Made by a program: the position numbers and the translations under genes. A stretch of 64,000 bases of DNA, from contig VRMN01000003.1 in NCBI GenBank assembly GCA_008690995.1, positions 1,488,001-1,552,000 of the forward strand. Direction: 5' to 3'. Of the stretch, positions 1 through 64,000 are shown in pieces. Numbering within the stretch: position 1 is the first letter of the stretch; every line of letters begins with the position of its first letter. The stretch is from Porphyridium purpureum (lineage: Eukaryota; Rhodophyta; Bangiophyceae; Porphyridiales; Porphyridiaceae). The notes under the pieces are model-generated. The model was not told where the DNA came from, ran no database searches, and was given only the letters and a program-made list of their open reading frames with translations.

Positions 1-538
1 GCGAAGGCGAAGGCGTGGGAGAGGGCGTGGTCGTCGATGATTCTATCGGCGTTGGCGTCGGCGTCGGCGATGGAGATGGTGCTGCCGTCGGCGATGGCGA
101 CGGCGTCGGAGACGAAATCGGGGCTGGAGTTGGATCCCCATCACACACGTAGCTAGCGACCTTGATGACCGGCAGCCCGCTTCCCGTCGCGACTTCCGAG
201 CACTCTGAGGGTTGAATGGTCCCGCCAAAGATTGTTCGCGAGAAGAAGAGAGTATTTTCATCCGTGCATCCCGCTCCGGCGTATCCCCGCACGCTCACGA
301 CGCTAAGCGTATCTCCACACATCAACTGAGTGAGCTGCAGCGAATTGATTTCCGCGTCCGGATCTGTCCACGCGAACTCTGTGCACCCGTCCAACGTGAG
401 GTCGACCACTTCTGGAGTGCCCGAACACCCATTCGATGGAAACACCTCCAGTCTCGCAAATCCCTGCGCGAGCACCGACCCAGCCACAAGAGCAAGCACG
501 CCCACGACGGCCACCACGCCCCTAGGACCGCACTTCAT
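1..538 (-). CDS. Secreted protein with Pro/Ser/Thr-rich stalk (5' part only; runs off left edge)
   Basis: The reading frame opens at the ATG at 538 and stays open to the window edge, so the C-terminus is missing. The first ~24 residues (MKCGPRGVVAVVGVLALVAG and on to SVLA) are a classic signal peptide with a probable cut before Gln-Gly. A ~125-residue cysteine-containing domain follows. From about residue 150 the protein becomes a PSPTPSP-type repeat that continues off the edge. Such stalks are typically O-glycosylated in algal cell-wall or extracellular-matrix proteins. I do not recognise the N-terminal domain. A GTACAGTG motif lies about 110 bp upstream. Role in the wall or mucilage is inference; secretion is well supported by the leader. 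Confidence 0.72.
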   Translation of the reverse strand, partial: MKCGPRGVVAVVGVLALVAGSVLAQGFARLEVFPSNGCSGTPEVVDLTLDGCTEFAWTDPDAEINSLQLTQLMCGDTLSVVSVRGYAGAGCTDENTLFFSRTIFGGTIQPSECSEVATGSGLPVIKVASYVCDGDPTPAPISSPTPSPSPTAAPSPSPTPTPTPIESSTTTPSPTPSPS

Positions 539-647
539 GATTTCGCGCACAAACCTTTGCACGATCGCCCTCCTTCCTTCCTGCGTTGCATGCTTCCCGC
601 ATCATCACCTCCGCGCGACAAAGCTTGACTCCGCTCAATCACGCGCG

Positions 648-655
648 GTACAGTG
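648..655 (+). promoter_or_regulatory. GTACAGTG motif upstream of the secreted-protein gene
   Basis: Single copy in the form CGGTACAGTG, about 110 bp upstream of the ATG at 538 and in inverted orientation relative to that gene. A near-variant, GTACACTG, occurs around 907. The rest of 539-1129 shows no supported gene. Confidence 0.4.
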
Positions 656-1129
656 TCAGTGAACACAGCTTCGTAGAGTTTGCGCCGTTTTGAAAGATTT
701 GCGCTGCTGGGAATCGACCGTTTAACCGCTAAACCACTCGCCGATCATTTTGAATTCCAAACACGACAAAACGCAGGGTTTCGTTCCCTTCTGACAATCA
801 CGCGCGTTTTCTGATCTTGCTGCCGGCTCCCCACGCACTAGCTTGCTCCGAACCGAATTCCTTATCGGTTCGGTTCGTCCGGCGGAATTCGCAACATCCT
901 TGTCGAGGTACACTGGAAGCACGTGCTTTGTACTAAAGTATGCTAGTGGGAGTAAAATTCACGCGTGTCAACTTGGTGATGCGTCGTGTTACTGACAACC
1001 CGGCGCCTTTAACATGCGAAACGCTGCATTTTGGCGTTTGGGTCGGGGATTACAAGAGAATGCGTTCAAGTTGGATACAGCGCGGAAGAGGGACGGGCGG
1101 TGGGCGAGAGAGGGACAGGAGGGTGATGC

Positions 1130-3778
1130 ATGGGGGGTGTAGGAGTTGTGCATGACGATGTGGTGATGGGAGTACTGGAGGTGCAGACGGGGTTTGCGTT
1201 GGACTGGTCGGGCACGCGCCGTCCGTGGGGCGGGGAGGAGTTCATGCGGTGGAGGGGTATGGACGTGAAGGATGCGGGTGGAGGCGTGCGTGCGGCGCGC
1301 GAGAATGATAGCGTCGTGACGACGTTTTTCGACGACGACGGCGCGCATGTGGACGCGGCTGGCAGCAGCGGTCGGGATGGGAGTCGCGCTGATAGAAGCG
1401 CGGGCAAGGGCAGCTCCGCGTACTCGCACGGTGGCGCTAGGCACACAGCCGCATCGTCAAAGGCAGAGTCCAGCCGGAAGGAAACGGAACAGGACGAACA
1501 GGAAACAAGCGTTGTGCTGGCTCGTTTTGATCGCAACGTGAATGGTCTCGACATGATTTCAGAAGCGCTGCTGGACCCAGACGTGTTCGAGTGGCTCATG
1601 TCCTCGCGGAAGACCCCCACGCCCACGAAGCAGAATCTCGCAGACTCGGTGAGCTTTGTGTTTGCGCAAGACCGGGCCTTCTCGCACATGAAGACAGAGG
1701 GCATTATTGTGCCACACCAGAAGAGGGGTAATTGGTTTCAGGTTTCGTCGTACTGCACAGGGTGGCCGCACGGCGTATTTTGGCCCGCGCTGACGCGACT
1801 TCGCTCGGTATCGGACCAGAAACCTCTCACAGTCCGTGGCGTGATTTCTGCAAATTTATATCCCATGCGCTTCATTGAGTTTGCGTGGTTGTCACCCAAG
1901 AGCCTGGTGGCGTCAATCGGGCTCGTCTTTGAGCCGGTCCGCTTCGACATGCACTGTTACGTGCTCGAAGGAGAAGACGACGGCTACGACCAGGATGGGC
2001 CAGTGCGCGACGATAGTGATGGTGGGTGCGGTCTGGCGCGTGAACTTCCTTCCATGGTAATTGAATATCAAAAGGGATCGCAATTTATTCCTTGCGATGC
2101 ATGCCATCGCTCTGGTTTCAAGGTTTGCATGTGCCCCGGAACAAGCGACGGTGGGTTGAGGGCTGCTACCCGTATCTTTGACACTTGGTCTGATTGGGTC
2201 TCCTTCTTTCTGTCGTCGCAAGGCCGGACGAGCAAGTTCCGCGCACGCGTCTTTGATCTGCTTGATTCCAGGCAGGCGCCTGTGGATATATTCGATTGGA
2301 AGCACCAATGCATGAGCAATGCAAGTCCAGATCGGCAAAAAATGCAGTACCTTCATTTTCTACTGGGTGACGCGTCTCGAGTGCGGGACTTTTTTACCAG
2401 TGCAGCAGATTTGATGTCCGATTTTTCAAAACTGGCCCAGGCCCGCACAGATGGCAATCGAGACAAGCGGCTGTTTCTAACCGCGAACGATAATGAAGTC
2501 CGCTCATATTCGACGGAAGGTACAACCTCATCATGTAAGCGTCGAAGGACTGAAGCTCTGCTGCAGCCGAATCAAAAAGACTCGGCGCTGAATGCGTGCG
2601 GAAACAACCAGCTTGCGGGTGAAATGTCAGGCGATCTTCGTATTGCAGCGATCGAAGAAATAGATGATACTGCAGAAGATGCACCCCAGGGCACGTACCC
2701 AGCTGGAATATCAGATGTGGCTGTCAGCATAGAAGAGACGAGGAACTGTGGCGCCACCTCGAATGCCGAGCGTGCTCCCCGAGCTGACACATTGATGTCT
2801 TTCCAAGCATTCTGTGAGAGTTTGCAGGATAAGGACAGTTTCGCGCTTCGTGCAATCGCTTCACAGTTTAGTATCCACCGAGCCAAATTGGAGATGGAGA
2901 GTCGAATGCGTGGATTTGTTGTATCGCCATCTGCATCTTCCTCAGGGTCAGCGCCACTTCCTGTGCTTGGTTCTGAGGCGACGTGGCAAGGTATTGGTTC
3001 TGCTACTATCCCCAGGAGTAGAACACCGGAGATGGCGAGAAGAATTCAGACTCCGAATGGGCAGTATCCATCATCTCATGCGATCGGGGGCTCACCCGGT
3101 ATAATGACTGGGCCTCAAGTGCCATCAGCACATCGATTCCAGCCTCAGTCGTTGCATGGCAAACGCCAACTGTACCAATCATCACACGCACAAGATACGC
3201 CGCGGTACATTGAAAGCCGCCACGGGAACCAGTACCCGTACCCTGACGAGGAACAAAGGATGCTCCCTGTGATGCAGCAGGGCTCTTGCGTCTACGAGCA
3301 GCAAACGGAAAAGCCGCACGTGCAAGGGCAGCAGCGGCTACAGCCGCAGCAACAACAGCAACAGCAGCCTTTAGAGCAAAGCGCGCACTCGAAAGCGAGG
3401 TGGGATGCGAATTTTCAACCGCTTGGAGGAGTGGCGCTCACGCCACCCGGTGGAAACCAAAATGGTGATTCTGCTCGTAAAGCCAGTCCATGCGAAGACA
3501 AGCCCGATGAGTATAGATGTCGAACATGCGGTAAGAGTTTTGCTACGAGCTCGAACCGCACACGGCACGAGCGAAGTACGCACGAAAGAAAGGTTATATT
3601 CGAGTGCGATAAGTGTCCCAGGACATTTACGAGCAAGTTCAATTTGGACAGGCATGTGAGCGATATTCATTTGGGTGTGAGGAAGTTTACGTGTCCTGTA
3701 TGTGCTGAAGAATTCACGCGCAAGAGCGATTGGACGAAGCACGAACAGGTTTGTCGTGATGTGAATCCTCGCGTCTGA
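1130..3778 (+). CDS. C2H2 zinc-finger protein with a lineage-specific N-terminal domain
   Basis: An 882-residue protein whose last ~85 residues hold three fingers. Two are classical C2H2: CRTCGKSF...RTRHERSTH and CDKCPRTF...LDRHVSDIH. The third is CPVCAEEF...WTKHEQVC, with Cys as final ligand. Residues ~140-430 form a domain shared with the 444-residue protein at 21489-22823 and with the relics on the minus strand. Shared points are a short LDPDVFEWLM-like helix, a GV..P...R segment before an aromatic block (FIEFAWLSPKSLVAS), a Cys motif (CDACHRSGFKVCMCPG) and a late QKMQYLHFLLGD segment. Between domain and fingers lies a ~350-residue Ser/Gln-rich linker with a short polyQ. DNA binding as a transcription factor is inferred from the fingers; targets are unknown. 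Confidence 0.8.
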   Translation: MGGVGVVHDDVVMGVLEVQTGFALDWSGTRRPWGGEEFMRWRGMDVKDAGGGVRAARENDSVVTTFFDDDGAHVDAAGSSGRDGSRADRSAGKGSSAYSHGGARHTAASSKAESSRKETEQDEQETSVVLARFDRNVNGLDMISEALLDPDVFEWLMSSRKTPTPTKQNLADSVSFVFAQDRAFSHMKTEGIIVPHQKRGNWFQVSSYCTGWPHGVFWPALTRLRSVSDQKPLTVRGVISANLYPMRFIEFAWLSPKSLVASIGLVFEPVRFDMHCYVLEGEDDGYDQDGPVRDDSDGGCGLARELPSMVIEYQKGSQFIPCDACHRSGFKVCMCPGTSDGGLRAATRIFDTWSDWVSFFLSSQGRTSKFRARVFDLLDSRQAPVDIFDWKHQCMSNASPDRQKMQYLHFLLGDASRVRDFFTSAADLMSDFSKLAQARTDGNRDKRLFLTANDNEVRSYSTEGTTSSCKRRRTEALLQPNQKDSALNACGNNQLAGEMSGDLRIAAIEEIDDTAEDAPQGTYPAGISDVAVSIEETRNCGATSNAERAPRADTLMSFQAFCESLQDKDSFALRAIASQFSIHRAKLEMESRMRGFVVSPSASSSGSAPLPVLGSEATWQGIGSATIPRSRTPEMARRIQTPNGQYPSSHAIGGSPGIMTGPQVPSAHRFQPQSLHGKRQLYQSSHAQDTPRYIESRHGNQYPYPDEEQRMLPVMQQGSCVYEQQTEKPHVQGQQRLQPQQQQQQQPLEQSAHSKARWDANFQPLGGVALTPPGGNQNGDSARKASPCEDKPDEYRCRTCGKSFATSSNRTRHERSTHERKVIFECDKCPRTFTSKFNLDRHVSDIHLGVRKFTCPVCAEEFTRKSDWTKHEQVCRDVNPRV

Positions 3779-3898
3779 AACGCAGTAAAACACGTAGCTC
3801 GCGTGCTTGGATGTGTTGATTCACTCGTTCCTCTCTGGTTTTTGCTGTTCGTATGTCATGTTTGCTAATATCTGTTGTACGCGCTCGCGCAATATCCA

Positions 3899-4555
3899 TT
3901 ACGGGGGTAGCTTGAGCTTCTGGCCCTTCGTCTTATTCAAAAAGTAGTAGTAGAAAAAATCTGCGTAGAGGGCTGTTTGGATCGTGCCGGCGATCCACTC
4001 AATCCAGTGCCTGTATCGCGGCTCTGTGAAAAACCTCCACACCCAATTGAGAAGGTAGAGCGCTCTGTAGCCGCCAAGACACGCAATGTAGTGCGACGTA
4101 AGATTCTCTACCTCGCCCGTCTTTTGCAAAAGATAGAGCTGCGGAATGATAGCGACCGATTCCATGTAAATGGAGAAAGCCCACACAATTTCAAAGAAGG
4201 TGTTTCGATAGTGAAACAAAGTGCCTGCCAGGCACGCGGGCACGATGAGGAACTCGACTCGGAACGTATCGTCCTTGACACTGTACGTTTGCTTGTACTT
4301 CTTCCTCATCAGGTACACGATATATGCGCTGGACGCGATGAACAGAATCTTGAACACTGTGTTGTACATGGTGAGGCCGCTGCGGAACGGGTTTGTGAAG
4401 AGCAGGTCCAAGTATCGCGTGCAGAACACCAGCAAGTACAACTGCTGCGTGCGCAGCGAAATCCCCGCCACATTCTTCGACGTCTTGATCTTCAGGGTCA
4501 GCACAAAAATGCTGAACACGTGCAGCAGATCACCCCCGAGCCGAAACAAGTTCAT
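3899..4555 (-). CDS. ERD2: ER lumen protein-retaining (KDEL) receptor
   Basis: The 218-residue product begins MNLFRLGGDLLHVFSI and carries ERD2 hallmarks: seven hydrophobic segments, the ..KNVAGISLRTQQLYLLV block, the RYLDL motif and the YFYYY-like end before a Lys-rich tail. It binds KDEL-type C-termini in the Golgi and returns the cargo to the ER in COPI vesicles. The frame extends 20 codons upstream, but the ATG at 4555 matches the universally conserved N-terminus. The tail lacks an obvious KKxx ending (KLKLPP). The Sec20-like protein in this window ends in KDEL and is a plausible ligand. Very secure. Confidence 0.96.
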   Translation of the reverse strand: MNLFRLGGDLLHVFSIFVLTLKIKTSKNVAGISLRTQQLYLLVFCTRYLDLLFTNPFRSGLTMYNTVFKILFIASSAYIVYLMRKKYKQTYSVKDDTFRVEFLIVPACLAGTLFHYRNTFFEIVWAFSIYMESVAIIPQLYLLQKTGEVENLTSHYIACLGGYRALYLLNWVWRFFTEPRYRHWIEWIAGTIQTALYADFFYYYFLNKTKGQKLKLPP

Positions 4556-4789
4556 CCTCTCGACGCCTCTCCTCCCCGCACGCTTTCTCTCTCCTTCCCC
4601 CCCGTCTTCCCTCAACGCTCTCTTGTCTCATCCACATCCGCCCCCTCTTACCCTCCTTCTCTCTATCCACGACTTTTTTCCTTAGCCCTTTTGGCTCGGT
4701 AGTAGAACAAGCGCCATGACCATAACATCCTTCACGCCTAACCCTATATCATTCACATATCAAAACAGGTACGTTTTAGTAAATTAAAG

Positions 4790-4880
4790 TACAGCTCTCG
4801 CTGTCCCCTGCTTATTTGTTCTCAGACGCTCCGATTTGTCACGAAAGGTGGAGGTACAGTAGTTGTGTGGCGGTACAGTG
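4790..4880 (+). promoter_or_regulatory. GTACAGT motif cluster before the OPR-like gene
   Basis: GTACAGC at 4790, GTACAGT at 4854 (inside GGAGGTACAGT) and GTACAGTG at 4873 (inside CGGTACAGTG). The last two are 19 bp apart and lie 75 and 56 bp before the ATG at 4929. The KDEL receptor is divergent at 4555, so the element could serve both genes. Confidence 0.45.
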
Positions 4881-4928
4881 AGCTGAACACTCTCGAGGCA
4901 GCTGGAGATTAAGAGCAGTAGGTCCAGG

Positions 4929-7298
4929 ATGCTGGCACACGAGACTGAGGCACCAAGGCGTTGCGCTGAGAAGCAGACATCATCGCGCGCGCTCAGCATG
5001 TTTGCCGCGCACCATGGCGCAGGCGCGGTCCGAACCCAAGAACGCGAAGCGTGGGGTGCGTCTGAGTGGGTGTGCGCTGCGCTGGACGGGACGCATGGAC
5101 GCAGTTCGCGGTGGCGTCGATGCAAGTGCGTCGCGCAAATGACTGCGCATCGCACGCGCCGCCAAGACAGCGGGCACGCCCGAGAGGACACGCTTCCAGA
5201 CGAGTCTGCGTCAAACGCACAAGTGCGCGAGGCTGAGAGGTATGCTGCTCGTTTACAGCATAGGAAAACTGTGCCCAGCAGAGCTTCGGCACAGCCAGAT
5301 GGAGGGCCAAAGACTCCGACAAGCGTGCCGTCGAGCGCGCCGTTGGCCGAGCGACCGAAGCCAGGGCCTGGTAAACCGCTTCCAGTACAGGCAAGGCTCC
5401 GTCGCCTTGAGCTCAGCCTGGCCAAATTGGCGCGCGCTTCCCCGCAGACACGCCAGCGCTTTCTAGACGCAGTGATGGAAATGGTGCACGACCCGAAAAT
5501 CAATATCGTGGGGCTCGCATGGCTTTTGCGACTCGTGGCAAAGTACGCCCAGGACGTGCCATCTGGTGGTCGAGATCGTACGCGGATCGGCAGAGCATCT
5601 ACCCACAAAGGCTCGTCCTCTGGAAGCTTGGATTGCTTTATGAATCAGGACCAATTCTTCGCAGCTTGGAAACTGAAGGCCATGGACCAAATGCGCAGCG
5701 ACGCTCCCATGGATGGAAAAACTATATCAAGCTTGCTCCACTCAATCAGTATTCTACGCATTGGGGCACATGATGAATTCGCGACCCTAGCATTGAACTT
5801 GGCCGTCAAAATGCAGCATGACGTATCCTTGCAGTCTCTTGGAGCCATATATGCTTCACTGGCAAAGATGAACATCAAGCCATCTCGACAGCAGCTGAAG
5901 GCTTTGACCCATCGCTTGGTAAAAGACAGCGCCGATGCTGGAAACGCGCGCCCAGACTCACAAGCTCTGACGAATATAGCCTGGGCGCTCGCGAAGTTTG
6001 AATGCAAACTGTCTCCTGATACTTGTCACGCATTGCTCGCGCACTTTGAGAGAGCCTTGCCAGAGGCCAGACCAGAGAATTTATCCATTTTTATGTGGTC
6101 CCTGGCGAAGCTGTCCGTGCAGCCGGCAGAACCGTTTCTGGCAGCGTGGGAAACTCGTTTTATACAAGTGGCCGGCCAAGTTCTTCCTCAAAACTTGGCA
6201 AATTGTGTCTGGGCCTTAGGCTCTCTGAGGCTGCAACCGAGCCGGAAATTCATGGACGCTTGGTTTTCCTCATTTGAAGCGCGCTATGCCAAGTTCAGTG
6301 AGCAGCACCTCGCCAATATTGTGTGGGGACTCGCGCGCTTGGACATGAAGCCCGGCAAAGACTTTTGGCTCCTTTGGTTCAGTCGCGCTTCTCTTTGTAT
6401 GGGTGTGGAGCCACACAAGCCCCAGCATTTGTCCATGAGTCTGTGGGGCATGGCAAAACTGGATGTAAAACCGGGCCTTCGGTACCAGAAAATCATGTCG
6501 CAGTATTTGAATGATATCATCTCCAGTCCAGCTTTGCAGCCACAGCACGCAACAAATATACTTTGGGCATTGGCGCGCCTCGACCTGCCAGTGTCCGATG
6601 AATTTGCGCGGCGATGGATGCAGAGATTTTGCGAGCTCACCCGTGGCTTTTCGTTACAGAACCTTGCAAACACTCTGTGGGCGCTTGGCCGGTTGAAGAT
6701 AGAACCGAGCGGGGAACTGATGAATGCCTGGTATATTGCATTTGAAAAGCAGGTCGCGGATCAGCGGCAGGTTAGTCCGCTCGCGCTATCGTCAATCATT
6801 TACGGCTTTTCGCGCCTTGGGGTTAGTCCTTGTGAGCGCTTTCTAGACAGTTGGTTTGGAGTGGGAGAGGCGACTCTCAGCGAGTGGAACCCGCGCATGC
6901 TTGCGAATTCGCTGTGGGCGTTAGCAAAGCTGGGCGTGTTTCCGCACGATGAATTCCTGGAAAAGTGGCTCGGAACGTTCGAAGGTCACTTATCGGAGTG
7001 CTCTGCCCAGCACATTGCCAATGTACTCTGGAGCTATGGCACTTTGGGAGTCATTTGTCCAGGAGAGCACTTGCACAAGTGCTTGGACTCGCTTATTCCT
7101 CGGCTGTCGATTGCAACACACGAGGAGGCTTCCGGTGCGCTTTGGGCGTTTGGTGAGCTCAAGACAAAAGGTGCCGTATTTGATACCGCCAGGCTCAAGC
7201 CCGTTGTGGCTGCATACCTTCAGCAGGTTCCATACACCAGCGGCGCGAATCCGAAAGTCGAACGAGCCTTGGCACTTTTGGGCTTCAACCCAAATTAG
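4929..7298 (+). CDS. OPR/Tbc2-like helical-repeat organellar RNA-binding protein
   Basis: A 789-residue protein. From about residue 330 onward it consists of ~35-38-residue units with the core LANxxWALAxLxxxPxxxFL, for example LTNIAWALAKFECKLS, LANCVWALGSLRLQPS, LANIVWGLARLDMKP and LANTLWALGRLKIEPS. About eleven units are visible. The pattern is that of octotricopeptide-type and Tbc2-like proteins of algae, which bind organellar transcripts and control their translation or stability. No RAP domain is obvious at the C-terminus. The first ~80 residues are Arg/Ala-rich and could be a plastid or mitochondrial leader; the compartment is not settled. It starts at the first in-frame ATG. Confidence 0.8.
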   Translation: MLAHETEAPRRCAEKQTSSRALSMFAAHHGAGAVRTQEREAWGASEWVCAALDGTHGRSSRWRRCKCVAQMTAHRTRRQDSGHAREDTLPDESASNAQVREAERYAARLQHRKTVPSRASAQPDGGPKTPTSVPSSAPLAERPKPGPGKPLPVQARLRRLELSLAKLARASPQTRQRFLDAVMEMVHDPKINIVGLAWLLRLVAKYAQDVPSGGRDRTRIGRASTHKGSSSGSLDCFMNQDQFFAAWKLKAMDQMRSDAPMDGKTISSLLHSISILRIGAHDEFATLALNLAVKMQHDVSLQSLGAIYASLAKMNIKPSRQQLKALTHRLVKDSADAGNARPDSQALTNIAWALAKFECKLSPDTCHALLAHFERALPEARPENLSIFMWSLAKLSVQPAEPFLAAWETRFIQVAGQVLPQNLANCVWALGSLRLQPSRKFMDAWFSSFEARYAKFSEQHLANIVWGLARLDMKPGKDFWLLWFSRASLCMGVEPHKPQHLSMSLWGMAKLDVKPGLRYQKIMSQYLNDIISSPALQPQHATNILWALARLDLPVSDEFARRWMQRFCELTRGFSLQNLANTLWALGRLKIEPSGELMNAWYIAFEKQVADQRQVSPLALSSIIYGFSRLGVSPCERFLDSWFGVGEATLSEWNPRMLANSLWALAKLGVFPHDEFLEKWLGTFEGHLSECSAQHIANVLWSYGTLGVICPGEHLHKCLDSLIPRLSIATHEEASGALWAFGELKTKGAVFDTARLKPVVAAYLQQVPYTSGANPKVERALALLGFNPN

Positions 7299-7543
7299 TG
7301 AGTCCCTTTTAGAATACGAACAGCTGCGTTGCGACACTTGAGGAGTTGAAGCCGGACGTAAGGCTCCCTCCCCTTGCCTGTTCAGTCTTCGTCAGATGTT
7401 GATTCGAGGCACTTGATGGGTAAAAAATATCTGTGCACTTCGTCAGTCACTCCGCGTTTCAGAGTGGAAGGAAAAATTACGTTTTGGATAACACATGCGT
7501 GCGTGCAGTACGGAAGGATACTCAGGCATTGCGCTTCCTGGGC

Positions 7544-9001
7544 ATGGAGCGGCGCAGCTTGCCGATAAAGCCGAACTTCCGCACGCCATTGCGGAGTCTG
7601 GGAAACCTGCCTAGCATTCCCGAGTGTGAGAACGAGATGGACGAGAGTGAGGACGGGATGGACATGCTGCCGCGTGCGCGTTTCGGCGACCGCGAAGCAA
7701 TATCGGATTCACCTATCGCGGAACAGAACCAGAGGCAGACGCAAGACCGGCGTCGACCTGGCGCGGGCGCCGGCGATATGCCAAGTGGTGTACTCGGGGG
7801 AGGTGCTCGGCCGCCTGCCCGGCCTCCAGTGATGATGGGTCGCTCCACCCACGCAGAGAAGGCGAGTGCTGGGCTCGGGATTCCTGGACATTCTATCGCT
7901 ACCACAGCGGTCCGGTGGGATCTGGACCCTGCGGTGGAGCAGCCACTAGGCGTTACGGACGACGTCGCCATGGCGTGGAATGGAGACGAGGGCGAAACTG
8001 ACTGGAGCCCGCTCGGTTGGGAAACCTGTTTTGACCGACGCAGTATGATACAAACAGAATGTGAGACGGCTTCTGTCAGTAGCTCGAGCAATGCGCCAGC
8101 CGGAGGCCAGGATATGTTTGCCGTATATTCCGCAGGCAACCTGGAAGCTGAGTGCTTGGTTTTACTGTTGCACGGCGGGGGGCATTGCGCCCTCACTTGG
8201 GGGCCTGTGGCTCGACTAGTGGCGGACACAAATCAGATTCTGGCCGTAGCGTACGATGCTCGAGCACACGGAGATTCACATTGTCATGATGAGACAGACC
8301 TTAGCGCTGCACGTCAGGTGCGGGACGCCGTGAAGGTCCTTGCGGCGCTCCGAGAATCTATGAACTTGCGGGCCTTTGAAAAGATCTGTGTGGTGGGACA
8401 CAGCATGGGTGGCGCCATTGCAATTAAGCTGGCTGCGTCCGGTGAGCTCGGTAAGGCTCTTTTTGGCGTGGCGGTGATTGACGTCGTAGAAGGCAGCGCA
8501 CTCGCGTCCCTGCCTTACATGCAAACGTTCCTCCGTTCCCGTCCACAGCATTTTAGCTCTATCGAAGACTGCATTAAGTATCATGTGCAGTCGAACCAGA
8601 TCAGGCGCCTGGACTCGGCGCGTGTAAGTACGAGCCCAGAGCTAAGCCGCTTGTCTTCTGCAAGCGCAGAGAAACAGTATGTGTGGCGGACCAATCTGGA
8701 GCAGAGCGAACCCTTTTGGCGAGGCTGGTTTGAAAACCTGTCAAAGGAGTTCTTAGCCTCAGACGCGCAAAAGCTCCTCATCCTCGCGGCTCTAGATCGC
8801 TTTGACAAGGAGCTTACGATTGCGCAGATGCAGGGGAAGTTTCAGACAGCCATGATGCGTGGAGCCGGACATTCAGTCCACATGGACAAACCAGAGGAGA
8901 CTGCGCGCACGCTCGTTGATTTTATCAAGCGGTCGACGCGCTCCGTGATGACTTTGCCTTCAAAGTTGGCGAACACCAAGGCTGTGCCTCCGTGCTGCTA
9001 G
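7544..9001 (+). CDS. PPME1: Protein phosphatase methylesterase 1-like alpha/beta hydrolase
   Basis: The 485-residue product has a ~190-residue low-complexity N-terminal extension followed by an alpha/beta hydrolase of the PP2A methylesterase family. The oxyanion region LLLHGGGHCALTWG, the YDARAHGDS strand, the nucleophile elbow VVGHSMGG (Ser near residue 287), the family block VIDVVEGSALASLP and the terminal GAGHSVHMDKPEE with the catalytic His are all present. The enzyme removes the methyl ester from the C-terminal Leu of PP2A catalytic subunits. The open frame continues upstream without an ATG, so MERRSLPIKPNF at 7544 is the likely start. The protein ends with two Cys, whose meaning is unknown. 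Confidence 0.88.
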   Translation: MERRSLPIKPNFRTPLRSLGNLPSIPECENEMDESEDGMDMLPRARFGDREAISDSPIAEQNQRQTQDRRRPGAGAGDMPSGVLGGGARPPARPPVMMGRSTHAEKASAGLGIPGHSIATTAVRWDLDPAVEQPLGVTDDVAMAWNGDEGETDWSPLGWETCFDRRSMIQTECETASVSSSSNAPAGGQDMFAVYSAGNLEAECLVLLLHGGGHCALTWGPVARLVADTNQILAVAYDARAHGDSHCHDETDLSAARQVRDAVKVLAALRESMNLRAFEKICVVGHSMGGAIAIKLAASGELGKALFGVAVIDVVEGSALASLPYMQTFLRSRPQHFSSIEDCIKYHVQSNQIRRLDSARVSTSPELSRLSSASAEKQYVWRTNLEQSEPFWRGWFENLSKEFLASDAQKLLILAALDRFDKELTIAQMQGKFQTAMMRGAGHSVHMDKPEETARTLVDFIKRSTRSVMTLPSKLANTKAVPPCC

Positions 9002-9678
9002 ATGCCGGGTGCATATTTGTCACTATGTCTATCTCATGAAGCAGATCGACACGTCTTTGCGTCAGAAGGGTCCCTTCTTCCGTGATTGAAGAAACGAATT
9101 TTCCCAGACGTGAAGCGCAGCCTGAAGAACCGACTCCTAATCTTGCGCTTCGGGTCGCGAAGGTCGAGCCCCAGACCCGACTTGTACGGGAGCGTTGCGG
9201 AATGTACTCACCTCAGCACTTGCAGACCTGTCGGGCCGAGCTCATAACGCTTGTCTCATTCCTTCTGCGGGAACCTCTCTCACCCAACGTCGAGAATTCT
9301 TCGGTTTAGGACATGAACATCTGGCCTCCAGTCTGAGCTCTAACTCTCGAGGAGGCTCCTTTTCAGAGGGGCAAGATGCACAGCACCGGTAGTGATCATC
9401 GTGCCGTCTCGCGGATCTACTGCGGGCGCGCTGGTGAGGTGAAAACGCGACCACCAGGATTAGCATGGCGAGCGAACGGTGGAAGCGCATCCTGGCCAGT
9501 ACGCGCACATGCTCGAATGTCAACATGTGGTTTGTGACTTCCGCGGATCGTCGCTCATGTCCCTCGGAGGCAGATTTGCATTGAATATCTGCATTTTGAA
9601 ACCCTGATGCGGCGGACGACTTTCTGGTACCAAGCTTGTCCTTACTCGCCGGTTGACATTTATTTCACTGGCGAATAA
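9002..9678. other. Convergent intergenic region, no gene supported
   Basis: The PPME1-like and RFC1 genes converge on this 677-bp stretch, so it should hold both 3' ends. Short open frames on both strands show no recognisable domain, and no GTACAGT motif was seen. It is unusually long for a convergent gap here; most others are below 170 bp. Confidence 0.5.
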
Positions 9679-12282
9679 TCATCGCTTCCGATTAGATGTG
9701 CCTACTGCTGCAGCCTTTCTTGAATTTGACGCGGCCTTTGACTTTGCCTGTCCTTTCGACTTGGGGTTTGGAATAGATTTGAGTCCCTTGTCATTCAGAT
9801 TACTGGTCGTGCCATCTCCAGACTCACTTTCGTCCACGTCACCGCTCTCGTCCTTCTCTTCTGGCTCCTCGTCCAGTACTGTGTCATCCTCTCGCTTGAC
9901 CTTCGGCTCCTCCGAAGCGCCCTTTTTACCCTTGGCCAGGTGAGCGGCAGAGACAGTCGAGAGGCGGAGCCCGCTTTCACGTTCCTTCAACTTCACAGTA
10001 AGCTGCTTCTTCGTTCCCGCCTCAATGCTTTGGAGCAACTTGTTCCCTTCAAGCGTGATATCAAAGAGCATATCAAAGTCATCCTTCGAAAGATAGTAGT
10101 CAGTCAAACTATCGACCACAGCGTCAACATGGGCGAGCCCCGATCGACCCCTTATCATGTGGCCACATCGGTGCGCCAGGTGCGGAACGTACTCGAGGCG
10201 AGTCTCGCGCCATGAGCCGGCTCCTGTTTGCGGAGTCATGTGCATATTAAGCTCACGCATGAGTCGAATGTTTTTGTTGGCGGAAGACAGCTTACCAAGA
10301 AACGCGGGAAATTCAGGGCGCCCGAAGCCTTGATAAATGGAGGTCGGGCGCACGGAGCTCATGACCGCATGTGCCGGAAGCAATGACCAATTCTGCTCGC
10401 CGCGAATCATTTGAGACAACAAGTCACTTTCAGAAAGCGAGTCCGCAGCACAAACGAACGCATCCATATCCCCGTCTCTTCCATTCAGGTAATTGTGGTG
10501 CACAAAAAGTGGCACCAAGTCCATATCCATGAAGTAGGCGTCCACCCGGTCCGCAATCGAGTGCTGCTGTGCTGGGTTCCCGGAAAAGTACCGCATGTAC
10601 ACATCGAAAATTCCCATATCAATATTGGATTTCCCCCCACTTTCCATACGCTGCTTCACATCTGTGAAGCTCAAGCTGTCGGCCGACACGCGCCACGACT
10701 GTAAACAATTGATCATCTGCCGCAAGTCGCCCTGGCAAGTCTCGGCCAACTTGTCCAAGGTGGTAACCTGGATGCTTTGGAAACCTTCTTGTTCGGCGAT
10801 CAACTGTAAACGCCCTCGCACTTGGCTTGCCATGGGGCGACGAAACTTCAGCTTCAGGCAGTAGCCTGCCAGAGTGCGAATCTTTGGAGAGGAGTCGTCA
10901 TTCGCTATACAAATGATTGGCACCTTTGTGGTCTTGATGAGCTGGATCAATTCCTGCGAGCCACCTCGATCACCGCTCGACATCCCATCTACTTCATCCA
11001 TGATGATCACGTGTCCGTTCGCTGCACTAGTCGACCCATTCACAAACTTTCCAATTGATGCATTGCTTGTTAAGAGTCCCACTCGGTCGTGCACCGCAGC
11101 CTTGTTCCTCACTTCACTTGCGTTAAATTCAATCGCCTCCATTCCAAGTTCCTTGCACAAAATATGAGCGAGAGTGGTTTTGCCGGTACCAGGAGGACCT
11201 GAAAAGAGTAAGGCTCGTTCTTTGGGACCATTGGAGCTCAATTTCTTGCCCTTTGTGATGACTGTCTTGGATGAGAACCTTTCCCTCCACGTCTTGATAA
11301 ATTGGTATGCTTGCTGTGCCAACGAGGGGTTCGCACACAGTTCAGACATTCGCGTCGGTCTGTACTTCTCCACCCAAAGTTGTTCACCCGGTGCGGAAGC
11401 TGAGCTTCCACGAGAGGCTCGCGTTGATGCAACGCGCCCGTGCTCCGACTTGTTGACTGCCACCGTCTTGGATCTTGGTTGCGGTGACGCAGAGACTGGT
11501 ACCGATGGAGAGTCTCTAATCATTCTCAAAAATTCATTCTCGTCAATTACAGTCGTCGCTGCCTGTGTGCGAGCCTGCTTCTCTTTTGACTCGCTGCCAT
11601 CTGCGCCCAGAACGAGATGCGTAACCCTTCCGGACATGGCAGAGACCACCCTTCCCCCGTGCATCTTGCACAGGTCAACCGCATCCTCACGTTCGAAAGA
11701 CGGAAGAACGCCTGTAAAAACAAAAGTTTTTCCAGCCAGACAGTTCGGCGCTCCCGTCGGCATTTGTGTCTGACCTTTGAATGGTGGGGGTGGTCGCTCC
11801 CACTTTGGGCCATTTGTTGCCGGGCGGCTGCCCGAGCTATACGTGCGAACCGCAGCGGCAGCTCCGCGCTCCACTGACCCGAAATCATGCACATCACCTG
11901 CAGCTGCCTGGCCTGGAATCTGCCCCGATGCTGCCTTATCTCTGCGCTCTGGTACCCAAACTACCGTTGATTCCTTTCCTTGCTCCCGTGCTGTATTCGG
12001 AAATCCGCGCGTGAGTTCAGGTTTGATCCTCGGCAACGCTCCAGCCACCACCCCTCCATCCAAATCAGTGCCGTTCTCGCTTTCACTGTCAACGTCAACG
12101 ACCACCACCCTTCTCTTTGCGCGGGTCGGAGCCGACGGCGCGAGCGCGTGATCCTCTGCAGGCACCAGTTCAGCTGCGCGCTTCTTGGCCGGAGCGGCCT
12201 CTGGGCGCCGCTGCTCGTTCTCAGTTGCCGATGCCGAAGCATCCGCGGCGCTACCGCCCTTCCGGTGCAAGAACTTGTCCAT
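9679..12282 (-). CDS. RFC1: Replication factor C subunit 1 (clamp-loader large subunit)
   Basis: The 867-residue protein loads PCNA at primer-template junctions in the nucleus. It starts MDKFLHRKGG, resembling the N-terminus of other RFC1 proteins. A BRCT domain lies at ~170-260 (KTFVFTGVLPSFEREDA...GRVTHLVLG). The AAA+ module starts LWVEKYRPTRMSELCAN, has Walker A LFSGPPGTGKTTLAH (~355) and Walker B VIIMDEVDGMSSGDRGG, and continues into the RFC1-specific C-terminal domain. The C-terminus is acidic, then Lys/Ser-rich, like a nuclear localisation tail. The open frame runs nine codons further upstream but has no ATG there. It shares a divergent, motif-rich promoter with the Sec20-like gene. Confidence 0.95.
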   Translation of the reverse strand: MDKFLHRKGGSAADASASATENEQRRPEAAPAKKRAAELVPAEDHALAPSAPTRAKRRVVVVDVDSESENGTDLDGGVVAGALPRIKPELTRGFPNTAREQGKESTVVWVPERRDKAASGQIPGQAAAGDVHDFGSVERGAAAAVRTYSSGSRPATNGPKWERPPPPFKGQTQMPTGAPNCLAGKTFVFTGVLPSFEREDAVDLCKMHGGRVVSAMSGRVTHLVLGADGSESKEKQARTQAATTVIDENEFLRMIRDSPSVPVSASPQPRSKTVAVNKSEHGRVASTRASRGSSASAPGEQLWVEKYRPTRMSELCANPSLAQQAYQFIKTWRERFSSKTVITKGKKLSSNGPKERALLFSGPPGTGKTTLAHILCKELGMEAIEFNASEVRNKAAVHDRVGLLTSNASIGKFVNGSTSAANGHVIIMDEVDGMSSGDRGGSQELIQLIKTTKVPIICIANDDSSPKIRTLAGYCLKLKFRRPMASQVRGRLQLIAEQEGFQSIQVTTLDKLAETCQGDLRQMINCLQSWRVSADSLSFTDVKQRMESGGKSNIDMGIFDVYMRYFSGNPAQQHSIADRVDAYFMDMDLVPLFVHHNYLNGRDGDMDAFVCAADSLSESDLLSQMIRGEQNWSLLPAHAVMSSVRPTSIYQGFGRPEFPAFLGKLSSANKNIRLMRELNMHMTPQTGAGSWRETRLEYVPHLAHRCGHMIRGRSGLAHVDAVVDSLTDYYLSKDDFDMLFDITLEGNKLLQSIEAGTKKQLTVKLKERESGLRLSTVSAAHLAKGKKGASEEPKVKREDDTVLDEEPEEKDESGDVDESESGDGTTSNLNDKGLKSIPNPKSKGQAKSKAASNSRKAAAVGTSNRKR

Positions 12283-12495
12283 TCCACGCTCGCCGTTCGA
12301 GCTACACACCCACTTGGCGTCTTTGTTGCGGTCTCGTCCCGTCCCACTTCCTCACATCGCCCACCAGACCGATCGGACCGCGCGCGCGCAAAACATGTCG
12401 GTCCCAGCTCGAAACCGATTGAACCGATTTCGCTTCACACTAAAACATGTCCAAAACATCAGGACGCTTGGAACCTTTCGCGCCAGTCCGTGGAG

Positions 12496-12618
12496 GTACA
12501 GTGTCACGCAAGCGCGTTCAAACGCGCTAAAAAGCGCCAATGGATGAAGTACAGTTATCGCTGTACTTTTTTACTGTACCTTCTTTTTTACACTTTGACT
12601 GTACTTTTGTGTACAGTG
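12496..12618 (+). promoter_or_regulatory. Dense bidirectional cluster of GTACAGT motifs between RFC1 and the Sec20-like gene
   Basis: GTACAGTG at 12496 (in TGGAGGTACAGTG), GTACAGT at 12549, inverted copies at about 12560 (GCTGTAC), 12573 (ACTGTAC) and 12598 (ACTGTAC), and GTACAGTG at 12611. Six copies in ~120 bp in both orientations lie between two divergent genes whose ATGs are at 12282 and 12723. The copies at 12549-12611 contain short inverted pairs that could form weak hairpins. Confidence 0.5.
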
Positions 12619-12722
12619 GAAGAGGGGAGCAATTCGTGCGAGGCGTGCAAGGTGGACTGCAGGAGACAGCGTGGTGGTGGTGGTGGTTTACGGTGTGAGA
12701 ACGCTTGGGAAGGCTTGGAAAG

Positions 12723-15700
12723 ATGGAGGATGATCGGCTCGGTGAGCTTGTGGGACAGGCGCAGGCGCTTGTGGCTGCGGCGTGTATGCCGAATGCAGCG
12801 AGCGCGAGCGCTGATGAGGCACGGAGGGGCGTGCGCCGCCTCTCACAGCGCCTGAAAGAACTGAGCTTGGATGCACTTGAGTTTGACTTTCCGTTCGCGG
12901 AAAAGTACGGCGGAAGCGATGGCGCACAGATGTGGGAGCAGGAGCGGAAGCGATTCGAACTGGTTGCGCAGGAAGTGCGGCGAATGGAGCTGCAGCTGCG
13001 CGCGGTTGCACTGCAACGCGGCAAGATCCCCGCTGCGCCGTCGCATGATCTGTCCGCTCAGCTGGTTGCGCGGCCGTCGCCGAGCTCACTGAGCCAGCTG
13101 CAGCAGCAAAATACTCTACAGACAGTTGATGCGCAGTCCACCAACGGACAGACTACCCACGACAGTCCGGCGGATTTGCTTGAGAAGGAAATTGTAAGAA
13201 GCTTGCATCGCACGAGGCAAGTGGTGGCTGCTGAGCTCGCGCGTAGCAGCGCAGTGTCCGTAACGCTGGCGCAGGATAACCGTAATCTGACCGAGTCCCG
13301 AAAGCAATACGGCCAGTACAGCGCGACGTCTGATCGCGGAAAGAAGAAACTGCGCGGCGTAGCGATTCGTGAACATTTTGATTCATTCGTCATTGTTTCA
13401 TTCCTAGTACTCTTTTTTGCGGTTTGCGCATACGTCGTCCAGCAAAGGGTAAGAAATACATGGACCGTCAAACTAGGTACCAAGGTTGCGGCCCTCTTCG
13501 GTATTGGTCGAGGAAACGGCATGCTTGGCGACATTCCGTCTTGGGAGGATATGGAGGCGTCGCACGTCTTTTCAGAAGGGCCGATAGATATTGTACAAAG
13601 CAAACAGGATGGGCTCGGCAGTGTCCTTGGTGAAGCAGAGTCCCAAGGAACGCAAAGAGCCGACAGAATGGAGGCGGCACGTGACGGCATTACGCACAAG
13701 CCAGATTTGGACGCCAGGTTGGAAGATGATGACATGAGCTTGATATCTGAGCAAGACTTGAGCACTGGCCAAGGCCTAGGTGCGGAAATGTCAAAAGACG
13801 GGGCAGGATCGCAGGGGGATGTATTACATGACTATCGTGGTCTTGAAGACCCCGAGCGTGAGGCTGGTAGTGATCAGTCTCATCTAGGCGCTGAAAAACG
13901 AGACGCAATTGACTCTGATCCTGCCAAAGTGTCCTCAATGGGCGGCACAACTCCAGGTGAAGAGTACAGCAGTGATTCAGTCAGTTCATCGGGTACTGAA
14001 TCAGACGAAACCGGGATCGTAGGAGTGGAAGAGGATGATGATGAGGATTTCGGAAGCGAAGGCAACAGTATTTCTGCTGAGACTTTCGCTCAATTGAATG
14101 TGGGTGAGCATGTCAGGGAATCTTCGACGGCATGGACTGCGCTGGATGAGACCCCGACTTTAGAAGATCATGATTCACAGACAGCTTCTTCTGACGATCC
14201 TATGTGTCCAGGTGAAATGTCTGACGCATTCATGCATGCGAGAACTACAGTATTAGAAGGGCACGGACCTGAGCCTGTTGCATCGGCAGGCTCCGCCGAA
14301 TGGGAGGAACAAGACGAGCCACTTGGGCATGCCTTGAAGGATTCCGCACAATTGCGCGATCGCGAAGAAGATTGGGATGATGCAGGGATTCGAACGACGG
14401 CCACTGAAGCGGCCCGCTTGAGCAGTGTGGTCCTTTCACTGGAATCCGAAATGGAGGGCGGCGGAGAGGATGAAGAATCTGTCGCCTCTCCGGTTTCAAG
14501 CCAGTCAGATGCGAGCGTAGCCTCGGCTGAAGACGTTGCCACAAGGGAAGACACCGCATCGACAGAAGAAGCGAATTTGGCAGCTGCGTCCGACGCCACT
14601 GTTGCTGTGTCTGATAGGCACAATGACGAGGAAGACGAGGACGATTCCACGCAAGTGCCTGAAGGCATTCCCGACAGTGAGCAACCGAGCAACCAGGCAT
14701 CTGTAGAGAAGGCTGAGGCAAGTGTCCATGACGTTGACGCAAACGCTGTCCGTGATGATGCAGTGGCACTTGATAACCTAAATCTTGAAAATCGTGATGC
14801 GCGAGGCGAAGAATTACCGGATACCGCACCTGGAGTGCCCTCCGCATCGGTCGCAGGTGATGGTGAAGAAGTTTTTCCAGATTCATCTGCAGAGCAGCGC
14901 GAGTTCTTGAGCGATGGAGTGAAGAGCGCCGTCGAAACCCGAGACGAGCATGCCGTGCGCAGTGAAATAGGTGAAATTGAGCATTCGGAAGATGCTTTAG
15001 TAGGAGATGAACAGTGGCAGCAAGACGAAGTGAAAGAGCCCGATGAGAAGGAAGATTCATGTGCCGTCCCCGATGGAATCGCCGCTGGTGCTGAATATTT
15101 TCCTGCTTCTTCAGAGGGACCGGAGAATGAAGAAATTGCGTCATCGGACCCCCAAGCTACCTCTGTGAATAGTGCTAGCACGAACGAAGAGCGCGATGTG
15201 CCAGACGAAGACACTTTGAAGCCACATGCCGAAAGGACGCTTGCCCCGGCCGTACAGGTAGAGAACGGAGAGGGCGCTAAAGAGCAACATATCCCGGTGG
15301 AAGACGCCGACGAAGGTGCCACTGACACAGTAGCCAGAGATGATGAAGAAGAAGCTGGAGGAGATGAGAATGACGGTGATGTGGCGGACAAGGCAGCAAG
15401 CGTGGAAGCGAGTGCGTCTGAGGAGCAACGTTTGGACTCGCATGCGTCCCTTGAACCGAGAAATGGAAGGGCTGATGTTCTAGTCTTGTCGTCTCCACCA
15501 CCTGTGTCAATTGACGAGCTTTCTGAAGATCAGCATGAAGCAAGCGATGGCTCCTATGCGGGCTATGATAAAAATGCACGTGTCCGCCATGACAATGTTG
15601 CGATTGAGGAAAATGCTAGAGCTGCGGAAATGGTGCGCTCTTCCGGGAGTGACCAAGTCAGAAACACTGAGATTCCAACCTCTGCGGAGGCCGTAGCATC

Positions 15701-15917
15701 CGTTGCCGACTCGCTGAGCGAAGAACATGTGGTTGAGCAGCCGCATGAGGGCACGAATCTTGTGACTGATGATTCAGAAGAACGCGCAATTTCGCAGGAC
15801 GCGCTTGGCATTGATATGGAAGCTGAGCTACCTGCGCGTAGCGACGAAGCCGTTCCATCAGGACCGCCGCATTCAGAGATGGCCTCTGTACCATCAGATG
15901 TCAAAGACGAACTCTAA
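12723..15917 (+). CDS. Sec20/BNIP1-like SNARE with a very long acidic lumenal tail ending in KDEL
   Basis: Residues ~1-100 are helical with coiled-coil character. At ~150-216 a SNARE-like helix (EKEIVRSLHRTRQVVAAELA, then SRKQYGQYSATSDRGKKKLR) aligns in order with Sec20: the SLHRTRQV block, the regularly spaced small residues, and the Arg/Lys patch before the membrane. A single transmembrane segment follows at ~220-240 (SFVIVSFLVLFFAVCAYVV, then QQRV). Sec20 is an ER SNARE for Golgi-to-ER retrograde fusion. Known Sec20 proteins stop soon after the membrane, and yeast Sec20 ends in HDEL. Here ~815 further residues, rich in Glu, Asp and Ser, follow and end SDVKDEL. The open frame extends six codons upstream, but the first ATG is at 12723. 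The Sec20 call is by motif pattern; the KDEL is directly visible. Confidence 0.75.
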   Translation: MEDDRLGELVGQAQALVAAACMPNAASASADEARRGVRRLSQRLKELSLDALEFDFPFAEKYGGSDGAQMWEQERKRFELVAQEVRRMELQLRAVALQRGKIPAAPSHDLSAQLVARPSPSSLSQLQQQNTLQTVDAQSTNGQTTHDSPADLLEKEIVRSLHRTRQVVAAELARSSAVSVTLAQDNRNLTESRKQYGQYSATSDRGKKKLRGVAIREHFDSFVIVSFLVLFFAVCAYVVQQRVRNTWTVKLGTKVAALFGIGRGNGMLGDIPSWEDMEASHVFSEGPIDIVQSKQDGLGSVLGEAESQGTQRADRMEAARDGITHKPDLDARLEDDDMSLISEQDLSTGQGLGAEMSKDGAGSQGDVLHDYRGLEDPEREAGSDQSHLGAEKRDAIDSDPAKVSSMGGTTPGEEYSSDSVSSSGTESDETGIVGVEEDDDEDFGSEGNSISAETFAQLNVGEHVRESSTAWTALDETPTLEDHDSQTASSDDPMCPGEMSDAFMHARTTVLEGHGPEPVASAGSAEWEEQDEPLGHALKDSAQLRDREEDWDDAGIRTTATEAARLSSVVLSLESEMEGGGEDEESVASPVSSQSDASVASAEDVATREDTASTEEANLAAASDATVAVSDRHNDEEDEDDSTQVPEGIPDSEQPSNQASVEKAEASVHDVDANAVRDDAVALDNLNLENRDARGEELPDTAPGVPSASVAGDGEEVFPDSSAEQREFLSDGVKSAVETRDEHAVRSEIGEIEHSEDALVGDEQWQQDEVKEPDEKEDSCAVPDGIAAGAEYFPASSEGPENEEIASSDPQATSVNSASTNEERDVPDEDTLKPHAERTLAPAVQVENGEGAKEQHIPVEDADEGATDTVARDDEEEAGGDENDGDVADKAASVEASASEEQRLDSHASLEPRNGRADVLVLSSPPPVSIDELSEDQHEASDGSYAGYDKNARVRHDNVAIEENARAAEMVRSSGSDQVRNTEIPTSAEAVASVADSLSEEHVVEQPHEGTNLVTDDSEERAISQDALGIDMEAELPARSDEAVPSGPPHSEMASVPSDVKDEL

Positions 15918-16159
15918 CGTCGAACGCAGGTCACTGTTTGTAGCAATGATAAAAGACGGCCAGCAAGGAGAGTTGGTGTTTGCCGAACTTCAATTGCGTT
16001 CTTCTGAGGAAAAAAGCTAGATTTCATAGAGAAAAGAAAGAAACAAAACAACGAATCTCTCGAAACGCGCTCTTCATTCCGACAGACGTGGGGAGGGAGA
16101 CAGGTGGGAGAGTCGCGCACGGGGTGACGGGGAGCAAGGAAGGGAAGGGAGGACGGGCA

Positions 16160-17038
16160 ATGTTTGGACGGGCGCGTCGGTTCTTCGGCATGGAGGGTTA
16201 CAAGTCGGTGGCAGCGGAAGACGAGTACGCTGCGGCGTCGTCTGGATTGGGCAAGGCAAGCATGGGCAAGGGCCCGGGTGCTGGCGCAAACGCGTCAGCC
16301 TCGGTGGAGCCCGCGTTCTCGGGGGATGGCCTGAGCGACTTTGACATCGGGACGTGCGTGGGTACCTCGAGCGTCGCCGTGCGCCTCGGCTTTATTCGAA
16401 AGGTGTACGGAATCCTCTCTGTGCAGCTCGCGCTCACCTTTGTGATTTCCTTGGCATTCATGCTGGTGACGCCCATGCGCCACTTCATCATGGCAAACCA
16501 GTGGTTCGTCATGGTGAACATGGTTGCCACGTTTGGCCTGATTATTGCGCTGATGTGTTTCAAGGACCACCATCCGCTCAACATGAAGCTTCTGATGGGT
16601 TTTACGGCATGTGAGAGTGTTCTGGTCGCGTCCGTTTGCGCAGCGTACGCGGAAGTCGGGCTCGGCTATGTGGTCGCCGAGGCGTTTTTCATCACCATGT
16701 GTGTGTTTGGTGGTTTGACAGCCTACTGCTTCATCTCGAAGAAAGACTTCTCCTTCCTGGGCGGATTCCTGTACGCGTCGCTGACGTCTCTCCTGCTTGC
16801 TAGCATCGTGAACATTTTCTTGTACATGTTCCACTCACCGTTGGCAAACTTTATGAACTTTGCCATCGCATGCTTTGGCTCGCTGCTGTTTTCCGGGTAC
16901 ATTCTGTTCGATACGAGCAACATCATCCACTCGTATTCGGCAGACCAGTACATCGAGGCGGCTGTGGCACTTTACCTTGACCTGATCAACTTGTTCCTGT
17001 ACATTTTGCGAATTCTGGGCTCGCGTGATCGCGACTAG
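16160..17038 (+). CDS. Bax inhibitor-1/Lifeguard (TMBIM) family membrane protein
   Basis: The 292-residue protein has a ~60-residue cytosolic N-terminus and seven hydrophobic segments. The order FIRKVYGILSVQLALTF, then ...FSLLGGFLYASL-like block, then LFSGYILFDTSNIIH and ALYLDLINLFLYILRILG is diagnostic for the BI-1/LFG superfamily, and it looks closer to LFG/TMBIM1-4 than to classic BI-1. These proteins act in ER or Golgi membranes on Ca2+ leak and cell-death control. The start MFGRARRFFGMEGYK at 16160 was chosen because the 60 upstream in-frame codons look like leader sequence. The gene follows the Sec20-like gene in the same direction with ~240 bp between. Confidence 0.92.
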   Translation: MFGRARRFFGMEGYKSVAAEDEYAAASSGLGKASMGKGPGAGANASASVEPAFSGDGLSDFDIGTCVGTSSVAVRLGFIRKVYGILSVQLALTFVISLAFMLVTPMRHFIMANQWFVMVNMVATFGLIIALMCFKDHHPLNMKLLMGFTACESVLVASVCAAYAEVGLGYVVAEAFFITMCVFGGLTAYCFISKKDFSFLGGFLYASLTSLLLASIVNIFLYMFHSPLANFMNFAIACFGSLLFSGYILFDTSNIIHSYSADQYIEAAVALYLDLINLFLYILRILGSRDRD

Positions 17039-17193
17039 GCCGCGGTGGCGTGACTGTGCCTGGCGACGTGGCTCGAAAGAGGCGAGCAGGTTTTCTTGGG
17101 CACGTTGATGAGCCGCGCGCTGGGTCTGAACGGCTGTAGAGAATACATTGTATGTGTGGTTTATCATTTTATCTACAAGGCGGGAGCTGTTGG

Positions 17194-17565
17194 TTACCAT
17201 TCATAAAAGAAGGACAGGTTGAACCCTTCGTATCCCATGATGCCGCACGTGATATTGTACGCGCTCCACACGCCCGGCACAAAGCAAATGGCTCCGACGA
17301 CCACCAGCGCAATGCCCTGGTGGCGGTCTGCGGCGGTCGCGGTAACAAGTAGCGGCACGCCGACGGCGAGCAGGACGAACCCTACGCCGAGAATGAGCGA
17401 CGTGAACAGCATTGCGCGGAGCGGCCACTGCTTGAGCGCGCCGCCGCGCGCGACAGTGCTCCACGGGTCATCGAAGCCCTGCGACAAAAACCGCCGCGGC
17501 TTGTCATCCAGACTATAAAGCTCGCGCGGGATACTATCCCTCTCCCCTTTACTGGCCGAACTCAT
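17194..17565 (-). CDS. TMEM230/DUF872 family small membrane protein
   Basis: The 123-residue protein has a polar N-terminus and two transmembrane segments (LFTSLILGVGFVLLAVGVPL and GIALVVVGAICFVPGVWSA), followed by the conserved YEGFNLSFF ending. The second segment with the FxPGxY/W pattern and the GY.G tail match the DUF872/TMEM230 family, tied in animals to secretory and recycling vesicle traffic. It converges with the Lifeguard gene (155 bp between stops) and is divergent from Peter Pan across the four-copy motif array. Confidence 0.8.
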   Translation of the reverse strand: MSSASKGERDSIPRELYSLDDKPRRFLSQGFDDPWSTVARGGALKQWPLRAMLFTSLILGVGFVLLAVGVPLLVTATAADRHQGIALVVVGAICFVPGVWSAYNITCGIMGYEGFNLSFFYEW

Positions 17566-17689
17566 CCCACAACCACGCCTCCACCCTCCTTGCCCCTCAC
17601 CACCAACAAATGTCCGTCTCTTTCTCGCGCACCAGAGCAGCGCCCTTCTCCACTCGTTGCGAGAAAATCATCCCAGCAGGTTGTGCATG

Positions 17690-17758
17690 TGTACAGTGAT
17701 ATTCACGGAGGTACAGTGACGTTCCAAGGTGTACAGTGATACTCTTAGCGGTACAGTG
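17690..17758 (+). promoter_or_regulatory. Four GTACAGTG motifs at 20-21 bp intervals in the DUF872/Peter Pan promoter
   Basis: GTACAGTG begins at 17690, 17711, 17731 and 17751. The spacing of 21, 20 and 20 bp is about two DNA turns, placing all copies on one face of the helix. Flanks alternate between GTGTACAGTGAT, GGAGGTACAGTGAC, GTGTACAGTGAT and GCGGTACAGTGC, so a ~40-bp unit may have duplicated. The last copy is 87 bp before the Peter Pan ATG; the first is 125 bp from the divergent ATG at 17565. Confidence 0.6.
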
Positions 17759-17837
17759 CGGCACGGCGGTGAAGGCGTGAGGGGAGGCGATGTGGGACAG
17801 ATGTGGAGTGGGGGACGGAGGGAGAGAGCAAGTGAGG

Positions 17838-18929
17838 ATGCCGCAGAAACGGGGACGAAGGCGGAAGACGCGCACGCACGTGCGCGCGGTGGAGGAGGGC
17901 GGCTCGGATGGCGTTCCGAGGTCGTTTGTGGTGCGCCGCGGCGCTGTGCCGCACGGCGTCAAGGCGCTGATTGGCGAGCTGCGACAGGCGTTCATGCCGC
18001 ACACCGCCGCGCATCTGCGCGAGCGCCGCTCCAACTCGCTCAAGGATTTCGAGGCTGTTGCCGGGAAGCTTGGCGTCACGCACATGTGGATGTTCTCTGC
18101 TACAGATTGGGGCGTGTATGCTCGCATGATCCGATTGCCGCGAGGACCCACATTAACGTTTCGGCTGCAGGAGTACTCACTCAGTGCGGATATAAAGGCA
18201 CTTCAGAGAAGACCCGCCTCGCTGGTCAGTGACGACCTGCGCGAGCCGCCCTTGCTGGTCCTGAATCATTTCTCCGCCGAACTGCCGCACGTCCGCATTG
18301 CACGCGCCGCGCTGGAGAACATGTTTCCGAAAATTGACGTGCGCACCTGCGTCTTGTCGAGAATCCGCAGAGTGCTGCTGGTGGACTATGACGATGAGAA
18401 CACGAGATTGCATTTCCGCCACTATAAAATCCTCATTCAGCCCGTGGGGCTGTCCCGAACGGTGCGGAAGCTGGTGGTGCGGCACAAGGTGCCAAAATTG
18501 ACTGGCATGAGCGACATTTCCGAGCTCGTGAATGGCGATGGCGATGGCCACTTCCTGGAAAGCTCGGAATCAGAAGGCGAGGGACCGCAGGAGGCGCACG
18601 TCACGCTGCCGCAGAACGTGGGCAAGAAACGTAAACAGGGCGGGCGAAACACAATCAAACTTGTAGAAGAAGGCCCGCGCTTGAGCCTCGACCTGGTCAA
18701 AATTGAGGACGGAGTTTGCGCCGGCGAGGTGCTTTTTCACAGCCGGATTCATCTGGACGATGCGAACGCTGAGCAGAAGGCCGCCGAAGCACGCGAGAAG
18801 CGGAAAATCAAGGAAACACGCCGTGCTCTTCAGGAGAAGGCTGTACATGAAAAGAAACAGCACGCAGAGGAGAAGCAGGAAAAGAAGCGAAAAAGGCGCG
18901 AGGCGCGCGAGCGAGAACGCGATCAGTGA
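17838..18929 (+). CDS. PPAN: Peter Pan/SSF1-type Brix-domain ribosome biogenesis factor
   Basis: The 363-residue nucleolar protein carries a Brix domain from about residue 25 to 235. Family signatures include PRSFVVRRGAVPHGVKAL, the LRERRSNSLKDFEAVAGKLG segment, GVTHMWMFSAT, GPTLTFRLQEYSL, the second-half HFRHYKILIQPVGLSRTVRK and the C-terminal block EEGPRLSLDLVKIEDGV. SSF1/PPAN helps assemble early 60S pre-ribosomes. The last ~55 residues are a Lys/Arg/Glu-rich helix typical of nucleolar factors. The start MPQKRGRRRKTRTH at 17838 gives the expected basic N-terminus. The stop is only 19 bp from the stop of the convergent TLC gene. Confidence 0.94.
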   Translation: MPQKRGRRRKTRTHVRAVEEGGSDGVPRSFVVRRGAVPHGVKALIGELRQAFMPHTAAHLRERRSNSLKDFEAVAGKLGVTHMWMFSATDWGVYARMIRLPRGPTLTFRLQEYSLSADIKALQRRPASLVSDDLREPPLLVLNHFSAELPHVRIARAALENMFPKIDVRTCVLSRIRRVLLVDYDDENTRLHFRHYKILIQPVGLSRTVRKLVVRHKVPKLTGMSDISELVNGDGDGHFLESSESEGEGPQEAHVTLPQNVGKKRKQGGRNTIKLVEEGPRLSLDLVKIEDGVCAGEVLFHSRIHLDDANAEQKAAEAREKRKIKETRRALQEKAVHEKKQHAEEKQEKKRKRREARERERDQ

Positions 18930-18948
18930 AATAGGTCCTAGTTCACAG

Positions 18949-19737
18949 TCAGCTGCTCTTAGATTTGAGTTCGTTCCGGCTGCATGGCGCTCGCTGCCAT
19001 TCCCGCAAGGTGCGATGCACCTGCACGAAGAAAAGTACGACATGAGGTATGTAAATGGTACTGATTCCTGCCAAGCATGGCCACCGCATAACACTTGAGA
19101 ACAAATGGCGCCATGGGGTTTCCGTACTGAGTGCGATGACATGAATCATGTACAAGGGCGCAGCGAGACACGACCAGAAAATCACCAAATTTCCTGTGAC
19201 GTTCAGAATGTTGACCATGGCGTGGGTGTGCTTGCCGAGCTTGTACCAAAACCATCGCAACTCGTTCGAAATATGCCCAGCCGATGAGATCAAGAAACAC
19301 GACGCCGCGAATGCTCCCTTGCGCATTTGAAAGTTCATGGAAAGCAAAAGAATCGTGATGACGTGGTGCATAACCCAGCCGAACCGGTGCTTCACTTTCG
19401 GATGCACCATCCACAGAAACGTGTCGTACAGATAAAAGGCCGCAACCAGGACGAACCCAAAGTGTGCACATTCCGAATAGGCTCGCAGAGGATCACGCCG
19501 AGTCTCGGTGTCGAAAAAAATGACAAACAGATTAAAGATGAGCTGAACGCTCTGCGCCAGCAAGTTCAGCGCTCTTTGGCCTGCGTCAAATAGCAAGACA
19601 AAGTTCTCCAGATCTGTCTGCGTACGTGATTGGAGGCGTCGCTCCCATCCACGCAAGGCATCTGTTAACAATCGGTGAACGGCGCAAATCCCCAAGAGGG
19701 CAGCCACGAGCAGCACGGCGTCCGGCAGATCCTTCAT
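18949..19737 (-). CDS. TLC-domain multipass membrane protein (TRAM/LAG1/CLN8 superfamily)
   Basis: A TLC-type protein of ~262 residues from the chosen start MKDLPDAVLLVAALLG. It shows six or more hydrophobic segments and the signature KHRFGWVMHHVITILLLS, where His-His precedes the catalytic-like region in ceramide synthases and other TLC proteins, then NELRWFWYKLGK. It lacks the homeobox-like and Lag1 motifs of full ceramide synthases, so it fits TLCD/TMEM136-type proteins better. Lipid sensing or synthesis in ER or Golgi membranes is inferred. Earlier in-frame ATGs exist at 19860 and 19884, but the latter would overlap the divergent M32 gene's ATG. Confidence 0.75.
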   Translation of the reverse strand: MKDLPDAVLLVAALLGICAVHRLLTDALRGWERRLQSRTQTDLENFVLLFDAGQRALNLLAQSVQLIFNLFVIFFDTETRRDPLRAYSECAHFGFVLVAAFYLYDTFLWMVHPKVKHRFGWVMHHVITILLLSMNFQMRKGAFAASCFLISSAGHISNELRWFWYKLGKHTHAMVNILNVTGNLVIFWSCLAAPLYMIHVIALSTETPWRHLFSSVMRWPCLAGISTIYIPHVVLFFVQVHRTLREWQRAPCSRNELKSKSS

Positions 19738-19882
19738 AAGGGTCGCCTTTGAGTCGAACGCCTCACGAGGGTAGCTTTGCCGTCCTAGTCGAAGTGAAAG
19801 AGGGGGATTTGATTCGGTGATTTGTTGGGAGTGGGAGGGGTTAGGTAGGGCTAGCCTCATTTGTGACTTCAGAACGTGGGGC

Positions 19883-21433
19883 ATGGAGCCAGGCGGCGTG
19901 CGCGACACGTACGAGCGCCTTTGCGAGCAGTTGCGGGGAATCTCGCGCTTCGCGGAGGTGCTGGGCTTACTCTCTTGGGATGAGCAGACAATGATGGCGC
20001 CGCGGTCGTCGGACGCGCGCGGGAAGCAGAAGGCGGCGCTAAGCGGAGCGCTGCATGAGAAGATGATCTCGCAAGAATTGGGCGACCTTCTAGATAAGTT
20101 GCGAGCCGGTGAAAATCAGCGCTTGATTGAGGCCGAATTGAATGCGTATGAGCGCGCAAACGTGCGAGACGCGATCCGGACGTACGATCGCAAAGTCAGG
20201 ATGCCAGCCAAGCTCGCCGAGTATGAGGCCGAGCTTTTCAGCCGGGCGTATCGTGTCTGGTCTGAAGCGCGCAAGAATAATGACTTTGCATCGTGGGCGC
20301 CGGTGCTCAAGGAGGTGGTGGATCATGTGCGCCATGTTGCCAGCATTACTAAGCCCGAGATGAAACCTTACGACGCCGCCATTGACGACTACGAGCGCGA
20401 AATGAGCGCAGAGCGCCTCGCGGAAATATTCGGGGGCCTGAAGAAGGAACTTCAATCTTTGCTGAACCAGATCGCGGAAGCACAGCGCACCAACCCGCGC
20501 AAGCTTCCGAAAGAGCTCGACAATGGCGAAATGTGGGATGTTGACAAGCAGGCGGCGTTCTGCAAGGAGATCAGTGAGAAGCTCGGCTTTGATTTTTCGC
20601 GCGGCCGTCTTGACGTGTCGGTGCATCCGTTTACGGGCGGCGCGGGTCCTGACGACGTGCGCATCACCACTCGGTATTCGACAGAGAACTGGGTCGAAGG
20701 CATTGCCGGTACTATCCACGAGGTGGGACATGCGCGATATGAGCAGAATCGTAATCCAGAATATGCGGCTTTGCCCGTGCAGGAAGCCCTCTCCATGGGG
20801 GTGCACGAGTCCCAGTCCTTGTTTTGGGAGCGGTGCATTGGCCAGAGTCTCGAATTTTGGGAATGGGCGCTTCCCATTGCGCGCAAGTACTTTCCGCATC
20901 TGGAAAATGTAGAAGCTCAGGATGTTTACTACCGTCTGAATATTGTGACACCTTCGCTAATCCGAGTGGACGCAGACGAGGTGACCTACCCGTTCCACAT
21001 CATCCTCCGTTTCGAGATTGAGATGGGGCTTATGGATGGCAGCATCGACATCCAAGACTTGCCGAAGATTTGGAACGAGAAAATGCAGCACTACCTTGGC
21101 GTTGTTCCAGAAACGGACGCGCTTGGAGTTCTCCAGGACGTGCACTGGACAGGTTCGTTTGGATACTTTCCTTCGTACACGCTCGGCGCTATGATGGCGG
21201 CGCAGCTTTATGATGCCGCATGCCGGGAGATGCGTGACCTCAAGACGCAAGTTCGGTCCGGAGAGTTCGCCGAGCTGAATGAATGGCTCGCGTCGAAAAT
21301 TCACAGGAAGGGTTCTCTCTTTTCCTCGTTAGATATGCTTCTTGAGGATGCCACTGGGCAGCCGCTCAATCCTGAAATTTTCGTCGAGTACCTGAAAGCC
21401 AAGTACCGTGGCATATATGACTTGCAGTTCTAG
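19883..21433 (+). CDS. M32-family metallocarboxypeptidase
   Basis: The 516-residue, mostly helical enzyme has every M32 motif in order: VHPFTGGAGPDDVRITTRY, the zinc site HEVGH (~279-283), HESQSLFWERC, IRVDADEVTYPFHIILRFE and GSFGYFPSYTLGAMMAAQLY. The family (Taq carboxypeptidase type) removes C-terminal residues and is common in bacteria and archaea but patchy in eukaryotes. No organelle leader is evident: MEPGGVRDTYERL begins at the domain, so a cytosolic location is inferred. The gene ends 55 bp from the stop of the convergent C2H2 gene. Confidence 0.95.
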   Translation: MEPGGVRDTYERLCEQLRGISRFAEVLGLLSWDEQTMMAPRSSDARGKQKAALSGALHEKMISQELGDLLDKLRAGENQRLIEAELNAYERANVRDAIRTYDRKVRMPAKLAEYEAELFSRAYRVWSEARKNNDFASWAPVLKEVVDHVRHVASITKPEMKPYDAAIDDYEREMSAERLAEIFGGLKKELQSLLNQIAEAQRTNPRKLPKELDNGEMWDVDKQAAFCKEISEKLGFDFSRGRLDVSVHPFTGGAGPDDVRITTRYSTENWVEGIAGTIHEVGHARYEQNRNPEYAALPVQEALSMGVHESQSLFWERCIGQSLEFWEWALPIARKYFPHLENVEAQDVYYRLNIVTPSLIRVDADEVTYPFHIILRFEIEMGLMDGSIDIQDLPKIWNEKMQHYLGVVPETDALGVLQDVHWTGSFGYFPSYTLGAMMAAQLYDAACREMRDLKTQVRSGEFAELNEWLASKIHRKGSLFSSLDMLLEDATGQPLNPEIFVEYLKAKYRGIYDLQF

Positions 21434-21488
21434 TGCGACTCCAGCGTAAGTATGGAAATGTTAAACAACGGGTCGATATACAAATTGC

Positions 21489-22823
21489 CTACGACACGCC
21501 CCGCTCAATGCCATGCAAAGAACGCAAGTGCTTTGTAAAATTACTCTTGACTGCAAACGTGCGATGGCACAGGTCACAAGCAAAGTCGCGCCGCTTTTCA
21601 TGGATGACCCTAACATGCGTTTGCAAATGAACAATTTGAGCAAATTTCTTGCCACACTGATTGACTTCGCATTCATAACTCTTCAAGCCTTCGTGCACTG
21701 TTTTGACATGACGCCGCAAGTCACCTCTGCGACGAAATCCTTTTTGACACCTTGCGCACCTCATGCTAGGTTCGCCTTCACCGCCAAGCTCGCCTCCATA
21801 ATCGAGTTCAGCAAACCCAACGGCCCTTCCGTCATTGGCTCGTTTCTTCTTTGCCGCTTGACCATCCTCCTCCTCGCCCCTCCCGATTCCCAAGGGCACG
21901 CTACGTCGCACCGATGACGCTGTAGTCAACCGATCAAAGAATAGGAATTGAAGTTTGTGGATGTCATTGTACTGCTTGCCCATGCAACTCTGAGCGGGAG
22001 CCGGCACGTGCGCCTCAAAGACTTTCATTCCGTTCCCCAAGAATACACCAAGGTGACAGTTGTTCAAGTCTCCCAGCAGAGCTCCAGATGAATATTGAAT
22101 AAAATTGGGCATAAAGCTCGACCATGGGTAAGCTCCTGCCAATTCTCCATCCGATGCCCTGGTCTCTTCTGGTCGCCAGCACGAACAAACGGCTCGTTGA
22201 CCGGGACAAGTCGGCTTACAAAGCCCTGTGCGCTCCAAAACGGCCGAGCTCAGAATGATGGGATTTGCTTCCAATCGCGGCGTGTGGAACATCTCGAGCT
22301 TCACCCTGTGATTTTGCCATACCCGCATCAGTGCGAAAATGACCGAGCCGTCCGAACAAAGTCCCACGTCAATGTATGAAATCCCAAACCTTGTACGAAA
22401 CGCTGCAAACCGATGGCACGGTAGCTTGATAACACCGTCGGGTAAGGGGTTGAAGCAAGCATTCGTATACATGACTCCAAACGTGAACCGTGACTCCTCA
22501 AACATAGGAATTAAAGTCATGAGCGTCTTTTCGTTTAAGTGGTGAATGTCGACGTCCATCACAACTGCGTGTTCCATGTCTTTCTGAAGCGGAACAAACG
22601 GTATGCAACGCAGTTCTTGAGCGGTGAGCTCGCCGTACCCACCCCGCACGTCGATGTCAAAGTCCGATGCGTCCGAATACTCACCGGACGTGACCGACGA
22701 CATGCTGGACGTGACGCACCCATTCCTGGTTCCTTCCTCGTCCTGCCGCGACCAACGCACCAGCCACGCATTCACGTCATCCTGCTCCATCAGGATACGC
22801 AGAACGGACCCCAGCGACGACAT
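21489..22823 (-). CDS. C2H2 zinc-finger protein, short member of the lineage-specific family
   Basis: The 444-residue protein starts MSSLGSVLRILMEQDDVNAW. Residues ~60-330 form the same uncharacterised domain as in the 882-residue protein. Landmarks are LTAQELRCIPFVPLQ, IPMFEESRFTFGVMYTNACF, a GVIKLPCHRF segment, ISYIDVGLCSDG, a Cys motif (CKPTCPGQRAVCSC) and NDIHKLQFLFFDRL. Three intact fingers close the protein: CARCQKGF...RRHVKTVH, CEVNQCGKKF...THVRVIH and CDLCHRTF...KHLRSLH. Unlike the longer paralogue it has almost no linker. The next ~2.2 kb upstream holds a decayed copy in the same orientation. A DNA-binding role is inferred from the fingers. Confidence 0.8.
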   Translation of the reverse strand: MSSLGSVLRILMEQDDVNAWLVRWSRQDEEGTRNGCVTSSMSSVTSGEYSDASDFDIDVRGGYGELTAQELRCIPFVPLQKDMEHAVVMDVDIHHLNEKTLMTLIPMFEESRFTFGVMYTNACFNPLPDGVIKLPCHRFAAFRTRFGISYIDVGLCSDGSVIFALMRVWQNHRVKLEMFHTPRLEANPIILSSAVLERTGLCKPTCPGQRAVCSCWRPEETRASDGELAGAYPWSSFMPNFIQYSSGALLGDLNNCHLGVFLGNGMKVFEAHVPAPAQSCMGKQYNDIHKLQFLFFDRLTTASSVRRSVPLGIGRGEEEDGQAAKKKRANDGRAVGFAELDYGGELGGEGEPSMRCARCQKGFRRRGDLRRHVKTVHEGLKSYECEVNQCGKKFAQIVHLQTHVRVIHEKRRDFACDLCHRTFAVKSNFTKHLRSLHGIERGVS

Positions 22824-23499
22824 CTTTCCGCAGCCTTCTGCTCGTCACGCACTCCCATCTATCCGCATGTCCTTCTTCTCTCTGTGTCGGCTTGCACACT
22901 TTCGGAGATGCTCGAAGCCTCCTCTCAAAACGCCCCCTCAGTAGAAAACGCAAAATTTACTATGCAAACAAGGAAATCATGCGACGCAGTGGCGCAACAT
23001 GGCGGAGAGCTCGGTCCCATCCCGCATCTCGTCGATGCCGCGCGTGAACAGCTTCGCAGCTGCACATGTGCGTCCTCTTCCTTACCTCTTGGGCGCAGAA
23101 GATGAGTGCTGCCCATGAAAAACACACACACGCAAATGCACATCGTTCACACTCGGTCTCTGCAAGGGGGGTTGAAGAAAAAGTCTGAAAACCCCCTTAG
23201 CCGATCAGACGTGAACGCAAGCGCAGAATGATGCTCGCCTGAGATCGAAGCGAGTAGCAAGCAGGCAGGCAGAAAAAAATGGCTGCCGCCTTCAGGTTGG
23301 ACCGTGTCTGATCGAGTGACGAAGATGATTATTTTGAACTCTTCCTCTTAATCTCAATTGCAACACGAGGAAGACGCAGCCTGTTGCACGTACGTTTGCT
23401 TGTTTTCATGGATTTGAATGATCAATGAATGGTCGCGAAACGCGTACACGATGCGACGCAGCTTTTCATGTACTACGCGACCGTTTGTATGGATATGAG
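22824..23499. other. Gene-poor stretch upstream of the short C2H2 gene
   Basis: Promoter side of the 21489-22823 gene and 3' side of the relic beginning at 23500. No domain or GTACAGT motif was recognised. I looked for zinc-finger remnants belonging to the relic and saw none with intact Cys spacing. Confidence 0.4.
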
Positions 23500-24660
23500 C
23501 TAATACTGAAAACCGCTTCTGCGGGAGGAGCACTCAGTGGACCTGCAGCCCTCATCTACGCCGTTCGGAGCGCTGCAGAATATATGCCTACGCACAAGTG
23601 ACTCACCACATGAATTAAGCAAATGTCCTTCCGGAGTTCTGGACCTTCGCGATGGAGCTCGAGGTGTGGCAAGAAAAGTTGGCAGTGTCTCACCATTCCA
23701 ACTTGTCGCGCGGAAGAAGGCATTGCCAACCGATCGAAGAACATGATTGAGAGCCAGTTCTTGTGCTGGTACACGCGACTTCACAGGCTCTCTATCTTTC
23801 TACATCGGCCTCCATGAATCTTTATGCGACCCACAGAAGCGCCAATCCGCATGCAAAACATTTTCGGGAAAAGAAAAGTCTGACGCAAAAGGTCTCAGCA
23901 GACGATGGCACCCAGAGTGACCTAGAAGAGCTTCACACCAGTTCATCATCCAGTAAGCGAGCCTAATCCGGGTGCCGGTGTTCACGTTTAGAAAATCTGA
24001 GCGGAATGTTGCCATGCGTGTGCCTGTGAGCTCAATGAAGAGATTGAAATTGTCGCAACGGTTTCTGCACGTGCCTTCGTAATGCAGTCTCCACTTGTGC
24101 CACATGCGAATCAATGCAAAATTCTATGAATCTTCTGGGAAAATACATCGATGAAAGCGTATTCGTACTGCGCACGGAAGGCGACGCGGCGGTGGCCCGG
24201 CAGCCTGTGCCCGCCCCTCCCGTTGAGGCATACTGCAGACGTTCGACAACATCCATCCAACTACAAAGCGAGACCTTTCAAACCATGGAGGTATGGCGTC
24301 CGTTCCACACTCCATTGTATGCTGCGAGTCAATGTCTTTGATGAGCGCGTTAACCAGGTCGGCTTCTGAGAACCGACAGGGTAGGCACTGGAAATCTTCG
24401 GAAGGGACTTGATTGTGCCCCTACCGGATTTCGAGATTCCAGGGCGTGGGGAACGAAGACGTCGTGCAGTGATCCCGCGTACAGTCAGTGCCGCGCAACC
24501 TCTCCACTAGCCACTTATGGGCGTTCGCTTCCTCCATCAAGATTCGCAGAATGTTTGAGCTCCCCGTGGCAACCGCCTGGTTGATTCGCGAACCTGAAGT
24601 CACTGCCGTTTCTACATGGGCATCACTCGAGGCCCAGCTTTGGCGCGCCGCTCACCCAGC
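23500..24660 (-). pseudogene. Decayed copy of the C2H2-family N-terminal domain
   Basis: Read on the minus strand, pieces in several frames align in order with the protein at 21489-22823. ILRILMEEANAHKWLVERL (~24550) matches ILRILMEQDDVNAWLVRW. DFQCLPCRF...IPPWFERSRFVV (~24400-24270) matches ELRCIPFVP...IPMFEESRFTFG with identical spacing. SNVCSMP matches TNACFNP. RRFIEFCIDSH then ALIRMWHKWRLHYEG (~24160-24060) match the aromatic block and ALMRVWQNHRVKLE. NWLSIMFFDRLAMPSSAR (~23750) matches HKLQFLFFDRLTTASSVR. At least three frame changes and several stops separate the pieces, no ATG heads the first, and no intact fingers follow. It is a tandem duplicate of the neighbour that has died. Confidence 0.72.
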
Positions 24661-24829
24661 CACCATGATAAGTCTTTCTTGCTCTCCACCGCCATTCTGG
24701 CCTCAAAGCTTCTTCGGGCCACCTCGCACAATTTACACGCAACATGCTGCATCTATTGTACTGTCGCTGCGCATACTTTTCGCGTCAATGGAGCCGGGCC
24801 CGCCACTGCCGCACAAGTCAAGGCTTCGA

Positions 24830-24905
24830 ACCCAACAGACGCCTCCGCGAGAACGCATCCAACGTGAGCAGACCGCTGTATCGGCGTGCACAGTGCGGAC
24901 ACACC
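24830..24905 (-). pseudogene. Single relic C2H2 finger with both histidines lost
   Basis: On the minus strand, CPHCARRYSGLLTLDAFSRR keeps exact C2H2 spacing (C-x2-C-x3-aromatic-x5-Leu-x2-[His]-x3-[His]), but Phe and Arg stand at the two His positions. Flanking frames are broken. It lies in the 460 bp between the end of the RNA polymerase gene and the relic at 23500-24660, so it may be the 3' end of a further lost family member. Its small size makes chance possible. Confidence 0.35.
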
Positions 24906-25064
24906 ACTTCTGATAGATGGTCACCCAAGCATTCAAGCGAGGACGTGCAGCAAAATGCCACACCAAAAGGGGATCTGTGTGCTCTAAATTGATGCAGTGC
25001 AGACCCGTGCCGTGCTTTTTGGTCCACCAAATGACAGCACGAGGTCCTCCCTTAAGACCGTAGG

Positions 25065-27173
25065 TCATTTCGTGATGCTTTTGAGATGGTCCGGGAGCTT
25101 AATGATTCCACCATGTTTACCCCGCTCGAGGGTCTGCACATACGCTTGCGCGAGAGCAGTTACATCTGGATGGTTCCACGCTGCGCGCTCATCGCCAAGC
25201 TCTTTGATCTTTTGCAGCCGCAACCTTTTCCACGCCGCATAGACCTTTCCGATGTCAGATGACTCAGCAAGCACTTCAGGCGATCGCAGATGCGCTTGCA
25301 CTTTGGTCAGCCACGTTCCCTCAGTAGTCTGTGACGTGGGCTCATTTGGACTTCTCAATTCATTCGTAATTCCAGCAAAATGGGTCGGAGCCCTGTACTC
25401 GGGCTGTTCGTTATTGGGCTGGAAAGCGCGAACCACCATGGCGTCCCAGCACACAAAGTATAAATCACCATCAAGATCTCCTCCCCCAATCATTTCTGGT
25501 ATAGGCTTGGTGTGCTCAATCCCGTCAACGGCCGAAGAAAATATCAAAGCACCGAACGGCAAGGATTCCAGCCAGTCCCAGTCTTCAACGGACATGTCGC
25601 ATGGCCTGGTCGTGAGGCACGGAAGGAGCCGCAGATCACTCAGCTGCGTCACTGGAATCCTAGTCACAAGCACGTGGTCCGATGCGTACATAGTCGTGTT
25701 CAGTCCTGTCACATATACAACGCCCGGAGGAAATCCCGTGACCGGCTGCCCGGCACCCATGAGATAGGCATCATGTCTCCTACTTGAGTCACTGACTAGA
25801 TTACTGTGCACACCCGACGCACGGAGGGCGTCACCAATCATGTCACTGATCGGCTTACGCACAATCTCGGGTACCGGTGAATGCTTTTCTTCATGTTCGC
25901 TGCGTGGAGAAAGAAAGCGCCCGATCGTAACATTTGTTTGAGAAGGAGCGATGCCACCAGAAGTGACCAGCAGCATCGCCCAATCCGCAGCATTGGACTT
26001 CATGACACTTGGACCGACCTTCCGCATCGATGGTGATAAGAGAATTTTGCCGCTACCCGGACGCCGCATGAGCACGCCTTTGAAAACACCCAGACGTGGC
26101 GCAACAACACGCACCTGGATACAAACCAAACGAGCAGCAGCATGAGCACTCATGCCGAGCCGCTCTTCGAGAAACGCATCCGAAATTGTTCCGCAGCCGT
26201 CCTCCATGAGAGTAACGCCATCCAATGCTGTCATCGGATGTTCCTCGACCTCAAAGTCGTCGCAGAGAAGATCCAGAAATGGGCCTAGTTTAGAGTTCGA
26301 CGTTGATTGGAGAAGCTCAAGTCGCGAAGCAGCTTTTCGAGCACTGGGTAAAGACGCAAAATCTGCCACCCCTTCCAGTGCCCGAGACAGCGAAATGTCT
26401 GGAACTCCGCAACCAGCAATGGCAACATACACCCATCTGATTACTTTCTTACCAGTCATATGTTGATGCTGCTTGGAGCTTACAAGCTCATATGTCATGC
26501 CATTCTCTTTGATTTTGACCGCAGGGGCCTCCTTGGTACCTGAGCAGGTTTCGAATATCCTGATCGCTCGGTGGCCAAAGAACAGCGTCAAGAAGCATCC
26601 ATTCTCCGACTTCTGCAGGTGCGTGCATGATATTTGAAATCCTCCGTACTGCTCTTCCAAATTCTTAACTTGTTCTGGATATTGTCCTTGAAGTTGCCAA
26701 GCTGGTTTGCGCGGAACGGCACCTGGACGATGGGCAAGGCATTCACAAGATTCATCATGATCATGTCGCGAAAGTTGTCTTCGAGCTTCGACAATATCAT
26801 GTGCTATGTGGTCTTTTGTGCGACGGGAAGGCCCGCCCGTCGCTTTGCTCACAGGCAAATTTTCTGCAACAATTAGCTCTCGCAATTCACTCACCTTGAG
26901 CCGGAGCAAACCCTTGATTTCGTCTGCGTCATTTCTCCGTGTCACAGAGCTTGTTGGCACCGGTACTCTGGCGCTTGTGGCCTGGAGCGCCCCTTCTTCT
27001 GACACAGAAGAGCTTGTCGTCTTCATTCCGACGAGAATTTCACGCGCAATGTCTTTTTTAGTACGCCTGGCGGAGCCACCAGTATTCTTTTTGACGTCCA
27101 AACCATGAGCATCAATCATCGATACCAAATCACGAAGCGGCATGCGCTCTAGCGTGGCAAGTTCCAAGTCCAT
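25065..27173 (-). CDS. Cellular RNA-dependent RNA polymerase (RDR) with two N-terminal SAP-like repeats
   Basis: The 702-residue protein carries the RDR catalytic motif GGGDLDGDLYFVCWD (~562), the DxDGD signature of eukaryotic RNA-silencing polymerases. Flanking it are family blocks such as TLMEDGCGTISDAFL, LGVFKGVLMRRPGSGKILLS and VLVTRIPVTQLSDLRLLPCL. These enzymes copy aberrant RNA into double strands for Dicer. The N-terminus holds two ~41-residue repeats, residues ~7-47 and ~88-128, both reading L..LR.L....L.V.K.TGG..RRTK..IA..I, the SAP/LEM-like pattern. The RRM-like N-terminus of plant RDRs is absent and the protein is shorter than usual (~1100). Upstream frame has no ATG; 27173 is the first. 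It is followed downstream by C2H2-family relics. Confidence 0.88.
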   Translation of the reverse strand: MDLELATLERMPLRDLVSMIDAHGLDVKKNTGGSARRTKKDIAREILVGMKTTSSSVSEEGALQATSARVPVPTSSVTRRNDADEIKGLLRLKVSELRELIVAENLPVSKATGGPSRRTKDHIAHDIVEARRQLSRHDHDESCECLAHRPGAVPRKPAWQLQGQYPEQVKNLEEQYGGFQISCTHLQKSENGCFLTLFFGHRAIRIFETCSGTKEAPAVKIKENGMTYELVSSKQHQHMTGKKVIRWVYVAIAGCGVPDISLSRALEGVADFASLPSARKAASRLELLQSTSNSKLGPFLDLLCDDFEVEEHPMTALDGVTLMEDGCGTISDAFLEERLGMSAHAAARLVCIQVRVVAPRLGVFKGVLMRRPGSGKILLSPSMRKVGPSVMKSNAADWAMLLVTSGGIAPSQTNVTIGRFLSPRSEHEEKHSPVPEIVRKPISDMIGDALRASGVHSNLVSDSSRRHDAYLMGAGQPVTGFPPGVVYVTGLNTTMYASDHVLVTRIPVTQLSDLRLLPCLTTRPCDMSVEDWDWLESLPFGALIFSSAVDGIEHTKPIPEMIGGGDLDGDLYFVCWDAMVVRAFQPNNEQPEYRAPTHFAGITNELRSPNEPTSQTTEGTWLTKVQAHLRSPEVLAESSDIGKVYAAWKRLRLQKIKELGDERAAWNHPDVTALAQAYVQTLERGKHGGIIKLPDHLKSITK

Positions 27174-27464
27174 GTCGTGTTCTTCTTGCTCTGGAGGCTC
27201 GAGCCTGTTTCGTTGTCTCGCACCACGAACAGCAGCAGGACAGTGGGCGTGTGTATTCTGTACCCAGAGCAGTGGGAATATCAAGTCGTATCAAAGCGAC
27301 AAGCTTGAAGCAGCTCAAGCTCTTATTCGATATTATCCTTCTCCGTTTTGGCCTTTTGCGTTCTATCGCTTGTGTCTTCCTGTTCGAACAAGCTGGGCAA
27401 AACGAGATCTTGACAAAATTTTGTCTCGAAAGGCGACCGAACAAGTTCCTTTTCCTTTTCAGTG

Positions 27465-27929
27465 ATGGCGTTTCTCCTTCCATCCGTGGACGCGCGTCTG
27501 CGCGGTGGCTCGTGCGCGCGACGTGCCGACAACTTTGTCAGTCATCGCGTCAACAAAAACCGCGGCGTGGTTGCGAAGGGTGCGCGGCCAGGTTTGTCGG
27601 TGCGTGCGCAACGTATCAACGCGGCTTCGACGCCGCGGATGGTGTTGGATCTGTCCGTGGAAAATGTGGAACGCGTACTCGAGGACGCGCGCAGTGAGCT
27701 GGGAACTCTGTTTGGGACATCCAAGGAGAACAGAGATATAGGGATCACAGGCAATGTCGAATTGGCCGATATCGACGGCGTAACTGTGGTGCTGCGACTC
27801 ACAGGCCGCTTTTGGCATAAGCGGTCGGACGTCCTTTTGCGCGTGGCCAACTTTCTCACTCAGCAGATCCCAGAAATTGTCGAGGTCGAGATCGAGGATC
27901 CAGCTCAGCTCGACGACGCAGATAAGTAG
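27465..27929 (+). CDS. Small plastid-targeted NifU C-terminal-like protein lacking the CxxC pair
   Basis: A 154-residue protein. The first ~55 residues (MAFLLPSVDARLRGGSCARR...) are basic with a Phe near the start, as in red-algal plastid transit peptides. The rest, LDLSVENVERVLEDARSELG ... VTVVLRLTGRF ... RVANFLTQQIPEIVEVEIED, follows the NifU C-terminal (Nfu) fold pattern of helix, two strands, helix, strand. The iron-sulphur CxxC is replaced by a segment with no Cys, so Fe-S transfer is unlikely. The function is not known; a scaffold or partner role in the plastid is a guess. ATG at 27465. Its stop directly abuts the stop of the convergent p24 gene. Confidence 0.65.
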   Translation: MAFLLPSVDARLRGGSCARRADNFVSHRVNKNRGVVAKGARPGLSVRAQRINAASTPRMVLDLSVENVERVLEDARSELGTLFGTSKENRDIGITGNVELADIDGVTVVLRLTGRFWHKRSDVLLRVANFLTQQIPEIVEVEIEDPAQLDDADK

Positions 27930-28829
27930 TCAGGATAATTTTGCTTTCTTAATAAAGTCACGAAGGTAGGCTGTCTGAAGATATCCAGCGACGCACAGTA
28001 CTGCACACGCAATGACCGATGAGAGCATGACTCCTCGCTTCGTCCGCTCATTCAACTCGCGGATGCGTTCTGCGCGCTCGGTGGCCACCGAAATCTGCAC
28101 TGACAGCTCCTTGAGCTCGTCTTGAAGCCGTTGCAATTCGATTTCCAAGGGACCTAGGTGACTTTTGGCCGCAAGTGCCTGATAATCCTTTCCCTGCACA
28201 CTCGTGTGTAGTGTCAGCGATACCATGCGCGGTGGGATGGCCGACCCTTCCAATTCTGCGTCACCTGCGTGCACGCGGGTACGGCCAGACTTGCGGCGCA
28301 CACGAAATACTTGTAGGCTTACGCACAAGCGGTAGTAGAGGTCCTGTTCGTACAGACGCATGTCTGCAAACTCGTCCGGTGCGGTGTAATCCGTCCATTC
28401 GTTACCGGCGCCTTGAACCGCCGCGTCTGCCACCACGGGATCTGCCACGAACGTGAAAAGCGCGGGCTCACCTGAGCTCAGATTGAGAAGGACGAGAGGC
28501 TCTAAGCCACGTACCACATATTGGTTTCCAGTGTGAACAACATGCTCCACTACCAACTCGACCTCGGTCCGGAGCTCTTTACCGAATGTGCGCGGCGCGG
28601 ACACAGGCATGTCCCCATTCAAGCTCTTCTCGGATATTATTGTCACTCGCACCTCACCGCGTGCCGTCGACTGCGGCGTCACCGCGGCGTACAAGCATTG
28701 CGTCTGGTCAAGTTCGAGCCGGACGGAAAGGGCGGACGCAAACCCGTGCCGCCAAATGGCCACCACCAGAGCGACAAGAAGCGGGAAACCAGCGACTCGG
28801 TGAAGTCTCTGTCTCCTCTGGCTGTCCAT
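27930..28829 (-). CDS. p24/TMED family cargo receptor
   Basis: The 299-residue protein starts MDSQRRQRLHRVAGFPLLVA, a cleavable signal. A GOLD-like lumenal domain follows, expanded by a low-complexity insert. A coiled coil (LGPLEIELQRLQDELKELSV) then leads to NERTKRGVMLSSVIACAVLC as the single membrane span and a short cytosolic tail, LRDFIKKAKLS. The coiled-coil/span/tail order and the aromatic residue before basic residues are p24 hallmarks. The final KAKLS is a KxKxx COPI-binding signal. p24 proteins recycle between ER and Golgi and pack cargo into vesicles. The valyl-tRNA synthetase gene lies 110 bp upstream in the same direction. Confidence 0.9.
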   Translation of the reverse strand: MDSQRRQRLHRVAGFPLLVALVVAIWRHGFASALSVRLELDQTQCLYAAVTPQSTARGEVRVTIISEKSLNGDMPVSAPRTFGKELRTEVELVVEHVVHTGNQYVVRGLEPLVLLNLSSGEPALFTFVADPVVADAAVQGAGNEWTDYTAPDEFADMRLYEQDLYYRLCVSLQVFRVRRKSGRTRVHAGDAELEGSAIPPRMVSLTLHTSVQGKDYQALAAKSHLGPLEIELQRLQDELKELSVQISVATERAERIRELNERTKRGVMLSSVIACAVLCVAGYLQTAYLRDFIKKAKLS

Positions 28830-28939
28830 AGAAGGCCGTGGGCTGGGCCGCCCAGCTCGTTGGCCACCCCACGCACCTTCGTCCACCACAACTCGATCCG
28901 TGCAATCTGACGCAATCGACATAGATGTTCTATATTTGT

Positions 28940-31900
28940 TTACTGCTTGGAAGCGGCAAAGCGGCTGAGTTCGGTTAAGCGCGCGGACAGCGCGGCGAGC
29001 TGAGATTCCAGGTCTTGCGCCTGCTTGCTAGTCTGTTGAACAACATCCGCGGGGGCGCGCTCAGCAAAGCCAGGGGCCGACAAGCGCTTGCGCAGGCCTT
29101 CCAGGTTCTTTTCCAGCCCCGCTTGCTGCTTCTCGAGACGCGCACGTTCCTTCTCCACATCAATGAGGTCGGCGAGCGGAAGGTACGCGGTCAAGTTTTC
29201 GGCTACGATCAACTGCGTGTACTCTCCACTGCCATATTGAGTTTGGTCAGTGCTATTCGACACGACCTCCACAGTTAACGCGCTTGGGTCGATTCTGGCG
29301 AGAAGTGCGAGCATGGCAACCTCTGTGCGGAAAGTTTCCGCCTCGACTTTGTCCGCAACCTGCAAAGTTACCGCAACGCGCTTTTTAGGTTCAACCTGAT
29401 ACTCCGCGCGCGCGTTTCGAACCGCGCGAACGAGCGCCTGCATTCGCTGAAAGGCGGCGACGTCGTTGGCGCTGACGACACTCACATCGACTGCCGGCCA
29501 CCTGGCGATGATGAGAGCCTCCTCTACCTGCTCATCATGCGGCAGACGCTGCCACACCGCCTCTGTCACGTATGGCATGAAGGGATGCAGAAGACGAAGG
29601 CAGCTGTCAAACACGTACAGCAGCGTGCATCGTGCTTCCATTTTGCGCTGCTCACTAAAGTCATCGCTCGCTAATCTCGTTTTGGAAATCTCGATGTACC
29701 AATCTGCAAACTCGTCCCACAAAAATTCCTGAATAAGTCGGCCGGACTCTCCAAAAGAATAATTATCCAGGGAGTTGGTGACAGCATCCACCAACAAGGT
29801 CAGCTTCGAAAGAATGTATCTTTCCGGTAAAAGAAGTGCTTCGAGCGACTCACAGGAGCGCCCAAAGTCACTTGAATTCAATGCTCTCAAAGTCGCGATG
29901 CTCTGCTCCGTTTCGAGATCTAGATTACCGAGGATATACCGACCAGAGTTCCACAGCTTGTTCGCAAAGTTGCGATTCGCCTCGACCTTCTCTTGACTTA
30001 ACGGAATATCCTGCCCCGGCGTCGACCCCGTCACAAGCGTGTAGCGCAGCGCGTCCGTGTTGTACTGGTCGATCATATCGAGAGGGTCGATGACGTTGCC
30101 CACAGTCTTGCTCATCTTTTTGCCCTTCGCATCGCGGACAAGGCCATGCATGTACACCACAGAGAAAGGTGGCTTGCCCATGAATTCGATACCCATCATA
30201 ATCATGCGCGACACCCAGAAGAACAGAATATCGTAGCCGGTCTCCATGACGACATTTGGATAAAAGCGCGCAAGATCAGGTGTCTCATTCGGCCAGCCCA
30301 AAGTCGCAAATGGCCACAGGCCGGACGAAAACCACGTGTCCAGCACGTCCGGGTCTTGTTCGAGAGTGACCGGCTTCTCGGGGCCGTACTTGCGCTCTGC
30401 CTGGTCACGGGCATCCTGCTCGCTACGGGCGACAATGAATTCCCCTGGTCGCTCAAGGACATGCCAAACTGGGATTCGGTGTCCCCACCAAAGCTGTCTT
30501 GAAATACACCAGTCGTGGATATTCTCCAGCCAGTTATAGTATACCTTCTCAAATCGCTCCGGTTTGAACTGGATGCTGCCACTTCGCACCGCCTCCAGCG
30601 CCGGTGCTGCGAGAGACTCCATGCGTACAAACCACTGAGTTGACAGACGGGGCTCGATAATTTCCCCGCCGCGCTGGGAGCGGGGTACACGCGTCGTGTA
30701 GTCTTCTACTTTCAGAACCAAACCCTGTGCCTCCATGTCTTCCCAAAGACGCTTTCGGCAGTCGAACCGATCAAGGCCTTCGTACTTTGGTCCACCTTGT
30801 GCGTTGATTGATGCATCAGCGTTCATGATGTTGAGCATCTCCAGACCATGCCGTTTGCCGATCTCATAATCATTAGTGTCATGTGCGGGTGTAATCTTAA
30901 GCGCACCAGTTCCAAACTCACGGTCTACATAGTCATCTGCGATGACAGGAATGGATCGGCCGAGGATCGGCACAAGCACCTTCTTTCCAATCAGCTTCTT
31001 GAACCTCGGGTCTTCCGGGTGCACGCACACAGCGGAATCACCTAAAATCGTCTCTGGCCGGGTGGTAGCGACCGGTATGTATTCATCAGCGTCGGTAGCG
31101 CCTTCAAGCATGTACTTGAAGTAGTACAGTTTACCCTGCTCATCACTGAATTCAACCTCGAGGTCCGACACGGCCGTCTGCAGGTTCGGCGACCAATTCA
31201 CCATGTACTCACCGCGATAAATTAAGCCCTTTTCGTGGAGGCGCACAAACGCCTCCGCAACTGCGGCAGAGCATTGGTCATCCAAAGTGAAACGCTCGCG
31301 ACTCCAGTCGCAACTCGCACCGAGACGACGCATTTGCTGGGTGATGTAGCCTCCTTTCTCCTCCTTCCACTTCCATACGCGTTCCAGAAACGCCTCACGC
31401 CCTAGATCCGTCTTTTTTAAAGGGGGACTTTCCTTGGCGAGCGCGCGCTCCACCAGCAGCTGTGTCGCAATACCCGCGTGGTCCGTTCCGGGAAGCCACA
31501 GCGTGCATTCACCCTTCATGCGACGGTAGCGGGTCATAATATCCTCCACTGTGGTGAACATGGCGTGTCCCATATGCAGTCCGCCAGTGACATTGGGAGG
31601 AGGCATGGCCATCATGAACGCTGGCACGCTCGGGTCATTCAGAGTGGCGGCATTTGGCGCGAAGTAGCCACACTCTTCCCACCATTGGTACATAGCCTGC
31701 TCCACGTTCTGCGCTTCATATTTTGTATCCATGGGCTCATCGAGCTTGAGCTTCTCCCTCAGTTCCTTCACGCGCGCGACCGCGCTTTTCTTGCGCTTCT
31801 CATCTGCCGCGGACCCAGACGTTGAGGAGGAAGACGATAATGACACCTCATTGGACGCAATGCTCATGGAAATTCCTCTGGTGCCTTTTGCGCGTCTGCC

Positions 31901-32101
31901 GAGCATGCTCGAGTGGGCGATGCTTGCGGTGACTTTAGCCTGCATGGGGCCTCGCAAGCGTCGAACAAACGCTCTTGACGCCGCGGTAGCCGCGACCGTC
32001 GCGTGACACCCCAGCACAGACATGGCCGGAATCGCAGGCACGAAACACGCCGGCGCAGAGCTCGAGCTCTCCATTCTTGTGTTCGGCAGGCGCGCAGCCA
32101 T
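28940..32101 (-). CDS. VARS: Valyl-tRNA synthetase, with organelle-type leader
   Basis: The 1053-residue enzyme joins valine to tRNA-Val. It shows the class I signatures PPPNVTGGLHMGHA (HIGH motif, ~175) and GKKMSKTVGNVIDP (KMSKS motif, ~660), the editing domain (GTGALKITPAHD), the WGHRIPVWH block, the anticodon-binding domain and the C-terminal coiled-coil arm (KERARLEKQQAGLEKNLEGL). The sequence is of the bacterial/organellar and plant type. The ~125 residues before the catalytic domain are Ala/Arg/Ser-rich with several internal Met, which suits dual targeting from alternative starts (for example 32101 and 32074). Codons upstream of 32101 lack an ATG. Confidence 0.96.
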   Translation of the reverse strand: MAARLPNTRMESSSSAPACFVPAIPAMSVLGCHATVAATAASRAFVRRLRGPMQAKVTASIAHSSMLGRRAKGTRGISMSIASNEVSLSSSSSTSGSAADEKRKKSAVARVKELREKLKLDEPMDTKYEAQNVEQAMYQWWEECGYFAPNAATLNDPSVPAFMMAMPPPNVTGGLHMGHAMFTTVEDIMTRYRRMKGECTLWLPGTDHAGIATQLLVERALAKESPPLKKTDLGREAFLERVWKWKEEKGGYITQQMRRLGASCDWSRERFTLDDQCSAAVAEAFVRLHEKGLIYRGEYMVNWSPNLQTAVSDLEVEFSDEQGKLYYFKYMLEGATDADEYIPVATTRPETILGDSAVCVHPEDPRFKKLIGKKVLVPILGRSIPVIADDYVDREFGTGALKITPAHDTNDYEIGKRHGLEMLNIMNADASINAQGGPKYEGLDRFDCRKRLWEDMEAQGLVLKVEDYTTRVPRSQRGGEIIEPRLSTQWFVRMESLAAPALEAVRSGSIQFKPERFEKVYYNWLENIHDWCISRQLWWGHRIPVWHVLERPGEFIVARSEQDARDQAERKYGPEKPVTLEQDPDVLDTWFSSGLWPFATLGWPNETPDLARFYPNVVMETGYDILFFWVSRMIMMGIEFMGKPPFSVVYMHGLVRDAKGKKMSKTVGNVIDPLDMIDQYNTDALRYTLVTGSTPGQDIPLSQEKVEANRNFANKLWNSGRYILGNLDLETEQSIATLRALNSSDFGRSCESLEALLLPERYILSKLTLLVDAVTNSLDNYSFGESGRLIQEFLWDEFADWYIEISKTRLASDDFSEQRKMEARCTLLYVFDSCLRLLHPFMPYVTEAVWQRLPHDEQVEEALIIARWPAVDVSVVSANDVAAFQRMQALVRAVRNARAEYQVEPKKRVAVTLQVADKVEAETFRTEVAMLALLARIDPSALTVEVVSNSTDQTQYGSGEYTQLIVAENLTAYLPLADLIDVEKERARLEKQQAGLEKNLEGLRKRLSAPGFAERAPADVVQQTSKQAQDLESQLAALSARLTELSRFAASKQ

Positions 32102-32218
32102 TCCCACTCGGTCTACCCTGCGCGTTCGCTCTGGCTGCCTCGCGCCCTTCACCAACGCCTCGAGCCGAAACGCCGGCCGTGAGCAGCCGACTCGAGCTGG
32201 AGATTGAACTCTCTAGGT

Positions 32219-32262
32219 GTACAGCAGGTACAGCAAATAAATAAAGTACTATTAGGTACAGT
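32219..32262 (+). promoter_or_regulatory. GTACAGC/GTACAGT cluster upstream of valyl-tRNA synthetase
   Basis: GTACAGC at 32219 and 32228 and GTACAGT at 32256, inverted relative to the gene and ~118-160 bp before its ATG. The flank TAGGTGTACAG resembles the GTGTACAG form of the motif seen at 17690. Confidence 0.4.
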
Positions 32263-32961
32263 CATGAGCGGGAGGTTTCGCTTCAAGGTGGTGGACGCTC
32301 GGCAACCGCAGCGGCAAGCGGTGTTCGGCGCCATGATGAGGGTAGCTTTCCTGCGAGCATGAAGGGCGGAAGCCTGTTCGCGCCCATCCGGGCTCAGCGA
32401 TAACGTGAAACACAAAATGCAGGGTAGCCGAGGCGTGCCCCAGGCAGAACCAGGTGCGCACACGTGAAGCGCAACAATGTGGTGTTGAGGACGGTTGAAC
32501 AAGGCGTATCATACTGCCCGGTCCCGATTTTGGCGCGGAAAGGCATCACATGCGGCTGTGGTTCCTTCTCGTTTGGGCGTGGCGCATCGCCTCGGCACTC
32601 GCTGTGCGCAGAAAGCCAGGCGCGGCGGGCACTGACAAAGTGAATTCCCGGACCTGGACAGCGAAGACTGGGCAAGTGACGGACGGAGATAAGGGTTGTA
32701 TCACTGTGTGGTTGATGCGGAGGCGGCTGGGTACGACTTGAAGCATGGTGAACAGCCTGGGCAAGGGGCTGTCGTTGCTGGAAGGTGAGAAGGAAGCAGA
32801 AGGTCGTTATAGCCAAGCAAGCATGCAAACGTGAAGGCATTTGACACTGGGGCGCCGAATTTTCATAAAGATTCGGAAATGCGAGGGACGCACGCCGCCG
32901 CGTGACGTTTGGAGAATCACTTCGCTTGAGTGCATTTGACTTTCAGTGGAATGTCAGGGTC
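32263..32961. other. Gene-poor stretch between valyl-tRNA synthetase promoter and a relic
   Basis: No gene supported. A 63-residue open frame at 32550 starts with a hydrophobic leader-like stretch (MRLWFLLVWAWRIASALAV) but has no further domain and is probably chance. Confidence 0.4.
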
Positions 32962-33300
32962 TCAATACTCGGGGGGTCGATCGCTTGCGTACACTTGCTC
33001 AAACTCGAGCTGTTTGTGCAAATCACGGTTGCGTCGAATGATGTCAGTGATGCCGTAGAAACTGCATCCTCCGGTGCGGTCCGAGGTGTGGGAAGAACAA
33101 GCTAAAAGCACCAACGGCGAAATGGATCACCTTGCAACGGTGCGAAGAAACGTTTCTTGCGTAAGTGCGAAGCGCTGCGCATTTCGGTGTCCATCACTGC
33201 GAACAAACCGCCCTCCCAGCAGTGAAGTTTGGTTGAACGGAACATCTGCGACTGTGAGGCTGTGAGATGCGTTGCACGATTTTGAAGCTCTCGATAACTT
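32962..33300 (-). pseudogene. Short decayed piece of the C2H2-family N-terminal domain
   Basis: Two minus-strand pieces resemble the family in the right order. HLTASQSQ...GGLFAVMDTEMRSA (~33260-33180) matches ELTAQELR...EHAVVMDVDIHH. RRNRDLHKQLEFEQVYASD (~33030-32980) matches KQYNDIHKLQFLFFDRLTT. The frames between are broken, the middle of the domain is compressed or lost, and no fingers follow. It sits just downstream of the sugar transporter stop. The match is weaker than at 23500-24660. Confidence 0.42.
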
Positions 33301-33348
33301 CGCAGAATCGTGTATGCGACCTCCGGGGTCAGCATCGTTATTTGCTTG

Positions 33349-34860
33349 CTATTGGTAGAATTCGTCCACGCCAATGCCGTGGTGGAGCACGAGATATGCA
33401 CCAAGAAAGGCCGACATGCCACCCATGAACATGATGACGCTCACGTCTGCGGCAACGCGGAGAATAAGCGGGCTGATCAGCGCCACGATTAGTTGTGGCC
33501 CTGCCTGGCACGCATTGAACAAAGCTGAAAAGACACCGACCTTGTCCGGGTACATGCGCTGCACGGCAACGCCCATCAGACTCCACGGAATTGTCATGGC
33601 AGACGCCATGAAGATGCCCATTAGCCCAATAGTACTCACTGCTGCAATCTGCAGCCCCAAGCTGGGCATAACGCCGGGCGAGCCCCGCAAAAAGAGCGGC
33701 AGACAAAGCCCAATCCCCTCCACGGCCTGGCTGATAAAATAAACTTGTCGCAGGCCAAGGCGGCGGACGAGCTTGGGCAACGCGGCCGCATAGACTATCG
33801 TCACGAGAGCGCACATTGAAAGGCCAATATTCCCCACCCGAACCCCTTTTTCGTAGAGCATCCGCTCGGTGGTGCCGCGAGGCGCCGATGAGACGCCTCG
33901 GAACACATTCAAAGCGACCCAGTCGACGGCGTATACCATAATGGAGAAGAAGCCAAACCAAGCACAAAACTGCACGGCAAATACTTGCCAATAGGGTACT
34001 GGCGCCTCATACATGACGATGCTTAGCGTGCTGCCCAAGTCATCGAATTCGACATCGTCCTCTTCAAAGCTGTGCTCGGTTTCGCGGTCGCCAAGCACGT
34101 GCTCATCGTTCATGTTCCCTTCTCCAAGCAGACGTGCTTTCTCATCGATATCGATCTGCTCCCGCCGATTTGCTTGTTCCGCAACTCGGTTGGGCGCCTC
34201 GCTTGTGAATACGACGCACAAGACGATCGTGAGGTCCAGCAGCAGCATGGCCAAGAAGAATAAAATCTGGATGTTTTCCTGGAAGAATGTCCATCCCATG
34301 CTGCGAAAATCAAGCGAGCCCAGGTAGCTTCCGAGAAGATTGCCCAAGCCCACCATGAACGCAAAGTACGCGTTGCCTGTGGCCTGCTGTGCCTCCGGCG
34401 TGACGTCAGTCAGGAGAGCGCGCAGCGGGCCTTGGATAGCGTTGACCGAAAAGTCAAGAAAGAAAAAGCCCATGATGCCGAAGAAAATTGACCAGGCAGT
34501 GAGCGAGCCGCCGAGCGCGGTAGCGCACGCGCGACCCAGCTGGGCGGCGTTGGAAAACATGATCAACGCCAAGGAGGAGAGCACGCAGCCGATGATGAGA
34601 AACGGCCTCCTCTTTCCGAGTGGCGACACGCAGCGGTCTGACAGCACGCCGATGAGCGGCTGCATGATGAGACCGGATAGGGGCCCGGCGAGCCACGCGA
34701 GGCTCACGTACTGCGTGCCCATGCCCAGCACTTCAAGCTGCGGCGTGCCATGCCCAATTTGCACGGCGTAGCAGATCTGCACGCCGCACATTGCGACTGT
34801 CAGCATCAACAGCCGCCATTGTGGCAGTCCCTGTTCTGCTCTGCCACTCATCCTCCCCAT
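33349..34860 (-). CDS. SLC45/SUT-type sugar-proton symporter (major facilitator)
   Basis: The 503-residue protein has twelve predicted membrane spans. The first half carries the glycoside-cation symporter signature LAWLAGPLSGLIMQPLIGVL followed by SDRCVSPLGKRRPFLIIG, the RRPF/GxR motif shared by plant sucrose carriers and animal SLC45. A cytosolic loop (~210-290) is acidic and low in complexity. The second half begins WQVFAVQFCAWFGFFSIMVY. Plant relatives move sucrose with protons; in a red alga the substrate could instead be a galactosyl-glycerol or other disaccharide, which cannot be told from sequence. The start MGRMSGRAEQ at 34860 leaves a short polar N-terminus. Confidence 0.88.
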   Translation of the reverse strand: MGRMSGRAEQGLPQWRLLMLTVAMCGVQICYAVQIGHGTPQLEVLGMGTQYVSLAWLAGPLSGLIMQPLIGVLSDRCVSPLGKRRPFLIIGCVLSSLALIMFSNAAQLGRACATALGGSLTAWSIFFGIMGFFFLDFSVNAIQGPLRALLTDVTPEAQQATGNAYFAFMVGLGNLLGSYLGSLDFRSMGWTFFQENIQILFFLAMLLLDLTIVLCVVFTSEAPNRVAEQANRREQIDIDEKARLLGEGNMNDEHVLGDRETEHSFEEDDVEFDDLGSTLSIVMYEAPVPYWQVFAVQFCAWFGFFSIMVYAVDWVALNVFRGVSSAPRGTTERMLYEKGVRVGNIGLSMCALVTIVYAAALPKLVRRLGLRQVYFISQAVEGIGLCLPLFLRGSPGVMPSLGLQIAAVSTIGLMGIFMASAMTIPWSLMGVAVQRMYPDKVGVFSALFNACQAGPQLIVALISPLILRVAADVSVIMFMGGMSAFLGAYLVLHHGIGVDEFYQ

Positions 34861-34948
34861 CCATCCATCCCTCCCCCTCTGCTTCCTCTTCCCCTTCCCT
34901 CACTTCCGAGACACCACTCACACCCGCCAGTTCCAGCCGCACAACCAG

Positions 34949-34992
34949 CTGTACCTGAAAGCTGTACATATGCTCTCTGTCACAAGTACAGT
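34949..34992 (-). promoter_or_regulatory. GTACAGC/GTACAGT motifs upstream of the sugar transporter
   Basis: GGTACAGCT (minus strand) near 34950, GTACAGC (minus strand) near 34962 and GTACAGT (plus strand) at 34986, about 90-130 bp before the ATG at 34860. Confidence 0.4.
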
Positions 34993-35914
34993 TGTCAGGT
35001 TCAGTGCGTGCTTTGTGACGAAGACGCCGAAGACGCACAAGGGGCAGAAGACGCAGAAGAAGAAGAGGGAGACGAGGGAGACGAGGGAGACGAGGACGAC
35101 GATGAACACGAAGAAGAAGGTGGTTGTTGTGAAGCTGCTCGGACAACACGTAGCGCCGACATGAACTGGCGACCCCAAACCCAGATGATAGCACGATCGT
35201 ACGCTTGTTCAACGCCGAACAATCTGGCCTGGCGCTGATTTCATCCCTGCAGAAATGCGGCGGCCACGCTCTGCGCGCGACATGATGCGCAGCCCACACG
35301 TCTTCGTCACCGCTCTGTCCCGTGCCCTTCCTGCCACCACCCTCACCACCGCCACCACCAGCGGCAACGCAGCTCGTTACCGGCTCCGCCGCTATCCCAT
35401 AAACCGTTAACCGCAGTGGCGCATGCAGTGTGCTTTGCCAGCGGTGTTGCAGTGAGTGTGTGTTGTTTTAGTGCGGACCACAGAAAACACAGCGCGCGCC
35501 ACGCACAAACGACACACGCGCGTGATTTTTGGAACTAGCGGAACCAGAACCGCCCCGAAAAATGGGCCAAAAGTGTGGGTTGTGCGCGGTGTTTGGTGGT
35601 GGAGCGCTGCTGCGCGTGGAGCGCGCTGGGAAGAAGGAAAGATGGAATGAGAGAAGGTGAAGGGGGCACGGTAGGGAAGAGTGGAGTTGTGCGCGAGCGG
35701 GAGGGCGAGCGGCGAGGTGAGACGTGAAGTGCCTCGTTCGGGCCGGGTGGTGGAGCGGTGGCGAAAGAGAGAGAGAGAGAGAGGGCTGGTGGGTAGGATT
35801 GAAGGGGTGTGGGTGTGGGTGTGTGGATGAGAGCGCGTGTGCGAAACGGCAGGGTATGCGGGAAGGCAGGGCGGTGTGGCGTGTGGAGCGTGTGAGGAAG
35901 CGGCACGAAGCGGA
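34993..35914. repeat. Low-complexity intergenic region with purine tracts
   Basis: Between divergent genes. A GA-rich tract at about 35037-35125 (GAAGAAGAAGAGGGAGACGA-type repeats) would encode acidic or basic runs in different frames and is not taken as a gene. A (GA)n run lies at ~35765-35783, and GTGGGTGTGGGTGTG follows near 35808. No GTACAGT motif precedes the Gln-rich gene. Confidence 0.5.
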
Positions 35915-37462
35915 ATGCGACACGTTGCGTCGGTGAGTTCTAATTTTGCGATGGAGCGCGCGCCGTCCATGGGCTCGTTTGTGGGGCTGGATAAGGTTCC
36001 GTCGGTGGGCTCGCTCAGTGCGTACGGCTTGGACACCCCGCGGATGTCAGAGTTGGTCGGCGCCGCGCAGGCGTCGTCCGCACCGCCGCCGCTGGCCATG
36101 CACTCGAGCGTGTACGCTCAGGCAGCGCCCGCGTCACAGCAGACGCTCTCCTCGTCGTTTCTCCCGTATGACACGTACGGCTCACAAATGCAGCATCTGC
36201 AACATCCGCACGCGCAGCAACAATTGCATCTAGCAAATCAACAGCAGACACAACAACAACAACAACTGCAGCAGCAGCAGCAGCAGCAGCAGCATCAACA
36301 GCATCAACAGCATCAACAGCATCAACAGCATCAACAGCAACAACAACAACAACAACAGCATGGGCTGGTCGGAGCGGGACAGATGTTCAACGTTCCATCG
36401 CTTGGCCACGTGGGATCCATGAACCAAATTTCCTCGATGCCGCGCATCTCATCCCTACAGACTCTCAAGAACGTGACCTCGATCGATCGATTTCCGCGAG
36501 CTCCGTCGTTCTCGAATATGACACGTGATGTGGATCCCATGAGCTCAAGTTCAAACCTTTTGGCGCTTTTGAATGACTCGCCGTATATGGGTGCTACGCT
36601 GCCGTCCTCTGGGGGGTCAGGCATATTGAACGTCGACCAGCTCCGGTTTTCTTCGTCGTTTATGAGCCTTGGTAACGCGGGCCCAAGGGCACAACAGATG
36701 ATGCCGCGTTCCGCGTTTCAGTCGACGCCACCGGGCCAGACCTACTCCGTGGGGACCCTTGCTCCTCACCAGTCGGTAGGAGGGAACTGGGACTGGGCAG
36801 CTAATTCCAGCGTGCCAGTGATTGAGCGGGGCGGCAATGTGGTGGCGTCTGGATTGCACAAAGATGGAAGCGGCCTTTTTGCTGAACTTCCCGTGGGTGC
36901 TTCTCCAGACGACCGGATAGAAGCAACTGGTTCCCGATCCTCACATCTGCACCCTCACGCATCAGAAGCGGACCGGCTTCGACGCGCGGGCAAAGATGCA
37001 ACTTCCACACCGCAGGCCGACTCGGGAGGCTCAGATGCGATTCTTTCATTGTTTTCTCGATTGCGGACCCAGAATCGTCAATTGGAAGAGCTTCGTGCTA
37101 GACAGTCCGATGATTCAGACGCAGAGCGAAAGAAGCGCGTCAAAGCGCGCGACCCTCGCAACGGTAAGTTCGCTCCCATGCAAAGGTCAGGTGTGGTGGC
37201 AGAATCGCTAGCAAAGAAACCAGGCCGGCGGAGACACCAGCGCTTGCTCGAAGGCATGAAAGTACAAATGCGCCTGTTGCTATCCAAGGCACAGACTGTA
37301 AATCTCTTGACTGAGTTGCTCGGCCGCGAGCAGAGAGCGCTGGCGGCAACGCAGGATACCCTTCGAGAGGAGAACCGTATATATGTCCATCAGCTGAGCA
37401 TTCTCAACTCAGTCAATTCCACGAAGCGACGAAGCGTCGCGCCTCGAGACCGCCGAGGTTGA
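35915..37462 (+). CDS. Gln/His-rich protein with basic C-terminal coiled coil, possible regulator
   Basis: A 515-residue protein. The N-terminus repeats short Ser-Met-Gly/Ser-Val-Gly motifs (SMGSFVGL, SVGSLSAYGLDT, SLGHVGSM). A Gln-rich stretch with five His-Gln-Gln units lies near residues 110-150. The C-terminus starts with a basic patch (ERKKRVKARDPRNGKF, KKPGRRRHQRLLEGMK), then a helix with heptad-like Leu (LLSKAQTVNLLTELLGREQR, ALAATQDTLREENRIYVHQL). This resembles a bZIP layout, but the basic region lacks the N..R core, so I cannot assign it. A role in transcription is a guess from composition. The alternative start MERAPSMGSF is at 35951; codons upstream of 35915 lack an ATG. Confidence 0.72.
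   Translation: MRHVASVSSNFAMERAPSMGSFVGLDKVPSVGSLSAYGLDTPRMSELVGAAQASSAPPPLAMHSSVYAQAAPASQQTLSSSFLPYDTYGSQMQHLQHPHAQQQLHLANQQQTQQQQQLQQQQQQQQHQQHQQHQQHQQHQQQQQQQQQHGLVGAGQMFNVPSLGHVGSMNQISSMPRISSLQTLKNVTSIDRFPRAPSFSNMTRDVDPMSSSSNLLALLNDSPYMGATLPSSGGSGILNVDQLRFSSSFMSLGNAGPRAQQMMPRSAFQSTPPGQTYSVGTLAPHQSVGGNWDWAANSSVPVIERGGNVVASGLHKDGSGLFAELPVGASPDDRIEATGSRSSHLHPHASEADRLRRAGKDATSTPQADSGGSDAILSLFSRLRTQNRQLEELRARQSDDSDAERKKRVKARDPRNGKFAPMQRSGVVAESLAKKPGRRRHQRLLEGMKVQMRLLLSKAQTVNLLTELLGREQRALAATQDTLREENRIYVHQLSILNSVNSTKRRSVAPRDRRG
36238..36360 (+). repeat. CAG/CAA microsatellite within the Gln-rich gene
   Basis: About 120 bp of CAA and CAG triplets with five tandem copies of the 9-mer CATCAACAG, encoding polyGln interrupted by regular His. 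Likely length-variable between strains. Confidence 0.85.
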
Positions 37463-37861
37463 CTTGTGGTCGGCTGGACTATCAGGCCTGTCACAAGTGT
37501 TTTTCCTACCGATAGCGAATGTGTGAACATTAGACACGTCTGCGCAGATGAACCTGCTCATGCAGAAGGATAAGAAAGCAAATCATGCCTTAGTGTGATA
37601 CGAATAATGCACGTTCCTCAACCCCATCCTAATGTAAATTTCAGTCCTGTATGAGAGTTTGAGGCACTGCCAGTTTTGATTAAACCGCTCGAGCCTTTTG
37701 TACCCACGCTCTTCCCACCGGTCGATCTCGATGATCCTGGCACCGGCTGCTGGCACCCAGGTGACACTCTTCATCTTTGCCTGGCCACACGAACGGGTGG
37801 CCTTCTTCCACAGATTGACACTATCTTGTCTCAGCGTGGGCCGCCTGGTGCGTCTACTGAG
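37463..37861. other. Convergent 3' region, nothing recognised
   Basis: Lies between the stops of the Gln-rich gene and thiamine pyrophosphokinase. No supported frame or motif. Confidence 0.5.
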
Positions 37862-38833
37862 CTAAAGATGTTGCTCGACGGTCCATACGAGAAAACCACT
37901 GGTCTCCACGTGTACCGTCGACTCCAAAGCGCGATTGCTGGTCGACACGAACTTGCCGAGCTCGAGTCGATGTCCGTTCAGATTCCATTGCAGACCAGAA
38001 GTTGTCACACTTTCGCACGCCCCCGCGAGAGGAATAAGACCGCACGTTGCGCCCTCGCAGCTCAAGTCCAGCTCAATTTGATGCATCCCAGGAGTGAGTA
38101 CCGTCGTCCAGCTCGAACTGCTTAGCATGTAGAGCGTGCCCGGATATTCGAGGGAGTGCATTTCACTGAGTGCAGCCAACACGTGATCGAAGCGGCCACC
38201 GTCGCAACCTAAAAGTACCATGGCCGGAAGTGACTTTTCATCAGCATCAGGAAGGCTTGTTTCCTGCGAAGTGTGTCGCAACTGCTGCACGGCCAATCGA
38301 ATGCCCTTCATCAGATCGTTCGAGTGTTGATCCCGGTCTTCCTGGATTTGGGTGCCGCGGCACGAGTAGTAACTTAGCACCTCAGGCCGCAGTGAATCTA
38401 GATCACCGACAATGTATGATGGCACATACGCGTGCCTCCTAGCGTTCTGGTCATCGCTACATCCGTCATACAGGCGATTCGCACCGCCATCCGCACAAAT
38501 TCTCACATGTGCGCGCCCCCACAGCCGAACGAAGCATTCCGGCGAAATACTTACGCGTGGGCATGAGCCGTTCAGAAACAGAAGCGCGACAGGACGGACA
38601 TTCGCACTGCTGACCACGCCGGTCTTTACAAGACCACTAATCGAGTGCTTCTTCACCGGTGCCAAGTGCGGCTCTTTCATGATTGAGACGCTCGCCTTTT
38701 TCCGGGCAGTCCGTTTCGCACGAAGACCCGGACGGTCGAACCAGGATCGAGCGGGTGCGAGGCCAAAGCTGCAGTGGCGTTGCAGAGTAAGAAAGGCTTG
38801 CACGGCAAACGCAACCCCATCCGGTCGAAGCAT
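37862..38833 (-). CDS. TPK1: Thiamine pyrophosphokinase
   Basis: The 323-residue enzyme makes thiamine diphosphate from thiamine and ATP. Motifs seen are ICADGGANRLYDG, the metal-binding IVGDLDSLRPEVL, the DQHSNDLMKGI segment (usually DQxxxD), LGCDGGRFDHVLAAL and, in the C-terminal thiamine-binding domain, CGLIPLAG and TTSGLQWNL (classic TxGLxW). The first ~85 residues are Arg-rich and contain a hydrophobic start (MLRPDGVAFAVQAFLTLQ), suggesting an organelle leader; MKEPHLAPVKKH could be an internal start. The frame stays open upstream into the neighbouring gene's 3' end, but ATG 38833 avoids that overlap. The upstream gene, in the same direction, stops 100 bp away. Confidence 0.92.
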   Translation of the reverse strand: MLRPDGVAFAVQAFLTLQRHCSFGLAPARSWFDRPGLRAKRTARKKASVSIMKEPHLAPVKKHSISGLVKTGVVSSANVRPVALLFLNGSCPRVSISPECFVRLWGRAHVRICADGGANRLYDGCSDDQNARRHAYVPSYIVGDLDSLRPEVLSYYSCRGTQIQEDRDQHSNDLMKGIRLAVQQLRHTSQETSLPDADEKSLPAMVLLGCDGGRFDHVLAALSEMHSLEYPGTLYMLSSSSWTTVLTPGMHQIELDLSCEGATCGLIPLAGACESVTTSGLQWNLNGHRLELGKFVSTSNRALESTVHVETSGFLVWTVEQHL

Positions 38834-38933
38834 GCTACAGCGCCGCACCACGAGCTGTTTTGTATTCCCCTTCCACGCTCTTTTATAATTTTCTGAAGAT
38901 ACACGTGTAGTCGCTAGATGTACAAGAAAAATA

Positions 38934-41900
38934 CTACAAGGGCGGTTCCGCTGACATGGCAGATGCCGACTTCTCCTCCGAACGCACGGCTCCTGACAAG
39001 TCCACAGGACTTGACGAGCCAGCAGATTCGCTCTGAGAACCAAAGTCATCCGCCTGCGATCCTTCAAGCTCTGGTTCCATTGTACCGCCTTCCACGACCT
39101 CCTCCGACGCATACGAAGGATCCGTGTCGTCTCGCGCCGCAAGCAACTCTGCATTCTGTCTCTGGTCTTCCAAGCCCACTGACTCACCCAAGGCAGGGTC
39201 AAGATTCATGGCCCCTCTCTGAAACTCGCGTACTAGAGCATCGGTCTCATTTGCTTCAACGGTGCCAACGTCTCCGCGCTCGAGGTGTGCAGCATGTTCT
39301 TCGTCGTTCGCGGGTAGAGTAGGCGTTGTTTCCATCCCCAGGCCTCCTGAGCGAGGTTCATTTTCAGGTGCAACACACTCCTCATCCATTGTCAAAGCAT
39401 TCGCCGGGTCCTCGGCCAAATCCTGATGCGTCGCACTTACAAAGGAACCAGATGACCGCACTGCTGTATCTGTAGCTGCCATATCTTCATTCCCAGGAGT
39501 CTCCCACAACGTGTCGTCTTTTTCATTGTCCGGTCGCTCTGCTCCCTCTCGTATTTCCTCTTGTCCCGGTACATTCTCAACCACCGTCGGTTCTGTATCC
39601 ACGGCTGTGACATCGTCTGCCGACGCCAGAGCTTCGCTCGCCGTTGCCGTGCCTCTTGTACCGGCCTGAAGCGGAGGCTTTGCTCCCACTCCGGTGCCTT
39701 CCTTTGAAACGCCGCGAGACAGATTCGCATAATACTTGGGTGGATTGATCTTTGGCGCCACGCCGCCCCTGTTACTTCCGCTTGCTGGCCTCAGCTGAGA
39801 CACCGGCGCCTTGCCGCGAATCTTTTCTGGGTCGAATGAAGCAGCAATAGCCGCATTGCGTTCGGCTTGGCTAACCGCAGTATCTGCCATAGGAATTTGG
39901 AGAGGAAGCTCGCTCTCGTTCGCCTTGGGAGTCCCTGAAGCTTTTCCGCTTTTCAAGGTTTCACGCAAGGTCGGCACAGGCCGGTCACTCACCGCATCCG
40001 GGTTCTCGTCGCGGAAGCGCTTCGCGAACTGTCTGAAAAACTCCTTGAAGTCACCCGGATGGAACTTTCCAAAGTAGTTCCGAGCAAGCGTACACTGTAC
40101 CCGTGAATACTCATCGTCCTGCTCCACCGTCACAAAGCTAAAAACCACATTGGCCGGTCGGCGCGGCGGCTCTTCTTCCTTAATGCGGACAACTATGCCC
40201 GCGCGGCTGCGGCGAAAGCGGTAATTCCATTTCAGGAGCAGCGTCTCGGTTCGCAAAGCAGCTGTGCTGGCGCGAAGCTTGCATTCAAATGAGTACCGAT
40301 CCTTAGCGTCAAGCCGCTTAATGCCGTGAATCGACATCGGAGGTTGCTGTTGATCAGAGCTTTTGAATGTGTTTGACCGATTCGCCGTACTCAATTGCCG
40401 TAAATCTAGCAAGCCCCAGCCACCAGAACTCTTTTCTGTGTTTGAACGTCCCGAACCAACTCCAAATATTTTTTGGTCATGCGCGTGTACTTCTAGAGAA
40501 GACAGTTCAGAGCCTTCGAGCGACTTGTCAGTCTTCTCCGTAATGCTACGATTCGGCACCAATTCAAACTCAATCTTTCTTCCGGGAGCGACGATATCAC
40601 CGCTGCTCACCGGCTCCCCTGAGTTGCCTCGGTCGTAGGCTACCGACTCTTTGTTTTCGTCGGATGCTTCTTCTCTTGGATGCCCGTTTCCATCCACAAC
40701 AGATGCTCCACCTGCTGACGGCTCGTCATTCTCAAAAATTGTCTCATTATCCAAACTCGCGCTGCGTGCTCTTCTTTTGCTGAAAGGCGAGAAAAGGGCC
40801 ATACGTCGATGCGGAGTCATACTTGCACTGCGTGCAGACAGGACGGATGTACCCTCACTATTACCCCGACGCACGTCAGATTCTTGTGTGTCCTGATCAG
40901 TTTCAAATGAAGCGCTGACTTGGTCTTTTTCGATCGAAAAGCTCGACCCCGTTCCATCTCCATGCTCGTCGCCCGACGCAAAGAAGCCCGCAGTACCAAA
41001 CACGCGAGGCAGCGTCAATATCTGCTTTGCTCTTCCCGAGGGGTTTGACGCCGCCCCGCTCGCTGCGGGTTCTTTGGATGTGGACCGGAGTCGCGCAAAC
41101 ATTGGTGGCCTAGTTGAGGGCTTTTGTTTTGACGCATCTCGCGCAAGAGCATCAGGCGCATTACCGGTACCGGCCGTACTCGACGCCGAATCAGCGAAAG
41201 AGCCTGCTTCGGCTCGCATCGTCTGTTGCGAATTGGGAGACGTCGCCATCGTCTTATACGGAGACTTCGGAGACTTCGGAGATTTCGGGGACGCCAAGTT
41301 GTACTCATGGCTTCTCCTGCGGGAGTCACCGCCCTCGTGGCTGCTGTTTGTTTTGGGCGAGAGCAGATGCACCAACCTTTGCGAAGCACTGGTGTGCGAT
41401 CTTGCCGCGAGCGCGCGCTCGTGCTCCTCCTTGGCGATCTGGGCCGCTTTCAAGGCTTCTGCCTCTGCTCGTTCTTCGGGTGTGAGTTCCTTCCAGTAGC
41501 CTGGGAATTCGATTGTATCCGCTGGTTTCTGATGCTTGTGTGAATTCGAAGCAGTGGAACTCGTCGGCGACAGCGGCTTTAGAGTGCCTGGCGATGTTGG
41601 AGACTGCACTGCCAATGTTGAAGCTTTCAATGCGGGTGACAAAGATTTCTCGGTCACGGTAACTCCTTCCGATGCCACTAAATGTTCCAAAGGAGCAGGG
41701 GGGACCTTGTTTCTAGGAACCAGAGTGCCGACCTCTGCACGGATACTCGTCCTCGTGGTCATCACTGGGATAGACTGGTCCATATCATCAATGCCATCAT
41801 CATCAGATCCAGACGGCGCATTTTGCGCATCATCGTGATCGTCTTCCTCTCCATACCCGCGGTCAGGAATGCGCCGAAAAGCAACACTCCCGAAGCTCGC

Positions 41901-42044
41901 CATGCTCTGATTCTGAAAGCCTCTGGACCCTCGGCTATCCTCTTCTTCCCGGGGTGTTTCTGGCTCTCCCGGCACATTTGGCGAGGCTGAAGCGACGGGC
42001 GTCTCCGGCTCCGCCACAGCGGCATGCTCCGGGTTGGTCGCCAT
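38934..42044 (-). CDS. Large low-complexity protein with one uncharacterised central domain
   Basis: A 1036-residue protein, not recognised. Most is acidic, Ser/Pro/Thr-rich and probably disordered, with a SPKSPKSPKSP run (~250) that suits proline-directed kinases. A compact, conserved-looking stretch lies at ~565-685: MSIHGIKRLDAKDRYSFECK, TETLLLKWNYRFRRSRAGIV, NVVFSFVTVEQDDEYSRVQC, then FHPGDFKEFFRQFAKRFRDE. Alternating strands followed by an amphipathic helix suggest a single globular domain. It has no signal peptide or membrane span. A WKELTPEERAEAEALKAAQI helix occurs near 190. ATG 42044 is the first in frame. A cytosolic or nuclear scaffold is only a guess. Confidence 0.75.
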   Translation of the reverse strand: MATNPEHAAVAEPETPVASASPNVPGEPETPREEEDSRGSRGFQNQSMASFGSVAFRRIPDRGYGEEDDHDDAQNAPSGSDDDGIDDMDQSIPVMTTRTSIRAEVGTLVPRNKVPPAPLEHLVASEGVTVTEKSLSPALKASTLAVQSPTSPGTLKPLSPTSSTASNSHKHQKPADTIEFPGYWKELTPEERAEAEALKAAQIAKEEHERALAARSHTSASQRLVHLLSPKTNSSHEGGDSRRRSHEYNLASPKSPKSPKSPYKTMATSPNSQQTMRAEAGSFADSASSTAGTGNAPDALARDASKQKPSTRPPMFARLRSTSKEPAASGAASNPSGRAKQILTLPRVFGTAGFFASGDEHGDGTGSSFSIEKDQVSASFETDQDTQESDVRRGNSEGTSVLSARSASMTPHRRMALFSPFSKRRARSASLDNETIFENDEPSAGGASVVDGNGHPREEASDENKESVAYDRGNSGEPVSSGDIVAPGRKIEFELVPNRSITEKTDKSLEGSELSSLEVHAHDQKIFGVGSGRSNTEKSSGGWGLLDLRQLSTANRSNTFKSSDQQQPPMSIHGIKRLDAKDRYSFECKLRASTAALRTETLLLKWNYRFRRSRAGIVVRIKEEEPPRRPANVVFSFVTVEQDDEYSRVQCTLARNYFGKFHPGDFKEFFRQFAKRFRDENPDAVSDRPVPTLRETLKSGKASGTPKANESELPLQIPMADTAVSQAERNAAIAASFDPEKIRGKAPVSQLRPASGSNRGGVAPKINPPKYYANLSRGVSKEGTGVGAKPPLQAGTRGTATASEALASADDVTAVDTEPTVVENVPGQEEIREGAERPDNEKDDTLWETPGNEDMAATDTAVRSSGSFVSATHQDLAEDPANALTMDEECVAPENEPRSGGLGMETTPTLPANDEEHAAHLERGDVGTVEANETDALVREFQRGAMNLDPALGESVGLEDQRQNAELLAARDDTDPSYASEEVVEGGTMEPELEGSQADDFGSQSESAGSSSPVDLSGAVRSEEKSASAMSAEPPL

Positions 42045-42913
42045 TGCGTACCAGAATGACTTCAATACCGCGCAACGAAAGTGGGCTGCCTTGTTTCTCT
42101 GAAAGCTAGACGCTCTTGGACCAACAGCAGCACGAACGATGGCTCTGCGCACTCATCGGACGAGAAACGACCCCAATCAAACCACACGCCTTCTCGTGGC
42201 CGAAACACACCGCCAACGCGCGAACAAAAGCAAGACCTGTAACGCTCCCGCGCTGAATGCACTCGCAGCTTCGGCGGGCCAATGCGCGGCCGTCGGAATC
42301 CACTCCACTCACGGCGCGCCTCTTGCTTTACCCCCGCTGCGTCACACCTCTGCCAGCGCGCGCCGCTGCGCCGCAAACCGCTTCCGCTCCCGCTACCCCG
42401 TGCAGCCCGCCACCCACTCACTCCATAGACCAGCCGCGAGCGACTGCACACCGCACAACACACGCCCCTTCAACCCCCCTACATCAACGTTCCTCGTCCT
42501 CCTCCTTTCCCATGCATGCATGCAAACAAGCACTCACACACGCCCCCCACCCCCACTCTTCTTCTCCCCCTTCCCCCCCGTTCCCTTTCTCTTCCTACAC
42601 ACGAATCCAACTCTACCCAACACACCTAGAACAAAACGTTCGAACGCTTTCAGTGCTTCAATAAAACCACTCGCTTTTTACTATCAGCAGTCCCCCGCAC
42701 TCACATACCAAAAACCAAAAACACACACACACACACAAAAACGTGCGCACAACACGCTCGCCTCCTCAGTGTAAAATAATCATACACCGCTCTATCATCA
42801 AAACTCAAGCCCATTCAGACGAACGCGCAGCCGGCTATATTAAGAAACTGCGCAGCCGGCACGTTTTGAAAAGTCGCCCCAAAGAGAACGACCCCCATGT
42901 ACCTCTGGCAAAA

Positions 42914-42943
42914 GTACAGCGCTGAAGTTCATGGAGGTACACT
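42914..42943 (+). promoter_or_regulatory. GTACAGC and GGAGGTACACT near the eL6 promoter
   Basis: One GTACAGC and one near-match (TGGAGGTACACT) 20-odd bp apart, about 300-320 bp before the eL6 ATG. Weaker and more distant than other members of the motif set. Confidence 0.25.
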
Positions 42944-43004
42944 CGTCGGTTAGATTGAGGGTCGGGAAGAGTGGGTTAGAGCGAGGGTTGGACAAGCAGC
43001 GGAT

Positions 43005-43012
43005 AAACCCTA
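43005..43012 (+). promoter_or_regulatory. Telo-box-like AAACCCTA in the eL6 promoter
   Basis: AAACCCTA lies 225-232 bp before the eL6 ATG. In land plants this element is frequent in ribosomal-protein promoters. One copy of an 8-mer may be chance. Confidence 0.3.
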
Positions 43013-43236
43013 GTCAAAGAAGCAGCCTGCCTCGCCGGCGCCCCCCGTCCGTGTGCCAAGGAAAAGTTCTGTTCAAGCGATTTGGCCAATGTATGTGGAG
43101 AAAGCAAAACTGGCTCGTTTGATGAGAGGACGCAGAAGAGCTAACTCTGAGTAGACAGAGGCGGGGGACAAGAGCAAAGAGTCGAGACGGGAAGGTGCGG
43201 AACGGGAAGGGGAGTTGGGGAGTGTAGCGGTAGAAG

Positions 43237-43767
43237 ATGGCTCGTGCGCCACGGTACTACAGCGCAGACGATGTGCCCACGAAGAAGAAGAGCTTTAAGC
43301 CCAAGCCGGCCAAGATTCGCGCCTCGATCACCCCGGGCACCGTGCTGATCCTGCTGGCCGGCCGGTTCCGAGGAAAGCGCGTCGTGTGTTTGAAGGTGCT
43401 GCCGTCCGGTACGTTGGTCATCACGGGCCCCTACGCCGTCAACGGAGTGCCGCTCAGAAGGGTGAATCCAAGATACGTGATTGCGAGCAGCACAAAGGTG
43501 GATATTTCGTCGGTGAGCGTAGACAAGTTTGACGACGCCTACTTCAAGAAGGCCGCGAAGAAGAGTGCAAAGTCGGAGAAGGATTTCTTCCAGAAGGACG
43601 CCGAAGAGAAGCCAAAGGCCGAGCTGCCAGCGCAGTTCAAGCAAGACCAGAAGGAAGTGGACAATGCGCTCACGGCCGCGCTCAAGAAGGACGCGCTGCT
43701 CAAGTGCTACATGAAAGCGCGATTCTCGTTGACCAAAGGTCAGGCGCCCCATGAAATGAAATTCTAA
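43237..43767 (+). CDS. RPL6: 60S ribosomal protein L6 (eL6)
   Basis: A complete 176-residue protein of the large ribosomal subunit. The KOW-like core is clear: ITPGTVLILLAGRFRGKRVV, FLK-type LKVLPSGTLVITGPYAVNGV, then PLRRVNPRYVIASSTKVDIS. The C-terminus (FKQDQKEVDNALTAALKKDA) is the usual helical end. The N-terminal extension is short, as in fungi and plants compared with mammals. Start context is AAGATGG. There are no introns, although ribosomal-protein genes are often the intron-bearing ones in intron-poor genomes. Confidence 0.97.
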   Translation: MARAPRYYSADDVPTKKKSFKPKPAKIRASITPGTVLILLAGRFRGKRVVCLKVLPSGTLVITGPYAVNGVPLRRVNPRYVIASSTKVDISSVSVDKFDDAYFKKAAKKSAKSEKDFFQKDAEEKPKAELPAQFKQDQKEVDNALTAALKKDALLKCYMKARFSLTKGQAPHEMKF

Positions 43768-43911
43768 TTCCTTGAGCGCGCGCGCTTTGTAGGCGATTCT
43801 TCGCCCGCCGAGTCGTGCGCATCGCATAGAGTAAAATCCCATCTTTTATGTGCGCTCGCGCGTGAGAGTCGTGTGCCGCAGCCACGCAACTGCCTTGTCG
43901 CATGGGGTGGA

Positions 43912-44571
43912 ATGAAGCCGGCATTTCTTGTTGTCAATCTAGTTGCGACGCCTACGAGAGCAAGCGTCTCAAGATGCTCGCAAGAGCCCGTCGCAGCACG
44001 TCGGACCAAGCCAACGACGATCTTCAGACACAGCGGGCCTCCTTTACCAACTGGCGCGCAAACTCACGACGCGTATATGCAGGAAGCAATCGACGAAGCA
44101 CATTGTGCCTACGCAGCGCTCGAGGTTCCCATTGGAGCCGTACTGGTATGCGAGCATGGTCAAATCATTGCGCGCGGGCATAACCAGGTCGAGTCGCAAT
44201 GTGATGTGTCCGCACATGCGGAGCTTGTGTGTTTGCGCAGGGCGCCAGCGGAGCGAGCACGCATTTGTCCGGCATGCCGCGAGAATCAGAGTGGCACCGC
44301 TCGGCCCGCGTCGTGGCGGTTGACAGGATGCACTCTGTACTGCACTTTGGAGCCGTGCTCGATGTGTTTGAGTGCTGCCTTGCTTGCGCGCCTCTCCGGA
44401 ATCGTGTACGGTGCGCCCGACGTGCGCCTAGGCGCAGCAGGGAGCTGGATTGACCTCTTGCGGGTGAAGCATCCCTTTCATGACTCAATCACTGTGCAGG
44501 GCGGCGTGCGGCGTACGCAGTGTGCGGCGCTGATGCGCAGTTTTTTCCGAATGCGCCGCACCATGCGCTAA
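43912..44571 (+). CDS. TadA-type tRNA adenosine deaminase, probably plastid
   Basis: The 219-residue protein has the zinc deaminase motifs HAELVCLRRA (His-Ala-Glu, ~102-104) and EPCSMCLSAAL (PCxxC, ~147-151), plus the TadA-specific EVPIGAVLVCEHGQIIARGH, CTLYCTLEPC and VYGAPDVRLGAAGS. It converts A34 to inosine in tRNA-Arg(ACG). A ~30-residue insert with a CxxC (RICPACRENQSGTA) sits between the two zinc motifs and is unusual. The leader MKPAFLVVNLVATPTRASV is rich in hydroxylated and basic residues with an early Phe, which fits plastid import. The frame opens upstream without an ATG. Confidence 0.88.
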   Translation: MKPAFLVVNLVATPTRASVSRCSQEPVAARRTKPTTIFRHSGPPLPTGAQTHDAYMQEAIDEAHCAYAALEVPIGAVLVCEHGQIIARGHNQVESQCDVSAHAELVCLRRAPAERARICPACRENQSGTARPASWRLTGCTLYCTLEPCSMCLSAALLARLSGIVYGAPDVRLGAAGSWIDLLRVKHPFHDSITVQGGVRRTQCAALMRSFFRMRRTMR

Positions 44572-44739
44572 CTTGAAAAGCGAGTATGCAGGCTTTTGCA
44601 ACCTGCGCGGTCTTTTTTTTCTTTCTTGATTATTATCCTAACTGGCGGGGTGCATTTCCAACACGCCAGGTCCTGAGTGCTGGCACGGATCCACTCGCGG
44701 TTGAAAAGACCCTGTGTCTGACCAAGACGATGAGCGCAA

Positions 44740-45468
44740 TCAAAGCGCCTTTGGCTTTTTCGGCTTTCCGATCTGCTTTTTGCGCTGCCGCAGCATGTAG
44801 TAATACATGTAAGGTAGGCCGGGAACGTAGCAGACGAGCGCAAGGATGCAGACCACGTACATCCAAGGCTTTGGGAGCGCTTCCCTTTGCAGTGGCAGCG
44901 AGAGATAGGTCAAAACGATCTCTGATCCGGCTCCAAGCGGATACAGGAGCATGAAACCCGAGTACCGAACCCACACAAGTGGCTGGGGTGCAGTGCCGGT
45001 CAAGCTCAAGGCATAGGTCAGATACCGCGGGATTTCAGCCAAACACCACGCAAAGACCATGCTTGAAAAGACCGGCGATTGATGCATCTGCGGAAAGGGG
45101 CGCGCCACCAACCAATATACATACACGCGCGAGAGCACCTGAATAAACGTAGATATGACGGGCGATCGCACAAACCCAAACGCGGCGTGAAGCACCTCAA
45201 AGATCGCCCCAGTCTGCCAAACTGCCAGAGCAAAGCCCACATACGCAAACGCGTTTTCTGGGCCGCTTCCATTCAAATAACAATGCCCCAAGCTGCCAAG
45301 AATGTAAGTCCAGCCCAGCGCCATGCTCATGTTGTACACAAAGAGGTAATACTTCACCGCGGACATACCAGCAGAGGCACCACGCTTGCCCGCGGTATTG
45401 GTCGCGGCCGCCGACGCCGTGGACGACTCGTGCGTCATTTTATCGGACGTGTCCCCAACAGCCGACAT
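44740..45468 (-). CDS. Very-long-chain 3-hydroxyacyl-CoA dehydratase (HACD/PHS1/PAS2)
   Basis: The 242-residue ER membrane enzyme performs the third step of fatty-acid elongation. It contains YYLFVYNMSMALGWTYIL, LEVLHAAFGFVRSP-type EVLHAAFGFVRS, CLAEIPRYLTYAL and the catalytic block VRYSGFMLLYPLGAGSEIV, which holds the active Tyr and Glu. Six membrane spans are predicted. The C-terminus ends KKPKAL, a KxKxx COPI retrieval signal suited to ER residence. ATG 45468 follows an upstream in-frame stretch with no ATG; a later Met (MSAVKYYLFV) is possible. Two GTACAGT motifs lie ~110-135 bp upstream. Confidence 0.92.
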   Translation of the reverse strand: MSAVGDTSDKMTHESSTASAAATNTAGKRGASAGMSAVKYYLFVYNMSMALGWTYILGSLGHCYLNGSGPENAFAYVGFALAVWQTGAIFEVLHAAFGFVRSPVISTFIQVLSRVYVYWLVARPFPQMHQSPVFSSMVFAWCLAEIPRYLTYALSLTGTAPQPLVWVRYSGFMLLYPLGAGSEIVLTYLSLPLQREALPKPWMYVVCILALVCYVPGLPYMYYYMLRQRKKQIGKPKKPKAL

Positions 45469-45576
45469 ACCAGCGGCGTCCTCCGGCGTCTCAGGCACGA
45501 ACGCACCACCCGTCACCGTTTCCTTCCGCCTCACCCCGGGTTCAGCTACGCGTGTGGCCTCCGACCTTCCGGGTCG

Positions 45577-45608
45577 GTACAGTTCTAGTAGAGATTCTCA
45601 GGTACAGT
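45577..45608 (+). promoter_or_regulatory. Paired GTACAGT motifs upstream of the dehydratase
   Basis: GTACAGT at 45577 (in TCGGTACAGT) and 45602 (in AGGTACAGT), 25 bp apart, 109 and 134 bp before the ATG at 45468. Confidence 0.45.
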
Positions 45609-47200
45609 TTGGTGGAGCACGCTGCACTGGAAGACGGCAGGATGGGGGCACTGACGCATACGGGCACTCGCTACGACAGGAAGAGAGTCGAACTCGATGG
45701 CCAGAGTCCTTGTTGTTCTGTCTGCGAAGAAGAGCTTGAGCCGTGCTTTGGTGCGTGCTTCATGAAAATAGGTGCTTGCTACTGACATTGCAGCATTGTG
45801 TCTTTCGGCTGTCGCTATGGCCCAGAAAGCCCAGGTCGGATGCGTTGGTCCAAAACATGAGGACTGGAACGACGTCATGTAGTGCATGAGCGAGAAATCT
45901 CCATTCCGCGCCAACTCGGTCGTGTTTAACCGGGCTAATAGTTTTGATCGAATCTGAAAGCTCGTCATGAGATGCCTGCATTGCGCAGACTGCACTGAAC
46001 AGAGAGACACGGTTGACCGCGTGGCTCGGCTCCCAAATGCAAACGGCGCAGTCTTCGTGTACGGATCACGTCGGAAGAGATGAAGACGGTAGCGAGCAGC
46101 TGCGCCCTCTGCAGCCAAGGTCACGGTCTCGAGGCACGAACAAAGGGCAGCATTTTGAATCGCAGAAGACGGCGTCGACGTGCGTTGTCATTTATCGCAT
46201 CACGTGTACCAGTGGTCCCTTCTTCCTTCTTCCCTCTTCCCTTCATTTCTAGTGACTCTGATTGTGCTTTGCTATAATCCTCGTTTTGATCTCTGTCTCT
46301 ATCCTTGTCCATCGCTCTCGCCGTGCCCAAGCATTTATGTCGGAGGCCCCGCGCCGTTGATTTCGTTTTGTGCGAGGGTGCGAAGCTCGCACCCGGGACG
46401 CACCAGAGCCAGACTGGACCAAAGCAGGCACGCAAGACAGCATTCCTTTGACAGCTCTGGGAGATGAGGTGCGCTCGTACCTCCTCCTTTAATTTGAGTC
46501 GTGGTCGGGTATATGGTAGGAGATCTCCAAGACGGCACGTCACGAGTATGATGATTGTCTGACCATGCCGTGCGCCAACTGGCTGTTCTGCCGGAAGAAT
46601 TGAACCCGTCAGGTCTCGTGCGGGTCTGCTCATATACCAAGAACGGCATTGCAAGTGCATGGCATGTGGCGCTAGGAGGAACTCTAGCTACCAGGAGATG
46701 TTCATGTTGCCGGTTTCGCTTTCGCTTTCGAAGGGTCAATTTATCTGCGCATTTGCCCACGATTTTCGCGACGGCAAAGGAATATTCTCCTTCATGGTCT
46801 AGCTGAGACGCAACACGGTCCGTGCTTTGTGTGCTTCGACTACAAATACACGAGAGCGCCCGAGTTGACAGGGCGGCAACGTTATCCGAGAATATACAGA
46901 CTGCATACCCGAAGCCGAAACGGAGGTGTCACGCTTTGTACGGGTCGTTCCGTGGGGATCATACCTCTCCACGCAAACTTGAAAGAACGCAGCCCAAGTT
47001 GCTGCCATGTAGGACCGTACGAGGTATCCTAAAACGTGGGCAGTGGCCTGCGAATAGCGCATGGTGCATGAGTCTGAAATGGTCAATACAGCAACGCAAC
47101 TTGGAAATGTACACCAAGTAAAGTCAAAATGAGACGAGGAAGGAATTGTTCCGGACGCAAATGCAGGAGTCGCCAGCACGTCGAGTGGGTTAGAGTACAC
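45609..47200 (-). pseudogene. Decayed C2H2-family copy spread over ~1.6 kb
   Basis: Minus-strand pieces in different frames follow the family order. HFDFTWCTFPSCVAVLTIS (~47120) resembles FIEFAWLSPKSLVASIGL. LRACFGPVWLWCVPGASFAP (~46400) resembles the Cys motif CDACHRSGFKVCMCPGTS. HLMTSFQIRSKLLARLNTTE (~45970) resembles FMPNFIQYSSGALLGDLNNC. HPTWAFWAIATAERHNAAM (~45830) resembles HKLQFLFFDRLTTASSV. Many stops and frame changes separate the pieces, and no intact fingers remain. Each match alone is modest; the order and strand consistency carry the call. Confidence 0.45.
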
Positions 47201-47644
47201 TTGAAGTTATTCAGGATGAGTAAAAAGGCTGTATCGCTGAGGACAAAATTTAGTTCCACGCTCTGGGTTCGATCGACCCCGAGCCGTGCACCAGCTCAGC
47301 AACAATTGAGTCCTTGCTGCCACGCATGCCAGGAGACATCGAGCACAAGGAGTAAAGCGCACCATTCACTCTGAATACATCGCCAGACGTGCGCGAGAAG
47401 GACGCATCGCGCGCGTGGTTCCGCAAACTCAAAACTCCATGATGCCACTTCAGCCTCAAATCTCGTCCGCTGCTGGTTAAAAGCTAGTCTGGCTCCTGAA
47501 TTTTTCGAATACGCGCGCTCAGACTTGAGCAGAGAGAGCACGAGCTGGGGTAAAGATACATATAGCAGTGTGCCTTGCAACGTCTCGTTCCACTGGTGCG
47601 TGCACGAATGTGCCCATCATTTCGCAGAGCCATCAGCCACACAG

Positions 47645-47722
47645 GTACAGAAGCGTTATGGGTCCAAGAGACATCGCTCGAGTTCAGCACGCACGGGCCT
47701 AGAGGTACAGTATGAGTACAGC
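47645..47722 (+). promoter_or_regulatory. GTACAGT-type motifs upstream of the aldo/keto reductase
   Basis: GTACAGA at 47645, GTACAGT at 47705 and GTACAGC at 47716, the last two 160 and 149 bp before the ATG at 47865. The remainder of 47201-47864 shows no supported gene. Confidence 0.4.
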
Positions 47723-47864
47723 CAACCTTCCAGCTTTTTGTCCGGAACTTATCTCGGAAATGGAGGTCGGTAGTACCAAGCGCGGGGGGGACAGAGAGGA
47801 CGAAGTGTAGGCCTGGGCTTATCGAGAGGTTGGAACTGCTCTTGAGCTGGTCTGGAGAACCACG

Positions 47865-49097
47865 ATGGCGTTTGGCTTTGCGCTCTCCTTGAGCGGCGCG
47901 CGCGCGCAGAAGCACCATGCAGGCAGCTGTTGTTTGAATGCGAGGTCTGGGAACGAAGCTCGAGTCAAGATGAACGCACCGGCCAATGTTGACGCTGCAG
48001 CATCGGCCGTGCCAGGCGTGGTGAAGAAGAAGGGCTATGATCTGAGATTTCGAAAGCTAGGTGATTCAGATTTGGTGGTGCCGGAGGTTTGTCTGGGAAC
48101 CATGACGTTTGGGAAGCAGAACACGGAGCAAGAGGGGTTCAGCCAGATGGATTGCGCGTTGGACGCAGGTGTGAATTTTCTTGACACAGCAGAGATGTAC
48201 CCGGTGCCGGTCAATGATGGGTCGCTGTGGGGTAATACAGAGAGCATTGTAGGCAAATGGCTTCGCACTCAGAAGCGCGAGGACGTGATTATCGCTACCA
48301 AAGTAGCTGGAGCGGGCCGAAACATGGAGTACGTGCGAGGAGGCCCGAGAGTGAATCGCGAGCAGATTCGTCAGGCAGTACATGATTCGCTTAAACGATT
48401 GCAAACGGACTATGTTGACCTCATACAGATTCATTGGCCCGACCGGTACGTGCCACTCTTCGGGATGCGGGCATACGACCCACAATTTGAGCGAGACGCC
48501 GTACCCATTGTCGAGCAGCTGCGAGCCTTCAAAGAGCTGGTGGACGAAGGGAAAGTGAGGTATCTTGGTGTTAGCAATGAAACGGCGTTTGGCGTGTGCG
48601 AATTCTGTCGCCTGGCGGAGCTCGATCCGAGCCTGCCCAAGATCGTGTCCATTCAGAACTCATACTCGTTACTGCATCGCGACTTTGAGTCACACATTGC
48701 CGAGGCTTGCACTCCTTGCAACTATAATGTGGGATTACTGACCTATTCGCCTCTCGCAGGGGGCGCCCTTACTGGCAAGTACCAGCGCGGGCAAAGCGCG
48801 CCCGCCGAATCGCGTTTCACGCTCTTCCCCAATTACATGAAGCGTTTTCAGGAAAGCCTCACGCTGGAGGCTGTGGAGAAGTATGTAGGCGTTGCACAGA
48901 AACACGGCATGAGTCCTACAAGGCTTGCGCTTGGATTTGCGCGCGCCCAGTGGTTTAACACGAGCACGATCATCGGAGCGACGTCGATGGAGCAGTTGCG
49001 CGAAAATTTGGATGCGTTCAACTTTGACCTTTCTCCTGAAGTTATGCAAGATATCGATTCCGTCTTCAAGCGGTATCGTGATCCTTCGATGACGTAG
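47865..49097 (+). CDS. Aldo/keto reductase, Tas-like, plastid leader
   Basis: The 410-residue protein begins MAFGFALSLSGARAQKHHAG, a probable red-lineage plastid transit peptide. The TIM-barrel reductase starts near residue 60 (YDLRFRKLGDSDLVVPEVCL). The catalytic tetrad is visible: Asp and Tyr in NFLDTAEMYPV, Lys in IIATKVAGAG and His in LIQIHWPDR. NADP-binding segments are YSPLAGGALTGKY and IIGATSMEQLREN. It resembles bacterial Tas and plant homologues that reduce small aldehydes or ketones; the substrate is unknown. The pre-barrel region and VPVNDGSLWGNTE insert match the Tas subgroup. Confidence 0.93.
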   Translation: MAFGFALSLSGARAQKHHAGSCCLNARSGNEARVKMNAPANVDAAASAVPGVVKKKGYDLRFRKLGDSDLVVPEVCLGTMTFGKQNTEQEGFSQMDCALDAGVNFLDTAEMYPVPVNDGSLWGNTESIVGKWLRTQKREDVIIATKVAGAGRNMEYVRGGPRVNREQIRQAVHDSLKRLQTDYVDLIQIHWPDRYVPLFGMRAYDPQFERDAVPIVEQLRAFKELVDEGKVRYLGVSNETAFGVCEFCRLAELDPSLPKIVSIQNSYSLLHRDFESHIAEACTPCNYNVGLLTYSPLAGGALTGKYQRGQSAPAESRFTLFPNYMKRFQESLTLEAVEKYVGVAQKHGMSPTRLALGFARAQWFNTSTIIGATSMEQLRENLDAFNFDLSPEVMQDIDSVFKRYRDPSMT

Positions 49098-49253
49098 ATA
49101 GTTTTACACTTGCTGCATCAAGGAAAAAAAGGCAGACCATAAAAAGCACTACACATCTTTTCTTCCGAGGACAGACGACTTCAGAGGATGAGAGTCCCCT
49201 TGATCGCCAGCACGTATGGGACCACGACCCCTAAATCCACACTAGACCCGTCC

Positions 49254-50777
49254 TCACTGAACCCGGGCACCTCCAGATGCCGACGAGACCGAATCACTTG
49301 CGGGCGCTTGTGGCGTATCATCATCGTTCTCAGTAAAATCTGCGCCCGGGCCGAGCGCATCCATCCGATCCTCAAGCTCCTTCATTGCTTTCTCGTCCAG
49401 GTGCGTATCATGAAAGCCAAAACCGTGCAGCACATCAACTCCAGAGACCATATCAGCCGTCTCGGCAGTGTCCATGTCAAACTCAGAATCCTCGGCCAAA
49501 GGAACGATGTTCTTGTACTGACTCAAGTCTGTCGGATCGTGCTTCAGCATCGGTTTGATCGGGGCCGTTTCATTCAGAATAAGGTTGAAATTTAAACCCT
49601 GAAACCATGGGTGCGCCTTGATGTCCGATGCCCCATTCTTGTAGCCCAGTCGATGCATCGGATCCTTTCGTAAAAGCGAGAACACAAGATCCTCCATCTG
49701 CTTGCTTACATGGACGTCCGGTGGAAAGTGGAGAGACGCGTGCAGCACATTGTTCAGGACACTCTCACTGTTTGAAGCTTTTCGCTTCTCATGAGCCTTG
49801 ACGTACTTTTCACCAATTACGTCGCGATGCAAAATTCGATCGCGCACACTGAAGTTCTTTGCCGATTTTGCGGCCTCTTTGGAAAAGGGTGAATATCCGA
49901 CGACCATCTCGTACAGAAGAACTCCAAACGTCCACCAATCCACAGCACCCGACTGTTGTTCGTGCAAGACCACCTCCGGTGCCAAATACTCCTCCGTGCC
50001 AACAAAACTCGTTGTCTTCGTGAGCGTCGTAGGTTCAGAGTCGACGACTGTCATGCGATCAATTGCTTTGGCGTGCTTTCCACTCACAATTTGAATAACC
50101 TTTTCCTGCCATGTTTCCTTGCTCATGACCACGCGGCATTCGTGCGCCGCCCCAACTTTGCCCAAGTCAAAGTCGGTCAGCGCGAGATGGCCGCTGGCCT
50201 TCATCATAATATTTTCTGGTTTCAGGTCGCGGTACAAAAAGCCGCATGAGTGCAGAAACTCCAACGCGAGGAGGACTTCGGCTGCGTAAAACCTCGCTGC
50301 CTTTTCCGGAATGCGATTATGCTTTTGCTTCCTCAAAATGCGAAAGAACTCACCGCCTGCAGCATAGTCCATGACGGAATAGAATGCGTGCTTTGTCTGA
50401 AAGGAGGCGTAAAAAGTAATGATGCATGGATGTGTACTGGACGCCATAATTTCGCGCTCGGTCAACACTCGCGTGTGGATCTCATGGCGCCCTTTCCGCT
50501 GCGCGTCGTCCATCGAAATCTCCTTAACAGCGTACACTTTTGTGGGCGAAAACCCATTGAGCACGCACAAATACACTGTGCCGATGGCGCCCTGCCCCAG
50601 CACTCTCAACTTGGAGAACCGACTGGGCTTGATCTCACTTGCCTTGAGCGGGAAGTCCTCGCTCGCCGAAACAGCAAACACATGTTCTGGCGACGGCGAC
50701 CCCGACCCCGGCACCGACGCCGAGTACGCGAGCGACTTCTCTTCTTTCAGGCTCTCCAAGGAACTCAACGCCGCCAT
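49254..50777 (-). CDS. AGC-family Ser/Thr kinase with DFD in place of DFG (AGCVIII-like)
   Basis: The 507-residue kinase has the Gly loop GQGAIGTVYL (61-70), the ATP-binding Lys in VYAVKEI (85), the catalytic loop FLYRDLKPENIMM (182-192), the metal motif DFDLGK (203-207) and FVGTEEYLAPEVV. An insert of ~55 residues lies between DFD and the TEEYLAPE segment. DFD plus this insert are hallmarks of plant AGCVIII kinases (phototropin, D6PK) and related fungal kinases. After the kinase come HPWFQGLNFNLILNETAPIK and an acidic tail without a clear hydrophobic (PIF) motif. No LOV domain is present. Substrate and upstream PDK1 control are inferred from the family only. Confidence 0.93.
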   Translation of the reverse strand: MAALSSLESLKEEKSLAYSASVPGSGSPSPEHVFAVSASEDFPLKASEIKPSRFSKLRVLGQGAIGTVYLCVLNGFSPTKVYAVKEISMDDAQRKGRHEIHTRVLTEREIMASSTHPCIITFYASFQTKHAFYSVMDYAAGGEFFRILRKQKHNRIPEKAARFYAAEVLLALEFLHSCGFLYRDLKPENIMMKASGHLALTDFDLGKVGAAHECRVVMSKETWQEKVIQIVSGKHAKAIDRMTVVDSEPTTLTKTTSFVGTEEYLAPEVVLHEQQSGAVDWWTFGVLLYEMVVGYSPFSKEAAKSAKNFSVRDRILHRDVIGEKYVKAHEKRKASNSESVLNNVLHASLHFPPDVHVSKQMEDLVFSLLRKDPMHRLGYKNGASDIKAHPWFQGLNFNLILNETAPIKPMLKHDPTDLSQYKNIVPLAEDSEFDMDTAETADMVSGVDVLHGFGFHDTHLDEKAMKELEDRMDALGPGADFTENDDDTPQAPASDSVSSASGGARVQ

Positions 50778-51287
50778 CTCGTTTCCTGCAGCGCGCCCGC
50801 GTCCAATTCCCTCGCCACACCGTTTCTCCAGCGACCAAGATGGCCACCACTCGCGGTATCCAGCGCACGCAAAACGGATTCAGCTCGCTACTCGTTCGCG
50901 TTTCTTTTTTTCTTCAGGCGTTTGAACTCGGTTTCTACACGCAGTGCAGAATGACAATTCGCGCCTGTTTTACTAGAGCGCCCGTTTACGCCATCGGCAC
51001 CGGGAGCTCGGAAGAGTCGCTGCTTTGTGGCAACAAGCCGGAGGTCGCTCTGTCTTGAAGTGGCGAGACACAGCGGCTATGCCAGCGCCCTAGACATAGA
51101 TTTGTCTCAACCTTCTGTTGCGTTAGGCGATGTGATTGGTGCGGCACGGTCGAAGTTTGGCACGCGTTCCGCAGAGTTCCGGGCGCGCAGGTACCGACGA
51201 ATGCGAGCTAGGACGTGTCAAGGAGAACACCGCAGGGTGTCCTCACATTGCAGCATTATTGAAGGCTTAGATTTAGGGATTTAATCG
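50778..51287. other. Intergenic region, no gene or motif seen
   Basis: Lies between the kinase start and the ABHD17-like stop, both on the minus strand. No GTACAGT motif, tRNA or C2H2 relic was recognised; the open frames present have no domain. Confidence 0.5.
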
Positions 51288-52199
51288 TCACTTTTTAGTT
51301 TTTGGCTTGGGGGCATACGATCGGTCGGGCTCCAAAGAGTCTAGAAAGTTTCGGTAAAACTCGTGCATGGCCGGCTGGTGGGAAAGCTCCATGTCATTAT
51401 GTCCTACGTCGTCCAGGAAAAGAGTCTCCAGCCGCACGGGATTCGGCGCCGAGTTGATGCGTTCGACAAGCATCGCTGCATGCGAAAACGGTACCACTTC
51501 GTCCTCTTTCCCATGCACAATCAGGATGGGACATCCAATGGACGCCACCTTGTCAATGTTCGCGAACATGTCAAAGAACATGGTCCGCTTGATGTTCATC
51601 ACGACGCGCACACAGCTGGCAAGCGGCGAGATCAAGATTGTGGCCGCCGCCTCTCGCGTGGACGCTAGGTGAGTCGTTGGGCCCGAGCCTATGGAGCGAC
51701 CGACCAAAACCAGACGATTGAAAGGAACTTTCAAAGTACTTACACAAAAATCGTACGCTGCCTCTGCGTCCGAGTAGAATGCCTTTTCAGAGCACTCGGC
51801 GCCAACCTTCTCAGACTTGCTGCCTGAATCCGGTGTCTTTTCCGGGCGTGTCTGAGCCGCGCCATACCCCGTATAGTCGTACGCAACCACTGTGACGTCA
51901 CAATCGGTGCACAGCTGCTCCACGTACGACGCAACTAGCCCGAGATCCTCACCGTTTCCGTGCGCATACAGTAACGTAAAGTGTTCTTTGCCGATGCCTC
52001 CAGAGCTCGGCGCGCGAAACACGGCCAGTGGTATCTTCTTGCCGCTCACTTTGCTTTCATGAGAACCAACTTTCACGAACGCCACAGAAACCGCCTCGTT
52101 ATTGCGCACGCGATAATACTTCAGCTCCTGGTTCTCGTTCACCTCGTACGTCGGAGGTGTAGGCGGTACGAATACCATGTGACTATACGTTGAGCCCAT
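51288..52199 (-). CDS. ABHD17-like alpha/beta hydrolase (possible protein depalmitoylase)
   Basis: The 303-residue protein has the ABHD17/FAM108 layout: FVPPTPPTYE near the start, LLYAHGNGEDLGLVASYVEQ, VAYDYTGYGAAQTRP, nucleophile VLVGRSIGSGPTTHLAS, Asp in PILIVHGKEDEVVPF and His in LDDVGHNDMEL. Animal ABHD17 enzymes remove palmitate from membrane proteins. Those carry an N-terminal Cys cluster; here the N-terminus is MGSTYSHM, which fits N-myristoylation (Gly2, Ser6) and would give membrane attachment by another lipid. A ~20-residue charged insert follows the YDYTGYG motif. Lys-rich C-terminus (KPKTKK). Confidence 0.88.
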   Translation of the reverse strand: MGSTYSHMVFVPPTPPTYEVNENQELKYYRVRNNEAVSVAFVKVGSHESKVSGKKIPLAVFRAPSSGGIGKEHFTLLYAHGNGEDLGLVASYVEQLCTDCDVTVVAYDYTGYGAAQTRPEKTPDSGSKSEKVGAECSEKAFYSDAEAAYDFCVSTLKVPFNRLVLVGRSIGSGPTTHLASTREAAATILISPLASCVRVVMNIKRTMFFDMFANIDKVASIGCPILIVHGKEDEVVPFSHAAMLVERINSAPNPVRLETLFLDDVGHNDMELSHQPAMHEFYRNFLDSLEPDRSYAPKPKTKK

Positions 52200-52389
52200 C
52201 TCTCGCCAACCCCACCGCAGCTTTCATCAGCTTCACACTTCCATGCAATGAAGCGTTTGAACCAGGGAAGTCATGAGAACAAGTTTATGCGATTGGAAGA
52301 ACGAACGACAAGGTTTCCGATTCGGCCTGAGGGGGGATACTGAAGGTGCACATGCTGAGGCTGGGCTGAAGGTGCAGCTGCTGAGACTG

Positions 52390-53205
52390 TTACTGTTGCT
52401 GCCGATTCTCAGCAAAGGTGGCGTCGATGCGCCCTAGTTTTGGAGCGATTTCGGCCTTGATCGCAGAGATGCGATCTGCGAAGGACGCCCCCTTATTCTC
52501 GCTGGCGAGAAGATTGCCTGTGTGAGCAGTGCATACATTCTGGACATCGAAGCGCTGCGGGAGAGACTCCAGCCACCGCAGGAAATCAGCACCGGCGCCG
52601 GCGCGGGGCTCAAGGGCCTTGGCGTACATTGCGTGCACGTCCAACTTGCCTTCCTCCAATAGGCCCGTCCATTTGATTAGCCGCGGGACCGAATGGAAGT
52701 ACCCGAGTGTATCATCGACGTGCAGGGTCTTTGAAGCAGGATGGTATGCTACGACAGAGCCGGCGTGTACATTGTCATTGCCTGGAACCACGAGACGCAA
52801 TCCTTCGGAAACGGAGAATTCCAGGTCGTCTTTAAACAATGCGGCAAACTCGGGCGTCTCGACAAGCTCCTTTTCAAACTTGATCTGTTCGCCAAGCTTT
52901 TCCTTGTGTCTGGCGGTACCGTAAACCTTGGCGGTCGGGAACATCTTGTGCATCTCCGCCACGTAGACCGTATGGAACGGATGCACGTTAATGATAGCTG
53001 ACACCAGTGAGCCCTGTTGCGTCATTTGCAACAGCTTTTCCTTGTCATTCGGTCCCACCGAAACCGCATCGAGCAACACATACTGGCCCGAGCGGCATTT
53101 CACCAAGGACATGTGTGTGCCCACGTCAATGAGGTGCAGCAACTTAAACGACCCGCGGATGTTCCAAAACAGGTTCTCCGCAACCTCTACGATGCGCGAC
53201 GCCAT
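52390..53205 (-). CDS. Metallo-beta-lactamase-fold-like protein (DUF4336-type), unassigned
   Basis: The 271-residue protein begins VEVAENLFWNIRGSFKLLHL and goes through alternating strands typical of the metallo-beta-lactamase fold. Possible ligands are His in IINVHPFHTVYV, Asp in LHVDDTLGYFH and His in VCTAHTGNLL. The canonical HxHxDH is absent: only HPFH is seen, so binuclear zinc chemistry is uncertain. The pattern resembles DUF4336-type proteins of plants and algae, but I am not sure. No leader or membrane span is present. Function unknown. Confidence 0.68.
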   Translation of the reverse strand: MASRIVEVAENLFWNIRGSFKLLHLIDVGTHMSLVKCRSGQYVLLDAVSVGPNDKEKLLQMTQQGSLVSAIINVHPFHTVYVAEMHKMFPTAKVYGTARHKEKLGEQIKFEKELVETPEFAALFKDDLEFSVSEGLRLVVPGNDNVHAGSVVAYHPASKTLHVDDTLGYFHSVPRLIKWTGLLEEGKLDVHAMYAKALEPRAGAGADFLRWLESLPQRFDVQNVCTAHTGNLLASENKGASFADRISAIKAEIAPKLGRIDATFAENRQQQ

Positions 53206-53488
53206 GGCTCACTGCCGCGTTATCCAACCACCGACCCCTGCCGTCACCGTCCTTGCCCTGCTCTGCGCCGTCCTCGTGAGGCGTGCAGCCGATTGCACCT
53301 CATTCCACAAGGCATCTCGCCGTTCCAGTTGGCGTCTTCTGCGCTCGATATTTCGAGCTGCGATAAGGAACGGGAAAAAGACCGGAAGACTTGGAGTTTA
53401 TTCTGTGTTCAATCATGAGGAGGCTTTAGCAAGCTTCTTCCTGGCACGCCGATCGCGCGCGTCGAAATGGGAGGCCCTATGTTCGTCG

Positions 53489-54327
53489 CTACAACGGAGG
53501 GATGAGGACCCAAGAGCCAGACGCGAACTTCACATGCCCAAACGCTTCAAAGTTCCGCAATGAAATGTTCTTGGTATCGCCCAGCTTGGGCTTGATCTTT
53601 CTCTTGGGGCTGCAAGCTCTAGGCATGTGCGCCTCATTGAACCTCATCGTTCTGGAGCTGCACCGGAGCATCTTGAACGCCCATCGCCGCTGGAAGCGCC
53701 AACAGGCCGAGCACGCCAGCTGGTGCATGGTCTTGGGGCATATTTTGCGGCCTCGGTAGTGGATCGCGTTGGAAGTATTAGAAAGCTGTAGCACGGTGAC
53801 GTCGTACCCGCGCTCAAGGCACACGGCCGGCCGCACTTCCGCCCGATGCACATGGTTGCGCTTGAGTATGCGTGCTCGCAATTTGCCGCATGGCACAGCG
53901 AGTAGCGCTGACGCGCATTATCTGCTGCGCTGCATTGGGACGCAAGCTCTTCAAGGCCAAAGCACAGCCACGCAGTGAGCCGCCATTCGCCGTCGCTGAC
54001 AGACACCGCTCGAACGTAGCCCGACTCAAGCAATCTCTGGAAGGTGCGTACGCCTCGATCCACTAGCGTGTCCACGCCGATGCCCAACTCTGGCAGCTGC
54101 GCGTTGGCTGGTGTTTTCGTTACAAATGACGCCTTAAACAGTGAGAAGATTGTCAAGAAGATCTTGGGCGTCGCCGCGACACCCGTCGCTCGAGACGAAG
54201 CAGATGGTTGTGTTTTTTCCTCAGCTGGTGCGCTCAGGGAGCTCCAGGGCATAGCGCAGGACGGAGTGGCGGCGCTTGACATCGATTCATTCAAATGTTG
54301 CTGTGAATAGCGTTTAGAAGGCTGCAC
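53489..54327 (-). pseudogene. Decayed C2H2-family copy
   Basis: A 228-codon open stretch (54327-53644) and an overlapping frame down to 53489 resemble the family. The first contains GIGVDTLVDRGVRTFQ then SGYVRAVSVSDGEWRLTAWL, matching DGVIKLPCHRFAAFR then ISYIDVGLCSDGSVIFAL in the short C2H2 protein. The second contains LACSACWRFQRRWAFKML, which keeps the first Cys pair of a finger but not the His pair. No intact finger array or consistent single frame exists. It might still be an expressed short protein, but decay is more likely. Confidence 0.45.
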
Positions 54328-55026
54328 AGCCCCGCGCGCGTGAAACGGAGCCTGTACCCGACGTCACAGAGGATCTTTTGGGGATGGGGGCGCCGTGCGA
54401 GCACACCGCGTCTATTGGGCGGGACCACGTGACCGCGCTCGTCCTACTTCTCGGAGGTCGCGCGCGTTTTCAAGACGACTTGATAATTGTCCGCAACTGG
54501 TTGGTCGAGACAGAGTCTAACGTAGAGGCACAGCTCTCCACAATGGCAGCGACAAGCGGCGCTCACCGCACGGGCAATACTGATCTCGGGCCGCTCGGGT
54601 AGAGTGGTTTGGGAGACGCTGTAGTGCTAGCGAGCTACTCATACTGTAACTGAAGTATCCGCAGCTTTCGGTTGCCGCAGACAAATTTCTATTATGAATT
54701 GTAGCGACAATTGATGGTCTTGGAAGCGTCTATAAAAGTACTTTTGAGCGGAACCAATTACAGCAATTTTCAGCTGCGGAAGGCGCTAAGTATACATCTC
54801 TGAATGTGCACGGGGCTTCCTAGTCGAGGGAAGTACTTGCACGCCAATGGCCAAAAGATGTGCACTCGGACGCGCACGACCCGCTGAACTTACCGTCCTG
54901 TGAAGCCTGAGCATTTTTAATTTTTAATTCTATAACATCTGTGACAAAGAATTCGCCACGCATGGAGCTGTGAGTGGGACAAAGCCATCTCGCGATCAGT
55001 TTCAAAGTTTCCGCCTATCAACTGGT
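54328..55026. other. Gene-poor stretch upstream of the relic and downstream of NOC3
   Basis: Contains an AT-rich patch with TATAAAA at ~54730 and otherwise no supported gene. It may be the old promoter of the relic at 53489-54327. Confidence 0.35.
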
Positions 55027-57207
55027 TTATTTCCCGACCTTCTTTTGCAATGGGGGCGGATTAAAGCCACAGCTTCTCGAATCGTGCGCAAGCATCAAGG
55101 GAATGGCTTCCGCGACACGGGCGCACGGTTTCTTCTTATACTTGCTGCGTGCCAATTCTGCCACTTTCGGGTGCCAATGCTGGCACAGCGCAAAAAGCTC
55201 CCACGACATGCTGTCCAGTGCACCAGAGCTGTCTGGGTCTTCTTGCGAGAGGCTGTACGCACCCAAGGTAATTTGGTCTTCCGCTTCGACGCATTCAGGC
55301 CAGCCCGAGTGCGGTAGGACAGCCAGTCCGGCCGCCAGTGTGCCAATATTGCAGCAGTGCTGATCTAAAAACATGCTCATTTGGAACAAACGGCGTGCAA
55401 ATGCTGCACGGCGTACGGCTGTGACCTTTCGTTGGTCTAAGGCACATCCAATTGTCTCAAGCAGCAGCAAAACATTCTCCACGGTACATGATTTCGGCTC
55501 CTCCATGATACGGCGCGCACATTCGTACAGTCTCACGTCCAATTCACGGAAATCAAAATTTGTCGTCGTAGATTCCTGCTCTCCATTCGCATTCACCGTC
55601 TGCACTTCAAGCGTTTGCGATGACGGGGCCGTGCGAACAAGCGCATCATTAGTTCGATATGCCGCGTGCAAACAGTTCAGTACCACGGACACCTTCAGTG
55701 TGTTTGAGGCAAAGAATGGGTTCAGAGCATCTAAAAGATCTTTCAGCACATCCGAGTTGATCAGACCAACCATATCCTCAATACCGTGCAGTATAATGTC
55801 CAAGCATGGTGGCTTATGCATTGCGCCGTGACCGTACGCCTGCAATCCATCACCAGACGCAGACAGACTCACAGAAGAAAGGATGCGAAAGTACGTCAGC
55901 GATACGTGCTTTAAGATTTCGCGTTTCGCGGCCATCTGATCTTCCGGTGACGCGCGGGCCTCCATCTCGCGCAAGTCACGCTCCAATTCAGCATCGAGAC
56001 GCGCCGATTCTTCGGACTTTGTTAGCTTTTTGGAGCGCGCCTTCTTGATCTTTCGCAGAGTCTCTCGCGATTTGTCCGTCCCAAATGTTTGCATTGAGCG
56101 TAACTTCAGCCTCAGGAAGGGCTCTAGTAGAGATGCCTTTGTCGACACACCATGCTTACGCGCCATTTCACTGATGGCGCGCACGCTAACAACGCATGTC
56201 TCAAGTGCCTGACCTCCCAATAGATGTGCCGCACCGAGCAACTCTCCGACCGCCTCTGACGCAGCATCCCGCACTGCTGCTATGCGATGGCCCAAGTAAG
56301 AGCACACAAACGTGGCAAGTTTGCTCGACTCGTTAAAGTGTGCAAGACTCACGAGCATTCGCGAAAGACACGTCATGGCGGTGACACCTATGCTTTCGAT
56401 AGTCTGCTTTTTTACGACGCCTATCGGACCAGTTGCTGATCCTTCGCGGGACCGCGCATGGCCGCCCGCACTGCGACTATCAATACCTTTCACAAAGTCA
56501 ATCAAGCGCGCCAGAAACCGGCCATACGCCAGTAATAAAGATTGCTCAAAGTTCCGGACGCGTGCAACGTCCTTTGAGACCTTGACACTGGCCTCGGCTT
56601 CGGTCAAAGCTCGAATCGCGTACGCTGGACACAGGTCCATGAAAAGGTGCGCTTCCGTGAGCATGGCGAGCTGTCTGACCAACTTAGATTTGTTTGTGGC
56701 CCCATAAAATGTGGAAAACTGATTGAAGAGCTTCACGTGCTTCTCCGGATCCGACGTCAACAGCATGGCAAGCTTTGCAATCGCATTTTTGTCTTCGTTC
56801 TCCCTGTGCACAGGTTTCGAGTGACTGTCCGCGCGGTCAGACCTTTTGCGCTCTTCCTGCTCAGCAACCTTTTCGACTGCCACAAGACTGCCAGCTTCGA
56901 CAGGGCGTGCTTGTACCAACGCTTTCTTCTTCGGTGCGCTGCGAGGAGCGCCCTCTCTCTGTGATTCCTTGATGAATGACTGTGACCCGTGATCAAGCAC
57001 GGGCATTCGCTTCGGAGCCTCAGGTGCCGCGACCTGCGTGAACATACGGCGCGCCTTGCGCTCAAACTCTGGCGCGTGCGCCTCATCGTCCTCATCGCTG
57101 CCCACTCGCCGTTTGCTCCGCTGCGCTCGACTTCCATTTGCAAGTACCTTTATGCTGTCTTCATGGCGACCGCCGCCATCCTGCCGATCCCACTTCCGTT
57201 TCCCCAT
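55027..57207 (-). CDS. NOC3: Nucleolar complex protein 3 (NOC3)
   Basis: The 726-residue protein follows NOC3 throughout. A basic N-terminus leads to the Noc3 N-terminal domain: FSTFYGATNKSKLVRQLAML, then FMDLCPAYAIRALTEAEASV, KVSKDVARVRNFEQSLL. A helical middle ends in a CBF/Mak21-like region (ITLGAYSLSQEDPDSSGALD, ELFALCQHWHPKVAELARSK). NOC3 pairs with NOC2 in moving 60S precursors out of the nucleolus and has also been tied to replication licensing in yeast. Typical length is 650-800, so it looks complete. With Peter Pan and eL6 it makes three 60S-related genes in the window. Confidence 0.93.
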   Translation of the reverse strand: MGKRKWDRQDGGGRHEDSIKVLANGSRAQRSKRRVGSDEDDEAHAPEFERKARRMFTQVAAPEAPKRMPVLDHGSQSFIKESQREGAPRSAPKKKALVQARPVEAGSLVAVEKVAEQEERKRSDRADSHSKPVHRENEDKNAIAKLAMLLTSDPEKHVKLFNQFSTFYGATNKSKLVRQLAMLTEAHLFMDLCPAYAIRALTEAEASVKVSKDVARVRNFEQSLLLAYGRFLARLIDFVKGIDSRSAGGHARSREGSATGPIGVVKKQTIESIGVTAMTCLSRMLVSLAHFNESSKLATFVCSYLGHRIAAVRDAASEAVGELLGAAHLLGGQALETCVVSVRAISEMARKHGVSTKASLLEPFLRLKLRSMQTFGTDKSRETLRKIKKARSKKLTKSEESARLDAELERDLREMEARASPEDQMAAKREILKHVSLTYFRILSSVSLSASGDGLQAYGHGAMHKPPCLDIILHGIEDMVGLINSDVLKDLLDALNPFFASNTLKVSVVLNCLHAAYRTNDALVRTAPSSQTLEVQTVNANGEQESTTTNFDFRELDVRLYECARRIMEEPKSCTVENVLLLLETIGCALDQRKVTAVRRAAFARRLFQMSMFLDQHCCNIGTLAAGLAVLPHSGWPECVEAEDQITLGAYSLSQEDPDSSGALDSMSWELFALCQHWHPKVAELARSKYKKKPCARVAEAIPLMLAHDSRSCGFNPPPLQKKVGK

Positions 57208-57244
57208 CGCAAATACCTACTGCTGAACCCGACCGCTCACCGGC

Positions 57245-57382
57245 TCATTCAGCTTTCTGCGCGTCTTGCTCCTTCTCGGCGTTCGCCGCACCTAAGCGCT
57301 TGTACGCGTAGACGCCCAGCCCGGTCGCCAGCGTGATACACAAAAGAGCAATCGCAATTTTCTCCGGCAAGAACAGGGCCAT
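57245..57382 (-). CDS. Very small single-span membrane protein (45 residues)
   Basis: From the ATG at 57382 it reads MALFLPEKIAIALLCITLAT, GLGVYAYKRLG and a charged Ala/Glu/Lys tail. One ~20-residue span near the N-terminus plus a short soluble tail is the form of small subunits of respiratory or translocase complexes, but I cannot assign it. The frame opens further upstream (to 57463) across a (GT)n repeat that would encode Thr-His repeats, which I judge to be leader DNA. It ends 38 bp before the NOC3 ATG, on the same strand, so the NOC3 promoter would lie within it. Confidence 0.5.
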   Translation of the reverse strand: MALFLPEKIAIALLCITLATGLGVYAYKRLGAANAEKEQDAQKAE

Positions 57383-57412
57383 GCTGAGACGACGTGGAAC
57401 CCGATTGTCTCC

Positions 57413-57444
57413 GTGTGTGTGTATGTGTGTGTGTGTGTGTGTGT
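57413..57444 (+). repeat. (GT)n microsatellite
   Basis: About 32 bp of alternating GT with one GTAT interruption, in the promoter/leader of the small membrane protein. Confidence 0.85.
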
Positions 57445-57598
57445 CTTCCCCTCTCTCGCTCATGTGCTCCTTCCGCCCCGTCGCACCCAGCCCGCGGCAC
57501 GTCCCACGCGCGAGTGCTGCCGCCGTGCGCGTCTAGCTTTCTAACAAAACACGCGGATTTGATATGTGTTTGTGCGAGAGGCGTCGGGGCCTGGCGCG

Positions 57599-58237
57599 AT
57601 GGAGGCGCGGCTGTATCTGGTGCGGCATGGCCGCAGCCGCGCAAACGACGCCGGCATCATCGTGAGTGCCTTGCAGAATGGCGTGCGACCGGAGTATGGC
57701 CTGACAGACGGGCTGGGTCGCGAGCAAGCGCGTGCGGCCGGGCAAAAGCTCGCCGCGTGCATCGAAGGTACTGGCGCCCACGACCCACTGGTGATTCTGG
57801 CGCATTCGCCATTCTCCCGCACGGAGCAAACAGCAGACGAAATGGCACGGGGTATGGCTGACGCCAGTGGCACGTTTTGTGCAAAGCTGCTTCCAGTCGA
57901 ACAGTTTCGCGAGCGTGACTTTGGTGCGTTTGAGTTGAGTTCAGACGCAAATTACGAGACAGTGTGGGAGCACGATGCGGTGAATGACGTGCATTGGCTG
58001 GATACGCACGGCGTGGAACGTGCAGAGCATGTCCTGCAGCGCATGATGCACGGGATCCAGGCCGTCTATGAGCATTTTCGAGCCACAGAAATCTCGCTCT
58101 GTATTGTGTCTCACGGTGACGCGCTCCAAATCCTGCGTGCCCACCTAGCCGCTGGCATCCCTCCCAATTTGCACCGCCAGCTGGACGCTTTACAAAACGC
58201 GCAGATCGTTGCCGTTCCGTGCGAAAGACCGCCGTAG
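57599..58237 (+). CDS. Histidine phosphatase (phosphoglycerate mutase-like)
   Basis: The 212-residue protein starts MEARLYLVRHGRSRANDAGI, with the RHG phosphohistidine motif at 9-11. The second half holds the paired motif CIVSHGDALQILRAHL with the second catalytic His near residue 172. GLTDGLGREQARAAGQ and AHSPFSRTEQTADEMA are usual family blocks. It lacks the length and inserts of glycolytic mutase, so a small-molecule or protein phosphatase of the broad-specificity type is likelier. The frame extends upstream without ATG. Confidence 0.9.
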   Translation: MEARLYLVRHGRSRANDAGIIVSALQNGVRPEYGLTDGLGREQARAAGQKLAACIEGTGAHDPLVILAHSPFSRTEQTADEMARGMADASGTFCAKLLPVEQFRERDFGAFELSSDANYETVWEHDAVNDVHWLDTHGVERAEHVLQRMMHGIQAVYEHFRATEISLCIVSHGDALQILRAHLAAGIPPNLHRQLDALQNAQIVAVPCERPP

Positions 58238-58387
58238 ATGCATTGCTTCTGATTGTTTTCTTTCCACACCTGATCGGCAACTGCTGCGTAACTTTTCTCC
58301 CGCGGTTCCTGTTTTCACGCGTGGCCAAGGAAAAAGAACAGCACGGTCTCGTACGGCTACGGCCAGAACCTCCATTTAGATCGAAAA

Positions 58388-60541
58388 CTAGAGATCCTCA
58401 AACCTGCTATCTAGAAGAATCCAGCTGAAAGAATTCTTGACAGGGATAAACTCAACATCACCAAAGTCATAGCCAACCATGAACGCCTCCTCACCTTCGA
58501 TCGTTTGGATCCCGCCGATGCTTCCGGGGCGCCATCCAAGCTCGCCTTTCAGATTGTACTTTGCAACCATGACTTTTCTGCCCGTTAGGCGAGAGGCGCA
58601 CTCTGCGTACATTTCCACCAGGGACTTCCCAGTCGACGAAATGGCGATTGTTGTTGATTCCGTTTTTGCTGCATCATCAACCCGCCCAGAGCCATCCGAA
58701 GCCGCAGAAGACGACGCTCTCGACTGCCCTGACCCCGCGACAAGAGCCTCTTGCGCCGGTCGCTGCTCCGCTGCCAAGGACTTGTCAACCTCGACACATT
58801 CATCTTGGCCGTTCTGGAAGGACAACCTCTGCGGCTCGCGCAGCCTCATGCGAACGACGACGCCACTGCCTGATGGACTCCCCTCGACATTTGCATCTAC
58901 CATCGGCGTTGCCAAGTCTGTCTCCTCATCTGCAGGCGACAGCAGCAAATCATCGATACTCAACCCCTTTTTCCGCCTCCATCCCAGCAAAGCAGCGCGA
59001 CGCTTTTTGATACGGAGGAGCAGTCTTTGTCGATCAACTTGCGCTTGCGGATCTTCTGCGGGGGCATGCATGGTGATATCGTGGACCATGGCCTCGTCAT
59101 GTTGCTCCTGCGCAGCCGAAACCCGGCGCAAGGAGCGATTAGTGCGTTTGTCCCCAAGTTCACTATCATGGTTCCCTTGCTGCTCTTGCTGTTCAATGTC
59201 CAACTGTGGTCGAAAGTGGTCTGCGTCTAGCCCGTCACGACTTTTGTTTTCAATACCCGGTCGTTCAGTTCCTTGGACTTCATCGTTTGAAGGCACAGGC
59301 CCCACCGCAGCAGCCACATTTCTATATTTGAAACGGGCAGTCCTATCCTCTTCATGCCCATTTGCATAGGCCTGGCCACGGGCGCCACCCTTTTGGCCAG
59401 CTTCTAGTGTCTCCACATTGGCCGCCGTGTCCGCGTGCTCCTCATCGTTCTGCTCCTCCCCTGATTCACTTCCCAGAGGATAACCAGATGACGACCTTCG
59501 TCGCTTGCGGCTACTTCTCATCGCCAAAATTCGTTCTGTAGAACGTTTGGGTCGAAGACTCTTTCGTTCGGGAGTACCAAATTTCTCTCCTTTCTCACTT
59601 GATCCCTCCGCAATTCTGTCCTGCGGACTGTTTCCACTTCCAGATAGATGTTCGAATGCTGCCACCCTCTGCACTTCAACACCGTTTTCAGATTCGGATG
59701 CCAGGGGGGCATATTGCCCGCCCGGCGATGCGAGTGGCCGTTCGTCGCTTCGGCGCGATGCATCTGAAAGAGAGGTGGCTGGAGGACCGGCGCTTTGCTC
59801 GGGATGTTTTGAATTGTGTCCTTGCTTCAATGCATCATTGTTGGACGACACCATATGCATCGTTCGGTGCCGAGCACCTGGGTACCCCGCTCCCGTGGAA
59901 GATCCTATGATCAGATCCGGCGACTGATTCCACATCAGCGAGCTCGAGTAGTGCTCTCTTGAATCCTCTCCACTTTCCTGTGCGGTTGGGAGACCAGAAT
60001 GCAAGGCTGGTCCCGAAGTTCGAGCACGCCAGTGAGGAGCGGATGCCTGGGGGGGAGGCGCAGGAAGAGGAGCAGCAGGCGGCGGGAAGGAGCTCGTACC
60101 GTATCCTTGCCATGCTCCCTGCGACTGCGTGCCCATCCCCGTCGTCCAGGAATGACCCCTCCACGAACTCGTCGGGAAAGACCCCGAATATCTTTCAGAG
60201 CCCGTGGGCATGGAGTGCATGTGCCGCGAACCCTGGCTTTGTGACGAATACTCTGTCGGATGTGGTAGGCCTTGAACTGCGCCCCGGGTAGAATTCGGGT
60301 ACTCGGCAAATTCCCTGCGAGGTGCATTCAGTGCTCCTGTTTGCTCTTCAGCGCTCGCTCCATTTGGGGTCGGACCACTTCGGCGCGGTTGCTGCTGTTC
60401 TCCTTGTGCCGCGCTCGCGGCGTTCCCACCGTTCCCGCGCATGCCATCCGCGGAGGTGTCGATACTGCTCTTGGCTGCGCCCTTTGTGGCACTGCTGGGC
60501 GCCTCGTGCAAGCGCTCTCTCCCTTGCTGATCAACTCCCAT
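58388..60541 (-). CDS. Low-complexity nuclear-type protein with a C-terminal Tudor-like domain
   Basis: A 717-residue protein. The first ~560 residues are Ser/Gly/Gln/Arg-rich and probably disordered, with basic patches (KRSTERILAMRSSRKRRRSS) that suit nuclear import. Around ~560-600 a charged helix (RLLLRIKKRRAALLGWRRKK) leads to LSIDDLLLSPADEE. The last ~85 residues form a compact unit: GKSLVEMYAECASRLTGRKV, MVAKYNLKGELGWRPGSIGG, EEAFMVGYDFGDVEFIPVKN. Its strand pattern with aromatic residues is Tudor/Agenet-like, which in chromatin proteins reads methylated residues. That assignment is by pattern only. ATG 60541 is the first in frame. Confidence 0.7.
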   Translation of the reverse strand: MGVDQQGRERLHEAPSSATKGAAKSSIDTSADGMRGNGGNAASAAQGEQQQPRRSGPTPNGASAEEQTGALNAPRREFAEYPNSTRGAVQGLPHPTEYSSQSQGSRHMHSMPTGSERYSGSFPTSSWRGHSWTTGMGTQSQGAWQGYGTSSFPPPAAPLPAPPPQASAPHWRARTSGPALHSGLPTAQESGEDSREHYSSSLMWNQSPDLIIGSSTGAGYPGARHRTMHMVSSNNDALKQGHNSKHPEQSAGPPATSLSDASRRSDERPLASPGGQYAPLASESENGVEVQRVAAFEHLSGSGNSPQDRIAEGSSEKGEKFGTPERKSLRPKRSTERILAMRSSRKRRRSSSGYPLGSESGEEQNDEEHADTAANVETLEAGQKGGARGQAYANGHEEDRTARFKYRNVAAAVGPVPSNDEVQGTERPGIENKSRDGLDADHFRPQLDIEQQEQQGNHDSELGDKRTNRSLRRVSAAQEQHDEAMVHDITMHAPAEDPQAQVDRQRLLLRIKKRRAALLGWRRKKGLSIDDLLLSPADEETDLATPMVDANVEGSPSGSGVVVRMRLREPQRLSFQNGQDECVEVDKSLAAEQRPAQEALVAGSGQSRASSSAASDGSGRVDDAAKTESTTIAISSTGKSLVEMYAECASRLTGRKVMVAKYNLKGELGWRPGSIGGIQTIEGEEAFMVGYDFGDVEFIPVKNSFSWILLDSRFEDL

Positions 60542-60844
60542 AAATTGCAACCGAACGAGAGCACACGCAACCTTGTGTGCTTCGATTGGCTTCGTGTGCG
60601 CGCGTCTGCGGCGCAGAGCACTGAAAATGAGCAAAAACGGTCAATTAGCTACGAACACTGCAGCAAGCAACCGTGAGACGCGAACGGTGCGCGCCGGGGG
60701 AACAGGAAGAAAAAAGAGGGGGCGTGGGGGAGTTGCCTGGTGCAAAAGACGTGTTTAGAGAGCAGGTGCGTAAAGAAGACAAAGAGTTTGCTAGGCGAAT
60801 AAATACGGTCTCACGCTAATTGTCCAGAACTCGCCGCCTTTGAG
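60542..60844. other. Intergenic region between two minus-strand genes
   Basis: Promoter of the Tudor-like gene and 3' side... of none other than the MLO gene's far end; it lies between the Tudor-like ATG (60541) and the MLO stop (60845). A purine-rich patch (~60705-60735) is present. No GTACAGT motif or gene seen. Confidence 0.4.
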
Positions 60845-63565
60845 CTAAGCCTCGCGAACTTCCACGTGGATCTTGTCATCTGCATGACCCTGCGTCAGTT
60901 TCTGCTCTTCTTCACGGTTCCGATCTTGGTTCTGGTCCTGGTCCTTTGCTTCGCCAGCCGCGTCGTGCTTCTGCGATACCGGCGGACGGTGTGGATGAGG
61001 GGATGCATGGGCACGGCGAACCGGACGGTGCACGAATCGAGGTCGCATGCTGATCGCGCTGGCATCGCTCATCTTGCTCATTCGTTGTCCATGCCTCAGG
61101 TCCTCAGACTCTTCACGGCCTCCTTCACTCAGGCCATGCTTGTTCTTGCCCAGGCCAGTGCCCATTGATTGAAGAATCCGATTTCGCCGTCTCGCGCTTC
61201 GGCTGGCGCCAAAGTCGTCTGAAAAGTAATCTTGCTGAAGTTCGAAGCTCATTTCGTCTTGGCTACTAATCGAGGGTCGTGAACTGCCTCCCCGCGAGCT
61301 TGCCTCATAGTGCAAATCAAGCGTGTTCTCGATAACACTATCGACCAGCTCTTCCACGAGGCTTTCGTCCACCAGGCACGTCACGGTAAGTACAAACACG
61401 TACTTGGTCATGCAGTGAGAGACCATGATCTGCACGTAAATCAGAGAGGCAAACGACAACGCAAAAGGTACCCACTGCTGCACGGGACTATCGTTTTCCG
61501 CAAACATCACATGGACAATTGAAATCGAAACGTCAAACACCACGGCCAGCGAAATCATCCCGACCAGCCAGAGATAGAGTGCGGGGTTCCCGAGCCAAAA
61601 GAACTGCTTTGCAAATTGTGTACGTGCCACAAGAAAGGGAAACAGTCGTCTGAAGAATGCAAAGCGAGCGCTTTCCTCATTTTCTTCATTCTGCATCTGT
61701 ATCAGCATAAAGCGGTCGAGTATGTCTTCTCTGTGCATTTCCCTGCTTCGCTGACTCATCTGAAGATTCCGCATTCGTTCTTCTTCTCGCATCTGTAATT
61801 TTTCAAAAGGGAGTCTTCCGGCAACTTCAATGCTAGGTCGCCCACTCGATCCTGAGGTGTGAGAGCTCGCCGACACCCTTCTGCCCTCTTGCTTGTACTG
61901 CAACGTAGTTGTGGTGAGGACCTGATGATCGCGTGCGCCAAAGTCCAGATTCTGAAGGTTTGCGAGCCTATGGTTCTGGGCAGGCTCGAAGCCAGAATCA
62001 GCCTTTTGCTCACCTACCCCCCGGTTGCCACCCTCAGAGCTTTTCTTCGCATGTGTGTCCACCGGTGCACCCACAGACGCACGTCGTGGTCCAGATGACT
62101 CAGTGTCACGCATGTTACGGAGCTCCGCACGAGCGCGCGTGCGTTGCTCCGTATCCACTGAATATCTGCCCTGCACCCTCGTTCCATTGCTTTCTTCATT
62201 TTTTGTCCCACTTTCTCTGCTTTTCGGGTGACGATGGTGGTCCTCAGTGAACAAACTGTCAAAAATGGAATCGTCTGGAGTTTTCGATGGAGCGCGAGAA
62301 TGCCCTCGCGATCTTTTGGATGGCGACCTCTGTGAGGCACTGGAACGGCCGCTTACTGGACTTCGCGTAGGAGCCGTCGGCACTTTTTCCGAATTTTCGG
62401 GATCCTCATGACTTCCTCCTTTCTCCTGAGGGGCAGGTTCCACTGGCTGCGACATAAGGTTCATGTTCGATAACTTTGCCACTTCATCGAGCATTTCTGA
62501 ATCCTCGTCATTGCCGTCGCTATCGCCTTTAGCGCCGCCTCCATTCGCCTTGGCAGTCACTTCCTGGTCCCCGTGCTTCTCACCAGAGGCTGGGTTACCT
62601 TTGCTCAAACGACGGTCATATTCGACATCAACCGGGAAAAGAGTGAAGGAGTACCCATCATCAAAGTAGGTCTCTGGATCTGAGATCAGCAGCACAAATG
62701 ATTTGCGAATTTTCAAATACAGCAATGTGATGCTCGAAATCGCGGCAAGATCGATGCACACACGCAGCCAAAAGTCATACCAGTTCTGCACGTTCGAGCT
62801 CACGTTACCGACATCAAAGAGCCATCGGCGCAAGGAATCAAATCCCACGAATACGAGACAGGAAAGCCAGTGAGTCCAGTGGATTTCGACAATTTCGACG
62901 AAAACGTGCGCCTTCACCTTTCGCAAAAAGCGGGAGAAGGCAAAGTTTTCTGGTAGCTTGCGGAAGAAGATAAACTGGAAACGGATGTCGTGGAACGACA
63001 TAATTTCAGCAAGTTTGCGGTGTCTTCTTATCTTCGACAGCTTTCCCTCGGCCCACAGGAAGTGCCTCCATAACCAGCTGTCCTTTGACTTGCGCTTGTC
63101 GTCATAAAGATCATACTCGACTCGCATGTCCTCGTACTCCTTGTACTCGATGTGTTCCATCTTAATCCACGTGGAGGACAACTTGAGCGACATGTACGCC
63201 GACGTGATGACCGAGACGCTGAAAAAGACCGCGAGCATGAACAAGAGCACGTGCGCTGCCTCAAACGCTAGCAGCACGTCCGGCGCCAAGTGGACCTGCG
63301 ACTCAACGACGAGCACAACCAGCGCAATGCAGCCCAGAATCATCAGCTCACGGTACAGCACCTTGAGAATGATCTGAATATACTTATGCTTCTCGTACGC
63401 CCATCGCTCCAGCGCACTCAGCATGAACGTCACGAGCACGTTGAACAGAATGATGGCCAGCCCAAGCAGCTCTGTGAGAAGCACAGACAAGTTATAGTCC
63501 GTGTCGCCCTCCCCGCCGCCAGCCCTCCACACCTGATACCCAGGCCATTGCCCCACGTCCCACAT
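60845..63565 (-). CDS. MLO-family seven-span membrane protein with a large insert
   Basis: The 906-residue protein matches MLO in order. The N-terminal region has ALERWAYEKHKYIQIILKVL and YRELMILGCIALVVLVVES, the MLO first-loop and second-span signature. Next come LWAEGKLSKIRRHRKLAEIM, FQFIFFRKLPENFAFSRFLR and KAHVFVEIVEIHWTHWLSCL. After a fifth span (~280), ~320 residues of Ser/Arg/Glu-rich low complexity interrupt the family before the conserved QFFWLGNPALYLWLVGMISL (plant FWFxxPxLxLxLIH), the two last spans and a C-terminal tail where calmodulin binds in plants. MLO proteins act in calcium-linked defence, pollen and root responses. The ATG at 63565 is two codons inside the open frame. Confidence 0.85.
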   Translation of the reverse strand: MWDVGQWPGYQVWRAGGGEGDTDYNLSVLLTELLGLAIILFNVLVTFMLSALERWAYEKHKYIQIILKVLYRELMILGCIALVVLVVESQVHLAPDVLLAFEAAHVLLFMLAVFFSVSVITSAYMSLKLSSTWIKMEHIEYKEYEDMRVEYDLYDDKRKSKDSWLWRHFLWAEGKLSKIRRHRKLAEIMSFHDIRFQFIFFRKLPENFAFSRFLRKVKAHVFVEIVEIHWTHWLSCLVFVGFDSLRRWLFDVGNVSSNVQNWYDFWLRVCIDLAAISSITLLYLKIRKSFVLLISDPETYFDDGYSFTLFPVDVEYDRRLSKGNPASGEKHGDQEVTAKANGGGAKGDSDGNDEDSEMLDEVAKLSNMNLMSQPVEPAPQEKGGSHEDPENSEKVPTAPTRSPVSGRSSASQRSPSKRSRGHSRAPSKTPDDSIFDSLFTEDHHRHPKSRESGTKNEESNGTRVQGRYSVDTEQRTRARAELRNMRDTESSGPRRASVGAPVDTHAKKSSEGGNRGVGEQKADSGFEPAQNHRLANLQNLDFGARDHQVLTTTTLQYKQEGRRVSASSHTSGSSGRPSIEVAGRLPFEKLQMREEERMRNLQMSQRSREMHREDILDRFMLIQMQNEENEESARFAFFRRLFPFLVARTQFAKQFFWLGNPALYLWLVGMISLAVVFDVSISIVHVMFAENDSPVQQWVPFALSFASLIYVQIMVSHCMTKYVFVLTVTCLVDESLVEELVDSVIENTLDLHYEASSRGGSSRPSISSQDEMSFELQQDYFSDDFGASRSARRRNRILQSMGTGLGKNKHGLSEGGREESEDLRHGQRMSKMSDASAISMRPRFVHRPVRRAHASPHPHRPPVSQKHDAAGEAKDQDQNQDRNREEEQKLTQGHADDKIHVEVREA

Positions 63566-63789
63566 CTTCACGTTACCGCTCCACGCGCCTCGGCCACCAC
63601 CCTTCCATCTTCTCTCCTTCCTCTGTCTCCCCCCCTCGCTCTATCTCTCTGTCTCTCCCCCGTCGCAGTGTGTTCTGTTCTACACTTCCAGCGTACGATT
63701 CTGGTTCGCCGCGTACACTTGAATATAAAAGCCGCTACAATTCTTTTAGAACGAGGCTGCCGCAGTTTAGTTTGAAGCGCCGAATCCGT

Positions 63790-63829
63790 GTACAGTACTG
63801 AACCGCCTTGGACTTTAATAAGGTACAGC
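63790..63829 (+). promoter_or_regulatory. GTACAGT and GTACAGC before the right-edge gene
   Basis: GTACAGT at 63790 (in CGTGTACAGT) and GTACAGC at 63823, 33 bp apart, in the divergent promoter between MLO (ATG 63565) and the right-edge gene (ATG 63842 or 63935). Confidence 0.4.
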
Positions 63830-63841
63830 GGAGGAACTGAT

Positions 63842-64000
63842 ATGGAGGCGGGGTGGGGGAAGGGGTGGGGGAAGGCGGGGTTTGTGGGAGTAGCGTGGGT
63901 TGGGGTGGGTGTTGGAGTGGGAGTCGGCAGGGGGATGTCGGCGATGAATGACATGATGTGGAACGCGGCGTTGCCGCCGGAGCGCGAGGTCGATGAGATG
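63842..64000 (+). CDS. Start of an unidentified gene (runs off right edge)
   Basis: An open frame of 53 codons to the edge. From 63842 it begins with a Gly/Trp/Val-rich stretch (MEAGWGKGWGKAGFVGVAWV), which may be leader. From 63935 it reads MSAMNDMMWNAALPPEREVD, a more normal N-terminus. Too little is present to name it. The promoter position and GTACAGT motifs support a real gene start. Confidence 0.45.
   Translation, partial: MEAGWGKGWGKAGFVGVAWVGVGVGVGVGRGMSAMNDMMWNAALPPEREVDEM

Follow-up and report, generated by a model that had tools for sequence, protein, structure and literature searches.

A Sec20-type SNARE of Porphyridium purpureum with a long acidic, predicted lumenal tail that ends in KDEL

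Yeast Sec20 has a cytosolic SNARE part, one membrane span and a lumenal part of roughly 90 residues, and animal BNIP1 ends just past its span and carries no KDEL. Calreticulin of other organisms and GRP170, which are soluble chaperones, have an acidic stretch ahead of their KDEL. The title of Sweet and Pelham (1992; cited in PMC7465790) concerns retrieval of S. cerevisiae Sec20 through the HDEL system and calls the protein a glycoprotein. K/HDEL retrieval is listed as a signature of ER SNAREs in an excerpt of a 2018 phylogenetic paper (PMC6143360), and an excerpt of PMC4206994 places BNIP1/Sec20 in a set of ER SNAREs with syntaxin 18, Use1/p31 and Sec22b.

We analysed a stretch of 64,000 nucleotides of P. 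purpureum DNA (the window), which lies on contig C43 (5,717,864 bases) of a genome of 22,164,627 bases in 46 contigs. Genome searches were run exon by exon, so that match counts are lower bounds. The features considered here are as follows.

12723..15917, plus strand: Sec20-type Qb-SNARE with a long C-terminal tail (1064 aa open frame, Pfam Sec20 PF03908)
12723..13016, plus strand: N-terminal region, residues 1-98, predicted three-helix domain (low-confidence model)
13182..13451, plus strand: Sec20 profile match covering the SNARE motif and the membrane span, residues 154-243 (Pfam PF03908)
13383..13439, plus strand: membrane span, residues 221-239 (Kyte-Doolittle 2.72; the protein has no second such segment)
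13452..15914, plus strand: predicted lumenal tail, residues 244-1064, acidic and predicted to be disordered (composition, charge-hydropathy, no Pfam domain)
15903..15914, plus strand: C-terminal KDEL (AAAGACGAACTC, then TAA)
3899..4555, minus strand: KDEL receptor, ERD2 (Pfam PF00810, 196.7 bits)

The P. purpureum protein resembles yeast Sec20 in its order of cytosolic SNARE part, single span and lumenal end. It differs in that the lumenal part comprises 821 residues instead of roughly 90, is strongly acidic, and closes with KDEL where yeast has HDEL. In contrast to animal BNIP1, which stops just past the span without KDEL, it has both a tail and a KDEL. It shares an acidic stretch ahead of KDEL with calreticulin and GRP170; however, those are soluble chaperones, while this is a membrane SNARE whose tail is far longer and less dense in acidic residues. 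By the 1992 title (in PMC7465790) the yeast protein likewise combines the Sec20 family with an H/KDEL retrieval signal and is a glycoprotein, whereas the P. purpureum tail has no sequon. Family and, according to the excerpt of PMC4206994, membership of the ER SNARE set are shared with BNIP1. No title on a long lumenal Sec20 tail or on Porphyridium SNAREs was among the literature matches listed, from a collection with few subscription journals. The length and acidity of the tail are new; H/KDEL retrieval of Sec20 is known.

The frame runs from the ATG at 12723 to the stop ending at 15917 and holds 1064 codons with zero in-frame stops by open-frame reading. An in-frame TGA starts 27 bases 5' of the ATG, with no ATG in the interval. 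Residues 154-243 matched Pfam PF03908 at 37.1 bits, above the curated cut-off of 27, over positions 3-92 of the 92-position profile, and by this match the frame is a member of the Sec20 family. It was the sole Sec20 match found in the genome. A sequence-only reading had proposed a Sec20-like SNARE at exactly these coordinates, and the profile search bears out that identity. Residues 1-98 gave three predicted helices in a low-confidence model, whose fold matches included the N-domains of Vti1 and syntaxins, tied with designed bundles; a resemblance to the N-domains of Vti1 and syntaxin 6/10 is perhaps indicated by this model and is not counted as proof. Three homologue searches, whose queries were the full-length protein, residues 1-256 and residues 140-262, returned only the protein itself or nothing; in one of them, scoring was restricted to the 7994 candidates sharing most words. 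A PDB sequence search at E up to 10 gave two matches, the best at 0.55, both unrelated by name. The only NCBIfam match found (11.8 bits against a cut-off of 1400) was taken as chance.

Residues 221-239 formed the best 19-residue hydropathy window (mean 2.72), and no window starting outside 200-260 exceeded 1.6; the best window in the tail reached 0.65. This single hydrophobic segment, previously placed near residues 220-240, sits directly C-terminal to the SNARE motif, as in the Sec20 family. The charge flanking the span was +3 before and +4 after, and topology is not decided by local charge. SNARE topology would put the C-terminus in the lumen, from which we infer that the tail is lumenal.

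The tail comprises 821 residues, with E, A, D and S making up 13.6%, 11.8%, 11.6% and 11.6%, respectively, in agreement with the Glu/Asp/Ser-rich tail of about 815 residues described earlier. It contains 95 D and 112 E (207 acidic residues) against 17 K and 36 R (53 basic residues), a net charge of -154, and its acidic density is 25% overall and at most 37% in any 60 residues. By its charge and hydropathy it is predicted to be disordered (-0.197 relative to the charge-hydropathy boundary), and no Pfam domain matched it at E up to 1. Two cysteines are present, at 495 and 780. N-glycosylation sequons numbered zero against 3.4 expected (P 0.024), which is weakly compatible with a lumenal chain kept without glycans. 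After base shuffling of the tail DNA, 4.7% of codons were stops; at that rate the probability that 821 codons stay open is about 5e-18. Read in its two remaining forward frames, the tail DNA contained 30 and 83 stops. An origin of the tail by repeat growth or duplication was rejected, the in-frame repeats amounting to two copies of 8 bases and two chance-like two-copy families. A second copy of the tail was not found in the genome. The three homologue searches yielded no relative that would speak for conservation of the tail or of its KDEL.

Codon usage, in contrast, calls for caution. Synonymous codon preference was strong in residues 1-216 (z 6.3) and absent in the tail (z 0.6). Third-position GC was 0.46 in the tail; the 16 reference genes of the window, chosen by their Pfam matches, had values of 0.58-0.75. 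We also cut 25 other frames of the window into 120-codon pieces (n=102) and scored these with left-one-out training; their mean was 0.034 and their minimum -0.072, and the 31 disorder-rich pieces among them averaged 0.009. The six tail pieces ranged from -0.026 to -0.075, close to or under the lowest of the 102, a shift in the same direction as that of the disorder-rich pieces and more extreme. Codon preference was normal up to about residue 240 and lost beyond it, with scores of 0.042 for codons 181-240 versus -0.088 for codons 241-300. This usage may mean that selection is weak, that the tail grew recently or that its translation hardly needs to be efficient; together with the absence of found relatives, it suggests a fast-evolving disordered region, one that is weakly constrained. 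Three antisense frames opposite Sec20, with 225, 299 and 166 codons, scored -0.040, -0.017 and -0.038, respectively, compared with 0.02 to 0.12 for the 16 reference genes and -0.042 for the tail. As the tail scored as low as the antisense frames, the codon score alone cannot separate them and frame length decides; on frame length the antisense frames were judged non-coding.

The protein ends in VPSDVKDEL, which agrees with the SDVKDEL ending seen earlier. Given the composition of the tail, the probability of KDEL at its extreme end is 1.7e-5, and elsewhere in the tail DEL occurs once, as IDEL at 930-933. Three genome pattern searches for KDEL-type endings gave 3, 31 and 21 matches, respectively (55 rows, 52 distinct), with patterns that also admit other residues and Trp for the stop and leave the Arg codons CGN uncovered; one row reads Trp at the stop position and was assigned no locus. 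Reversed-pattern controls gave 3, 25 and 19 matches, and because these raw counts are similar, the argument for KDEL rests on long frames. The translated loci gave 23 ends, namely 6 KDEL, 11 HDEL, 4 NDEL and 2 RDEL. Frames of at least 200 codons stood ahead of four of the six KDEL ends, with matches to Sec20, HSP70, Thioredoxin and Calreticulin. The HSP70 match (24.8 bits, here named GRP170-like) covers the C-terminal part only, and the Thioredoxin frame matches in two stretches (PDI). Such frames also preceded 5 of the 11 HDEL ends, with matches to HSP90, cytochrome b5, M20 peptidase, a phospholipase family (below its cut-off) and no family. As the other three KDEL-ended long frames match chaperone families, KDEL is meaningful in P. 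purpureum, and among long frames it appears, from these family matches, to accompany ER-type proteins. A frame of more than 450 codons at locus L027 (1504-3015, minus strand) ends in NDEL and had no Pfam match at 0.001.

One KDEL-receptor match was found in the genome, at 3899-4555 on the minus strand, in the same window as Sec20, as the sequence-only reading had noted. Its distance of 8.2 kb from Sec20 has a chance of 7e-4 for one named gene, a post hoc figure that was given no weight. That reading had inferred from the ending and the receptor gene that Sec20 itself is retrieved by the KDEL receptor; a link of the lumenal state to retrograde fusion was what it did not know to have been described. 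The KDEL and the receptor gene are confirmed and would allow such retrieval, which is known in principle, since the 1992 title (in PMC7465790) deals with HDEL retrieval of yeast Sec20.

Sec20 family, single span, length and charge of the tail, KDEL, receptor gene and the lack of comparable tails on the other anchored SNAREs found can be read from the DNA, while topology, retrieval, ER residence and a bulk role of the tail are deduced from them. The protein is probably an ER-resident Sec20 with a disordered lumenal tail of 821 residues that acts as bulk and with retrieval through KDEL. The N-terminal part and SNARE motif would face the cytosol, one span would cross the ER membrane, and the tail would lie in the lumen. 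Most likely it would do the ordinary job of Sec20, receiving Golgi-derived vesicles with Use1, an ER syntaxin and Sec22. As in the description of yeast Sec20, molecules that leaked to the Golgi would be bound by the KDEL receptor and sent back. The tail would most likely serve as bulk, a long, negative, unfolded chain that small ER-exit vesicles would not readily take up, and would present KDEL in the lumen, with its exact letters little constrained.

The frame reads through the SNARE part and the tail without need of an intron; an intron between the two had been named as something that would overturn the proposal. A GTAAG motif at 13449, immediately past the span and near the start of the drop in codon score, is nevertheless a possible, rare splice site. 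If it were used, most transcripts would encode a short Sec20 of the ordinary kind, with the long form as a minor product. Four of the five listed pyrimidine-rich acceptor candidates would yield proteins of 245-259 residues, and the fifth would yield 712 residues with the KDEL end kept. However, GTAAG occurs twice, while equal base frequencies predict about three occurrences of a five-base word in 3,192 bases. A frame of 821 codons is unlikely to stay open without translation, and a short spliced Sec20 would leave the KDEL without a reason, so that we consider this reading very unlikely. It is also quite unlikely that the KDEL is coincidental, with the tail a functionless acidic extension and ER location provided by the span or by partners alone. 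Human BNIP1 works at the ER without KDEL, which favours this explanation, and the codon usage of the tail and the absence of found relatives suggest a weak constraint that would fit it; the chance of a terminal KDEL given the tail composition (1.7e-5) argues against it. The Sec20 family is, moreover, known for HDEL in yeast from the 1992 title (in PMC7465790).

A further role for the tail, put forward in the sequence-only reading, is that of a membrane-tethered, low-affinity buffer or sensor of calcium or other cations through which the state of the lumen would bear on how much fusion SNARE is available; it is unlikely, although the net charge of -154 over 821 residues would suit it. The KDEL-ended calreticulin-family protein at locus L042 (1504-3015, minus strand) has 19 acidic and 10 basic residues among its last 100 (it is the one calreticulin-family protein examined); as it has no strongly acidic C-domain, an acidic calcium store may be supplied from elsewhere. 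The GRP170-like protein, on the other hand, does have an acidic end, with 19 acidic and 1 basic among its last 40 residues. The acidic density of the tail (25% overall, at most 37% in any 60 residues) falls below that of the calreticulin C-domain, and the tail has no Pfam domain. A Bax-inhibitor-1 family gene lies next downstream on the same strand (16160-17038, plus strand), 242 bases past the Sec20 stop, and this family includes ER calcium-leak proteins; adjacency, however, means little in a compact genome. More elaborate still, and highly improbable, is a scheme in which the tail holds cations in place of the acidic domain missing from the KDEL-ended calreticulin-family protein, while leaked chaperones and the KDEL of Sec20 vie for the one receptor found. 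Under load Sec20 would then be retrieved less well, and the capacity for retrograde fusion would track the state of the lumen.

The tail was compared with the ends of the other SNAREs found in the genome. Searches with four SNARE families gave 6, 5, 5 and 1 matches, respectively, or 17 besides Sec20. Membrane anchors were present in 14 of the 17, and all 14 ended 0-8 residues past the span, its position being taken as the best 17-residue hydrophobic window. With L059 and L060, which look alike, counted once, these are 13 distinct proteins. The remaining three (L064, L065 and L069) lacked a span or had stops that interrupt the frame. Judged from these frames, the long lumenal part appears unique to Sec20 among the SNAREs found in the genome. 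The partner SNARE Use1 was found, with an ordinary end of 6 residues after its span, and R-SNAREs were found, none of them assigned as Sec22. Genome searches for RINT1/Tip20 and for the syntaxin-18 N-domain, run with no positive control, found nothing. As the Dsl1 complex is described as widespread, Archaeplastida included, in an excerpt of a survey (PMC8290106), this result may be a limit of the search. L059 and L060, which lie on contigs C8 and C15, are both SNARE frames of 265 residues and have identical score, match position and C-terminal residues; they are either a recent duplication or an assembly duplicate. The frame of L065, a synaptobrevin-type match, is broken by TAA and TGA near the membrane-anchor end, and an intron, a pseudogene or a shortened SNARE are alternatives.

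If the mature protein retains the tail and this lies in the lumen, a core SNARE can bear a chain there that is over three times as long as its cytosolic part (821 versus about 220 residues). The usual tail-anchor insertion route handles tails too short for such a chain, so entry into the membrane is presumably co-translational. If this is true, it asks what the lumenal bulk does during fusion, and whether Sec20 stays in the ER through this bulk or through retrieval by its KDEL. Expression of transgenes has been reported in P. purpureum, according to the title of PMC10866757.

Two other frames were observed in the window. The frame at 27930-28922 (minus strand) matched the p24 (EMP24/GP25L) family from its residue 227 onward, over positions 84-182 of the 182-position profile only, and this partial coverage suggests that the first half is divergent or lies in an exon further upstream. 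The frame at 25065-27173 (minus strand) matched PF05183 at 87.3 bits, which we take to be the cellular RNA-silencing type of RNA-dependent RNA polymerase.
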